Positions 1-64,000 of a stretch of DNA of 64,000 nt are shown in pieces. Where the stretch lies: assembly GCF_000002985.6 (NCBI RefSeq), contig NC_003283.11, positions 3,844,001 through 3,908,000 on the forward strand, written 5' to 3'. The stretch's first letter is position 1. Each line of letters opens with the position of its first letter. Made by a program: the position numbers and the translations under genes. The notes beneath the pieces were generated by a model. The model made no database searches. It saw only the letters and a program-made list of their open reading frames with translations, and had not been told where the DNA came from. The stretch is from Caenorhabditis elegans (lineage: Eukaryota; Nematoda; Chromadorea; Rhabditida; Rhabditidae).

Positions 1-644
1 AAGCCATTGTACTGTAATCACTTGTTGTCAAGTTTCCTTATATAGATAGTTGTCTTGTTCTCGTGAAAAACCTGTGCTTTCTGACACAAATTTCTGTGAC
101 AGTAGTACTGTCTGCATCTCTAGGGTCTAGACTATAGATAGTATGTTTCAATGAACTTTGATAAGAAGTGTTATAAGATAGATAGATATAATGAACTATT
201 GAGTTATACTTTGGTTTTAATTTTGAATAATTATCAATATCGAATACTACAATATATGCAGTCAAATTAATTTATTTACAGTTTTGTAAAACCCGTTAGT
301 TCTTGGCTTAGAAATTAGAAAATGTAGATGTTATACCTATGTATATCTTTGAAGTTATGACATTTGAGGTTGTCCAGAGTCATATATTTTGAAGTTTGAT
401 GCATTTTTCTCAGAAAATATTTTGCTTATTAGAAACTAGACATTCATTCTGGCAGGAAATTCATATTTCAAATTTTAAAACATTTTTTCGAGAAATTCGA
501 ATTTAATTTCGCCTTATGTCTTCACTATGATGAAAAATCAAAAGATTGGTGTTTACAGCACATAGAGCGAACGCCACCTTCTTTCGCCACAGCCGACACT
601 TTTCGGGTTCCGAGCCGTACTATACAGAAGGCGCGGCACAATTT
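1..644. other. Intergenic, 3' flank of NHR-1
   Basis: No gene is supported here. A 75-codon minus-strand ORF at 38-265 has no splice context or family resemblance. Around 560-640 there is a GC-richer stretch with CCGACA/CGGCGC-type words like the dispersed palindromes elsewhere in the window. Confidence 0.5.
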
Positions 645-649
645 TTATT
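644..649 (-). terminator. Polyadenylation signal AATAAA overlapping the NHR-1 stop
   Basis: On the minus strand the bases read AATAAA, and the TAA stop of NHR-1 (647-645) is contained in it. If used, the 3' UTR would be only about 15-20 bases. Confidence 0.45.
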
Positions 650-3109
650 TATGCAAAATATCCGCGAATAATTTCTTATTATTATAAGAATCTGGATAAA
701 ACAGTTTCAGCACGGTTGACAGGTGTTGCACATCCTCAAAACATTGTGCAAGCACACTCCCAATCGATATAATTTCTTGAAACCTCGCAGGTCCCCGAGT
801 ATTTCTTGTCAGCTTACAGTACTCCAATAGGGAATTACAGTACTTTTTCTGTTGCTCGCCTATGATCTCTTGCGCAAACTGTGATAATCCGGTTAGTCCT
901 GCAATTCATATAAGTTTGATAGTTAGAGCTGAAAGTTGATTTACTTGGTGTGCAAAAAAGTATGATCTGAGTTAGGATGTACTCCTCTGGAGTTAAGCAT
1001 AATCCACATATTTTGGTGACGAGCATTTCTTGTATCCGGTCCGCGTAGTCTTTGGAAAATTCCGACATTCTGAAAAAGTAGAATTTGCCGAGATATTTAA
1101 CTTTCAAAATGTGAAGTGCCATTAATACCATGATAACAGCGCACCCGACATTGATCGAGGTCCGTGGTAAACTACTCTGTTGTCCCTATATCATGGCCCA
1201 ATATCTACCGAGTTCCGCGCCGCACTAGTTTTCTGTAGGCATGACAGCGCATTACTGACATTGCAAATTGAACATTGTGTGAAGCTGAGCCCGGTAGATG
1301 TCGGACCACTAATGGTAGCGATCTTGAGAGCCCACAATGACTTCCAACCTACTCTCTTATTCTAGAAGAATACAGCTCTGTTCCGTCGGGGTTTACCAGT
1401 CGATCACAGCATCTAGAGCAAGAATGAAAAGCTGAAGAAAGGAGGTAAGAGCTCAGAGCAAAACTTTTGAGCACAATTAGTTTGTCTTCGATGCCTAGAA
1501 GTGACATGAAATCAAGACTATTCAGAAACTCTACAGATGTCCAGATTCCGAAAAATGTCCATTGTGATAGAACTTGATCGGCTTGATGGACAAGTTGAGA
1601 TGATCCGGGATTCTGAACATTTGTTGGAAATTTAAATAAAACATGGAAAAAAGGCGTTTGACCTACCTGAATTGTAGTGAATCCTCGAATACTTTTCTTA
1701 ATCAAATCTTCAATTGTCGGATCCTCATCACTTCTCATCGTCTCCAGGTTCATAGCTCTCCGTGCATCAAGTTGTCGCAGAGAGTTTATCGAACCGTAAA
1801 GTTCATCGGCAACTGTCACAAAAATATCTGGTTGCAGCTGAGCTGTGCTTGATTTTAACATTATTAACATCATCTCATCTTCTTCTTCCGTGCTCCGATA
1901 CTTCATGCCAACATCTAAGCATTTTCGGAATCTGCATGATCGGCATTTCGGGCGACCGTGAGTAAAACCTGAGATGATTTCATTTTCAAAAGTTTTTTTT
2001 AAAGATTAACAAACTCGTTCTTAACCTAGGGTAAAATCCGATAAAGTTTACGTGGGATAAGATGCGCAAAGCTTCTTTTACCGTAGCTATATCTTTGCCT
2101 CCGCTTAAATTTTGTGACATGCTTAAGGTTGAAAAAATCCTTGTGGTAATCTATTTTTAGAGGTATAAATAAAAGTCTATAAGAAAGACAAAAAACCGTA
2201 GGGGATAAGTTGGATAATCGCACTGTAATTATTGGATTTTCTCATTAAAACTAAAAATTTTAGTATTTCTAAAGGTTCAGTATTTTGAAGTGTTCAATAA
2301 CTATAAATAAATCGAAAAAATTATGGTATAGAATATCACGGAGGCCAACAATTATCGAATTGTATTTCCTCTTTTTTTAAATTGACAGTATTATTTCTAT
2401 AATGTTTGGCGTCTTGGCAAGGTAGGCACTTCCTGGAAATTATAACGATACTTCTTACTATAACCCTAACAAAAGCGTGTAATTTTGTTTCGCAGAGAAT
2501 TTTTATAACTGTAACTATAAAGTGTATTTTCACAGTAAAAGCTTTAAAATACAAATAATGATGAAATTATTCATATTACAAATTACATTTTTTCACAACT
2601 TGTTTGAGTTAAAGGTGGTCTAGTCGAATCTTTTTTATTGTTTTATTAGAGGCGATATTGCTTGAAAACACCGAATTTCATAATGAAACTTCTTGAAAAC
2701 ATCTCAAAAAAACTTATGGCGGCTCAAAAAATGACCTAAAATTATGTAGTTAAAAGTTGAAATTTTACCGACTTGTCAATGTCACAGCGGCTGGACACTA
2801 TTTGTCAGAAAAAAACTTTTTTCGCGAATCGTGTAACGTACCAAAATTTGTGTAACATGAACCGTCTGCAAGGCAAGTATACGATGGCTTAATGATGTTC
2901 ATTCTGCGAAAAAACATTTTGCAAGCATTGCAGGATGGTACCTTAAATAATAATGTATAATGCATAATGTAGGAGACCAACAAAACATTTTCATTTTCTC
3001 ACTACGTACCCAAACTCACACCATAATTCAGTCCGAACGCTAGTTGACAGCAAACCGAGCATTGAATAGAACAATTTGGTACTAATTGAACGGACGTGTC
3101 ACTCGACAT
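645..3109 (-). CDS. Nuclear hormone receptor NHR-1 (376 aa)
   Basis: Ligand-regulated transcription factor of the nematode-expanded (HNF4-derived) receptor class, expected to act in the nucleus. Exons in transcript order: 3109-3020, 2941-2842, 1968-1667, 1612-1353, 1069-945, 898-645; all joins keep phase and give 376 aa. The first zinc finger starts at C17-x2-C20 and continues with C34-x2-C37 in the P-box segment SCNACKMFFRR; the second ends with CRSCRFRKC followed by GM. The rest is ligand-binding domain, with the helix-3-like WTFFGIWTSVEF and a terminal exon ending FADILHK. The exon at 1353-1612 covers what are two exons in NHR-5 and NHR-6, so an intron has been lost or gained. The chosen start gives the usual short N-terminus; an in-frame upstream codon would add about 51 residues. 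The stop codon lies inside an AATAAA. It is the first gene of the minus-strand cluster. No gene name is assigned. Confidence 0.88.
1141..1310. repeat. Dispersed ATGTCGG palindrome in NHR-1 intron 4
   Basis: Inverted words: ATATCTACCGAGTTC near 1200 faces GAGCCCGGTAGATGTCGG near 1287-1304. The same arms recur at 10695-10775, 26905-27010 and 46370-46450. Looks like a small non-autonomous DNA transposon family. Confidence 0.55.
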
Positions 3110-3620
3110 GGGTAGCAGCCTGCCTACAAATGACAGTAGACTCTGCCGCATATTCGCCTCTTGATCACATTTCCAGACCAATCCGCTTTTCGTTGGGCAC
3201 CGCCCGGACTTTTTTTGATTCAGCTCAACGATGGATAGATATCTCGTTGCAAGAGACGCCAAAAAATTTTGTTGAGGTTGGATTTGGATTGAGAAAGTGT
3301 TTAGATGATTATTGTTCGTTTATTGAAAGATAAATGTTCTTGAGCAACACGGAAAAAATTGAGTTTCTGTAATAAAAGGTAGAGTACCGAAAGCTGAAAC
3401 TTTGATTTTTAGACCCAAAACCCAAAACTACCGATTTTTGTGATAAATCCTAAAATAGATCCTAAAATTTCTCAAAAAAAAGTTATGGCGGTTCAAAGTT
3501 TTGGACGTACTTGTGCCTAACAATGCAAATTTGGTCGAAAAGTTTACATTTTTTTGTTCAAGCTTTAATCCGAAGAACAGTGACTTAGTTGTTTATCCGA
3601 CAGATCACATTCTCAAGAAA

Positions 3621-4269
3621 ACTCTTACAAGGGAAGGCTCTGAACTCGTTATCGGACTTCGTTACGCCACTGTATACATTCGATAGAGAATGGTTACAGA
3701 TGATCACTCCAAAAAATTTAGCTGCTTCAAAGCAAGTTCGACCAAGTTACGACACTTTGAAGTTGCCGAAAAAAAAATCCTTTGAAAAAAATCTAAAATT
3801 TTCACTGAAAAATTGTTTTTCTGAAAGTTGATAAAAATAGTTGTAATCGATTTAAAATAATAAAAAACATATATTATACAAGTTTTAGCCCATCACTCTC
3901 AAAAAAACCCTTAAAATAATATACATATCTTGAGAAAAATTCAAAAAAGTTCATGTAGATTAATTCAAGGGTTTTTTTGAGAATTATGAACTGAAACTTG
4001 TTCATAATTCTCAAAAATGGTATAATTTTTCCATCATTTCCAACTATTTGAAAACATTTATATCAACTTTTAGAAAAAAATAGTTTTTTTGAATTTTTTG
4101 GAATTTTTAAAAAGGGTATTTTGGCACTTTCAAAATGTCGTAACTTGGTCGAACCTGCTCTGAAGCAGCTAAATTTTTTGGAGTGATCATCTGTAACTAT
4201 TCTCTATCGAATGTATATAGTGGCGTAACGAAGTCCGATAACGAGTTCAGAGCTTTCCCTTGTTAGAGT
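3621..4269. repeat. 649-bp foldback (inverted-repeat) element
   Basis: The left end ACTCTTACAAGGGA (3621-3634) is matched by TCCCTTGTTAGAGT ending at 4269. The arms stay complementary inward for at least 140 bases, for example GATGATCACTCC on the left against GGAGTGATCATC on the right. The centre is AT-rich. No ORF; looks like a non-autonomous palindromic DNA transposon. Confidence 0.8.
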
Positions 4270-4649
4270 ATCCCCTGTCGCCGCTTTTTCCAAAGCTTGA
4301 TACTTTTTTGCCAACTTACCGATAACACCACATTATTAATGAAATGTAGGCAAGTTGGCAGGCACGTAGGTATTGGTAGGCATGTGACAAGGCAGACTGT
4401 CGCATGTTACGTGACTCTGTCGCCTGTTATCGCCTGCTACAAAACCACCATAGTAGGTATACGCCTGTCAGCGTGCTTTTTAATCAAAAATTTGCATTTC
4501 ATTTTACTTTTTCATAAAATTCAAGCAAAAATACACCGGAAACATTAAAATCGGTGGAAAATAACAAAAAATAAAATAAATAAATTTAAAAACGTGCAAG
4601 CGCGCTCCATCGAACAAATCCAATAGGCGGTAATTCAAATAGGAATTAG

Positions 4650-4794
4650 GCGGAAACTGAGATTTTTTCAATTTTCAAAAAATCATATAAAATTTAGAAA
4701 ATTTTTTTGAATTTTTTTATCATGATATTCGGTCATTGTGGTACCATAGGCATGTTTTAAAGCAATTTCCCCACTGACGCTACTTCATCTTTAA
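4650..4794. repeat. Half copy of a TTAA-flanked DNA element
   Basis: Ends with CACTGACGCTACTTC followed by CTTTAA, and carries the internal phrase ATATTCGGTCATTGTGG. The same end is seen at 31604-31929 (complete) and 39870-39967 (partial). Resembles the palindromic TTAA elements known in C. elegans; the family name was not checked. Confidence 0.55.
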
Positions 4795-6126
4795 ATGCGG
4801 ATGCTTCCATGACGCCATGCATTTGTGAAATTAAGTAATGTGTCGGATAAAAGTTTACCACATTTATCCGGTACAAAATCTATATCCATACTAAAATCTA
4901 GGCTTAATATCCGATTAGCGGTGTAAGCTGATATCTCTCGGGACTACGGTAACGGTAAGCCTGATTATTCCGTCATAGTAAAAAATTCTATTTCAAAACA
5001 AGAATTTTTGAAATTCGATTATTAGAAATTTGAGCAAACAACCAAGATAATATATTTTGATCTGATCTGAAAATACGAAATGACTTATGACGTCGAAACG
5101 TCTTTGTTGTCCGGATCTGCGCTGATCTAGTTTATTTTCTAAGACTTCTCAGGCCCGAAGATTTGTGACGCTGAAAATTACACACGTATCTAATCTACAA
5201 TGTTGATCTATTTTCTCGCAAATAATTTACATAATGTGATCCGTGACGCTGGTTTTGAATTGCAGAATCCAACTTGCCAGAAAATCTTTTTTGGAATAGT
5301 TTTAGTTTTAGGGAACTTACAAGACTTATGTTGAAAGAAGACAGCGGCGAAAATCTACGAAATTTCAAAACTCATGTTTATGTTCAAAGTCAAGAGCTAA
5401 GTGTGTTTAATATGTGATGGAACAAGCAGGATTACCGTACACAAGTAGAAATCCGTTTACAGCACCGAACGAAGATTAAGTCTCCAACTTGTAAATACAG
5501 AGTTTATGACGGGTAAATCCTTTTTTTAACTGACGAATTTATATTATTTATCAAAATTCCGATTTTCTATATTGCTGTCGAAATCTGACACAGGATTGGT
5601 GTGATTTCTCAGGGAGACAGAGTACTGTAGAGTACTGTAGCAGCACGTGTATTTCAATGGTCATTAATCCGTTCCGTCATCAAAAATCTAGTCTTTCAAG
5701 TTTAAGTAGTTTAGAGCGTCTAGGTGGATCCTATAGTCTAAACACCACCTACCGTACCCGCACCGTCAACTCTACAGTAACCTTATCAATACTAGTCAAG
5801 TTTCTGTGCCCATTTTTTTTGGATTAACTAGGATTAACTCACTTCCTAGTTTTTTCATCCTCATAAGCGCATGAATATAAACTACAAAACTAAGATAATG
5901 CTGTATTATATGCGATGATCTAAAAACAAAACAATCTGAAAATAATATATTTTGTGTGGAAAGCGTCAATACCTAGTTTCAAATAAAATTATGAGCGGGA
6001 AAAACCCCTAGATATATTGGTGTACAATATACATGTTCAGATCTCGCTGAAGTAAAGACAACCTTTAAAAAACTAAGAAATAAAAAAAAAACTTTGTTGA
6101 ATGGGTTATTGAAAAAGCAAGCCTTA

Positions 6127-7796
6127 TTAAATAAGCCCCATAAGGCGATCAAGAACTTTGGCCTTTGAGTCATTGGAAAGTTTGGAGTATTCCTGTGAAG
6201 CCTTCAACTTCTTCGCACTCTCAACTGAATTCATCCGACGAATCGATTTTTCGAGAAGTTTCGTCATTCCATATCTGTCAGCCAACCACATCAGCATTTC
6301 ATTTCTGATTCGGGTATTATTGAGCAGATGATACTCCACGTGCCATATTGCAGACGGAAGAATAAATCGGTCCGCCATATCCAGAATCTTATACACGGTT
6401 TTATCTGCAACTGATGATATTGCAATTCATGTAGTCAAAACATAGTATAAATACCGTTTGGAAATATTGTATTCGGATAGATAGTTCCTAGAAGAAGAGC
6501 AAAGTTTTCGTAAGACACATCTTTAAGCTCAATCTCTGACATTTGACCTTCTTTGTAATTGGATGAGAATAGAGCACTGAAGTAAGTAGAGTGAAATGAA
6601 AGAAACTGAAAGTACGGTGAAAAAAAGTTTAAAAACTAGACAATAAACTATCTTACAGCTTTGTTAACATTCAACATCTTATCCCCAATAACAAGAATTG
6701 CATCGGTTTCATTTGTTGGCAAGAACATTTCGTCGTAGTTAACCTTTTCAATCGTAGTTTGGTATGGTATCAGTATTGAAACGACAGTGTGGAATTAATC
6801 AAGTTTTCCAGTGATGCTTCAACTTTCTGTACGGGATCAATTAAATCGACTTCAATTTTTATAGGTTCAAATGAAGAGTGGTCCGGATGAGAGCTAACAG
6901 TAATCAAGCCTGACAGACCATCTATTCCGCTGGCCTGCAATTCAGTCCAATCAAATGTCCATTGAACTTTGTCACCAAAACCAGACTGATTTCCTCTATC
7001 TGAAAAACATACCAATTGAATTTCCAAATTCAATTTTAAAGGAAAAAATTGTTAAAGTGAGAAAGTATTAAGTGCTAGCAGGTAAGTTTAGGTGGGTATT
7101 TCCTATTCAAGAATCCCATTCAGCACATTTCACAAGCATAAAATAATTTTTCAACACGCAAATATTTTTGACCTACTCGAATACATGTTATGAGCGTTGC
7201 CAGATGTATTGGAGCCGTTGTTAACTCGCGTCCATACACTGGAAATAATCAATACTACTGTTAGCACGTATTAGTATTGCCACTTAAATAGCTATCAAAC
7301 AATCGTTGGCCTGAAATAATCTAACAAATATCAGACTTATTACAGTTGTTAAAGTTGTTAAAGTTGCATTCAGAATTTGTTAAAACGGTTTTGGCCGGCT
7401 GGAGATTTTATTCCTTCATTGACAGAGCAGGAACGTTTTTTTTTCAATTAGGAAGAGGAAAACGAACTTCAAAAAATTTTTAATGATTAACAAATCGAAA
7501 ATACTCATCAAGCTAAAATAAATGAATGAGCGTATTGATTAAAAACAAAAAAAAACAAAAGAAATATTACATGGGTTGTTGGACTGTTGTCATCCGATTT
7601 CATTTCATTTGTAAAGGGGAAAAAAACGGAAGCCTATTTTTCGAAAGCCCCGATCTTGTCTCATTGCTTGAATCTATTTTTATCAACATTACCAGTTCAA
7701 TCCTTGTGTTAAGCTCGTGTCAATTGCATTTTGAGTATAGCTGTTAATTGTGATAAACTTGCTCTTGTATTCAATCTTACTGTTTTTGAAACTCAT
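6127..7796 (-). CDS. BTB-domain protein with a frameshift (possible pseudogene)
   Basis: Exons in transcript order: 7796-7693, 7238-7177, 6999-6657, 6605-6455, 6404-6127. All splice joins match in phase. The N-terminal half is a MATH-like strand domain (WTFDWTEL, IKIEVDLI). The C-terminal half is a BTB/POZ fold: DAILVIGDK, then NVNKA joined to FLSFHSTYFSALF, then YENFALLLGTIYPN, LDMADRF and AKVLDRLMGLI. BTB proteins of this type are commonly substrate adaptors of CUL-3 ubiquitin ligases. Oddity: inside the 343-base exon, around 6770-6775, the frame ending FQY hits TGA while the next frame continues PYQTTIEK; the exon sum (938) is not a multiple of three. A weak 80-base intron (6823-6744, GTTGAA..AAAAG) would rescue the frame but remove residues that look conserved. 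So this is either a pseudogene, a sequence error or an unusual splice. Confidence 0.72.
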
Positions 7797-8297
7797 GTTC
7801 TGAAAAATGAAAGTTAGCTTCGGAAGAAAGCTGGGGATCTTATTTTTAAATTTAATTTTTAACAAGGAGAAGTATACAAGACTCCAAAAAAAGAAAAAAA
7901 AAGAAATTGATACGTTTCTCTTATCATAATATTTAAATTGATAAGAAAGATGTACCGCCTTGTGACTTCATAACGCCAGTGAACTTTGTCAACTATAATA
8001 CTCTCAAAAGTGACTCATTTTACCAAGATTCCTATGGACTGTGTTGTAGCTACGGAATTGGCACATAACATCAAAAATTTAATGCGAAAAAGTTTAAACG
8101 TTAAAAAATCACTGATCTTCATCCTTGCCAGTGAGCCAGTACGTTATAAAGCGCTCTAGTTATCAACAAGTTTGAAAAGTTGTGCTATGTTATTAAGTCA
8201 TTTTCGCACCTTTTTATGTTTTTTGAGCCAAAGTTGGGCAATAAACTTGGGCAAAAATGTTCAATTTCACAAAAAAACTAAAAAAGAAATAAACACT
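7797..8297. other. Intergenic between BTB gene promoter and NHR-2 3' end
   Basis: AT-rich, no gene seen. It contains the upstream side of the BTB gene and the 3' side of NHR-2, which are co-oriented. Confidence 0.5.
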
Positions 8298-10947
8298 TTA
8301 TATAAGATGCACAACATCTACAAACAATTTTTTGTACTCTATAAACGGCATTTGTAGTTTGAAAAGAGATGTGAGATACGTGACGTCTTCCACCGTCTTG
8401 TTGACCACGTGGCAAATTGACAAGAGATCTGCGAATCGAGATGGCCCAGTTTGTTGATATGTTGATAGGCACAGTTGCAGAAGTGCCGAGCTATACACTT
8501 TTTGACGAGCGCTCAACGTTTTCTTTGTTTCGTCAGACAGTGGATGTAAGGCTGAAAAAAACAAATTATTTTATACTAATAAGACATAATTAACTAACCG
8601 GAATTACAAAATAATATCAAATTGAGGAGCATGTGCTCTTCACTGCTCACTTTCAGCTCTCTAAACCGAGTTGCCAACCGGCTGCGGATGTTGTTGAGAA
8701 AATCCAACGAGAACATTTGGAGCCTGTAATATATCATTTTCAGTTTATAGGAATTTGAGTAGTTGTTAAGCAAGTTTGAAAAGTCAACCCTAAAAAATTT
8801 TTCAAAAGGGTGCAGCCGACACTGATCAAGGTTTGCGATATCTAATAAACTATATAAAAACTTACAATCGATCCGGGTAAACATCCTTCCCGTCTGGAGT
8901 CATAACTCTGTCGGTTTTGTTCAAAATCGCCCTCATTGCACTATTTAACACCAAGGTTTTCAGTGAGAACTCTCGTAGAAGCACAATCTGAAATGTTTCA
9001 ATTTCACTCATTTTGCAAATTAATTTTCAAAATAACCTTATCTTCGTTGTCGATATTCTGCATAAAGTCAAGATTCAGAAACATTTCCACAGATACGTAA
9101 ATCGTTAGAAAACTCCATTCATGGATGTTCACCTCCTGCGTCGCTTTTTTAAGCACCATACGTGACCCTTTGCTCCTTGTGACCATTTGTCTTAGAGTTG
9201 GATTTTCAGATGTGTAAAAGTTCAGGATTTTATGACTTCTTCTTGCATCCATGAGAACCAGTTCTTGAAGCAGTGTATTCAGTTTTCCATCCACTTGGTT
9301 CACGAGTTCCAAGTCTGGTTTTCCTGGAGCTATATATCTCATGCCGAGGTCAATACAACGCCGATATCGGCATGCTCGGCATCGCGTGGAGACATTATTG
9401 GCTGGAAAATGAAAACTGAAATGATAATAGATTTGAATTTTTTCAGATTTTAATATTTGCGACCGGCATTTACCGAGTTTCGATTGAAATTTGAATTAAA
9501 CATTTTCTGAATAAAGACGTTTGGCGGGAAGTTCAAGTTTTTTTAGGAAACTATATTGGCGGCAATTTTAAATTTTCCGTTTAAATCATTTTGACCAGAA
9601 ATTCAAGTTTTTTGAATCAAAAATTTTGCGGAAATTTAAATTTTCTGAGAAAATGTTAAGAGGAAATTGAATTTTTGAGAAAAATTTAGCGGAAGTCTAA
9701 ATTTTCTGGGAATAAAATTTTTCTGAAGTTCAAATTTTCTGAGAAAACTAGGCAATGTCAAACTAAAATTTAATGACACCAAAAATTTCAAATTTACGCC
9801 AAAACTTTTTAAAAATTAAAAATGCAATTTACCAACAAATTTACTAGTGAAATTAAACAATTGAATTTTATTCGCCAAAATTTGCTTCACATTTAAAAAT
9901 TGAAATTTTCTTTTCAACCCAGTCTGTACATTTCCAGACTTTTTCCTGTCGCCCTCTACAGGCTCCTTCAAAAGGTTAAACAATGTATCCTTACCGTCAA
10001 CATACTCTTGTCCATCGTAGCACGTGTTCCAATATTTGCAGTTATACGTGATGTGGTCTACCTCCACCCGGCGGAAGAACATTTTGCACGCATTACACGA
10101 GAGAACCTGCAAATCAAAAAATTTCATGGTTTGTAGTAGTGGGAATTTGTAGGAATTTTGTTCCAGGTTGCTAGATTTTGCAATTTTTGAGCTTTTAAAA
10201 ATGATTTATCAATGAGATCAAAAAGTTTTTATTTTTAAAATGTGTTTAAAATTATCGGTTTTGTTTTGCCAATAAATAGTATTAAAAAAAAAACTAATAG
10301 AGTTACAATTACGTGCTCTGTTCGCACAGCTTTCAAAAGAGCGAAGTACAAGCTTCAGTCATTATTTGCTACTTCCGCCGGCAGCGCAGACAGAAAAAGA
10401 AGTGCAAGACAGAGATGTCTAGAGAGTTGAAATATCAATAAGTTCAAACAAGAATGCGTAGAATTTTTTTTTCAAAAATATATGGGCTTTTAAAAATTTT
10501 GTTAGGAATTTTTAAACTGATATTTGAACTCTTGCTAAATTTTTGAAATTGACAATTATCGAATTGAAAAAATTTTTGAAAATTGGAAATTGCGGAAAAT
10601 ACCAAAAATGAAAAACGGGCAAAGTGACAAATATGCCGATAATTTAAAAAACCTTAAATAGAATTTGCCAAACTATCGAGTTACCGAAACTTTTAATTGC
10701 CGCCCGACATTCCCCGGGTTGCGCCGCTCTCCGTACATACGTGTATTTGGCTGACCCAGTAGATGTCAGGCGCTGATTTTAAATAGAAAACTTTCAAAAA
10801 AAGTTGACTTACCCCATAATTGTAGCAGAACGCCGGTTTTCCACAAACCGCACATTTTTCCGACACACTCACGGCACTGGTTTCCGGCTCCATATCCGTC
10901 GGCAAATAGTCCGAGCCACACGAGTCAGGCGAAGGGTTGGCAGACAT
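8298..10947 (-). CDS. Nuclear hormone receptor NHR-2 (370 aa)
   Basis: Exons in transcript order: 10947-10813, 10106-9995, 9401-9037, 8987-8866, 8723-8599, 8551-8298; phases agree and give 370 aa. The zinc-finger DNA-binding domain runs from CAVCGKPAFCYNYG through LSCNACKMFFRR to CRACRYRRC and a GM. The spacer between the second and third cysteines of finger two is long (about 15 residues). The ligand-binding domain shows WSFLTIYVSVEMF, RAILNKTDRV, LILFCN and a C-terminal exon beginning ALHPLSDE. Exon lengths 254/125/122 at the 3' end are the same as in NHR-3 and NHR-4, which marks a local duplication series. Intron 1 carries a dispersed palindrome and intron 2 low-complexity repeats. A GATA word lies about 80 bases upstream. 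Confidence 0.9.
9480..9800. repeat. Low-complexity AAATTTTCTGAG-type repeat in NHR-2 intron 2
   Basis: Degenerate repetition of phrases like AAATTTTCTGAGAAAA and TTGAATTTTTGAG, with no open reading frame of note. Confidence 0.5.
10695..10775. repeat. ATGTCGG-type palindrome in NHR-2 intron 1
   Basis: CCCGACATTCCCCGGGTTGCGCCG on one arm faces CTGACCCAGTAGATGTCAGGCGC on the other. Same family as the copies at 1141-1310 and 46330-46470. Confidence 0.5.
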
Positions 10948-12328
10948 TACTAATTTATTCTATTTAAATATCAGGCCTAGTTTAAGACAGGAGGAGCTTT
11001 GGAGATCAAATGAGCAAAAAGAGATGTAATAAGATAAGAAATGTAATATCACAAATTTCTGATTTCTGAAACTTGCGCTATAAATTGCGCCTGAAAGAAC
11101 TGCAGTCTAGTTGTAAAGATCAAAATTGTGTGAATGTAGTAAAATGAGAACTTGAGGAAAATGGGCGGTGATCAAAAGATCGGAAATGGACAAAAGGTGG
11201 TGGTGCTCCGCGAGAGAGACACTGCCACTTTTTCCGTCTGTGTGCCTAGTTGCTCAAAGATCGACGAAATCCGAAAAAGAGAGCAAAGGAGATTTGTATG
11301 AATAACTGAACTAAATTGTAGTTCGCTGAGACGTATTAGGGGGTTTTATACTAGATAGAGCCCAAAGAAAATATGTGAAAAAGATACAATGTCGGGTAAT
11401 ATGATGTGTAATTGGGAATTTATAGTGAAAAAAAAAACAGAGAACTGTAAATTTTCATCGGTTTTTTTAGCATAATCTTCCATTGATCATGATTAAAAAA
11501 CGATTTTTTTTTTGGAAGTTCGATTTTAAAATTTGAGAAAATATGGTACAAACAAAAAACTATTCGACTAAATTCGCGGTCTAAAATCTCAATCGTAACA
11601 GTTGTACAAACTATCGGGAGTTTTGGATCTGTCGTATATATTTTTATTTGACGAATATATCGGAAATAGGCAAGGCTTCCGTGTAGGCGCCTGAACAAAA
11701 TGCCTCGCTGCCTTCAAGGCGACCTCCGTCTGCTTTGCGCCTACAGTCTTCATATAAGTTTTGATTCTTCAAAAATTGCGAATGGACAAAAAATTGTTTT
11801 CTTCTTTTCTGTCACTTGTATGTAGTTAGTTATTTTTGATAAAAACCGAGATATAACCAACTAAAATAAAATAGTGAAGTGCAATAATATTATAAGTAAT
11901 ATTGAAGAAAACTTTGAGGAAATTCAAAACTTTGAAAAACAAGCAACAATTTGATTCTGAGCAAAATAGGAATTGTGTCTAATATTTAAAACATTAGAAA
12001 ATTGTTCTCTCATATGTATCAAATATCAATGATCTGGCTCAAAATTTTACATATGCTCATAATCTAATCCGCTTTCGTATAACTTCTCAAAGTTCAGACT
12101 GATCACTTCCGGCTTCTGATTTGTACTTCTGAGAAAGACATAAATCACATATGGCATTAGTCATTTGCTCTTTAATGAGCAAAAGCTTTAGCTGACAAGA
12201 AATTCAACCTTTAAAATAACTTTCTAATCAGGTGTATTTTATCCATTAATAAGTGCAGTTATCAAAACCAATAAAGTCAGTAAATACATGTTCCGATTTT
12301 TATTTACATATTTGCCCAAAAAAAATTA
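10948..12328. other. Intergenic: NHR-2 upstream region and NHR-3 3' flank
   Basis: No gene seen. Near the NHR-2 start there is an AGATAAG word (about 11030), a possible GATA-factor site. At 11170-11290 a GC-richer stretch with GAGAGAGAC and CTGTGTGCC could be promoter sequence. At 11680-11755 there is a short repeat with GGCGCCT and GCGCCTAC ends. Confidence 0.45.
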
Positions 12329-13861
12329 TCATGCATTAATACAAGTATCAATTAATAAGTGTTTAAGTTTAGATTTTGGAAAGTACAGCTGGCAAAGTGT
12401 TGTAAGACTGTTTGCATCTTCTGATGTCTTATTGATCACGTGTGATATTGACAGAAGGTCTGCAAATCTAGATGGTCCCGATTGTTGATAGGATAGGAGG
12501 CAATATTGAAGAAGGGTAGAACTATATGACTTCTGCCGGGTTGCTAGCAGTCTTCGAGTTCTTTCAGACAACGGGTGGATGGCTGAGAATAGCTTTTTCA
12601 ATAATTAACCTATGAATTGGGTTACATTGAAATACTTAATTACCTGGATTACAAAACAGCAAGACACTCAGCATAGCGTGCTCCAACTCGGTGACTTTAA
12701 GCTCGGCAACACGAGACACTAAACCGCATTGTATGCTATTTAAAAATCCAGCGGAGAACATCGACAATCTGTAAGCAAATGAACAGGTTCATCTAGAAAA
12801 AAGTGTGCAAAATTTACATTATATCCGAGTAAATATCCTCGCCATCTGGTGTTGTCACTCTATCAACTTTTGCATTCAGAGCCCTCATTGCACTATCAAG
12901 GACTATTGATTTCGAGGAGAAATTTCGGAGAAGCACAACCTATAAGTTCTTAAGCTTAAGCTATACTAAACCGATTTTTTTTCAGACTTTTACGACAAAA
13001 AGGCGGTAGGAAATTTTTTGTTTAACTATGTTTTTTTTTAGGAATTTTGATAGATTCCATTAAAAAATAAAAAAAATCAGTGACGTGGTATAATTACAAA
13101 TCTAATTTTTTTGTGACTCCCACGACTCGACTCCCGTTTTTTTACTCCCGTTTCGGTTTTGTATACCCCACAAACCTTTTCATCATTCTCAATTAAATTC
13201 ATGAATTCCAAACTTAAAAACGTCTCAACAGCAATATAAGTAGCTTGAAAACTCCATTCTGCCACGGAAATTTCTTGTTTTTCAGTCTTCCGCTTCATCC
13301 CTGACCAGAATGTTGTTTGAACCATTTCCTCCAACGTTGGATTCTCCGATGTGTAGAAATTGCATAATTTGTACCGTTTTGTGTAGTTTAAATACAAAAC
13401 TTCTTGGATTAGAGCATTTGTTGCAAAATCTGGATGACTCATCGGTTTCGTTTTGTAAAGTTTTTCCATTGCTATTGGGCCAAGCTTCATCCCAAGTCTC
13501 ACGCATTTTTCAAAGCGACAAGCTTTGCATCGTGGTTTGAACTGATCGGCTGGAAAGTCGTTGGCGATACATTCGAGAAGTTTTTAAAAATATTTTCAGA
13601 GTTCCTTACCATTTTCGAGGCATTTTTTCCAGTTCCTGCACTGGTAGGTTATCTGCTCAATCACAACGCGTCGGAAGAACATTTTGCACGCATTGCACGT
13701 GAGCACCTGAAAATTGAATAAAAACCAAATGTTTTAAAAATTTTATTAGTGAAATTTTTTTAAAAACTCACCCCATAATTATGACAAGATGCATTTCTTC
13801 CACAAATTAAACATTTTAAAGTGCTCCTATCCATTGACAATAACGTTTTAAAAACTTTCAT
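12329..13861 (-). CDS. Nuclear hormone receptor NHR-3 (353 aa)
   Basis: Exons in transcript order: 13861-13772, 13706-13610, 13549-13176, 12939-12818, 12768-12644, 12582-12329; 353 aa. Finger one runs from CLICGRNASCHNYG to LTCNACKMFFRR; finger two is closed by CKACRFEKC. The ligand-binding domain contains WSFQATYIAVETFL, LLRNFSSKS and a last exon beginning AIHPLSERTRRLL. It is the tandem twin of NHR-4, with the same exon lengths in the last three exons and a nearly identical last exon. Translation could also start ten codons later at a second ATG. Zinc ligands and the FFRR core are intact, so it is probably functional. Confidence 0.9.
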
Positions 13862-14460
13862 GTTGACTGAGAGTTAGCTCACTAAAGCTCACTTAATAAA
13901 GCAAGATTAAGCTCATTTTCTCAAGCTCTCATTTTCTGGGTCTCTCATTTATAATTTAGGAAATGAGGAGAAAAGCAGCTGCACAATAATGTTCAAGGAA
14001 TATGACGTAAGTGCAAAAGATCAAATTATGAAAGCTGGGAGCTTGATATTAAAAGCTGACCGAGGTTTTAATATCAAGCACTTTTGGCAGTTTGGTTTAA
14101 AATATTTTTCCTTTTGGAAAATGACCAAAAAATATGCGGAAAATATTTTGTGAAAGGCTAGCCACAGTTTTACCATGCATATAAAAAAGGTTGAATATTT
14201 TCAAGGTTTGTTAAAATTATATAATTTTTTTTAAATCTTCTGATACCCATTTGTTCGATAGAGCAGATTTGCAGTATTGCTGTTGTGATGATCAATGCCG
14301 GCAATTGATGATTTATGAAATTATCGGCAATTTGGCATTTGGCAAAATTTTAGATTGCTTCAATTTTCAGCAGTTTTCAAACTTAATTATATATTTTTTA
14401 ATTAAAAAAAAACTATAAAAAACGGATTTTTACAAAAATTTTACAACTTAAGAAACACCT
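13862..14460. other. Intergenic between NHR-4 3' end and NHR-3 start
   Basis: About 600 bases, AT-rich. Repeated GAGCTTGA/AGCTCA words near 13875-13930 and 14035-14065. No gene seen; holds the NHR-3 promoter. Confidence 0.5.
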
Positions 14461-16203
14461 TTATACATTAATACAAATATCAATCAACAATTTTTTCAAT
14501 TTAACTTGTGGCATGTACATCTGGCAAAGTGTTGTGAGACTGTTAGCGTCTTCCGATGTCTTATTGATAACATGTGATAGTGACAGAAGGTCCGCAAATC
14601 TAGAAGGACCCGATTGTTGGTAGGTTAAAAGGCAATATTGAAGAAGGGCAGAACTATATGACTTCTGGCGGGTTGCTAGGAGTCTTCGAGTTCTTTCAGA
14701 TAACGGGTGGATGGCTGAAAATTGCTTTTTTCAAAAATTAACTTATGAATTGGGTTAAATTGAAAAATTAAATTACCTGGATTACAAAACAGCAAAAAAT
14801 TTAGCAAAGCGTGCTCCTGCTCGGTAACTTTGAGCTCTTCAACGCGAACCACTAAACTGCTCCGTATGCTGTTTAGAAAATCAATAGAGAACATTGCCAA
14901 CCTGGGAAAAAAATATAGTTTTTTATTCCAGAAAATTGCAACTTACAGCAAATCCGAGTAAACTTCATTACCATCAGGCGTTATCACTCTATCAACTTTG
15001 GCATTCAGAGACCTCATCGCACTATCAAGTTGCATAGATTTTGAAGAGAAATTTCGAAGTAGAACAATCTATAAATTGCGTTCCGTTTTATTGAGATGAC
15101 TGTCGATGTAATTTTGAAATTTCCGGCAAATCGGCAAACCAGTAGATTGCCGGAATTGAAAATTTCAGGCAAATCGGCAAATTGCCGGGATTAAAAATTT
15201 CCGGTAAATCGGTAAAACGGCAATAAGCCAAGTTTTCGAATGTGCCGAAAAAACGGCCATTGGCGAACATTTTTGGCAAACTGTGGTTTTGTACCTTTTT
15301 TTTGGAAGGTTCAGAATTTCAAATTCAATCGGCAAAGTTTTACGCATTCTATGAATGTTCCTACATCTATTTTGAAAAGCAAGCAAATTCTATGAAAATA
15401 TCAAAAGAAAACGGAAAAGCAATTTCAAAAAGGCACAATTTTGACCCCTGGTGCATTTACCGTACCGCTCACCCCTGGTGCATTTACCGTACTCCTACAG
15501 TAAGAAACCTAATCGAGAAAGACCAACCTTATCATCATTCTCAATAGAATTCATAAAATCCAAACTCAAAAACATTTCAACGGCAATATAAATAGCTTGA
15601 AAACTCCATTCCTCTACTGATATCACTTGTTTTCCAGTTTTTCGCTTCATCCTTGATCGCTTAGTTCTTTGAACCATATCTTCCAGTGTTGGATCCTCAG
15701 AAGTGTAGAAATTGCACAATTTGAAGCGTTTTGTGGAGTTTAAAAACATAACATTTTTAATTAGAGAATCCGATTTAAAATCGGGATGGATCAAGTCAGG
15801 AAGTTGTATCTTCTCGAGTTGACCTAGCGTCATCCCAAGTTGCAAGCATTTTTCGAAGCGGCACGCTTTGCATTGAAGAATTGGCTGACCGGCTGTAAAT
15901 AAATTTATTGAAAACTGTGTGCAAATAAAAATAGCTACAATTTTCAAGGCACATGTTCCATTTCTTGCAGTGGTAGGTTAACTGCTCAATCACAACGCGG
16001 CGGAAGAACATTTTGCACGCATTGCACGAGAGAACCTGAAATTTATATGTTGTTTAAAAAGCTTTTAGACAAAACAAATATAGTAAAAACATATTTACCC
16101 CATAGTTATGACAGGATGCATCTCTCCCACAAATTGTGCATTTCGGAGCATTACTGGTACTCAATTCCATAGCCAAGCTTGGCAACTCATCAATATCTTC
16201 CAT
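14461..16203 (-). CDS. Nuclear hormone receptor NHR-4 (355 aa)
   Basis: Exons in transcript order: 16203-16099, 16035-15939, 15892-15528, 15068-14947, 14901-14777, 14714-14461; 355 aa. The N-terminus is MEDIDELPSLAMEL, then the DNA-binding domain CTICGRDASCHNYG, LSCNACKMFFRR, CKACRFEKC. The ligand-binding domain has WSFQAIYIAVEMFL, LLRNFSSKS, VYSDLL and LLFCNP. The last exon differs from that of NHR-3 at only about ten residues of 84, while the DNA-binding and hinge parts differ more. Intron 3 (15069-15527) is enlarged by GGCAAATCGG repeats and a short tandem repeat. An in-frame upstream ATG would add 48 residues of unlikely sequence, so the ATG at 16203 is preferred. Confidence 0.9.
15105..15240. 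repeat. GGCAAATCGG-family repeat in NHR-4 intron 3
   Basis: Repeated phrases TTTCCGGCAAATCGGCAAA and TTGCCGGAATTG. Other copies lie at 36035-36240 and 39670-39840. Confidence 0.65.
15437..15492. repeat. Tandem repeat, two units of CCCCTGGTGCATTTACCGTAC
   Basis: The unit CCCTGGTGCATTTACCGTAC occurs twice about 29 bases apart inside NHR-4 intron 3, followed by CTACAGTA. Confidence 0.6.
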
Positions 16204-17088
16204 TTTGAATAAGGAAATCAGTGAGCAAAATGAAAAAAAGAATAAAGCAGGATTTGCTCTTTTTAACAGGCTTTGACTTCCTCGGTCTCTTTTTATATAA
16301 TTAAAGAGTCGTGGGGAGACAGCTGAACTAGAATGTTCTAAGAACATGTTTATAGATAGGACATAAGATCAAACAACGAAAAAAGTGATCGTACATAGAT
16401 TTATAGATTTCTGAAAATAATAATTTTTAGTCACGGCTATTTTGAGGGTGTCAATAAGCTCCGGCTCAAAATACACACATTTTTCCGTAACATTTTGGAT
16501 TGACAAATGTTTGAAAATTTTTGTAAGTGATATTTAATTTAAAAGAAGTGTTATATATGTAACACTTTGGAATTTCTTTAATTTTTAAATTAATTTTAAA
16601 TTTTTTTTTCAAAAGTTGCAAATTGGTGGCAAATTAATTTGAGAGAAGCTGTTTTTGCACATAAAAAATGAAATTTTTGAGTGCAGGTGAACATTTTGGA
16701 AACTTATTTGGAAAATTTCATTGGAAAATTAAAAAAATAATGAGAAAGAACCGAATCTTTTATTTTTGGATCTAGTTTGGTAAAAATTTCACTTTTTTTC
16801 CAAAAAATACAACGGTGGAATAGGTTTATGTGCATCTAGAATAATGAAAAAAAATTCAGATCTATTTTTCGGATCATTAGGCCAGTTTTTGCTAGAATAT
16901 TTTTGAATAACCATCTGTTAAATACCAATTTTTTCAACGTTCAAAAAAAATTTTATTAATTTTTTAGAAATTATGTTTGAAGCTCAGAAACTCACATTTA
17001 ATAATGATTTTTATGAGAAAGAGTGGAAAAAATTACAAGCAATATTTTGAGATCAGAAAAAACATTAAAGTTCAACGGTAAAAAAAAT
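16204..17088. other. Intergenic, NHR-4 upstream region and NHR-5 3' flank
   Basis: Very AT-rich; no gene seen. The first 150 bases include a possible TATA-like TTTTTATATAA word around 16285-16300. Confidence 0.45.
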
Positions 17089-18933
17089 TTAAATTATAAC
17101 AGAAACCAGATTTTTGTACTTGACATGAAAATGAAATTGAAAAATCCAGTAGAGATATTGTACGTCTTCATAATACTTGTTGGTAACTGTGCACAGTGAG
17201 AGAAGTTCCGTGAAACGAGACGATCCATTATGCTGATAGGAGAGCTTACAATATTGCATGAGCGCGGAGCCATAGGCTTTTTGTTGCTCTGTGAGCACGG
17301 CTACTGCGCTTTCGGAGAGGTCGTCGAGAGCTGGAAATTTTTTGAAATTATCAACAAAAAAAACGGATTTTTGAACTAAATATTACCAGGATTACAAAAG
17401 AACAATACTGTAATCAAAATAAACTCCTCATTAGTGATGTTCAGCTCGATAAGCCTGTTAACTAGCAGGCTTCTGATACGGTTTGTGTAGTGGAGTGAGA
17501 AGTCGGACCATCTGAAGAATGATATTTTAATTTTTTTAATTTTAAAATTAATAAGTGAAAACTCACTGGGACAAAAATTCCACGAAAAAATCTTTTCCAT
17601 CGGGCTTTATCATTTTATCGTTTTTGGCTCGCATAGTTCGAATTGCACTGAACAACAGGGTAGCCTTGGCAGAATAGTTGGCGAGGAGAAGAGACTGAAA
17701 AAATAGTAAGTTGAAAAGTCTCTACAGCTTTTTTTTTTGAAAAGTGCTCCCAAAGTAAACCTCTAATCGTGTAATCCTACAGTAATACTTCTGCAGTTCT
17801 AAAATATTAATATTCCGTACAATAATTTCAAAGAAATGCCCCAATGCTCTCGAGTTAGTCCACAGTATCCCTTCAGTACTCATACCGTAATTCCAAAATA
17901 TCAAAAATCACCTTATCTCTAGTGCTCAGCTTCTTCATAAAACCGAGTCCAAGCAAAAACTTCACAGCAGTATATGCTCCAAAGAAGCACCAATCCGAAC
18001 TTGTCATCTCGTGGCTGGGATCCTGAAAACTTCACCAAAATCAATTTTCTCAAAAAATTTTCAATTGTGCTTACCCTGACTACAAGTGTCAACTGACGAC
18101 TTTCGATGATATCCTCTAACGTTGGATTTTCATATGTGAAATGTGTCATTAAATTTTTCTCACGCCTCGCGTCCTGGTAGAGTAGGCTTTCGATAAGTGT
18201 CGCCACAGCGTCATCCTTCTGATTTTTGACTTCTAGCATTGCGGAGAGGTTGAGCTTCATCCCAACTTTCACACATTGTACGAGACGGCAAGCTCGACAA
18301 TATGGAGTTTTAAGACAGGAGAAGCTATCTGGAAGAAAAATTTCAGTGACACCAAATACCTGCCTGTGTCTACACACATTTTTTCTGGCTCAGTCGTGTC
18401 ATAGAAAACATTTAAAAAATACTTGTTTCTCATTGATACTTTGAAGTATTTTTCGAAAACTTTTACAACACACATATCAATTTTTTTCTGAAAATAACTC
18501 TACTTTTGACTGAAAGCTACAAAAATTGCCATGTGCCGTGCATATTCACAAGCCAGATTTTGAGCATTCTCAGAACTTTTGATTGGAAGCGAACGTGTTT
18601 TCAGACAGTAAAAATATTTATTTATATTTAAACTCATAAGGTTTTATTTTTGTCTGAAACAAGAATTAGAAACCCACCATCAAAACACTGGTTTTTCCTT
18701 CTGCACACATACTGAACGTTCAATAACATGGTTCGCCGGAAGAACATTTTACAAGCATCACAAGACATTACCTAAAATAAATTTTTGATATCGATATATT
18801 AAATTCGACTCACCCCAAAATTATAACAATTCGCTGGTCGCTTGCACACTACGCAAGCCTTCTGACCAGTTAGATTTAGAGCAAACATCTCCGGTGATGA
18901 AGAGCTCGAAGCTTCGGAATAGTCACTTCCCAT
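17089..18933 (-). CDS. Nuclear hormone receptor NHR-5 (357 aa)
   Basis: Exons in transcript order: 18933-18814, 18771-18678, 18328-18075, 18022-17912, 17694-17567, 17511-17387, 17330-17089; 357 aa. It has the most complete intron set of the cluster (seven coding exons). Serine-rich start MGSDYSEASSSSS, then CVVCKRPANCYNFG, MSCDACKMFFRR and a second finger closed by CRACRLVQC; the basic box after the last cysteine is weaker than usual. The ligand-binding domain shows WCFFGAYTAVKFLL, LLLANYSAKATLL, FFCNPG and LYWIFQFHFHVK near the end. Intron 4 (17695-17911) contains CTACAGTA/TACGGTA words. The exon lengths 242/125/128/111 are shared with NHR-6. Confidence 0.9.
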
Positions 18934-19114
18934 TATTATTCATACTGAAAAAAAAAATTAAAAACCGAGTATGCAAAAACAGTATAGGCTGACAAGGAAA
19001 GCAATAAATGGTCGAAGATTAAGTGACAAAAATGGTCGGATGAAAAAGTCGAAAAGTGCTCAATAGAAATGCAAATGTTAGATTCCTTTTCATATGATAA
19101 ACTGAATTGAATTT

Positions 19115-19125
19115 GGGGGGGGGGG
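19115..19125 (+). repeat. G11 homopolymer tract
   Basis: Eleven uninterrupted G on the plus strand. Confidence 0.9.
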
Positions 19126-21112
19126 CTATGTACATCAATACGTTGAGATCGAAAGGAATGTACTCACATCACCTGCCAGGTTAAATGGCACTGACCTAGA
19201 CAAGTTAATGAGAAAATTGAATGAGAGGCAGTAAGAAGGACAGGAAGAACAATTTTGGCAATGACGGAATGTTTTTAAATTAAACATAACTAAAAGTTCG
19301 GTATAGAACACTTTAAAATTGTGCCGAAAACATGGTGCATCGAGTGTTCTTTTAATCATCAAAAACTTTTATTCTTCGCAAATACCGGCGGCTTAAATAT
19401 ATAATTTTTTGCGGTAAAAATCAGAAACCAACCACAAAAAATACCTAATGCTTACAATTACAGAATACAATAATTAGACCTTGTTTTTTTCGCTAGAGTT
19501 CGAGGAGATCTGTGTCGCTAATCCTACCAAAAAGGAGGTAAAATCCAACTTCTGTGTCGTGTCTGTAGCCACTGGAGGGCGGGAAAATGTGTGCACTTTC
19601 TAAATCGATGTTTATCTAGATACTGCGCTTGAGACATAGATTTTTGGAAGGTACAGGGAATATTTGAAATATGAGGTGCACAGTTTTGGTTTTGCAGAAT
19701 CGAGTAATAGACAGAAGTTGAAACCTTTCAAATTCGAGTTGGTAATATTTCCTTGACACAAAAGTTCCAACGATAGGCAAAAAAAACGATTTTTTAAAAA
19801 ATAATTTTTTGTGAGCGTTTATGATTATTCACAAATTTCTGTTACTAATTTTATATGTTATAAGATTTTAAAATTGAACAATTTTTTATCAAATTAACAA
19901 GTTACGATATTGGAAAACTCAAAAAAAAAATTTAACTAAAGTGAAAATTCGTATTTTTAAAATCCTTAAAATTTTACAAACTGCTTAAAATGGATAAAGA
20001 TTACAACACTTTGAATAGAAAATCGTAAGATCTACATACGCGGATAATATATTTGGAATACGGGCAGTTAAATTTTAGTAAGTATCAGATGAAAATGTTT
20101 TAAGATTTCTGTTATTGTTTGCAAATAATCAAGTTATGAACAAAACTGCCTACAAACCCAGTTCAAAAAGTTTTAGATAAATGTTATATTTCCCATCTTT
20201 TCACAAAATTTCAAATTTTATTGAATGCCAATGATGCATAACGTTGCACATGGTGCTTATTAACATGTGGTGGTTATGCGTAATTTTGTCATTTACCCTA
20301 CAATTTAGTAAGTCCAAGACATATTCTGAGATCACTGAAAGTTTTCAAAAAAATTTATTCTGATGTTTCGAAAAAATCTAAAAAATGATGTATTGAAGAA
20401 CAATGATAAATGTTTTAATACACAAATTGAGGAACCCATTTTCCAATGCTCTGGAAATAGAGCATATGTCCAGTCTTACAAGCAGGTGAAAAATTGAAAT
20501 TCAAAAATGCATACTTTCGCAATTACTCGGTTATTCAAAAACAGATCTTTGAAATGTGTGGTGGGTGACAAAATGTACTTAGCTATTCACATCATGCCCG
20601 TCAATCTATTAATACACCTTTTGTTAATGGTGTTCAAAAATGGACGGTTGGCAATAAGATTTGAAAAAAATCAGTAGTGCCGAGAAAGGGAACGAATGTA
20701 AAATCAATTTGCGTTTTTGGATTTATTTGGAGTATAATTAAATAATTTGAAATATAGGATACTTTAAAGCAAAAAAAAATCTCTCTGCACAATTTGATCT
20801 CTTTGGTCTGGGCCGTCTCATATGGGGGTATTTTTTTCGGTTGAAGACCATTTTTCTTTATCAGGTACAAAATTTTCAATGCCACTCAAGAAGACATGTA
20901 GTGATTTTTGATGTTGTTCCGTTAATTTTTTGTGCGAGTTTTTTTTTTCAAAAATACTGGAAACGGGTTACAAAAATCGATTGGGTGGGAAAAAAAGAGC
21001 AAATCACATCAAAGAAATATTTAATTTTAATAATCATCTGTCAGAAAATTTGAAAGGCAAGCACGCCAAAAAAAATTAAATTTTTTTGTTGAAATTTTAC
21101 TGCTCTCAAAAA

Positions 21113-21545
21113 TTAACTAAATTTCTGAACAATGTCCTTGATTGTCAATTTATGTTTCAACAAATTCTGGTACAAAATGAAACAATTTAAACACATTCTC
21201 ACTTTGGGATCGCACATTTCTTCTAAACACCGCGTGACGATGGCGATGGCCGATATAAGTGCAAGGCCGCATGTGACGTCATACCATTTTCCATGAGACA
21301 TTTTGGTATGACGTGTATATGGGAGGATGCTATACAAAAACTAGCAATTTTACAAACCTTTGCACATTGTTGTGAAGAACTTGTCTTTCGAAAAGTGGTT
21401 TAAAAATCGATTCAGTTGAACTTAGTGGCCTTAGCGGACACTTTTCGGTGGCGATCTTGGAGATTGCGGACTTTTTGTCATGTCCTAGATCTTTATCTAG
21501 AAAAATTGCGTGAATGAAACGGTGACAGTACCAAACTTTACACAA
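21113..21545 (-). other. Unrecognised pair of minus-strand open frames (71 and 74 codons)
   Basis: Two frames overlap by eight bases (21545-21330 and 21337-21113) and are less AT-rich than the surroundings. The first includes KCPLRPLSSTES, the second KWYDVTCGLALI. A GTTTGT..TATAG join would fuse them in phase but would be a 28-base intron, shorter than nematode introns normally are. I do not recognise the product; it could be a decayed exon or chance. Confidence 0.15.
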
Positions 21546-22202
21546 TTGTTGTACAAACGTTGCAGAAAAAAGTTCTAAATCTGACCTTTTCTATAACTAA
21601 TATCTATCCTTTTAATTTTATCTAACTTTTACAAATTTGGTAAATTATTTTACAAAGTAAAAATTTTGATATCACTGAAAATTGTTCTGAAAAGGGATTC
21701 ATTAAACCGAAAGTGAAGCAAAGCCTGTGAAATCGATAGAGCCAAAAAGAGTGTTTGTTCAACCAGAGTGAACACAAAACTGCATCATCATTGTCTGCTA
21801 TGAAATGCGTGATTTGTACGCAGTCACATTTGAAAATCTCATGACAAAAATTTCGAGGATCTCAAAGTTTGGGGAGAAAATAAATAGGATTTTGAAATAG
21901 TTGTAAATCTTCGAAGTATTCGGTTTCCAAATGGTTAAATTGTTCAGCTTCAAAATAATCGAAAGTCTTTGTTGTCATGGATTCAAATTGTTAAGTTAAA
22001 TAGACATGAGTATAAAGTTTATTAGTTAATATATCTGTAACAAAAAAAAAATACATATGAACAGGTAAAGTTTTTAATCGGGAATATATGTAAGATCAAA
22101 ACACGGTGAGACCAATTAAATACAGTGCTTGCAAGTTTTATAAAATTCAAATTGAAAAAATTATCATTAATTACTGCAAACAACAAAAGTAATTTTTTTT
22201 AA

Positions 22203-22375
22203 TATCCCATTTCGGTTTGATCTACGGAGATCTACAAAAATTGCGGGAGTTGAAACGCAGAGTTCTCATCTGATTTCGCATGGTTAAGAACGTTCTGACG
22301 TCACATTTTCTTGTGCGAAAAATTCCCGCATTTTTTGTAGGTCAAACCGTAATGGGACAGCCTGACACTACGTGG
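22203..22375. mobile_element. CACGTGG-type inverted-repeat element, copy 1
   Basis: Left arm TTTCGGTTTGATCTACG, right arm GTCAAACCGTAATGGGACAG then CACTACGTGG; the middle holds GCGGGAG...CCCGCATTTTT and TGACGTCAC. Near-identical in layout to the copy at 47621-47807. The outer end of the left arm is eroded. Non-autonomous, no ORF. Confidence 0.75.
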
Positions 22376-22555
22376 CTCAGACAACTGTGGCGAAATGTGC
22401 GGTGGGGCGCGTTTGTAAACTTTTTATTACTATCTTGCCAGCTAATTTTACAAACTAAAAAACTCCATAAAAATTACCTTTTTAAAAATTCAACTTAAAA
22501 TTTTAAAAAATTTTTCAAACCCCTAAACGCGCTCCACCGCACACCCCCAAACAAC

Positions 22556-24972
22556 TTATATCACATCTGTCACAATTTTTCTGTAAGACACATCTTTAAC
22601 AAATATTCTGAAAAGCATGGTCATTGCCTTCACATCTTCAAAGTTTTTGTTGATCACGTGCAAAAGTGAAAGCAGATTTGTGAATCTTGTCGGCCCATTT
22701 CGACTACTTTCAACGTTGCAAAACTGTAGGAGTGCTGAAGAGTAGGCTTTTTGCTGAGTCACCACTGTTTTCTGGCCGTCTTCGGATAGAGGTAGCGCTG
22801 AAAGTGTAGTCTAGAAAAATGTGATAAATTGATGACTGCAAGGCTGTTTTCTTGCCTATATGCGTGCCTAGAACAAGTAGGTCGCCCAGAAGACAGGCAG
22901 GCGTAGGCGTATAAATTTGAACATAGAATTACCTGCGTTACAGAAAAATATAGCATTGACCAGTGCGAACTCTTCATCAGTTATTTTCAATTCAATAAGC
23001 TTCATCACTAACAGACTTCGAATCCTCTGTAGAAATTGCGGTGAAATCTGTTTTAGCCTGAAATATCTCGAAATTACTTTTTTACAACAATTTCTGAAAA
23101 TTAAAAAAAGTTGTTAGAGCTTTGCAGTTGATTTCTGAACTTTACAAGCTTTCCAGATAAACTAATCTGCTATTACGTCTGCAGATCTAAAAGTGTTCAA
23201 TGACCTAGAGACAATTTGGCATGCACATTCGTTTTGCCAAGAAGTTTTTCCAAAAATAGTTTTTCGTGAATTTTCTGCGGTAGCACTTCAAAAATTTGCA
23301 ACACTTTTTTTAAGAAGTTGCAATAGTTTGTCAAAAAGTTTCAAAAATTTGCCAAAAATTTGCCAAGAATTATTAGGAATTATACATAAACTTATTTCAT
23401 AAACTGCCAAAATTGCAAAATACTGGTCAAAAATTGCACTTTTGTACAGGAAGTGAAATTTTTGGAAAGTATTCTAAAATGTTCCAAGAGTAAAAGATAG
23501 CTAAAGAAATTGCAAAAAATTTTCAGGAAGGTTCGAAATTTGGACAAAAAGCTCAAAAATTAGAAAAAAAAGGCAAATTTAAAAGTCTGGGAGATTTTTT
23601 TTTTCAAAATTTCCCAAAACATTCTTACCGAAGAATTGCATCTGGATAAATTTCCTTGCCATCGACGGTCATCAAAGTGTTCCTTTGCTCCTTCATTGCT
23701 CTCATCGCGCTGGCAAACAGCGACGCCTTTACACAGTAGTGTTTAAGCAAGATTTTCTGCAAATTCAGAAAAAAATCTATAAAAAAAGGTTTTAGCACTC
23801 ACTTTATCCTGAATATTCAAATTCAGTGAGCTCATAAAGTCAAGCGACATTAGGAATTCGATTGAAGTGTAGATTCCGAAAAATGACCATTCGTGATTTG
23901 TGATTTCGGATCTCTGGAATAAAATAATTATTGGAAATGTTAAATTTTTGAAAATACAACACACATATGCCTAATGTTAAATTATTGATTTTTCGGCTAA
24001 CTTTTCCATTCCAGAAAATTTATTGCGGGTTATCAAATAGTATTTCAACTTGAAAAACCAAATAAAATCAAAGCCCAAAAACGCAAAACATTTTCCAAAA
24101 CTGAAAAAAATCTTTAAAAATCTATAAACATTCTATAATTTCTTAGTCTTTATATTCGGTATACTGAGACTGTTTTTTGACATTTTGGGCAATTTGGGGG
24201 ATTATAAATTTGCGCGCGAAAGTTGAAAGAGCTGGCCAATCAGCGATATGCTGTAGGCGGAGGCAAGGGCGATGATTGGTCCTAATTTTCACGCGAATTC
24301 AAAATTGAGTTAGTAGCTAACAATTCGAAAAAAAACTAACGAAATTTTGAAGACTAATTTTTTTTGACTCGGCAATGGTTTATCGTTTTACCTGATATAA
24401 CCCTGATTGAATTTCATTTTTACAATATCCATCAGACATAAAATTATTTTTTTTCTTTCAAGTTTATCGATTTTTCAAATATCTCTTTTTCAATTCTCAA
24501 AACAACTCACCCTCGCTTTCATCTTCATCCTCCGCTTCTCCAATACCTCAAGCAACGAGAAATCCTCATCAGTGAACTGCGTTTTCATCGCATTGCTGCG
24601 TCTCGAATCCAAAAACCGCAGGGTCGCAACAGTGGTGGCTGCGTCAAAATCCTTTTCGTTTGTAAGCTCAGCAAAGCTCGGCTGGAACGTCATTCCGGCT
24701 TCCAGGCACTGTTGGTATCGACATCCCTTACACTTGACCACTGTGGACTTTGCCACGTGGGCGCACCCTCCACCATATTTGCATTTGTATTCTCGATTTA
24801 AAATGACGATCCGACGATAGAACATTTTACAGGCATCACACGTGAGAACTCCATAGTTGTTACTAAATGCGGGTCGAAAGCAAATTGCGCATTTTTTCTG
24901 CTGTAGGTCTTGTGAAAATGGAGATGATTCAAGAGAGGAATTAGATGGAGACGGAGTGTCAAACACGCTCAT
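22556..24972 (-). CDS. Nuclear hormone receptor NHR-6 (355 aa)
   Basis: Exons in transcript order: 24972-24511, 23913-23803, 23756-23629, 23057-22933, 22797-22556; 355 aa. A single 462-base first exon carries the whole DNA-binding domain: CAICFRPAFSNNYG, LTCDACKMFYRR, then CKCKY-type second finger closed by CKGCRYQQC and GM. The DNA-binding domain introns found in NHR-1 to NHR-5, NHR-8 and NHR-9 are missing. The otherwise constant FFRR is FYRR here. The ligand-binding domain has WSFFGIYTSIEFL, RAMKEQRNTLMT, IFFCNAG and an exon start ALPLSEDG. It is paralogous to NHR-7 (shared NNYGVLTCDACKM and GCRYQQCL). A GT microsatellite lies 66 bases upstream of the start. Confidence 0.9.
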
Positions 24973-25037
24973 GTTGTGAAAGAAGTGAGTAGGAGATATG
25001 CACATGTAATTTTTGTTCTGGCAGATTACGGCTTCTC

Positions 25038-25056
25038 GTGTGTGTGTGTGTGTGTG
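25038..25056. repeat. GT microsatellite in the NHR-6 upstream region
   Basis: About nine GT units, followed by GAGACGTGTGTCTGAGCTCACACC. Confidence 0.85.
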
Positions 25057-26904
25057 GAGACGTGTGTCTGAGCTCACACCTGAGCGTTTGTTCTATTGGA
25101 CTTTGGTAGATGAAGAGGAAAGTTGGACGGGAGCTATAATGAAAAGGTATTGTTTAGTGGGTAAATATAACACCATGAGGCCCGAGATGTTTGGTTAAAA
25201 AATGATGATAGAAGCGGGAAAACAGTCTCGGATAGTTTAAACAATTAGTGCGCCTTATGTGCATTTAGTGCATTTGAAAGTAAGAAGTTCTAATTATATG
25301 ATTTTAATATTCACAGAAAATAGAAGTTTAACATATTCGATTTTAAATCGGAAAAACTAGGGACTGGAAAAAAAACTTGGAAAATCCAGCTATTGTGGCA
25401 TGCCGACGCAAAGTTTCTGTTTCTCGCGGATAATAATTCTAGAAAATTTAATTTTACGAGCTTTTTGAGATTTTGCTTTAAATGTTGTAGTTTTTACTAT
25501 CTTGATTTTTGAGCAATAAAAAAGGAAAAAACTATGACAAAACTATTCAAAAATTTGTCTTTAGTAAAGTATTTGCCAAAAATTTTGTACCTGAATTCAA
25601 ACTGAAATTGGTGAGCCTATTTATGTTGAAGTTGAATTTTTTTAATTAAAAAAATTCACGTTGCGCAATTTGGAAATTGACCACCAAGGCGGAGCAGCGT
25701 CTGTCGGTTAAAAATGTATGCTTTTATTCAATTTTGCGAAAAAAATTAGAACAGGGCGAATTATTTTTGAATTCATAATTTGACAAAATTTGCGTGTTTG
25801 GTGCATATTAATTGAGCGGGAAATCAAAAATAATTCTACCCTTCCTGATTTTTTTGTTGCAAACTTGAAAAAACAAAAATAAAAAATCTAGATAAAACTT
25901 TATAAATTTGTATACTTTTTTACATTTTTTCTGAAGGTCACTCAGTTTTGAGGGCATGCGACAAATGCACAGCGTCTGAAATTAACAAGTACAAAGCTGC
26001 CAAGTTGCTCATAACACAATCTCTACTGCAAAATGTGCTCTGGCATAATCCTATGAATCAATGCACAAAAATTACCCAGTCTATACATACTTATATAAAC
26101 CTCAACAAGAGTGTATTTTCTGTTAAAACTAATTTTGTTGTTGAGGTCGGCGAAGCAGGTGTGGGAAAACTTTTATCTACAAAAAATGAAAAATGTTCTA
26201 GACTGACCATAAATCTGGCTTGATGCAAAACAAAGTGCGTCGGCTGTAAAAAATGATAAAATCACTAATAAAAAACACTTGTTTGGCCTGGTCATTTCAA
26301 CGCCACACATTTTATGAAAAAAATAAGGTTGCGACTACCTGCCAACTTTTAAAGTTTCCAAAAAAAGAAATACAAAAAAATTGAATACGGAGTACTATTT
26401 TGCAGTCAGGTGCTGCAGAACAAATATACGCGTTAAAAAAAAAACTAAAGTTTAAAAAAACTAAGCTAACGAGCTTAAGCAAAACATGACCACATTTTCA
26501 TACAACTTTTCCAAAAATTCGTGTAATTTCTCGTAATGATATGACTAATTTTCAAAGAATTAACCTTGTTTCAGGGAAACATAACAAAATAAACGTCGCC
26601 CTCTGCTCGCTTTCACGTAGTATATCACCAGCCAAATCCCATTCTGGTTCTCTGGTCGACTACATGTTCTGACTTGATAGCAGGTTCTTTGGTAACCAGG
26701 AGTCTAATGAGCTTGCGCGTTTTATCAGCATTCGTCTGTAGCCGGCTTATGAAAATGTTACTTTTGTAACTTGATAAGTTTAATTTTAGATTTCCATTAT
26801 TAAAATATCAATAAAAAATTGGTTTGCAAAACTTTGCGGATTTGACGAATTCCAAAACTTGACCCTCGCTAAATGTCATTTTCCAGAGCAATGTAAAAAT
26901 TGGG

Positions 26905-27010
26905 ACAACAAACATCTTGTCCCGACATCTAGTTTGTCTTGCAATAGGCGTGGCGTGATGTCATGTGAACCCGGTAGGTGTCGGGATAAGATATTGGTTG
27001 GGATCCCGAT
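26905..27010. repeat. ATGTCGG-type palindrome
   Basis: CATCTTGTCCCGACATCTAG on the left faces GGTAGGTGTCGGGATAAG on the right, with GTGAACCCGG between. Same family as 1141-1310. Confidence 0.5.
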
Positions 27011-27302
27011 TTTTGCATCACCTCAGATACCTAACCAGTTTTATCACCCTCTAAAAGAACAAGAGCGAAAATGATGCAGCCGACAGATATCGAGGCTCAA
27101 AATAATCTGTTCACCTATAATTTTCTTTGTATGTCTGATGTTAGAGCGCATCAAATGAGCATGAAGAACAACAGAAAAAATGTTATAAAGTATTTATTTG
27201 AGTTGATATAATATGTTCTAGAATTTTCAACAGATATGTCACTTGATAGTTTTCAATATGGCTCAATATTTCATTATACAGATACTCTTAATCACAGTGA
27301 AA

Positions 27303-29188
27303 TCATATCAATTCCTGCTCAATTTTCTTGAACTTCATTCCTTTCACAGCGAGCCGAAAGACCATCGTAAGGTACTGTAGATCCTCAAAGTTCTTCTGAA
27401 TAATCGGACATAGGGATAGCAAGTTTGTCAGCCTTGAAGGCCCGTTTCTATGGTACATCAGTAGACAATATTGTGATAGAGCCGACGTGAAGTTTTGCTG
27501 TTGAGCCGAGACGATTTGCTGGGCGTTTGGATTGTCTTGATCGTAGAATACAGCTGTGAAGAGGAAGATTGAAATCTTAGTTTTACTTTGGAGTTGTATT
27601 TTCAGTTAATCTAACTAGTGACAGTTATTACCTGGGTCACAAAATATTATGGCACTGATCAAAATGCATTCCTCTGTTGTGACATCCAACTCTGCCAGTT
27701 TGCTAATCAACAAGCTCCGGACTCTATCCAAAAACTGATCAGCTCCTTGCTGAAAACCGAGTAACGCCCGCATCTCTTTTGGATAAATATCCTGCCCATC
27801 GACAGTAGTCATTCGATCTTTTTTGTCCAAATATGTCCGCATGGCTCCTCCCAATAGTGCACATTTTGAAGCCGAGTGACGGAGAAGAATTAACTGAAAT
27901 TGTTTTTTTCATATTGCGGTAAACTTTTAAAATAAAATAATTTCAAATTTCTTACCTTATCAGGTGTGCTCAGCTTCTCCATAAAATCCAAATTCAACAA
28001 AAGATCGACAGTGGTGTAGAGCGCCAAAAACGTCCAATCCTGTGGGCTGATGTACTTGTTGATTGTCTGGAATTGTATTTTAAGCTAGAGAATTGGTGAA
28101 ATAAATATATTCACAGTCATAATCTTGAATATCTGAATCAAAAGTTATTTAATAAAAACAAAAAAGTACCAAAAGTTTTTTATTCAGAATATGAATTCAA
28201 GGTATGTTTTTTTTCTGATTGGTGCAGTAGATCTGTCACTTCCAAGCTGGTTTTAGCTTTCTTAAAATATTTGAAAATTTTTCCAGTTTATTTCCAAGAT
28301 GTCAAAATTTTCAATAGGTAAAAAATATTCTGATTTAATTTTAATTATTTCTATTGAAATGTTACATACAAAAAGTTCGAAAATAATACTCAACATTTCT
28401 CTAAGTCTATTTTTGGTTCGAAAATTTGCAGATTTTTCAATTTTCAGATTTTTCAAAAATTTCAGCCAAATTTTCAATTTTAAAATTTCCTACAATGTGA
28501 ACTCCTTGATAAATTTTGAGCATTATTTTGTGTGTTAAAATACAAATTATTAATCATAATTAAAATATTTTTTGTCTGTTTTTTTGTCTTTGTGTCTGTT
28601 TTTGTCTGATTTTCAAAAAAATGTTAAACTTACTATTAGTTTAAACCACGTTTTGACTGAATTTAAAAAATTTTCAAAATTTTTCACAGCTATGAATTTC
28701 AAACATATTAATTAAAAAACTCATCCACTAACCCTTGACTTCATCTTCATTCTCCGCGTATCGACAATCTGCTCCAGCGAAAGATTATCGTCGGTAAACT
28801 GTGTCTTCATTATTCGACTTTTTCGAGTATCCAAGAAAACCAAGTTCCCAATAGTTACGGATATATCCAAATCCTTCTCATTCGTCAATTCCAAGAAAGT
28901 CGGCTGGAATGACATTCCAGCATCCAGGCACTGTTGATACCGGCATCCCTTGCACTTGACCATTGGGGACTTTGCCACGTGGGCGCACCGTCCATCGTAC
29001 TTGCATTTGTAGTCTTTTTTGAGTATCACTATCCGCCGGAAGAACATCTTGCAAGCATCACAAGTAAGGACTCCATAGTTGTTGCTATACGCGGGTCGGA
29101 GGCATATGACACACTTCCTCTGCGGTATATCGATTGAGAGCGGTGATGACGTGGCAGAGGAGGGAGACGGGGTGTGGTAGACACTCAT
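27303..29188 (-). CDS. Nuclear hormone receptor NHR-7 (359 aa)
   Basis: Exons in transcript order: 29188-28733, 28066-27956, 27893-27632, 27553-27303; 359 aa in only four exons. As in NHR-6, the first exon contains the entire DNA-binding domain: CVICLRPAYSNNYG, LTCDACKMFFRR, CKGCRYQQC. In addition the two middle ligand-binding-domain exons are fused into one of 262 bases, as in NHR-8. Landmarks are WTFLALYTTVDLLL, LLRHSASKC, TTVDGQDIYP, AIIFCDPG and QQNFTSALSQYC. A 666-base intron 1 has no recognisable content beyond AT-rich sequence. Probably functional. Confidence 0.9.
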
Positions 29189-31320
29189 GTAGAATGAATA
29201 TGCAGTGATTAGATGGCTGAAGTTTGAATGCTTATTAGATTTTAGCGACTACGTGAGAAAGTGTGCACTCGTGAGAGACTGAGTCGTGCATGTTTTTGGT
29301 ATAAACTTCCTTCGCGTAATGGAATGCTACAAAACATGAATATTTAGTTCTTGGTTAGCGATCAGAAATTAAAAATAGTCAAACAGAAGCAATTCAAGTG
29401 AATCAGAGTTTAAAATATTAAAAATAAATAGGTTACACAGCCTAAACAACACCTGAATACTTTTGATCTGCACCAAAAATTGGCAATTCAAAAATGGAGT
29501 TTACATATTTAGTGGTGGGGATTTTGGTTTCTGCGATAGAAACAGGGCTAAATCCAAAAAAAAAGTTTGTTTTTTACAATATAATTAAATTTGGTTTATT
29601 CATTCACAATTTAGGACGTACCGGAATTTTTTTTTTCGAAAAACGAGAAACTTGAAATTTTTTTTGTTGGAAAACTTCAAAATTTTAGAACATACTTACT
29701 GTCTGGTTATTTCCGACTGGCCTTTTTTAGGGAAAAAATATAGCTTACAATTTGAAATTTATGAATTTTTATATTACCAATTGGCACCAAAAATACAACA
29801 ACAAAAACGATAATTCTTTTTTGAAAAAATAACAAACCTGGTCGTGATTAAAGAATATGACGGTGAAAAAGTTAGATGAATTTTTTAAATTTTGTTTTCA
29901 ATTTTCCAAAAATAAAACCAAATGTTTCTCTATGTTAACTTCGAATTCCCGAGCAAATTTGAAAGCCTAGGATGATATTCTGTCTTTTCCGGCTGATTTT
30001 ATTAATTTTTGTATTTTTTCCATTTTAAAAAACATCGCCAAATTTTAAGACTTTTTTGTGAAAAAAGATGACCCGAAAAAACTTACCTAAAACAGTACAA
30101 AATAAACTAAAACCCAAAAAATTTGATTCACTTTAAAACCTACATCATCTCTCTCGAGAAATGATCAATAAAAATTCGGATTTCAAACAAAAACAGTATT
30201 TCGTCATTTTATCCGCCTCCTACTCTTTCATTTTTGCCTTTTTGATCAAAAATAGTGCACGAGAAATCCGGCGGATTAAATCGGAAATCCCAGAGATTAT
30301 TTTTCGTAAATATATACGGAACATTGTCGTTTTCCTATAAAGTCCTAAACTAATATAGAAATCATAATATAATTTGTAATTAAAATAACTTCGCATTTTT
30401 AAGAAAAATTATGCGGGTAATTTTTGCTACATACAAAAAATAACTAAATTATCGGGGTTTGGATATAAGTTTGAATGACGAGTGAGTCAAAAAAAGAGAA
30501 AGATTTGTTTTCAATAATTTCTAGGTAAAATGAATCATATTGTTTCCAGGAACAAACAACTATTCCGAGAAAAAAGAATTCAATGAAATTGGGCATACAT
30601 CCTGTCATAAATCATATGGTGTGTGGTCATTCTATACTATTTTTAGCATATTAGAAAGTGAGCAATCTCGATTAGACAAAAAAAATAATTTGCAGAAGTT
30701 GGAAGTCGCCAATCATACTTTAAAGACGCACATTTTTATGCATTTAATAAAAATTCATCGCGTCGAGACCGGTATTTTTGGTTCAAAAATCGTGGAATGT
30801 CGCTTCTGGATAATATTTTTGTAAACTTGCGCAAAGAAACTGCTGCAAAAATGCCAGTCTTTGATTTGAAATACCGACAGTGGGGGGGGGGGGGGGGGGA
30901 TCATTAAGAACCAGTATTATGGTGGCAAAACGGTCAACTACAATAGTGAAATTTTTCGAATTTTTTAAAGTGGTAACTATGTACTATGGTAAGTACTCGA
31001 TTTTTCCAATTTTTTGGGCGTCGTCAATTGAAAAAAATAAAATTCCTCTGAAATTTATGGTCTGCCGATGTTTCAAATATGAATATTCAAACATTGTAGA
31101 AATTCGAACATGCGACAATGCAATAGTTTTTTTTCAAAAAAGTGGCAAAAACACAGTAATTGCCACTTTTCGACTAGAATAAAAATTTTTCAAATACGCT
31201 TTTTGAAAAGTTTTTCTTGAACATGCAGATAACAAAACTGGAAACAAAAAAATGTAATGTTCATAAATAAACGTATTGAAAAAATCCAACAAGTTTAAAA
31301 TATTTTTTAAAAAAACCCGT
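29189..31320. other. Intergenic: NHR-7 upstream region and NHR-8 3' flank
   Basis: No gene seen. The immediate upstream part (29215-29310) is GC-richer with GTGAGAAAGTGTG and GAGAGACTGAG words. An 18-G tract is at 30882-30899. At 30930-31190 a repeat-like segment includes AGTGGCAAAAACACAG, resembling the interior of the TTAA elements. Confidence 0.45.
30882..30899 (+). repeat. G18 homopolymer tract
   Basis: Eighteen consecutive G on the plus strand, bounded by CAGT on the left and ATCATT on the right. Confidence 0.9.
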
Positions 31321-34300
31321 TTATATTAACTCTTCAACAATATTCCTGAACTTAATATCAGCCCTCTTCATACGAAACATCATCGTCAGAAACTGCAAAT
31401 CGTCAAAGTTTCTCTGAATAATCGGACATAAAGATAGCAATTGTGTGAACCGGGACGGTCCATTCAGACCGTATTTGCACATGCAGAAGTGAAGCAAAGC
31501 TGCCGTGAACTCTTGTTGTTGGGACGCTACTTTTGATTGGGCTGCTGAGTTCTCCGGCTCGTAGAACACATCTGAAACATGCTATATATTTTTGGAGGAT
31601 ATATTAAAGGTGGAGTAGCGCCAGTGGGGATTTTGTCTAAATACACTTATATAAAAAATGAGCTTTTGAGGAAATCCAGAGCAATTTCGCATGTTCCGAC
31701 CTCCACAATGTTTCAATACAAATAATAGAAATAAAATTAGACTATAAATAAAATGTAGGGAAAACAATTTTTTTTGGTCGACTTCCAAAATGATGAGTGG
31801 CAAAAACTGAGTAATTGCCACTTTTTGACAGCAAACTAAAAAACTTCAAAATTTTTTTGAAAAGTTTTCGGTCATTTTGGCACCATCGGAGTAGTTTTAA
31901 GACTTTCCTCGCTGGCGCTACAACCTTAAGTGAAATCTTGGATGAAACATCAAGTCTGAACTAAATTTTAAGTCTGACTCAAGTCTTGCACAAGCTTTTC
32001 CAACTTCTACCAAGAGTGTCAAATCCCAAGAAAACCTTATGTAGTTCAGTCCCATCAATTTAGCATAAGAAGTTACCTGGATTGCAAAAAATAATTGAAG
32101 AAATCAGCAAAAACTCTTCTCGAAGAACCGTCAGCTCTGCAAGTTTTCCGACCACCATGCTTTTAATCCTGCCCAGAAACTCTCTGGCTCCACCAGAAGA
32201 GCCCACAAAATCTAGTATACTATTTGGATAAATATCCTGGCCATCCACCGTTATCATTTCAGCCTTTTTCTCATTGAAACTTCTCATAGCGCCTGCGAAA
32301 AGTGAGCATTTTGAGGCGGAATTTCGCAGTAAGCACATCTGGAATAAAATTGTTAGAAAGACCGCAATAAATATTTTTGTTATTACTTTTTCTGCAGTTT
32401 GAAGTTTGCTCATGAATGGCATGTTGGATAAAAATTCTACCGTTGTGTAAAGTGCAAAAAATGACCAATCTTGAGGACGGAGTTGCTCTTTTGGGGTCTG
32501 AAATTTAACCTTTTCAGCTTTGGGCGCAAATTCGCCGTTTCTCGAAAGTTTCAGAAACCAGCTATAATTTTACCTTTACATAAGTCTCCAGTCCCTTCTT
32601 CTCGACCATTTCTTGCAGTGTTGGATTACTTATAGTAAACTTGGTTCTCAATGTTTCCCTCCTATGATTATCCAAATACCGTAGCCCATCGATAATGGCA
32701 TCCAGCTCGTCATCCTTTTTATTTCTGATTTCCAAAAGCCGCTTCTGTTTTCGAAAGGCATAGTTCATTCCAAATTTCAGACACTCCTGGTAGCGGCATG
32801 ACTTGCACTTTGGGTAAATTGTAGAATCTTCGGAGAAACCTGTAATTATGGTTTATCGAAAAAATGAAAAAAAATATATATAAGCCACCTTCAAAGCAGT
32901 TATTTGAACATTTACAAGTATACTCGAGCTTTTCAGTGACAACGCGGCGGAAGAACATTTTACAGGCATCGCAAGTCAGTACCTGAAATTATGATTAGAG
33001 TATGAGTTTTGTAAGTGGGGATTTTTTATAGTATGCCTACAAAATTATTATACAAAATTATTTTACATATTAATGTTATAATTTGTTATAATTATGTTAT
33101 ATATATGTTATAATTAAACACTCCAACAATTTTGAAGGTTTTTCAAAACATAACTTGTTTTGGTTGACTTCCAAAATCTTTGATAATATCAGAATATTTT
33201 TGCATTATTCTTTTAAAATAAAATTGAGAAATCCACTTTTTTTTTGAGGATACAAATTTGCAAAATTTTTTCAACAGATCATATTTTTCTGCTTCGTTAT
33301 TTAAAACGTAGTCATAATCATACAAATAAAACAAATTGAATTCCCCTGTCTCACACATACTAGAGCAATTAGGCACACTCAGAGCACAGATCACATAGTT
33401 ACTACAAAAGCACGTCTAGTGTGCTCGAGGACAACGTGAATATTGCAAAGAGCAATATGTGTTGATGAATAATCCGTCTGAGCATTGTGAAAGAGAATAT
33501 TTTTAGTCTGATTAGGATTAGGGAGTATGTATTTTTGAAACACTAATACTCATCCCGCTATGTCACAATTTAATCTTCAAAAATGATGGTTATGATTTCT
33601 TGTCTGATTTGTTACATTGAATTGATGCTCGGGAAAATATTTAAAAACTGGTTGGCATAAGATAGTGACTACAAAACTGTCGCCTGAACAGACGACATGT
33701 GCCGGGCCCGGAATGTGCGGAAAATTTTTTAATTTGCCGTATTTGCTAAAATAATATTTTTAGGAGCGTACAAAATTACAGAACGAACAAAAAAGCTCAA
33801 AATCGGAAATTCTCTTCTTAATAATTTTTCATCGGATTTTAAAATGGGCGTAGAAAGACATTTAATATTAGAAAAAAACTTGATCTGAAATTTTTATGAG
33901 AAAATCGAATTTTCTAATCTAAAAAAATCCCAAAATGTTAACCTAGACTCAAACATCTAAAAACATGGAATTTCTTCAAAAATAATGCGGCAATGCCCTG
34001 AAAAAAATTTAGATCAACTTAAATTTACTTGCAAAACAAATTATGTTCTAACACAAAGATCGGTTTTGTGAGATAAATTGCCTCAACCCTGTAGTTAGAG
34101 CCACACTTGAGATTTTCTATTTTTTTTCCTCTTTTTATTATTTTGAAAAACACGACCAGAACCGCATTTAATTTTAAAAACAACACGCAAACAATTTTTT
34201 AAATTTATTTCAATTATTAAAACCCACTCCATAGTTATTGCAATATGCTGGACGATAGCACACTAAGCACTTTCTTGGATCGATAAATGAATATTCGCTT

Positions 34301-34323
34301 AGAGACGGTGGAGAACTTGACAT
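31321..34323 (-). CDS. Nuclear hormone receptor NHR-8 (359 aa)
   Basis: Exons in transcript order: 34323-34228, 32982-32889, 32839-32574, 32497-32387, 32338-32077, 31571-31321; 359 aa. DNA-binding domain: CLVCYRPAYCNNYG, LTCDACKMFFRR, then a second finger with about 13 residues before CKSCRYQEC. The ligand-binding domain shows WSFFALYTTVEFL, LLRNSASKC, ITVDGQDIYP, IIFCNPG and QQQEFTAALLHFC. The last three exon lengths (251/262/111) equal those of NHR-7, but the DNA-binding domain still has its introns, so NHR-7 and NHR-8 are sisters and NHR-7 lost them later or was converted by NHR-6. Intron 5 contains a complete TTAA element. Intron 1 is 1.2 kb. A TTATCAG word lies about 90 bases upstream. 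Confidence 0.9.
31604..31929. mobile_element. TTAA-flanked non-autonomous DNA element in NHR-8 intron 5
   Basis: Starts TTAAAGGTGGAGTAGCGCCA and ends GCTGGCGCTACAACCTTAA, so the ends are inverted and both sides carry TTAA. Interior has CAAAAACTGAGTAATTGCC and TTTTCGGTCATTTTGGC. This fits the C. elegans palindromic TTAA families; the exact family was not verified. Confidence 0.75.
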
Positions 34324-35496
34324 GATTAAACTATAACCAGAAAATTGTGCACAAATCAGCCGATCAACAAGCAGTGGAGAATGAAGAAGTGAGAGAGGAG
34401 GGAGGGGCGGTACTTATCAGGAATAACAATTCCCAGAACGCCTTAATTTGTGAAGTCAAATTTGAAAACTTGATCCTACAAATTGGAGAAAAAGCTCCAA
34501 AACCTTGATATAACTAAAAAAAACTGATTGAATCTATTTTCTTATGATGTATCCAGCAACTTTATTCCGCAAACCCATCTCTGAAGAAAAATTAATTTGG
34601 TAAAAATTATTTTTTTAAAAATGGAAAAAATTAAGAATTTAGTGCTAAAATGATCAAATATTATGGTAAAATTTTTCAAGAGCAATTTGAAAAAAAAAAT
34701 TTCACAGTTAAAAATATTACGACAATTACTCAGTTTCCACCTGCCATCATTTTGGAAGTCGATTTTTTTTGTTGCAACTTTCAGCGTGAACCAAGCCATT
34801 TTCCCACGCTAGGCTTATAATTTGGAGCGATTTTACAGGCATTTAAAGTATTGTAAAAATACACTGATAGCAAATTCAGATCTGCTTTTTCTAGTTTGAA
34901 ATGCTCGGTATATGTGAGATACCTATAAAAATGTAAGAATATTTACATTAGTTGGTGATAATTTGAAAAAAAAAATTATTCCGTAACTTGTTATTAGTAT
35001 GGCTGAGTTCAACCGATCATGGCTTCTATTAAAAATAATTGCACTCTTGATCTCCGCTAAATTTCTGACAAAACGATTAGATTAAAAAGTGTCACAAAAT
35101 TAATGTGGTTTATGTTCCTGGTCGAGATTATTCACCGAGATATGCTGACGTGCTCAAAAAATACAATTGGGATTTTATATTTCACTTGTATTAGAGTAAG
35201 ACATTTTTTGCGGAAGAGTTAAAAAGACATTTATATTAAGATTTAGATTTGAGATTTGCAAATATCACAATTTTGGACGAACTTGGCAAATTGCTACTTC
35301 TGGAGCGCAATCGGCTGGATGTGATTTGCGCCTTATCCGCGTACCAGGAACAACAATATGTCACATTGCAACACAAAATAATTACACATTTAAATAACTA
35401 GAAAGTTCTACAAAAATGGTTCGCTGGAAAAAAAAAGTTTCTGATAGTTTTGTAAGAATTGATTCATAAAAATGCTCCATATTCCACAATCATTCC
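34324..35496. other. Intergenic: NHR-8 upstream region
   Basis: No gene seen. The segment 34540-34800 repeats interior words of the TTAA element (CTCAGTTTCCACCTGCC, TGGAAGTCGATTTTTTTTG). The rest is AT-rich. Confidence 0.45.
34412..34420. promoter_or_regulatory. Possible GATA-factor site upstream of NHR-8
   Basis: ACTTATCAG matches the extended TTATCAG core used by intestinal GATA factors such as ELT-2, about 90 bases upstream of the NHR-8 start. Motif match only. Confidence 0.3.
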
Positions 35497-35769
35497 CTAT
35501 TTCCTATTCTCAAGCCTTCTCATACTGCAAGACTCAGCGAGAACTTTCGGGATGTAGATATTGAAACCAAGCTCTCGCAGGGCAGTATTCATTCTTCTAG
35601 TCGTATATCGTTGCCTATCCATATGTTGATTGATAAAAAATAATGTCAGCAAATCTGGCGGGTCCTGTCTTAGAATTGGAGCACATACACTGCTGAAACA
35701 GCATGTTTGCAAACATCCTTTGGCATCGGGATAGAGTTTCTTGACCCCCTGGTGAAAGGCCTCCGATTG
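35497..35769 (-). pseudogene. Stand-alone NHR terminal exon, frameshifted
   Basis: After a TTTCCAG acceptor the frame reads AIGGLSPGGQETLSR and continues to RFADII, then runs into a stop (TATGGATAG). Moving one base at a run of six T, the next frame continues INQHMDRQRYTTRRMNTALR to a stop at 35497. It is colinear with the last exon of NHR-9 (AIQGMSPSGQDLLSR, then INQRLDRQ). No upstream NHR exons lie between it and the intact copy at 36868-37136. Best read as a decayed duplicate exon; the shift is one extra T in a homopolymer. Confidence 0.7.
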
Positions 35770-36034
35770 CTGGAAATATTTGTTGGATTATGAATTATTG
35801 AAACAACTGGATTTTTGGTCATCTAATAATAACAGAAATAGTAATCTAAAAGATAAACTTTCATGCCCGATTTCAGTTTTATCATATGTATTATTAAGAG
35901 ATTAAATTGTATCTAGCAATGGTCTTGATCTTGTGAACTTGCAGATTAGATACATTGTGTCGTAATTTTGCAAGAATTTGACATGCCAGTTTAAAGGCAC
36001 ACAATGTTTTTGGAGTGGGTCTCGCAACTTCTCT

Positions 36035-36240
36035 GTAAAAAATTTTCGGGCGGCAAATCGGAAAATCGGCAAATTGCCGGAATTGAAAAATTCTTGGAAA
36101 TCGGCAAACCGGTAAATTACCGATGTGGTTTTGCACATTTTTTAAATAAAATTTCAGAATTTCAATTTTAATCAGCAAAATTGTTCCTCTGAATGTTCCT
36201 ACATCTTTTTTTAAAAAAGTCTGTAATGTGAAAATTTTCG
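36035..36240. repeat. GGCAAATCGG-family repeat
   Basis: Phrases CGGCAAATCGGAAAATCGGC and TTGCCGGAATTGAAAAATTC; same family as 15105-15240 and 39670-39840. Confidence 0.6.
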
Positions 36241-36818
36241 GCAACGCGGCAATTTTCTACAGTAGTCTTATAACAACATCAAAGGTTAAAAATTATATAA
36301 TTTTTTAAATTTTTTCATGATTTTTTAATTATGCAAAACAAAACTGAAAGAGGCAAACTTATTTCTGAATTTCCGCGCAAATGAGATGAATTACATGAGA
36401 TTTGTGTTATTTTGGGAAAAAACACAACAAACGCTACTCCACTTCTAAAAGGAAATATTTTGAGCCAATTATTATTTAATGGATTTTTTAGTTTATTACC
36501 TGTCAATTCTAACACATACATATCACTACTTCAACTAGGGTAATTCTTTAAAAATTTGATAGTCTGATTTTTTCAGTCACCATACTTCAACTACAACGTG
36601 CCCTCGACTAGAAAATGTGCACTTCAAACCTACACACACTTTCGTTATAGAATGATCACACTAATATTCACACCCATAATACACCCAGACAACATTTATC
36701 ACCCTCTACAAAAACATTCTGGTCTAAGATTTTTGGTGGCTAGACGAAAATAACACCACAAAATCTGTGACTGACTATTAATAATAGGAAGTCATGATTT
36801 GTTTGTTGTTCAAGGGAT

Positions 36819-36824
36819 TTTATT
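36819..36824 (-). terminator. Polyadenylation signal AATAAA after the intact orphan exon
   Basis: Minus-strand AATAAA 44 bases past the stop at 36868. Confidence 0.5.
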
Positions 36825-36867
36825 ATTAATGCATAAAAATGAGTAAATAAAATTCACAGCAAGAAAC

Positions 36868-37136
36868 CTAAAAAAGCTTCCTCTCGAGCTTGCACGATTC
36901 CACCAAAATTCTCGGGATATAAAAGAATGGATTCCAGTGTCGTTTTGACACGGAAAAAAATTGTTGAGTAATGTAAATTTGTTTGTTCAAGTGATTGCTG
37001 ATCGCCAATAGTTCCAGTAATCTGCCGGGTCCTTTACTGGAATAGTGAAGCAGGCATTGCTGGAGAAGAAGTTGCACGCATTTTTGACGGTTTTCAGATA
37101 TGATTTCGCGGCCTCTTGGCGAGAGTCCGTCGATGT
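36868..37136 (-). CDS. Stand-alone NHR terminal exon, intact (alternative last exon of NHR-9 or gene fragment)
   Basis: After a TTTTCTAG acceptor an 89-codon open frame reads IDGLSPRGREIISENRQ, LLLQQCLLHYSSKGPGR and ends LVESCKLERKLF before the stop at 36868. It is homologous along its length to the last exon of NHR-9 (38074-38339) and has the same entry phase (two bases complete a codon begun by a G). An AATAAA follows about 45 bases downstream. No DNA-binding domain or earlier ligand-binding exons are present nearby. Either NHR-9 transcripts can skip to this exon, giving a different ligand-binding-domain C-terminus, or it is an orphan left by an incomplete duplication. Confidence 0.6.
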
Positions 37137-38073
37137 CTAGAAAATGGAATAGAAATCACTTTTTTAAAATTTTATTCTAAAACAAAAAATTCACTTGAAA
37201 ATGCGCTTTTTTTTCAATTTTTTATTGCTGAAAAGTTGATTATTCGTAAATTTATTCAAAGGTTACAATGTTTGATTATTAATATTTAAGACAAAGGTAG
37301 ACCGTAAATTTTGAGATTTGGAACTTTTTAAGAGAATTGGAACTTCGAACTTTATTCGTTGCGCAGCTTTTATCAATTGTGCAAAAACTTGAATAAAACA
37401 ATAAAAACACAAAAGTTTCGTGCAAATTGTGAAAAAAAAAACTTTCAAAAACCGATTTTATATAATTCCACAGCCACCGAGTTTGAAATTACAGTACTCA
37501 ATAAAGTCATACCTTTTTACAGTAAAAAAATTGTCGATTCGATACCAGGTAATGTTTTTTTGGCGCAATTGCGTCGGCTTAAATTATTGTTTTGTACTGC
37601 AAAGCACGAGACTCCTAATCCAAAGAAATTGTCTACAAAATCACTATTTTTTTGTTTGTGTTTTTGCCCCATTTTTATTCGGACAATTTTTATTTTTTAT
37701 TTTTTTCATCAATTCACCAAAAGTTACAAAAATTACATCTTTCTAGGCTAATAAAATTTTATACTGATGCTTTATGAAAGAGCGTTAAAATTGCAATTTA
37801 AATTGAGCTTGTTTCGATTTTTCATATTGCAAGTGATGCATATATGCAAATTGTGTCTATTTTTTTCAAAGTATACTTCTACTGCTTTGCAATTAGTCTA
37901 TTCAAAAATATGTTACTGAAATCATGCACACGTGACACTACATCTAGATAAATTGGAAAAAATAAACATGCAAAAAACTTTAAACTCTAAAAAAAACCCC
38001 ATACAAGTGTTATAAATTTTATTATTGCTCAGAAAATGTACAGAAAAATTGAAAAAAATAACTAAAAAAACCA
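37137..38073. other. Interval between the orphan exon and NHR-9
   Basis: AT-rich, no relics of earlier NHR exons seen on the minus strand. A 130-codon plus-strand ORF (37359-37751) has no family resemblance and is rich in low-complexity K/F/N/I. Confidence 0.45.
38018..38023 (-). terminator. Polyadenylation signal AATAAA of NHR-9
   Basis: Minus-strand AATAAA about 50 bases past the NHR-9 stop. Confidence 0.5.
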
Positions 38074-41000
38074 CTAATAATAAACATCCGACCTGCAGGC
38101 TTCAGTCAATATTTTTGAGAAAAAGAAGTTCGGAGCCCAATACTCCCGGAGGCATTGTACCACCCTATTCGTAATGACACTTTGTCTATCGAGCCGTTGA
38201 TTGATAGCCAGAATGGCTGCGTACCGACCGGGTCCGGTTCTCGGGTTTGACACCATACACATCTGAAGCAGAATCCTTGCGTAGACTTGTTGATGGCGAG
38301 AGAGAAGGTCTTGACCGCTTGGAGACATCCCTTGGATTGCTGGAACGGACAAGTTCACGAGACTCGCACAAAAATACAAATTATTATAGAAAAGAGGGGT
38401 GTTATTGGTCAGAAGTTATGAAATTGTTTGGTATTTTTGATATTTGGGTGGAGGTGGTGCTCACCAAAAATCAGAGACCAGAATGTTTTCGTAGAAAGTG
38501 CAAAATTTCTGCTTGCTCACCTGGATTACAAATCACTATCATATTCAGCAGCAGGTACTCGCTCTCGGTGATTTGTAGCTCCATTAGTGGTTTCATCGGC
38601 GACGTCAGCAGGTCCATGATTATTTCTCGACACTTTGGAATCTCGAAAAGTACATCTGGAAACATTTCGGTGCCCGTTGGCGCCAAAACTCGACCCTTCT
38701 TCTGGATGAACGAGTCATAGGCCACTGAAAGGTGATGGCTTTTGAAGGCGACATTTTTTAGGAGCAGCACCTGAAAATTTCCAAGTTATTGTAATATTCG
38801 GTGTTCGAAAAATTGGTAAAAATACCCTATCTGAAAGTAGAAGATCGTTGTAGAAACTAAGTCCCTTACAAACTTCTACAGCGAGTAAAACTCCCAGCGA
38901 GCCCCAAGGCTTCAGTTTTCGCTCTGTGTTCTCCCATTCGATTTCTTGCTGAAAGTATAAAATGATATGAAATATCGAAATTTGAAGAGAGAGTTCAGAA
39001 TAAAAACTTTTCAAAATTATTTTGAAATAATTTTTTTTACAGTCAAAAAGTGGCAAAAACTGAGATTTTCCAATTTTCAAAGAATCATACAGAATTCACT
39101 TTTTTTTTGGAATTTTCTACTACAATATTTGGTCACTGTCTTTAAATGTCTTCAAATAAAAATTCATATAGCTCTAACTTACCGGTCTCAAGTACACTGA
39201 AAGCTTTGAGCCCTGAGCAACCAGGTCACAAAAACTGGGATCTTCACAAATATTAATGACACAGTAAGCATTATATCGGGTCTCATTCAAAGCATGAAGG
39301 TGTTGGAAAAACGTCGAATCGATGTGCGCCTGTGTGATTATATGTTGTGGGACTACGGCGACGACGGATTGTTTAGGAGATGGTTCCTCGTCGGACTGGG
39401 TTTGCGATTCGGAGGAGTTGTGATAGCGCATGCCGAGGTTCACGCATTTTTTGTATCGACATGATCGGCATTTTGGACGGGATGCTGGAAAATTATGTGA
39501 AAATTATAAAACAATTTTGTACTTTCTTCACAACTGTATTTTCAATATTACATTGTTTTTTTCGTATTTTTAATAGATTTTATTCTGTCTTATTCAAATT
39601 GCTGGATACCAGATCTTTTGAGGCTTGGAAAAAATGGAACGGATATTTCCGTCTTATGAAAATTCCATCTAAAACTTCCGGCAAAATAATGTTCGGCAAA
39701 CGGCAAATCGGCAATTTGCCAAAAATCAAAATCTCCGGCAAATTTGCTAATTGCCGGAATTGATAATTTCTGGCAAATCGGAAACCGGTAATTTGTCGAT
39801 TTGCCGAATTTGTCAACAAAAAAATTGCCGAACGACAACCACTGGTTTGAACATTAAATTTGAATTTTTTTTGAAAAGCTTTACTATGATATTTGGTCAC
39901 TTTGGCACTATATGATTAGGTTTTAACAATATCCCCGCTTCCGCGCGCTTTGGCTATTCCACCTTAAGCTCCGCTCTCAATTTTAAAACCAGCTAATGTA
40001 CTTCGGCTTTTTCTTCCCATATCACACATCACGTACACCACATATCACATCTAATATTTGCTTCCATCTGCTTCTGACTTGCCGGAAAACCCCAAGTTCT
40101 GTTCTGAATCAAAAAGTTCACCTGCAAATCAACTACAAAACACCAAAATGTTCTGTCTGCGCGCATGGCAGCATGTGCGAAGCATAATCTTTTATAAAGT
40201 AGAGTCTAGATATTCAGAGCGTGATCTCCGATTGGCATACTTCCGTGTGCTCAACCTAAACTCTTTTTTTGAAAGTGTAGGAAGATCAATCAAACCACCT
40301 TGAAGGTGGCGTGTCCGTGGGAAAATACATTAAAAAATTTGGACATTTTTTTGGCTGGGAAATCGCTTAAAACCAAATATCATAATTTGTTCCCACATTT
40401 TTAAAATACTCTTATTTAGAGAAAAATTTTCAATTGCCGCTCCCTGGCAGTAATTACGTATTAGTTTTTTCTGCTTCAAATTGAATGAACTGCTCATTTT
40501 TTTGTTGAAAATGGCAACTTTTGACTGAATTTTTTTTGAAAAAACCTCCAAACTCTTTGCCATTCTGGCATGCTAGAAAAACTTGGAAAAAACACAATCA
40601 AAAATTTCCAAAAAATTTTTTTGTGCTGAATACCCTACTTGCGACAGTTCACTTTTGAGCTCAACGGCTCCATACATAGATTCGCATCACTTTTTAATTT
40701 ACTAATTATCATCTTCTGACTGATTTGATTTCCGGTTTATACGAAAAGAAAAACGCACTAACGTGTCTACGCACACCGTCTGCCCAGACTGATCATACGA
40801 AAATTCGGAGATGTGCAGAACGGGAAAACAACTTTTCTATGACTAGAGAATTTCAGTCACAAACTCCGGATTTAGAGATAATAAGACATTTCGAAAAAAG
40901 TTATTTCTCTAATCCTGCTTCTTCCCACATAAAACATGTTTTGATGGAGTTGTTCATGAGCGCAAAGGTGTGTGTTTTCCGTGTACAATGATCACGACAA

Positions 41001-42200
41001 AATTAAAAATTGTATTAACAGAAAATAAGGTTAAGGGTGATATATTTTTGACATATCAGACATAAGTTTCATTACTCAAATTTTCAAAGAATTAAAACAT
41101 CACTGAAACAGAAAAAAACTGATGTGTCGTTTTTCTGGTTAAGCCTATTGACGCCTAACAGTTGTGGTGATATTAATATGATTGTCAGTGAGAAATAATC
41201 GACAGATAAGTTTAATCCATGTATGAACATACATAACTAAATAGTTTTGAGCATAAAATAAGTCGCATTCACGGTTTGGCCCCCAAGAGTTAGGAAAATA
41301 AAATTTTGAAAAAAATTTTGAATTTCCGTAATTTCTGGATAAATAGTGTCGTCAAACAATTTCAGATTTTTTGCTTTTTTTCAGCAATAATTGAAAAGTC
41401 GAAAGTTCGAAAACTAAAATATTTCTATTTTCCGATTTACCGGAAAATTGAAAAATCAAAAAAAGAGCAAAAAGAAAACAGTTAATTTTCTTCTAAAAAG
41501 TGGAAAACTAACCTACTTTTCTAAACCATTTTTTTTAGAAAAATCACATTTTTTGATATATAGGAAAACTGAAAATCGAAAAAAATTGTTCGATTTTCTG
41601 TAACATCGAAAATCGAAGAAAAATTAACACGAAATTACAATATTTATCGAATTTTTTAAATTATTTTTTAATTAACAAAAAAACATAATAAAACGTATAA
41701 TCCTATCATAAAAACAAGAAAAAATGACAAAATTTTAAGCTATTTTTTGAAAAATTGAAACTAAAATTTTGACTATCGGATTGTAGGAAAAAAATCAACC
41801 AAGCTTTACAAACATGGTGCATCGTTAAAAAACTGAATTCACAAAAATTAACAAACTCACTTAACAAGTCATCACCATCGAAGCATTTTCCGCCCTTTTT
41901 GCAAAAATCGTCAATTTTCTCGGCGTGTGCTCTCCGGAAGAACATTTTGCACGCGTTACAGGACACCACCTGAAACAGATTACAATTCAATAAAAACTGT
42001 ATTCCAGCTGCTGCTGCTGCCACATAGAAAAGTTGATGAAAACTAAGATTGCATCGAAATTTCGTTATTTTACAGAATATGTGATCTACCATAAATAAAT
42101 GTTGAATTACTAGCATTACCTCATAATTGTAGCCGAAAGCTTTTTGGTGACAAATGGCGCAAATGTTGGGGCGATCCGAAGATATTGTGGTGCCGGACAT
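38074..42200 (-). CDS. Nuclear hormone receptor NHR-9 (376 aa)
   Basis: Exons in transcript order: 42200-42120, 41969-41861, 39484-39183, 38948-38826, 38770-38521, 38339-38074; 376 aa. DNA-binding domain: CAICHQKAFGYNYE, VSCNACKMFFRR, then CRSCRYKKC and GM. The Gly usual before the first intron (NYG) is Glu here. Intron 2 is 2,376 bases and its donor is ambiguous: GTGAGT at 41860 (preferred) or GTGATG nearer the cysteine; both keep phase and change the finger spacer (12 versus 7 residues). The ligand-binding domain is divergent from the other eight: WGSLGVLLAVEV, TGTEMFPDVLFE, LLNMIVICNPG and AIQGMSPSGQDLL. Downstream lie two further copies of its last exon. Confidence 0.87.
39670..39840. repeat. 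GGCAAATCGG-family repeat in NHR-9 intron 2
   Basis: Includes CGGCAAACGGCAAATCGGCA, TTGCCGGAATTG and GCCGATTTGCCG-type inverse words (39775-39810). Confidence 0.6.
39870..39967. repeat. Partial TTAA element in NHR-9 intron 2
   Basis: Carries TGATATTTGGTCACTTTGGC and ends CTATTCCACCTTAA, the right end of the element seen complete at 31604-31929. Confidence 0.5.
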
Positions 42201-43749
42201 TTTTCTGGAACTTTTATGTTCTTGAAAAACTAGAGATGGGAAATGTTAATAAGAACAACGACGTTTCGTTGTTAGGCTTCTCCGAGTGATTTTTGAAGTT
42301 GTTGTAAATTCAGATGTCTTTGAAAAATTCAGAGATTTTGAGTTTGCGAGAAACGGTCAGCTAAGCAAAACAAGGTAGGGCGAACAGAACCCGTCTGGGA
42401 AAATTCAATTTCCTGAGTAATAAATATGTTCTTGATGTGGTCTGGGTGGAGCTCATTGAGCACGCTTTTCTCCTCCCCTCTCTCCTTTCCTAAAGGTGTC
42501 TCCACCCATTTGTTGATATGATGAAGCCAGGGGGGAGAGCGAAGAAAATTTCGAATGAGGGGATTATTATTCTGCACACACTGATATACTGGAGAATAAG
42601 AATGTTCTTTCCGGACAAGTGATCTTAAATCTTTTTGGCTTTTTGAATATGTTACATCAGATATCCGGGTCAAAACGGAAATTAATCAGTTAGCAGTGCC
42701 AAGCTTTGTTATTTTGGAATCGTGTTTTGAAGTCAGCTTGATGTATGCAGAACAAAATTCTTAATCTCCGTGCAGATTAGGATATGGGAGATCTCGCACA
42801 TTGTGGAATATTTGGAGTAGAGACGTCAGATTTCGAATCAGTGTAAGAATCTGTTTATATTTTTTGTGAAGTTGGACGGACGTGACTGTAGAACCACAAG
42901 TGACGTCACTCCTTAAGTCTAAGGTTATTCAAAATAATCTTTATCTTTGTTAAGAGTTGTTTTACCAGAATGGCGGGCGTGTTAAAGGGGGAGTAGAGTT
43001 TGTGAGTATTTTGCTTAAATAGACTGAAACGGATCCAAAACTGCTGAATTTCATTATGATACGTCACAAAAAATGCAAAGAAAATTTTTACGGCGGGTCA
43101 ACTTTTAAACAAAAAATATATCCAAATTATGTTAAAATCTGAACATTTTATTCACTTTTTTTTGTCTTTAAACAAAAAATCGAAACATTTTACTCAATAC
43201 AGTCAATTAAAAAAAAGATTGGCAATATGCCAGAACTTGACAAGACATTTTAAAAAATCGAAAATTTTTTGGTGTGTTTTGCTAATTTGCTAATTTGCTG
43301 TGTTGAATCTGGCTGAAATCTCAAAAACTACACCTGCCGGGTACGTTTTGTAGTTTGCTGAGTGGGAAAAGAAAACTGTTGCCGGAGTAGAAATTAAAAT
43401 ATTCGTGGATTAATTATTTTTCAGAATTTTCCATTTTTTTGAGACTCAATATTGGAAATGTGAATTAACGGCATTTTTGTCGGTCTAAAAAATAGGTTAA
43501 TTCCAAATTTGTATTGAAAATTTGTTTCTTACTACATATAAAAAGTTAATTATCTACATATAATCGTAAATTTATTTCTTGCCATTTTGAAGGAAAATCT
43601 GAAAATATTTCGAAAATGAATTCAAAAATCAAGAATTTAGTTAAAATCGGGAGAGACTTAAGTGAGCAGAAATATTATATACTGATCCGGATGAATCCAC
43701 GTGACAGTGGAATCGGGAAAATGCGAATGTTTTATTGAAATTTCAGAAT
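42201..43749. other. Intergenic: NHR-9 upstream region and 3' flank of the membrane-protein group
   Basis: A 114-codon minus-strand frame at 42329-42673 has no recognisable family and lies where the NHR-9 promoter should be. A TTAA element fragment begins at 42982 (TTAAAGGGGGAGTAGAG). No gene supported. Confidence 0.45.
43731..43736 (-). terminator. Polyadenylation signal AATAAA of membrane protein A
   Basis: Minus-strand AATAAA 14 bases past the stop at 43750. Confidence 0.55.
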
Positions 43750-45253
43750 TTAATTTTGTTCCTGATCTCTTTTGGGGGTTGATATAGAACTTTCGGCATC
43801 ATTAACTGTTTGATTCGTTTGACTTTGTTCCGCGTACTTGAAAAATTGAACTGTAGGCCATGATATCCTGACTTCCGATTCCAAAACCCGTGAAACCATC
43901 ATTCCATTTTCTTCTGGTTTTTGCTGAAAATGCTCCGGAACAGGTAAAAAGTTTGCCTTTTCTCTGTGCTCCGAGATATTCGATATTGAAACGTTGGGTT
44001 TTCGCCTGGAAAATAACAAAATACATACATTTACGGTGGAGCATAATTGCATCAAAACCTTTTTCGCGCTCTACTGACAACACAAAGTGATACCAAAATA
44101 AGAGCAGCTGCAATGAATCCATAAATCAATAAAACATAATTTTCAACTTGGTCTGAAAATATATATTTAAAATTGAGCAAAACTTTTAATTCCACCTTTA
44201 ACAATTGCCGGATCACAGATGAACTTCATCTCAACAACGTGTCCAAACTGCTTCTCCAAAACATATAAAACATGGATATCCCTACCGGGATCCTCAGTGC
44301 ACCAAGCTCGTAGGTCATCAGGTACACAATCGAAATCGAGCAGATGGATCTGAAATTTTGAATTTAGTTTGTGTACAAGTATGCTCTATTGCTAGAACAC
44401 AAATGGTTCAATTTTTATGGTTACAATATTTCAGTGTACTGTAAAATTATTATTATTCATTCTAAAATTTTTTGAAAAAATTGTCAGAATTTAAAAATGA
44501 AATGGTAGAAAGAAAATGGAGCGGAATACCTGTAGAAAAAATTTTTAAATTTTTTTCTAATATTTTATGATTTTTTTTTAATTTTGCGAAAAATTTAAAA
44601 AAGGGCTTACCATGTTTTTTGGAATTCTCTGCTATCTTCAACGAGGTTCGAAAAATATTTAAACAGGGGAAAAAGTTAAATGCAATTGAATCACAAAAGT
44701 AAAACAAAGAAAAGTAATTTAAATTAGCCAGAAAACTAAAAAATGTGAATTTTTCCTGAAATTGAAAAAAAAATCACAAAAAATTTACAAAAAATTTTTA
44801 CAGTTTAAACAGTAAAATCCTGAACGCTTTTCTTGAATTCTCGCCAAATCCTACATACCTCTCGATTTTTCTCGGAAACTGTATATCTCTCCATGGGCAG
44901 CCGGTTTGCGTACATATCCAGAACAGAGCAGTTCATCCATCTGACTGTTAATTTTAAATTTAAATTTTCTGAAACTCTGTGCTCAGCCTCGGCAACTTGC
45001 TGCCAGTAAAGAATCATCAATGCTCTGAATTTCTGGTAAAAGTAACATCAAATTTAAAATAATCCTACTTTGCATGAGCAATTTGTCTGAAAGTTCTAGC
45101 ATCTGCTTTGTTCGAAAATTGGAATTCCTGCCGTCCAGTTTTAACATCAATTATCTCAAAATGAACTTCAATAACTTTTCCAAAGCGGGAGTACTCTAGA
45201 GTTGAGAATTGTAGAATAATAGTACAACTGAGAAGAACTTGGAAAAGTTTCAT
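43750..45253 (-). CDS. Single-pass membrane protein A (284 aa, unknown function)
   Basis: Exons in transcript order: 45253-45069, 45024-44859, 44349-44196, 44152-44059, 44005-43750; all phases agree. The N-terminus MKLFQVLLSCTIILQF is a signal peptide. About 150 residues of extracellular region follow, with cysteines in WMNCSVL, FDCVPDDLRAWC and FICDPA. One transmembrane segment (YVLLIYGFIAAALILVSLCV, about residues 171-190) is followed by a basic stop-transfer RARKR-type stretch and a hydrophilic cytosolic tail rich in E, Q, S and T. Type I topology is inferred. I do not recognise the family. It starts only 129 bases downstream of the stop of membrane protein B, which suggests it is the last gene of an operon. 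Confidence 0.78.
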
Positions 45254-45382
45254 ATGAATAAGAAGTGAACACAATATAATAGTAATAGTACACACGCAAA
45301 CTGATAAGAAGGTGAGTGAGAGAGAGAGAGAGAAATAACACATACATAAATATAAATACACACAAATTGATAAGTACTAGTT
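45254..45382 (-). promoter_or_regulatory. Intercistronic region with probable SL2-type trans-splice site
   Basis: 129 bases between the stop of protein B and the start of protein A. On the minus strand it has U-rich GTGTATTTATATTTATG, a CT run (the GA repeat at 45317-45333) and a CTTCTTATCAG acceptor. This is the spacing and layout of nematode operon junctions, though no message data are available. Confidence 0.5.
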
Positions 45383-46861
45383 TCAGCGAACGATTGGCTT
45401 GCAGCCGCGATTGAGCACGACTCTTCCCTCATTTTCTCGTGGGCCTCTGAATACGGTTGTAGTGACCTGAGTTCCGTCCGCAAGGCCTTCATGAACGTTC
45501 TCGCGAGCCAAGTTTTGCATTCCAAACTGCCTTGAATCTTCCGTTTTTTTCAGTACCAGAATTTCAGAGTTCCACCTAAAATTTGAAATGTTGGTTTCAT
45601 ATATGTATTGAATCAAAATACTCACAGTGAGCAAGTCATGACGCAGAAAGCAATGGCAAAAGTAACAATGATCCAAATGATAAGGAGCATCTTGCCAAGA
45701 TCGCACGCTAAAAAATTATTATTTTCTAAAGTATTGAGGAAAATAAATTCTTCACTAACTTGGAACTCCAAATTGGCAAACCAACACGGGAGCATAGAAG
45801 AATTCGCTAATTGCCACCAAAGTCGGGAAACCAGTCGTCGGATATGGCCAGGTTTTGCAGAATTTGCTGACCTCGCTGTCCGACGGCTCGTTGATGAAAA
45901 TTCGAATACGCGAGAAGCCATACGGCTCTTTCTGAAATTGGAAACACAGTTTTATCAAGCTGAACAGTTAGGCGGTACCTTTCGAATCCAAATCGGGTCC
46001 CAGTCTCTGTACTTCTCCTCCTCTTGCAGAACAACCATCTCGACGATGACCTGCGAATTTTCACCTCGGTTCTCCGCTCGCAGCATCTCATTGAGCGCAC
46101 TGCCTCTGAAAAATGTGTGTGTGCTGTTGATCAAGACTCTAGGCAAACTTTGGAACACCTACGCCAGACAATTATCTCTCCGTGTGGAGTACACGATTTT
46201 CCCACGCGTTGTCCGGCAGGCGATTGTCAATGGAGCGCGGAAAATTCAGTGAGGAAGGCTAGAAACCCGTGACTTGAAATAAAAAATTTTCCTTGGGACA
46301 ATCTCACTTTTAGGGTTATGTTCTAGAGGTAATGCCAAAATAAGAACCCCAAATGATTTGATGGCCCGACATCTACCGGGTTCTGCTCCGCACTAAGATT
46401 ACCTCGTAGTGAGCTGGGAACCCGTCAGATGTCAGCCCATGATATTAATTGGAGTCCTAATTTTGAAATTACCCCAGGAAATGACCTATAAGTTGGTAAA
46501 CCTTTTTAGACCTTTAGCCAAGAAGGTCTACTGAAACCTGACCTAGTCAAAATTTTGAAAAATTCAATTTTGAATGTAATTTTCTAGAGGTAATGTCAAA
46601 ATAAGGACCTCAAATAATATGGTAGCCTGACGATCATGGATTAATTCAAAACCCAACTCACTGTTCAAAAAGAGCCTGTCGAACTGGACCAAGAAGCTCG
46701 CCTGCTTCCTCGGCCTTTTTCTTTGTTCGGCACCAGAAGAACTCAGCGATGTGACCGTACACATGATCCGAATGCCAGAATGTTGGTTTCGCCTCCTGTT
46801 GAGTAACCTTCGAAGTAGCGATGGGGAGCAGGAACAGACTGAGCCACACGAGCCAGCGCAT
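45383..46861 (-). CDS. Single-pass membrane protein B (257 aa, unknown function)
   Basis: Exons in transcript order: 46861-46662, 46105-45979, 45931-45760, 45707-45626, 45575-45383; phases agree. The start ATG follows TTTTTAG directly, as at a trans-spliced start. Signal peptide MRWLVWLSLFLLPIATS, then an extracellular part with FWCRTKKK, VIVEMVVLQEEE, DWDPIWIRK and two cysteine-bearing segments (KFCKTWPYP, VLVCQFG). The transmembrane segment is MLLIIWIIVTFAIAFCVM, followed by a polar tail ending NRGCKPIVR. Same architecture as protein A but no clear sequence similarity by eye. Intron 1 (46106-46661) contains an ORF with a good donor but no usable acceptor, and a dispersed palindrome. Family not recognised. 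Confidence 0.75.
46330..46470. repeat. ATGTCGG-type palindrome in membrane protein B intron 1
   Basis: CCCGACATCTACCGGGTTCT faces GGGAACCCGTCAGATGTCAG; flanks CAAAATAAGAACCCC and GGAGTCCTAATTTTG are also inverted. A further partial repeat follows at 46590-46630. Confidence 0.6.
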
Positions 46862-47074
46862 CTAAAAATTGATATGAAAACAATAAGAAAATTGGTCATA
46901 GATCATAGGTATGTTCCAGATCAAACTGTCGTTGGTTAAAATTAATGAAAAATGGAATCGCAAATTTCAAAAATCAATCAAATTTACATCATACACAACT
47001 TAAGAAGTATTTGTGAACAAAGAATTTTGAGATCAAGATTATATTTCAAGATTAGAATTCAAAAAAAGTGACAA

Positions 47075-48006
47075 TTAGAAATTTTGCATCTCAATAGGCA
47101 TGTCCTGTGGCGACATGCTGGCTTCTCGCTCTCTTCGCATGTTCTCGTGAATCTGTCGGTTTTCAGCTCCCTGACGTTTGGACTCCTCGATGGCGGCTTG
47201 GCGTTTTCGGTAGAAATGACTGAAAATTAATTTTACATTACATGCTTTCAATGGGATTTCTAGAATAAATAGAAACCTCTTTTTACGGTAGTGTGACGTC
47301 ATGGAAGAACTTTCCAGTGTGACGTCACACTTATGAGAAAAAATATTTCACGTGTTTCGGGGGTTTAAGATTTTTAGATTTTTTCAGTGCCCGTGAAGTC
47401 AAAATTTGATTTATGCACCACTGCGCTATTTTTTAGTAATCTCTCTATTACGAAACCACGAGATCATGAGAATGCCTACTTTTCTGACGGCAAATATCTC
47501 GTAGCGAAGGGACCTGCGTCTCTCTTTGCCACACGCTCTCTCGCTGCTGCGGCCTGCCAATATTTTCGGGCCAGTCAATAGGCATTCTCATGATCTCATA
47601 GTTTCGTAATATGTTGCCACCACGTGGTGTCAGAGTGTCCCATCTCGGTTTGATCTACGTTGATCTACAAAAAATGCGGGAGAAGAGACGCAGACTTCTC
47701 AACTGATTTCGTATGGTTAAGATCAGGCTGACGTCACATTTTTTTGGCCGGAAACTTCCCGCATTTTTTGTTGATCAAACCGTGATTGGGCAACCTGGCA
47801 CCACGTGCTGCACCCTTCCATGTCCCCTTGTCGTTCAACTTTCTCATTAGCGCGCGATTACACCGGTAGGAAAACAAAGAAACTTACTATCCCAGACAGG
47901 AGAAGGAGACGGCAGCAACGAGAAGTGTGATTCCGGCAGCTGGTCCAAACGTGGGGAGCACAAATTTCCAGTCCTCCTCGTTTTTGATGTTTAGAACATT
48001 ATCCAT
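47075..48006 (-). CDS. Small single-pass membrane protein C (87 aa)
   Basis: Two exons, 48006-47888 and 47219-47075, joined in phase. MDNVLNIKNEEDW, then one hydrophobic segment (PAAGITLLVAAVSFSCLG, about residues 22-40), then a basic YRKRQ anchor and a charged, probably helical tail (RQGAENRQIHENMRRERE) ending MQNF. No signal peptide; the hydrophobic segment is probably a signal anchor. The ATG follows a TTTTTTTTGCAG acceptor by seven bases, a likely SL1 site. It lies 213 bases upstream of protein B on the same strand, so it is the probable first gene of a three-gene operon. The 668-base intron holds two transposon-like elements. Family not recognised. Confidence 0.72.
47447..47610. mobile_element. 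164-bp inverted-repeat element in membrane protein C intron
   Basis: Left arm ATTACGAAACCACGAGATC plus ATGAGAATGCCTA; right arm TAGGCATTCTCATGATCTC plus ATAGTTTCGTAAT. The arms match over about 33 bases. No ORF. Confidence 0.75.
47621..47807. mobile_element. CACGTGG-type inverted-repeat element, copy 2
   Basis: Begins CACGTGGTGTCAGAGTGTCC and ends GGCAACCTGGCACCACGTG, with CGGTTTGATC / GATCAAACCG and GCGGGAG / CCCGCATTTTTTG inside. Complete at both ends, unlike the copy at 22203-22375. Confidence 0.8.
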
Positions 48007-48858
48007 TTTTGCTGCAAAAAAAATTTGTTTGAATGAAATGAGGGGTAGAAAACAAACAAAATACGGAGAAAAATTGACACCACTTTTTGGTCACATTGTT
48101 TGAAATTTCAAATATACGTATTATAAAAATTATAGGATTTAACACAAGAGGAGTACTTCTCAAGTTTAGGTACTTATCCTTAGATTCTCAGAATCATGTA
48201 TTTCGGCTCAAGTTTGTTTTTTTACTCCTAATGATTTTAATGAGTTGAGAAACTATTTTGCAAATCTAGAAAGTCTCTAACTCAAAAAAAAGTTGAAGAG
48301 TGGCACCAGACGCAAGCTAAAATTGAGAAAATCGAGATAATTTTTCAAACTTTCAAAAAAAGATTTCAAGATTTCAAGATTTCAAAAAAAAAAACTGAGC
48401 AAAAAGTGTTGTCTATTCACGTGGCAATAAAAAACCGCAACAGAGGAGTACAACAGAAAAGAAACAAAGAAAATGATTACAAAACCTGAGCGCCCGCGTT
48501 GTGGGTCAAATAGTCCCTCCTTCGCGCGCGCAAAAACACAAACATGGGACCTCCCTCCTCCTCCTCCTCCGCGCGACTGCGGTTCTGTTCATGTGCGCGT
48601 CACGGTGTATGCAGAATTCTGACCTTTTCAGTGGTAGGCGGGAAATGAGAAGATGAGGGAAGAGGAGAGCCCAGTTGTTTTCGTCTTTCTCCCGCAAAGG
48701 ATGACCTAGTTTTGGACGGATCGATTTTTTTTTTGAAACAGTTTTTCTTTTTGAATTTTAAACTCTCACAGCTACTCTTCTTCCCGTTTAAAAAATAAGA
48801 ATGTATTTTAATTTCCTAAGCTTATCTCCACAAAAAGCAATGAAAAGATTTTTAGAAA
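48007..48858. promoter_or_regulatory. Divergent promoter region between membrane protein C and the coiled-coil gene
   Basis: The two genes are transcribed away from this interval. At 48490-48620 there is a GC-rich island, unusual for this window, with CGCGCGCG, GGGACCTCCCTCC and a CTCCTCCTCCTCC run. Specific factors cannot be named. Confidence 0.45.
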
Positions 48859-50494
48859 ATGGCTGGACTATTTCGAACAATTTTCAAGGGCAAAAAGTCC
48901 CGAAAGGAAAACGAAAACGACGACGATTACACAGTGGTTTGTACCTTTTATCGAATATTATTTCAATCGATTCCCCCCGGTTTCAGTTCAATCCGTGCGT
49001 ACGCTCAATGTCGCTGAAACGTCAGCCAACCGCCCGTTTTGCCGATGATTGTATGCTCCCACCGACTGCCGCCTATCACACGACAAGTGCACCGAAACTT
49101 CGCAAAGGGCCTCAAAGCTGTCCGGGCGGCCGTGATGACTTCAATGCTGCTGCCTACAGTAGATCCAACAAGTTGCCCAGGACCTTCCCACTTGGAGCTT
49201 CAAGCTCGAGCCGGCAAGATTTCCAAATTGATGACTTTGAGCGAGGATCTAGAAATCATAAAATTCGGGAATCCTCATCAATGGAGTTTGCAAAAAGAGA
49301 TCAAAAAGAAGGTGATGATGAGGATAATGAAGCGATGCTCGAACGAAAAAGCCGGTACTACATGCAAAAATGGGAGAATTCGGAAAAACAACGGCGTGAG
49401 GAGAGGCGAAAGCAGGAACGGTATGAACAGGAGAGAGAAAGCATTCAAAGCGTGATGTCCAATATGGCCTATTGTATGGCGTCGGCTCAACAACTGGAGC
49501 AGTTGAAAAAGGAACGAGACCAGTACAAGAAGGAGATGAGACGGTATAAGGCAAAATGTGAGCAATTGGAGAGCAAGTGCGAGCAACTACAGACCATGTC
49601 TCCGAGCTATGGCGCATTTCAGGTAGAGTTTCGGGGCCTTCATTTTTTCGCCTACCATATATGCTCCAAGTTCTTTGCAAAATTTTAAGTTGTAATTCTT
49701 CTCGGGTAAAGGTAATTCAACGATTTATTTCCCTGCACCCTGCTCCATCACGTTAATTTCAAATATCCTTCTAGGCCTGCACCATCCATCTCTAAAGGTC
49801 CTCGCCACTCCCAATTTTCCCATTAGGGCACGATTGCATTTTCAGAAAATACGGTGTCCTAGACACTAGAGATCGGAACCTTTTCTGGGTGGTGGTTCCC
49901 CTGGTATTTAGCTTTAGCTGAGTTTAAGCCGAAGACTGTAGAAACCAACAATGAATTGTTCTACTTCTCAATCTGGGTGAGCCTATTGGGAGGAAGGGCT
50001 TGAACTCGTGACCTCTAGATTGCTAGCGGCCACCAATATTATTAAATTATCAAAAAACATATTTTCAGTCTATGCAAAATCTCCAAAATCCAATGCTGCC
50101 ATCTCCATTCCAAACTCCACAATTTCCTGCTCCACGAAGCTTCGCCTATCCCAACCCGCCACTTCCATTTCATCGTTCCATGGATTTTCTCAATAGTGGA
50201 CCGCCAAGCTACCTGTACAATGAGAACCTATCTTCGCTGTGCAGCAGCTCGATGAGCCACACGCCGACGACAAACGGGAGCGATGGCGCCGGCGAATCAC
50301 TTGTTAATCCGTCGGACGTCAGTTTTCTCAAGAACTTTTCTAATGGTAGGTTCTGATAAATTGTTTCTAAACATTCTATCATTTTTTCAGGTCCCACAAA
50401 TTCCTACGACAATGATGACGAGGACGAGGTCAAAAACTATCGTCAAGAGCAGGACTATTTTGTTTCAAGCCCACAGGCTTCCAATACTAACTAA
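48859..50494 (+). CDS. Coiled-coil protein (364 aa, unknown function)
   Basis: Exons 48859-48936, 48987-49622, 50069-50345, 50391-50494; phases agree. The start MAGLFRTIFKGKKSRK is preferred over an in-frame-looking longer ORF from 48801 because only this start joins through the 50-base intron. Short basic N-terminus, then VRSMSLKRQPTARF, a Ser-rich linker, an E/R/K/Q-dense helix (about residues 137-230) with heptad-like KWENSEKQRREERRKQERY and LKKERDQYKKEM, then a Pro/Ser-rich segment (SPFQTPQFPAPRSF) and an acidic tail (DNDDEDE). No membrane segment or enzyme motif. Probably a cytoplasmic scaffold or cytoskeletal protein, but the family is not recognised. Intron 2 carries a tRNA-like repeat. 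Confidence 0.82.
49848..50032 (-). repeat. tRNA-derived SINE-like repeat, partial copy
   Basis: On the minus strand: GGTGGCCGCTAGCAATC, then a B-box-like AGGTCACGAGTTCAAGCCC, followed by a tail. The same phrase is in the fuller copy at 60624-60816; here the A-box part is missing. Confidence 0.55.
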
Positions 50495-50551
50495 CTATTT
50501 ATTAATTAATGTATATCTTTGTATTTTGTCAATTCTATTTTTTTCAATTTT

Positions 50552-50557
50552 AATAAA
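50552..50557 (+). terminator. Polyadenylation signal AATAAA of the coiled-coil gene
   Basis: AATAAA 58 bases past the TAA at 50494. Confidence 0.6.
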
Positions 50558-50960
50558 CCGCTAGTAAGTCCTGAAAGAACGATGAATCAAAAAATCGAAC
50601 AACTCTCAATTTATAGGGATTAGATTTTTTTTTCTCGTCCTATTCTTCACGCTCCCTCCTCATTTCGTTCTGTCCTCAATGGATAACAAGTCCATTAGAA
50701 TACAATTCATGTTATATTCGATTTTATGCTTTTCGCGCCGATTTCACAGAAAGCGAATATATTGAGAGATATTGTTTTTGCCGCCGGGCACCGTCACTAG
50801 GGACACAATTCGTGTGGGTCGTCTTCGATAATTTCCGCTTTTCGTATTTATGTATATCGGCCAAACATTGCCTAACTCGCCTAACTACATTTACTTTTAC
50901 TATATTTTTTATTCAGTTTTACCTCGCTTTTGTTAGAAATTGCTCATAAAAATTCCAGAG
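50558..50960. other. Intergenic between coiled-coil gene and Sre receptor
   Basis: No gene seen. An ATTCCAG acceptor lies immediately before the Sre start codon, a possible trans-splice site. Confidence 0.45.
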
Positions 50961-53900
50961 ATGCTCGGATACTTTAACAGAACCCATGCTGCTCAGGTCG
51001 GAAGCTGGGATACTTTCCAGGGGTTTTTGATATTTGAAGTTTTGCTTATTATTGTTAGGTATGAGTTTCCGCGTTATACTGTCGCGACAGAACGATCGCT
51101 CCGCCAATTTTGCATGCGGCAAAGGGGCGTGGTTTATTGGGGGCGGGATTCCGGCGCAACCCTGCGGCACGTTTTTTTCGTGCGGTAATTTTCAGTTATT
51201 TTTATTCGTTTTCTGTTCGAAATTTCACGATTTCGCTCGATTTTGTTCGTTTTTTCGGATAAAAAAGTGTTCAACTATTTTTTAAATGAAAAATAACCAA
51301 GTTTTATCAGTTTTTACTTGAAAAAATGCTTCGTTTGTCTCTTTTTCTGTAATATACGATGCAAAACGTTAAAAAAAAACGTTTTCTCTTCACATTTTCC
51401 TTTTTTTCCCCCCATTTTCTCTCTTAACAATCGTAATTTACAAAAAAAGAGACAAACAAAGCATTTTTCGGGTAAAATCTGTGAAAACTTGGTTATTTTT
51501 CATTTAAAAAATAGTTGAACACTTTTTTATGCGAAAAAACGAACAAAATCGAGCGAAATCGTGAAATTTCGAACAGAAAACGAAAAAAAATAGCTGAAAA
51601 TTACCGCACGAAAAAAGCGAGAAAAAAGCGTGCCGCAGGGTTGCGCCGGAATCCCGTCCCCAATAAACCACGCCCCTTTGCCGCATGCAAAATTGGCGGA
51701 GCGATCGTTCTGTCGCGACTGTATTTTCTTTTGTTCAATTACAAATTTTCAGTTTTCTTTCCATAAGCTTCTGGTTCTTAGTGATACTCACCGCAAAAAA
51801 CATGCATCCAAATTTTCGAATTATCAACGCTTTCTATTACGGACAATACTTGATTCAACTAAGCTTTTGGGTAATTCAGCCATTCATCATTTTGAGGGAA
51901 GGTTTGGACGGTGAGTCACATTGCATGAACATCATTTGCTTTGATCTAGGTAGGAGTAGTAGACAAGTTTAAGGGCTTGACGCCTGCCTAAAACCTGTCG
52001 CCTGCCTAAAAACTTAAGGTTAAGCAGAAAGGCGTTTTGGTGCCTATATATAAAAGCACGACCTAAATCTAAATGCTTCTTATACTATTTTCTATAAACA
52101 TTCTGTTTTTTTTCTTGGTTTATGTTTACAAGAATTATATTATTATTTGAACATTACAAACAAAAACATTTATTTTTCGGTAACCTTGGTCGATATTTTA
52201 CAATAATTTAAATTTAATGACGTCACACAAGTTTACTCTACGATACGTGTGACGTCATGCAATTCAATTCCTGTTGATCAAACGATGATTCTACCTTTTT
52301 GAGACAAATATGACTCAATCTAACTCGTAAAATACAAAATACATTGAAATTTTTGAGTTCAATTTTTACAATTTTTGAATGATTTCAGATTCTGACAAAT
52401 TTGGCAATAGCCTCTTCACACTTTGTAGTTATGTCAGAATTGTTGGGATTTTTTATGGTGAGTTTTCAGATCAAAACTGTTAAAGCTAACGGTGTTATAT
52501 ATAATCTACATATAACATTTTTTTCTAAAACTTTAATCTCTGAAAAAACTAGAATGTGTTAAAACTATACACAATACCCCACTAATTCAAATTCCAGCGT
52601 TCTGCGCTTTGCCAGCTTTGGTCATCGAGAGAAGCTTTGCAACGTATTTGCTGGAGAGTTACGAGAAAAAACCAAATTTGTGCATTGGAACATTTATTGT
52701 CATGTTTCAATGGGCAACAGCAGCATCTGTGGGAATACACTTTAATCGTGGTGAGAACGGGGCTTCCATATAGGCACAGAGACGTCTGCCGCGCCTTCTG
52801 TATAGTGCGGCGCAGAACCCAAAAAAATGTCGGGCGCTAATCATCAATCTTTGAACTCACGCCAGTATTCAGAAAGGCCGGAAAGTTTCGGGCAGGCACC
52901 GTTCCTTTGTAGGCCTATGGTCTATATCAAGCAAGAAGGCTTTTCGTTGCGAGACCCACTTTTCCCGGAGTTGACTAATTACCCTAATTCCAGCATCTAA
53001 CACCGTCGAGCACACTGCCGGTGCAATAATCGCAAATTCGTTGGCAGTAATTCTGAACAAATTCAACGAAAAATTGAACTCAAAGTACTATTATGCAATG
53101 GATCGAGCGTCGTATTCATTGTCGGAACGATTTCAAATAACCGAGAATATCAAGACTGCAAAGGTTAGTGCATCCCGAGAACCAATTTTTTTTGCGCTTG
53201 CAGTATCAAATTTGTACTTTTACTGGATTAGAGAAAAAAATTTACGAGAATTTATGATTCTTTTTGAATTTTTTGGTATTTTTGTGTTAATTTATTTGGA
53301 ACAAAAACTGTATTTGAAATATGCAAAATTGATACAAGTAGCAAAATTAATTAGATCGAGTTTGATGGCATCTGAAATTTATTTGAATTCCGATGCTATT
53401 TTCAAGCTTCTTTTAAGACCTCCAATGATTTTTCAGACCTTCAACAACATTGTTTTTTCGATTGGATTTTTCAACACTATTGTGAATGTTTGTTTGATTC
53501 TTGACAACTATGACATTCCTGTAACCTATAAGAACATTGCTTCAGTGTGCTGTGACTACGCCATTTTATTGTAAGACTTAGGTTTCAGATACGCAGCTTA
53601 GGTTAAGGCCTAAAAACAATATTTTCAGATACGGAATAATTGTGCCAATTGTTTACTATATCCAGACAGAGTCTTGGCAGAAACGGGTAGCAGTGATGAT
53701 GGTATGACTTAGCACATTTTCCCGTCACATTTACAAAATCCCCTTTTTCTTATTGTTAACTTAAAGTTTATATTTTGAAATTTACGTAATCGCAAAGAAA
53801 CATATTGTTACTTTCTGAAAATACATATACTCGGTAAGCGTCTGCGCACTTTCTGCGCACATTCTGTGCCGATTAATTTCTTTTCTATTAATCGGCGCAG

Positions 53901-54208
53901 ATTGTGCGCAGAATCGGCAGAGAATGTGCGTTGAATCGGCGCAATATGCAGAGCAACCCTGCGTTTGAAGTTAAAAATCTAGATAACGATGAGAAATATC
54001 GCATTTTCTAATTGTAATTATTAAAAAAGTGCCGACATTAGAAATGACACTACGGTGAACATTTTATAAATAATTACTTTTACAGAAAGGATGTTGCAAA
54101 CCGAAAGTGGTGCCGTTAAAGGACACTTTCGGGCATGATATGACATCTCATGGAGCTTGTGAAGAAACTACGAGATATTTTGAAATGCTGGCGACTCAGT
54201 GGAAATAA
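50961..54208 (+). CDS. Sre-type serpentine chemoreceptor (325 aa)
   Basis: Exons 50961-51058, 51753-51910, 52389-52457, 52598-52750, 52994-53163, 53437-53570, 53629-53701, 54086-54208; all eight join in phase to 325 aa. Seven hydrophobic segments are visible, starting with FLIFEVLLIIVSFLSISFWF. Family marks: the TM3-side ALPALVIERSFATYLLESYE and the third-loop SLSERFQITENIKT, as in the nematode Sre class, then YGIIVPIVYYIQ and a basic W(Q)KR near the C-terminus. Such receptors are expected in ciliated sensory neurons, detecting environmental chemicals; the ligand is unknown. Intron 1 is filled by a 639-base foldback element yet the splice sites around it are good. Intron 7 has a perfect hairpin. 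Open throughout, so probably functional. Confidence 0.85.
51081..51719. mobile_element. 639-bp foldback element in Sre intron 1
   Basis: Outer ends GTCGCGACAGAACGATCGC (51081) and GCGATCGTTCTGTCGCGAC (to 51719) are exact inverse complements. Arms of roughly 270 bases stay paired inward, including GCATGCGGCAAAGGGGCGTGG, with a short AT-rich loop around 51350-51440. The short ORFs here are mirror images from the two arms, not genes. Confidence 0.9.
53841..53941. repeat. Hairpin in Sre intron 7
   Basis: TCTGCGCACATTCTGTGCC (53852 onward) and ATTAATCGGCGCAGATTGTG (53886 onward) form inverted arms with an eight-base loop; further TGCGCA and CGGCGCA words flank it. Confidence 0.7.
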
Positions 54209-54799
54209 TTGTTTTTTTTTGACTGAAATTTTATTTTAATTATTAGTGCCGTAAATGCCATGTTTAATGTTGGGAGTAGCATTATATTAGTTAAAATGCT
54301 CTAAACAGTGAAACAGTGATTATGTGTTTTATGAATCTGATATCTGAAGATCGGGTTCACAAATTAATTTTGTTAACAAAATTCATTAAAACAAATTATT
54401 GCGTTGTTTGTCATCTCAATTACCACAGTTGTGTCGCGAATATCAAAGTGACAATAGATGGGCTCATCAACTTTTCAGAAAGCTTGCTTGGCTTGATGGA
54501 TATGAAAGTTCTATTTATTGAATCAGAAAATTATTATTTAAAAACGGCCCATCACTTCTGAGATTACTGTAATTGAAAAAGACAAAATGCCCATTTTCAG
54601 ATACTCCTTAAGGTTAGCTATTTTCTCGAATAGGCGTTGTATCGTTAGCCTGGCTTTTATCAAGAGATACTTGTTGAATATCATATGTGGTACAATTTTC
54701 TGAGATCCTTATTTCAAACCAGTTTACGAAAAAATATAGGCTGCCTAAGCCTCCTTATATGCCTATTGATTTTTGGGTTGTAGTCATGAAGACACAGTT
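54209..54799. other. Convergent 3' intergenic region
   Basis: Between the ends of the Sre gene (plus) and the L-domain gene (minus). An 81-codon plus ORF at 54316-54561 lacks family resemblance. Nothing else seen. Confidence 0.4.
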
Positions 54800-56202
54800 T
54801 TACTGCTTACAGCAATCATTTCCATCGATTGTGGGCGACCAGTCGGTAGTAATTCCCAGAGCATTTTTCAATCCGTTACAGCTATCCACATCCAAACTCA
54901 GGTATTTATTGTTTTTATCAAATACTATTGTGGCGGGATTGCTCGCTCGAACTCGCTGAAATAAAAACAATTTAAAAAATCTAAAAAAGTTGCGAGACGA
55001 ACCTTCAATTTTGGAAATGATATATTCTGCAAATTAGGGTTGTTTTCCACGATGATACCGGATTTGTCAGCTGAAATTATTTTATCTGGCATTACAAAGT
55101 ATACCGAATGAGTTTTGATTTATGGTTCGCGCGGTTCAGAACTTGACGCCTTCCTGAAACCTGCCGCACTTAACTTAGACCCCAGCGTGGCAGCTCAAGG
55201 TGCGGGCAAACTGCCGAAAACATTGACGAAAACCTTCGAAACATTACCAGTGAACGATGCCACGTATTTCAGGTTTTCCAAAAAGTTGAAGTCGGTCACG
55301 TTAGTCCCATTTATGATGAGACTCCCGAAAATGATTTCGATCATTTTAATGGAGTCTAGGTTAGTATTCGGACCAACTTCCACGTCACCAAATACTTTCT
55401 GGCATAGACTAGGAGACATGCAGAGATTTTTCTCATTAGTTGTGACTGGAGCACAGTATTTTCCGGATGTTTCGTCCACGTTGATGACATTAGCAGTGAT
55501 AAAGTTCTCCATTTCCTCAATGGTGATGCAAAAATCTGATGACTCCGAGTGAAACTTAAGCTTTGTATTTTTGTCGTTGGGTTTTGGGAACTCAGGCATT
55601 GTTATGTTCTAAATGCAACTAGTGATTACTTTGAAGAAAATAAAAAATTTACTTTCAAGTTGGGCATGTTCAATCTGACAAGTTTCTTGTTTTCAGTAAC
55701 TTGAAAACCCACGCAGGAAATGGAGGTCAGGTTGGTGAGGCCTATTTCCAGCATTTGATTGTTTAGCACCCACATGACATCGAAGTTGTCTTAAATATAA
55801 ATGGAAAAAAAAACTAATTCACAAACTCACTGCACTCTATAGATTCCAAACCAGCAAGGAAACTTCCGCTTCGGAATTTTGTGCTCACCACGAAAATATT
55901 TCCAATCAGACGTTTCATATTCAAAAATGCAGATGTCAACTGTGCTTCGGTCAGATCACAATCTTCCCCTATCTGTAGATCGGAGCACACCGTGCTGCAC
56001 GTTTTGGGAAACAAATCGATAGTTTTGGAAGATAAATTTCGAGAATCGAATGTGCATTTTGGATCTGCAAGTTGGAAAATGCTTATGAAATAAAAAAAGT
56101 GTCACCGCAGTGTTTCTTTTCAAAGAATTCTGATAAATCCGTTGAAAATGTTGAAAATGTTCTCGCAGCTAATAACAGAACAAGTACAATTTTTTCGTTC
56201 AT
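54800..56202 (-). CDS. Secreted receptor-L-domain protein (irld-type, 350 aa)
   Basis: Exons in transcript order: 56202-56106, 56064-55831, 55789-55653, 55608-55248, 55070-55003, 54955-54800; 350 aa. The start MNEKIVLVLLLAARTF is a signal peptide. Two repeats of the receptor L domain follow (about 35-165 and 195-345), the leucine-rich fold of the ligand-binding part of insulin and EGF receptors. Marks: KMLEIGL-like strands, SCVGF, KLVRLNMPNLK, LIINGTNVTDF, FLENLKYV, NNPNLQNISFPKLK and DGNDC near the end. No kinase and no membrane segment, as in the nematode irld family. The last exon could splice on at GTAAGC after GNDC, but no convincing further exon was found. Intron 4 contains a CCTGCCGC-type repeat; reading through it would give a stop after 32 codons. 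Confidence 0.8.
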
Positions 56203-56833
56203 TTTGAAAAAATCAATCTGAAAATGAGACTAAACCCCAATTTGATTTCGGGAAAATGAAACAAGCCAAATGCAATTTTTGAGGCAAGGCAGGTGGATAT
56301 TCTAAAACTCTTGCTTTAACTTGGTCAAGAGCATGCACTGAGCACAAAATGTTTTCTTCTTTTCGTCATGCACCAGAACTAACCTAGATATAATTGCAAA
56401 AATTAACTGTTTTTAGTCAACTATTAGCCTGTCGTTTTTCATCTTAAAAGCATTAAACACCTTTATTTTAAAATTAAAAATTTTAATGAAAACCGTTTAA
56501 GTAATTAAATTATCTGCAAATAATTTCCTTTTATTTGAAGTAAATCGGTGATTGTTTATTAATTAAATATAATATCAAAACAAAATCACTTGAGCATGGA
56601 GAGTTGACGGGTGAATATTCTGGTTTTGTTTTGAAAATATTGATTTGAAGCTACCTGAAAACAAAAAAAACACACAATCTGCTTCCCTGACTAGGTTTCA
56701 AGAAAGTGAAACGATAGAAACAACCTGGTCGTTTATTAATATAATACACTTATTTTATTTTGATATTTTTTAGAAAAGCTTACAAAATAAAAAGTTTGAA
56801 AATTAGCTAATAAATTTTTTTTGTGGTACTCCA
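56203..56833. other. Intergenic between Str 3' end and L-domain gene start
   Basis: AT-rich; no gene seen. Contains the upstream region of the L-domain gene and possible AATAAA words for the Str gene (for example 56733-56738, minus strand). Confidence 0.4.
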
Positions 56834-58558
56834 CTAATAAGTTTGAAAAATATTGAGGTTTTCGAGAAATGTTCCACTTGTTTTTGTATTAAATAACCTT
56901 AATAAACTAGAGCACTGCATAAAACTATCGTTTTCTAAATATACACCCCATCTCTTACCTATCACAGCGTTTCTATATGGTTTTATAATAATCACCACTG
57001 GGAGAGGATCAATAGCAGGAAACAATGCTATCGAAGCTGAAATGATATGTCCATGGAATTCACGACCTTTGCCAAGCAGAGCAAGAACTGTAAATGTTGC
57101 TGGAACGAAAATCAGCAAAACCGGGATGATTGCTTGCACAACGAGTGATATGAACAGCTGATATTGAAGTGATTTTGATAATTCTGATGTGTTGACTGCC
57201 ACATCGCTAAGTTTTCTGATTTCCCAGTATGTTTTCATACCATATTTGATCATTATGAAAAACGCGATGAGCTGAAAATTATTCAAAACTCTAAATTCCT
57301 TATTGAGTTATTTTTTTTATCGAATTGACTTACTATTAACATAACTATTAATATATTTCCGATAATACTTCTCCAGTTTACTGGCGACCAGTTGTCTATT
57401 GCAGTGTATAGAGTGAAACCATAAAAACTCATATCATCACTTTTGAATTTCTCGAATTTTCTAATTTTCGTTCTGAAAATTGGAGGAAGATTTTGAAAAA
57501 AACAAGCCTACTATCAATGGTAACAATTTTTTGAAATTTTTAATTCTAAATTTTCAGTCAAAATTCCAAAAGGACCGGTCTCAAAACAAGCGTAAACAGA
57601 TTGCACTTTATAATTAAAAAATTCCAAATTTCGGTTGACTATGTTCCAAAAAACACACAATTGTGTTAAATAAAATGTCGTTTTTCGCTTGTTTCTGGCA
57701 AATTTGACGATTGAAAACTAATTGAAAAAATTAGAAAACCGCACAAAACCACAGCTTTCAATGAATCAGTTGAGCCGAGGCAAAAATAAATGACGGATGA
57801 AAAACATATGCCGAAAAACGGCGGGATGCATAGCCAAAAGCATAGTACCGGAATTCCTGACACCCATCTATTGTTTCTGAAAAAGCAATTTAAGTTTTCG
57901 TTTTCATGTTCGATTTGATTTTCCCTTTTGTAGTATTTTTTTTTCAATTTTTAGACAATTTACTGAAAACCAAAAAACTTTCACATGAAACGTATAACAA
58001 CATGTTAGATTTAAAAAAAAATTAACCCACTTAGTTATTGTTAGGTACCGAAAACAAAAATGCATCACGAAATTTCCCAAAGTGACGCCATAAAAAGCAG
58101 CCCAAACATCTGAAAAATAAAAATAATTAAAATTAATCTTGAAACTAATTTCAAGTTACATAACAACACCTCTCCTACTGTCATAGAAACCAGTGATTTG
58201 GACGAGTTGGTTTCAGCAATCCAGAACGTTTTTTCGGAAATTATTTCCTGAAATATTACCTGGAGTTAGAACCTGTTTTATCATTTCGAGAAACATTTTC
58301 TTCTTGTATAAAAAACTTTCACAAAACTTTCACAAATTTTCACATGAATTTCTTGTAAATATTTACCGGTTTTATCAACAAGTCAATAATGCCATAATGG
58401 AGCTCAAATACACTTGTGAAAATCAATAAATATTTGTAAAATAACATCGTTTTTGGGGATTTTTTGAAAATCAAATAGATCAATAAAAGATTGGTAAAAA
58501 TGGAAAAGGTGGATGAGCAATATTGGACAACTTTCAGAATTGTATGCCACGTGGCCAT
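56834..58558 (-). CDS. Str-type serpentine chemoreceptor (355 aa)
   Basis: Exons in transcript order: 58558-58367, 58247-58160, 58109-58031, 57876-57745, 57472-57334, 57271-56834; phases agree. Family marks in order: TNLLLIYLIFKKSPKTML after TM1, YGVTLGNFVMHFCFRYLTI at TM3, WVSGIPVLCFWLCIPP (TM4), QLFISLVVQAIIPVLL (TM6) and FPAIDPLPVVIIIKPYRNAV at TM7. This is the Str superfamily pattern of nematode chemoreceptors of sensory neurons. Two donors needed care: exon 2 must end at GTAACT and exon 4 at GTGCGG to hold the frame. The C-terminal tail after KPYRNAVIG might be spliced shorter, as a GTAAGAG donor sits exactly there. Shares a 548-base divergent promoter with the Srh gene. Confidence 0.8.
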
Positions 58559-59106
58559 AAGGTGTCAGTTAACAAGATAATGAGAAGCAAATTGTCGAGC
58601 AGATATAGGTTACAGGAAATTAAACGCAGTTTTATGATAAAGGAAAACAAGCTACAGTGGTGGCAAAAAAATTGTGTTTTCGGTATTTCGAGTGATTTTA
58701 TCATGATGAATATTCAAATGAGTATAACGCTGAAACTAGAAAGTTTAAAAAGCTTAGCTACTATAGGATGCTCATCATTTGTGCTACAGGATGAAATGGT
58801 TTTCCATATGTTATAGAATTCTTGCCAATAGATACAGCAGCCGACATTTCGCGAGTTTTTTTTTGCAAATTTATTTTCGGCATTTTCTCAGCACGTATGA
58901 GAACTCCAAAGATCAAGGAGTTTCAAAGCAAAAGGGTTCTCTGAAAAAATAAAAAGTTTCCACCCACATTTTACTAGCTGATCAAATTTCTATTTATTTT
59001 CTTGTAGATCTTATTTTCTGTGCTCCTCGGATTTTCATCACGTTTATAAGTATTCAGCTGTCCATAAATATGTTTTTTCCCGTCACTCGGTTCTACTGCT
59101 ATTTTC
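58559..59106. promoter_or_regulatory. Divergent promoter between Str and Srh receptor genes
   Basis: 548 bases between two start codons pointing apart. It includes the only upstream sequence either gene can use before meeting its neighbour. A 97-codon ORF across it (58523-58816) overlaps the Str first exon and is not credible. Confidence 0.4.
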
Positions 59107-60545
59107 ATGATCGATTGTATTCCCGAATCAGGCTATTTCGATAGTCCCGATTTTCTAGCTAATACTATGCACGTTTTTACAGTGATCGCTACACCAATTC
59201 ATATTTTTGCTTTTTATTGTGTTCTCGCAAAAACTGAAGACCAAATGAAATCAGTTAAAATGTACCTACTCAACTTACATTCGTCTATAGTATTGTTCGA
59301 TTATTCACTAAATTTTTTATCATGCCCATTTATTTTGATACCGGAATTAGCTGGCTATCCACTTGGAATTTTTAAATACTTCAATGCTCCTGTAGAATAT
59401 TACGTTGTGGAAGTGGGCATCGCAGGTGCTTGTGAGTGAAAATAACAAAAAATCGATAAACCTTAAAAGTTATTATTGGACCAAATTACGACCAAATATA
59501 ATAGTAAATTTTTTTTTTGAATATTTCAAAAATTTTCTATGATTTTTTAAAAATTGGAAAAATATCAGTTTTCGCCACTTTTTTTTTGAAGTCGTCGATC
59601 AAAAATATTTTCTTCGAGTTTTATGAGAGCCGACATCAGGAACGGCAGGCGCCAGGCTTTTAAACTGTGCTTGCTTCCTATGGAAGCCGTCACAAATGAC
59701 TACTTAATTTTTTTATAGTTGCAATTCATGCATAAAAAACACCTGTCAGTATAAGTAACTCAAACTTTTTTCCAAATTATTGAAACAATATGAGTAAAAG
59801 AAAAATATTCCAGGCATGATAATATCAGTAGTCTCGATATTTGAAAACCGATTTTATGTGATTTGCACTTTTTCGTGGAGGGATCATTGGACCATTGTGC
59901 GACGTCCTTGGCTTTTGCTGCATTACATTGAGATCTTTGTCTTTATGTTCTCATTAACACTGATTGTTCCGGACCAGAAAATTGGTTTGGAACTTGTTTT
60001 TGAGGTTTCCTGCATTATCGTTTTGAACGTTTCATAAAGTTTAACCAAAATGATTTCAGAACTTGCCATGTCTTCCAAAAGACATTTATGAGGCTCCGGT
60101 ATTCGTGCTAGCCAGTGATTATACATATCAATTGATTGCTGCGGTATTTATAATATCTCAGCTCTGCTTTGAAATTGGATTTTTCGTTACATATTTGGTG
60201 TGGAACAGCTACAAGCAGTTGAAGGACATGAAAATCTCGAAGCAAACTTTCGAGCTTCAAAGAAAATTCTTCATCGCTCTAGTTATCCAATTAGTTGTTC
60301 CATCAGCATTTTTCGTCATTCCAGTTGCCTATATGTTGGCCTCATTTTCCTTGTATTATTATAACCAGGCATTCACAAATGTTGCGTTTATCGTTGTATC
60401 TATTCATGGAGTTTCTTCAACATTAGCAATGATTTTTCTCCATCGACCCTATCGGCGTGCAATTTTTAAAATGATCTACAAAAGAGGCTCATATCCTTCC
60501 ACAGTCTCTAAAATACGCTCTACAACTGGAATAACAGTTATTTAA
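59107..60545 (+). CDS. Srh-type serpentine chemoreceptor (333 aa)
   Basis: Exons 59107-59431, 59814-60004, 60060-60545, all in phase. Family marks in order: an N-terminal PESGYFDSPDFL, HVFTVIATPIHIFAFYCVL (TM1), MKSVKMYLLNLH before TM2, SIFENRFYV at TM3, RRPWLLLHYI, LIVPDQ and LPCLPKDIYEAPVFVLA in the second outer loop, ISKQTFELQRKFFIALVIQ before TM6, and SIHGVSSTLAMIFLHRPYRRA at TM7. This is the Srh pattern. Seven hydrophobic segments, no truncation; only three exons, fewer than the neighbouring receptor genes. Expected role is chemosensation; ligand unknown. Confidence 0.88.
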
Positions 60546-60573
60546 CTTTTTATAGTTTTTAAATTTATTTTTT

Positions 60574-60579
60574 AATAAA
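60574..60579 (+). terminator. Polyadenylation signal AATAAA of the Srh gene
   Basis: AATAAA 29 bases past the stop at 60545. Confidence 0.6.
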
Positions 60580-60623
60580 ATAAAAGTATTTTCACGTTTA
60601 AAGAATTAAAGGACGATCCGTTT

Positions 60624-60816
60624 TTCAAGTGCTCTGCACTGCGGGTCTGGGATTCAGGTACACTGCCTGGTGGTGATCCCACTGGGCTGTAATTTAAGCC
60701 ACGTCCTTGCCGGGGACTGTGGCCGATAATCCAGTCGTGGATCGCTCCAATTCCTTGAACTCGTGACCTCCAGATTGCTAGCGGCCACCACTACCGACTG
60801 AGCTATCTGCCCCCAT
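60624..60816 (-). repeat. tRNA-derived SINE-like repeat, fuller copy
   Basis: Minus strand begins GGGGGCAGATAGCTCAGTCGG, whose TAGCTCAGTCGGTAG is an A box, and later AGGTCACGAGTTCAAGG, a B box, at tRNA spacing. No matching acceptor stem closes after the B box; instead about 120 bases of unrelated tail follow. Hence a tRNA-derived repeat, not a tRNA gene. Confidence 0.65.
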
Positions 60817-62140
60817 ATCCTAAATGAAATACTCTTCTTTAAATGAGGAGTACTTCAATGGGGAAAACATTTAAATGTTTATCAAACAGATAATTTTTTT
60901 AAAAATACACTCCAATGACTTTTTACCTCAGAAAAATATTCTAGAACGGCGAAAAAAATGCGCGACAATTCAGTATATCCTTCTATCTATAGCTAGTAGT
61001 TTAGGAATTTTTTTCATATTGTAAAGTTTTCCAAGAATTACTTATATTTAAGCCTTAACTTGAAATGCTACATTTTTGTATTTATTCGTAATTTTTTAAT
61101 CTTATTTCAATCAACTTGGTTTCAGTTTTTGATCAAAGAACCAAATCAAAGCTCACTTTTTGCTCTCTGCTTCATGTCTCTGAATTTGAACATCAATACA
61201 TCATAAATCATATGCTCTTTTATGTCTGAAAGTCCAATGAAACAATCATAAAATTGAATTTTCACCTCAACGCGTCTGCGGAAACATGACAATTGATTCT
61301 TTTAGTTATTATTCTGGGCATAAGAAATATAATCCAGCAGAATTAGTTTTTTTTCTCAGTTGTTCTGTCTTATTCTGTTTTTTTTTTTAGTTTTTTTGTT
61401 TTCTGGTTCCTGTGGTACATTTAACATACACTAAAAAGGTCTTAACATTTCTTTAAAAATACCATCCAATTGTCTCAAAGAAGCAATTTCGTATTTAAAA
61501 CACAAATTCTAAATGCTTGAAACCTGAATGAAACGATTTTGAATTCATAATCTGATTTTGAATTTGTGGTTAGAAACCCTTGTCAAAAATAGACCCGCCG
61601 GATGTCAGCAGCTGTTATTTTTCCGAAAAAGAAGTATATAATTCTAATACTCTCAATTTCGCAGAAAAAAGTAATCGGCAACATTTTGTTGATTGAAAAT
61701 ATTTTGCTGAATATCAGTTTTGACTTTTTTTAAAAACAAATTAAGCGAAACACGGAAAACCCGAAAACGAATAGAATATTGGCACTATGTGTACATAGGA
61801 AACTGAGTTGCGTGCTAGATTTAAAGTGGTCAGGTTTTTTTTAATTATTGAAAAAATTTACACAGGATCGCAAAGTATGAACCTTTTACTGTGTCAAGTG
61901 GTGCTGGGTGAACAAACGGTATTCCAAACCATCGACACAAAAGTACACGGACAATACTAATTCACTCACAATAATGTCTACTTCAAAACTCTCTCACTCT
62001 CCCACTTTCATTCTCTCTCCCGCAATTTTCTCTCTATCTCTGCGTTTCCATGTACTTTTTCTATCTCATCGTGTTTTCTGACACCAGACATTTTTCACTT
62101 TCCATCGACCATTTATTGGTATTTTCAGATATTGTAAAAA
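60817..62140. promoter_or_regulatory. Upstream region of NHR-10 with CT-rich tract and SL acceptor
   Basis: No gene seen over 1.3 kb. At 61990-62045 there is a CT-rich tract (CTCTCACTCTCCC, TTCTCTCTCCC), common in nematode promoters. ATTTTCAG at 62121-62128, 12 bases before the NHR-10 start, is a good trans-splice acceptor. Confidence 0.5.
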
Positions 62141-64000
62141 ATGCAAAAATCCTCATTAATAAGCCATCGATTCTCGTTCTGCAAAGTTTGTGGCGGGAAA
62201 GCCAATGGAAATCATTTTGGAATTCAAAGTTGTCGGGCGTGTGCTGCTTTTTTCAGGTTTTTTTCATAATTTTAAAATAAGTTAAAATAATTTAAAATCT
62301 AAAAATTTTTAGAAGAGCAGCAAACTCAAAGTGGTCATCAATGAAATGCACAACTTTTGGTTGTGCGGACATGTTGTAAGTGTTTTTTAAAAATAAAGTT
62401 CATATAAAATAACTTTTAAAAAAATTAAGAGTCCCTTGCAAACCATGTCGACTGAAAAGGTGTCAGGAGCAAGGAATGAGCACAACTAGTGAGTTTTTTT
62501 AAATTTAATTTCTAAATTTTTAAAAATTAAGATTTTCAATTCGACCGTGATGCCCTGAAACGACTTTTAGTTCCAAAATCTGTGGAGAAATTTGTAGGAA
62601 GGCCTGAATCTGTAATTTTTTGTGACATGACAGAAAGTACTTCGAAAACTTTTATCGATATTCGACCACTTATTGAAAAGACTTCTAATATCCTGAAAAA
62701 TGGAGCAGAGGGTCCGATTTTTGGTAGAAATCAACTTCAGAAGCTGGCGAATGGATTCGAAAATTACACCAATGAGATTTCTGTGAAAATGATCAAGAAA
62801 ATCGGAAAAAGTGAGACGGCGGATTGCTGGGAGTATTATATTACGACAACTGCCAAATGGCTTAATTATTTCAATGGATTCAAGCTCTTGTCACACGAAT
62901 TACAGGTTGGAAAATATGTGTTCTTTATTGAAATTTTTTCAAAATAATCCAAATTTCTTCATTAAAAAATTTTGTGGTCTTCAAAAAAAACGATAAGTTT
63001 TGATAAATGAGCTATAACAAAACGGTTAACTGAGTACCTGTTAGCAATTAAAAATCACTTATTTTTTGATTTAAAGATTTTTGATCTGATACCTGGTTTT
63101 GGAGTTACATGCAAAAACATGAAAAACTAGGATTTTTTGAAAATTGGACCAAGCTCACTTCTATCGACTGTAACTCAGAAACATGAGGAGATCCAACGTT
63201 GCACTAAACTGATAAATTGTAGCCTATAATATGCACAATAATGTTGTAATGCATTACTTTTGTATATCTCTCATGGTTTCAAAGTTAGCACCGCTCAAAA
63301 ATAAAAAAGGCAATTTTGCAAGCGTTTTAGGCACTTTCAACAGATGTAGCGCTACCAATAAGCTATGCCTGAGTCTTAAAATTTCCAGTTTCATTTAACT
63401 AACTATCTAATACATCTACGCATACAAAGTTTTTGATTTCATGAGGAAATAAAAAAAATCGAAAAAAAATTTTTTTTTTCGTTGTCATAGTTCGGAGTTT
63501 TAAATAACCTGGAAGTTGACCGATATGGCTGATATCGTTGGGCTTGTCATTACTAACAGTCTTCTATACTACCACCAAAAAATATCTAAGAAAAAATCAA
63601 AACTGGAAAAAAACAACAAAACTTATTGACTGACCTAATAACACAATTTTGGAATACTCCATTTTTGATTTTCTTTTATCCTAAAAATTCTAAAAATCAT
63701 CAAATTTCCAGCTAAAAATCACACTTGCCGTCTGGCACGTCTGGGGTCGTTTGGAGAAGCACGCCATCACCGCACTGCTCAGAAAACAGAAAATGTTCAC
63801 TGATCGGCAGTCTATCGTAGTTGGACGAAATCTACTTATCAATTTGGAAGTATTCCTATACGATCACACCTGGCTAACTAAATATGAGCCTGAGCAAGTT
63901 GAATTGTGAGTTTTGCACTTTTAAATGAATTAAATGTAACAACTATATGATTATTCAGCTTCACCGGAGTTAAATCATTGGAGCTTGATGAGGTCATCAG
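62141..64000 (+). CDS. Nuclear hormone receptor NHR-10, 5' part (cut by window end)
   Basis: Exons 62141-62256, 62313-62375, 62430-62488, 62532-62905, 63712-63905 and 63959 to beyond the window; phases agree. Start [11 protein letters not shown] is set by a trans-splice acceptor just upstream. DNA-binding domain: [50 protein letters not shown]. The P-box CRACAAFF differs from the C(N/D)ACKMFF of all nine other receptors here, so it belongs to another branch of the nematode family and should recognise different DNA. Then [22 protein letters not shown] and a ligand-binding domain with [18 protein letters not shown] and [13 protein letters not shown]. It is on the opposite strand from the cluster. 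The remaining C-terminus lies outside the window. Confidence 0.87.

Follow-up and report, generated by a model that had tools for sequence, protein, structure and literature searches.

A minus-strand nuclear-receptor gene on Caenorhabditis elegans chromosome V is followed by two further homologous copies of its own terminal exon, and we regard it as moderately probable, from the sequence, that the whole forms one receptor gene with a tandem-duplicated array of alternative last exons. The middle copy is probably usable, while the distal copy is best read as recently dead. The DNA examined (C. elegans assembly GCF_000002985.6, contig NC_003283.11, positions 3,844,001-3,908,000) is a stretch of 64,000 nt, hereafter called the window, whose own positions are used for all coordinates and which consists of a tandem cluster of nuclear-receptor genes.

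Organization of the receptor gene and its three tails

With its exons joined in silico, the gene is intact and comprises 376 codons when it ends in the proximal terminal exon. Exon 1 (42120..42200) contains the start codon and the first half of zinc finger 1, exon 2 (41861..41969) starts with the second half of this finger, and exon 3 (39183..39484) carries zinc finger 2, the hinge, and the start of the ligand-binding domain (LBD), the joined frame having been verified across exons 1-5. Exon 4 (38826..38948) continues the ligand-binding domain, and the penultimate exon 5 (38521..38770) ends at 38521 in the phase-1 donor CCAG/GTGAGC (...AATCCAG/GTGAGC); their identities to the chromosome II paralog are 76% and 60%, respectively. 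The proximal terminal exon (38339-38074), also intact, runs from after helix 8 to the end of the protein and is followed by an AATAAA (38018..38023) starting 51 nt past its stop. Further downstream, on the same strand, lie the middle terminal exon (37136-36868), intact and with its own AATAAA (36819..36824) starting 44 nt past its stop, and the distal one (35769-35497), open in two frames, one on each side of a single frameshift at the T6 run 35640-35635. None of the seven poly(A) hexamers tested is found within 200 nt of the distal stop. The first-pass annotation had described three tandem terminal exons with proper acceptors and one entry phase, the middle intact and the distal frameshifted; the coordinates, an AG acceptor for each exon, and the common phase are confirmed.

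It had also proposed that the exon 5 donor could splice to any of the three copies, which applies to the proximal and middle ones in terms of reading frame: joined in silico, exons 1-5 and the middle exon give 377 codons and a stop, whereas a join to the distal exon meets its first stop at codon 340. The reading frame of the middle exon is free of lesions, so that, unlike the distal exon, it does not qualify as a pseudogene exon. As regards tandem-duplicated exons in general, all three copies are homologous neighbours, the proximal and middle ones sharing both entry phase and an open frame, and the distal one the phase only.

By its sequence, the gene is an HNF4-like (supplementary) nuclear receptor, with C4 zinc-finger exons followed by a Hormone_recep LBD. 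When joined to exons 4-5, the middle tail scores 50.5 bits against PF00104 and the proximal tail 46.1, for a cut-off of 23.5. In a search by sequence only, and with the middle tail only as query, the best solved-structure match is HNF4-alpha (1m7w, E 1.2e-7), an LBD homology in which the likeness to HNF4 resides; the alignment extends no further than residue 175 of the 213 in the query, short of helix 12, and the exon junction falls at NPD..GLS. When the terminal-exon alignment was run as a profile against solved structures, just two weak matches emerged, both to unrelated proteins. The swapped part begins in the loop after helix 8, according to the helix numbering that we assume for the start of the terminal exon, and not at helix 10 as initially proposed. 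Every copy retains an AF-2-like motif (ILVESC near the end of the middle tail), as judged by what we take to be the AF-2 pattern, and a swap would therefore affect helices 9-11 to a greater extent than this motif.

Homology among the terminal exons

The similarity between the tails exceeds chance at the sequence level. In the window search, the proximal exon matches the middle one with 35% identity (E 1e-12) and the distal one with 55% over 44 aa (E 2e-13), the tail similarity retaining E values of 2.6e-14 and 2.8e-9 in a whole-genome search. Proximal and middle tails are about one third identical. Together with the terminal exon of the chromosome II paralog, the three local copies form one clade (support 100/98).

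A possible, though rather unlikely, explanation of this arrangement is that three full tandem genes once existed and that recent deletions removed exons 1-5 from the second and third of them, so that only unused terminal exons remain there. The location in a tandem cluster of such genes and the broken state of the distal copy are in line with this scenario, as is the best tree, in which the middle exon groups with the chromosome II exon (88/91) and not with its neighbour, as expected of separate gene lineages. The tree is nevertheless not decisive, as the AU test does not reject a clade made up of the three local copies (p 0.31); it rejects none of the other orders either (proximal with distal 0.48, proximal with middle 0.35, proximal with chromosome II 0.125), and the informative columns for the order inside the clade divide 4 v 2 v 2. 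A fixed branching order inside the four-exon clade was accordingly set aside.

Receptor bodies, terminal exons, and the spacers between them

Across the genome, searches for this subclade recover two receptor bodies, this gene and the one on chromosome II, versus four terminal exons, and no third body. A penultimate-type exon lies at most 800 nt from 34 of the 36 terminal exons examined. The middle and distal copies are the exceptions, and no other orphan is present among the 36; this absence of further orphans speaks against the loss of two gene bodies. So do the spacers of 937 and 1098 nt, in which no remnants of exons 1-5 were found, the best of four tblastn matches at E <= 0.2 reaching merely E 0.012, a result that also bears out the earlier claim of no other receptor exon between the terminal copies. 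Such a history would require two independent clean deletions, both recent, each sparing the last acceptor and the frame. A direct-repeat search over 35000-39500 revealed no extended duplication flanking the exons, the longest family being 34 nt at 74%.

That the middle exon is instead part of another, unrecognised gene, whose upstream exons are not of receptor type, is very improbable. With an acceptor and a poly(A) signal of its own, the exon would fit such a gene, but the spacer lacks a receptor exon, no Met occurs in frame in the middle ORF, and the first exon would have to be short, novel, and equipped with a phase-1 donor.

As for splicing motifs, seven were counted in four regions, so that the enrichments are leads only. 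The proximal-middle spacer contains eight AATAAA, a count reached by 1 of 500 shuffles, and two TGCATG (37967..37972 and 37923..37928, minus strand), reached by 13 of 500; we take the latter to be candidate FOX-1/ASD-1 sites, a weak lead. The five GTGTG of the middle-distal spacer were reached by 2 of 500 shuffles.

Junction phase and strength of the middle acceptor

Of 25 other terminal exons of the family, 22 have a clean acceptor at this very phase-1 junction, as identified with a script that sought phase-1 acceptors only and of whose picks three are doubtful (L036, L040, L041). As this junction phase is the ordinary one in the family, the phase shared by the three copies is weak evidence, and its use as strong evidence was set aside.

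The notion of a proper acceptor in the same phase can be retained for the middle exon in that the AG and the phase are present, but the acceptor is weak and a stronger one lies upstream. With exon bases +1 to +3 in the score, it falls below all 23 reference acceptors (n=23 after two doubtful references were dropped) and stands 18th among 152 AGs; when the score is confined to the intron side, it comes 16th of the 152, and just one of the 23 references is lower. The sequence TTTTCAG (37234-37228, minus strand), 91 nt upstream of it, is stronger in both scorings, and its use would lead to an early stop. These data could suggest that the copies are old alternative tails, now out of use in this strain, the middle one just starting to decay via its acceptor and the distal one already frameshifted and devoid of a poly(A) hexamer. 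We consider this improbable, given that the frame, stop, and AATAAA of the middle exon are all intact and that the proximal acceptor is equally weak on the intron side (5.26, compared to 5.48 for the middle one).

Constraint on the middle exon

The middle and chromosome II exons have terminal branches of similar length (0.82 and 0.69), and relative-rate counts are 13 v 9 and 13 v 12. In the light of this about equal divergence, the middle exon was constrained until recently. With the indel:substitution ratio set at an assumed 0.2, the probability that it would be lesion-free after 0.05 neutral substitutions per site is about 0.06, or 0.48 when counting stops alone. Its intactness would still be compatible with a loss of use dating back no more than a few percent of neutral divergence, which counts against present use.

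Between chromosomes V and II, dN amounts to 0.32 for exon 5, 0.26 for exon 4, 0.57 for the middle-II and 0.64 for the proximal-II comparison, synonymous sites being saturated in all four. Penultimate and last exons of this pair are 60% and 38% identical, with 80/65, 52/58, 44/41, and 44/37 for the other top pairs, in a comparison from which 7 of 24 loci were dropped for want of a penultimate exon and in which some recovered pieces are short or wrong. Dating the tail split relative to the gene split by exon identities was abandoned, close pairs being too few.

A model of alternative tails

Taken together, the absence of a third body, the middle exon without Met, its long constraint, and the lack of any other orphan among 36 terminal exons make splicing of exon 5 to alternative terminal exons the best-supported reading of the sequence, although the support is partial. 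Exons 1-5 encode the DNA-binding domain together with the initial portion of the ligand-binding domain, and exon 5 would be spliced in phase 1 either to the proximal exon at 38339 or, when this exon and its poly(A) site are skipped, to the middle exon at 37136. Two receptors would result, with common DNA binding but different from helix 9 onward (dimer face and part of the pocket), both having an AF-2-like motif, the distal exon being a former third tail whose frame was lost recently. We infer that the splice to 37136 occurs at present and may affect the choice of ligand or partner. The weak middle acceptor with its stronger upstream neighbour counts against the alternative-tail reading, and broken gene pieces would be expected in tandem receptor clusters, which weighs in the same direction.

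The chromosome II paralog (C2:3880245-3882099) shares the closest body and the same junction, but has one terminal exon only in the 10 kb read, a point that also counts against alternative tails; a reverse-transcriptase element follows this exon. Its terminal exon is 38% identical to the proximal and 41% to the middle one by tblastn (37.5% and 38.2% in the multiple alignment). Tentatively, the ancestor of the pair might already have had two swappable tails, the chromosome II copy keeping the middle type only and the chromosome V gene still choosing by splicing, so that exon swapping and gene duplication would both have contributed to diversification.

Comparison with known systems

Nematode HNF4-like receptor genes represent a lineage expansion (PMC2533025), and use of the middle exon would add a second route of diversification to a family known for gene duplication. 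Among filarial RXRs, those of B. malayi and D. immitis become less alike in the last exon, in the helix 12 region (PMC2834746); this is a different receptor, and the available sections of that paper report no tandem terminal exons. The first-pass annotation had called such a swap unfamiliar in this receptor family, but among nuclear receptors the human GR-alpha/GR-beta pair already exchanges the ligand-binding tail close to the gene's 3' end (PMC8036319). GR-beta carries a non-homologous 15-residue tail without helix 12, whereas both tails of the present gene are homologous, full length, and endowed with an AF-2-like motif; with ILVESC fitting the AF-2 pattern, the middle tail is not a truncated tail of the GR-beta type. 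Tandem-duplicated 3' exons are likewise known from C. elegans lev-11, human TPM1, and Drosophila Tm1, and triple duplicated ones from lev-11 (PMC9741552). Those genes encode tropomyosin, not a receptor, and their exon use is annotated, whereas the present array has a broken copy and its use is a candidate one. Should the middle exon be in use, a single gene would combine the same DNA-binding domain with two complete and very different tails (dimer face, part of the pocket, AF-2-like motif), thereby offering a clean natural experiment on the role of helices 9-12 in C. elegans orphan receptors and a receptor counterpart of the tropomyosin tandem 3' exons.

The receptor gene and its three tails

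HNF4-like receptor genes stand in series on the minus strand of the window, with nine minus-strand matches to zinc-finger exon 2 of a chromosome II paralog; such tandem arrays on chromosome V are already well known, as passages of PMC2533025 state. On the plus strand, a zinc-finger pair lies at about 62180, and a receptor gene of opposite orientation, running from 62180, seems to exceed the right end of the window (LBD match C5:3907954-3908244). The gene considered here is the ninth receptor of the minus-strand series, which is probably why the first-pass annotation labelled it NHR-9. In it, exons 1-5 (42200-42120, 41969-41861, 39484-39183, 38948-38826 and 38770-38521, minus) and the proximal terminal exon (38339-38074, minus) as the sixth, with splice ends picked by eye, join into 376 codons with one stop, at the end, the final junction being in phase 1 (CCAG|GTGAGC). 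By eye, 'TTGCCGATTTGCCG'-type stretches are alike at 39850-39690 (intron 2) and 36120-36050 (the middle-distal spacer), and likely represent a dispersed repeat.

The first-pass annotation had placed two further homologous terminal exons downstream, middle (37136-36868, minus) and distal (35769-35497, minus), and all three tails were recovered at these positions. As it had claimed, the middle exon is intact, its frame being open like the proximal one, and the distal exon is frameshifted, at a T6 run (35640-35635) with clean sequence on either side, a single lesion suggesting that this copy died recently. The tails themselves are old, since identities in the multiple alignment are only 45% (39/86) for proximal and distal, 33% (29/88) for proximal and middle, and 33% (29/87) for middle and distal. 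Each carries one of the motifs ILTEAC, ILVESC and VLAESC, which fit the core pattern of AF-2, the activation motif. An alignment with HNF4-alpha, stopping short of helix 12, sets the exon junction at NPD..GLS, after helix 8; a tail swap would therefore exchange helices 9-12, correcting the start of the earlier proposal of helices 10-12 and AF-2.

As judged from sequence, the arrangement is unusual in that terminal exons outnumber bodies and two of them have no penultimate-type exon within 800 nt upstream. In the genome (100,286,401 bases, 7 contigs; window at C5:3844001-3908000), searches with exon 5 and the paralog LBD (C2:3881349-3882096), whose match lists are lower bounds, list two bodies of this kind, the gene and its chromosome II paralog, with the next-best exon-5 match among those listed being 30% identical; four terminal exons of the clade are likewise listed. 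Among 36 terminal exons of related receptors, a partial set representing 35 of 60 listed places, a penultimate-type exon lies no more than 800 nt upstream in 34 (one match being weak, 15.6 bits, and one of the 36 having incompletely covered upstream sequence), and the exceptions are the middle and distal copies. The array as first noted is confirmed, and is rarer than the first reading could know. The terminal-exon model itself derives from 17 exons, including the proximal, the middle and the chromosome II one. No recognisable remnant of exons 1-5 was found in the 937-nt and 1098-nt spacers (best E 0.012), in agreement with the earlier statement that no further receptor exons separate the tails.

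Origin and past use

The four terminal exons form one clade (support 100/98), within which the best tree pairs the middle with the chromosome II exon (88/91), the AU test rejecting none of the alternative orders. On this pairing the tails would have been duplicated earlier than the gene, two of them possibly existing already when the chromosome II copy arose; alternatively, the pairing would fit two separate gene lineages, as expected if two gene bodies had recently been lost and their terminal exons left behind, an explanation that we regard as doubtful. At the chromosome II locus, a Pfam RVT_1 (reverse-transcriptase) element, with two open frames matching reverse transcriptase and endonuclease, starts about 0.3 kb past the paralog stop (C2:3882421-3884812, or 6422-8813 of L052, the stretch covering that locus) and could have deleted additional tails there or moved them elsewhere.

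No in-frame Met was found in the middle exon, so ordinary AUG initiation could yield its translation only after splicing to exons further upstream, where the sole receptor exons found are those of the gene. The middle exon and the chromosome II exon have end branches of similar length (0.82 and 0.69), and the relative-rate test counts 13 v 9 and 13 v 12. After 0.05 neutral substitutions per site, the probability of its being unbroken is about 0.06 at an assumed indel:substitution ratio of 0.2 (0.48 with stops alone), falling to 0.003 (0.23) at 0.10 substitutions per site. The middle exon was thus under constraint through most of its history, which is a statement on past rather than present use.

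The likeliest mechanism, which we hold to be somewhat probable, is alternative use of the terminal exons by splicing, whereby exon 5 would be joined to the proximal or the middle tail, yielding receptors with exchanged C-terminal helices. On sequence evidence this mechanism, which hinges on one splice junction, is ranked above recent loss of two gene bodies.

Processing signals

In line with the polyadenylation signal that the first-pass annotation gave the middle exon, AATAAA starts 44 nt past the middle stop (51 nt past the proximal one), and none of seven hexamers was found in the 200 nt past the distal stop. AATAAA occurs eight times between the proximal and middle exons (38073-37137), matched in 1 of 500 shuffles. 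GTGTG occurs four times at 36673-36633, about 150-190 nt past the middle exon's AATAAA, and a fifth time at 36002, five being reached by 2 of 500 spacer shuffles.

With a 15-position acceptor matrix (23 related acceptors, two doubtful ones left out; reference range 4.3-15.6), the distal exon scores 12.3, the proximal 7.9 and the middle 4.0, and a TTTTCAG at 37234-37228 (minus), 91 nt 5' of the middle exon, scores 11.5. Since this matrix penalises exons starting without C, the 12 intron positions were scored alone, post hoc, once the first result was seen: middle (5.5) and proximal (5.3) are then equal, with 1 of 23 references lower, and distal and TTTTCAG reach 9.7 and 8.9. Splicing to TTTTCAG, followed by eye, gives a frame that stops after four residues, so the site could be a decoy or the source of a truncating isoform. 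Of the sequence evidence, the low middle score and this upstream site speak most against the middle exon being used efficiently.

Comparison with known systems

A class of tandem-duplicated exon substitutions has been described in PMC9741552, whose main text lacks the words 'nuclear receptor'; C-termini are exchanged in 77 of its 236 human events, and the tropomyosin gene lev-11 of C. elegans, with triple duplicated 3' exons, is a known instance. The first-pass annotation knew no such swap from this receptor family. No nuclear receptor with mutually exclusive or tandem exons was found in listings of the open-licence literature. Receptor tail swaps as such exist: GR-beta, as described in passages of PMC8036319, has a 15-residue, non-homologous tail without helix 12. 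The likeness is the swap of a receptor tail; the tails of the present gene, however, are homologous and complete. What would be new is the joint occurrence in one receptor of LBD tails that are duplicated, complete and homologous.
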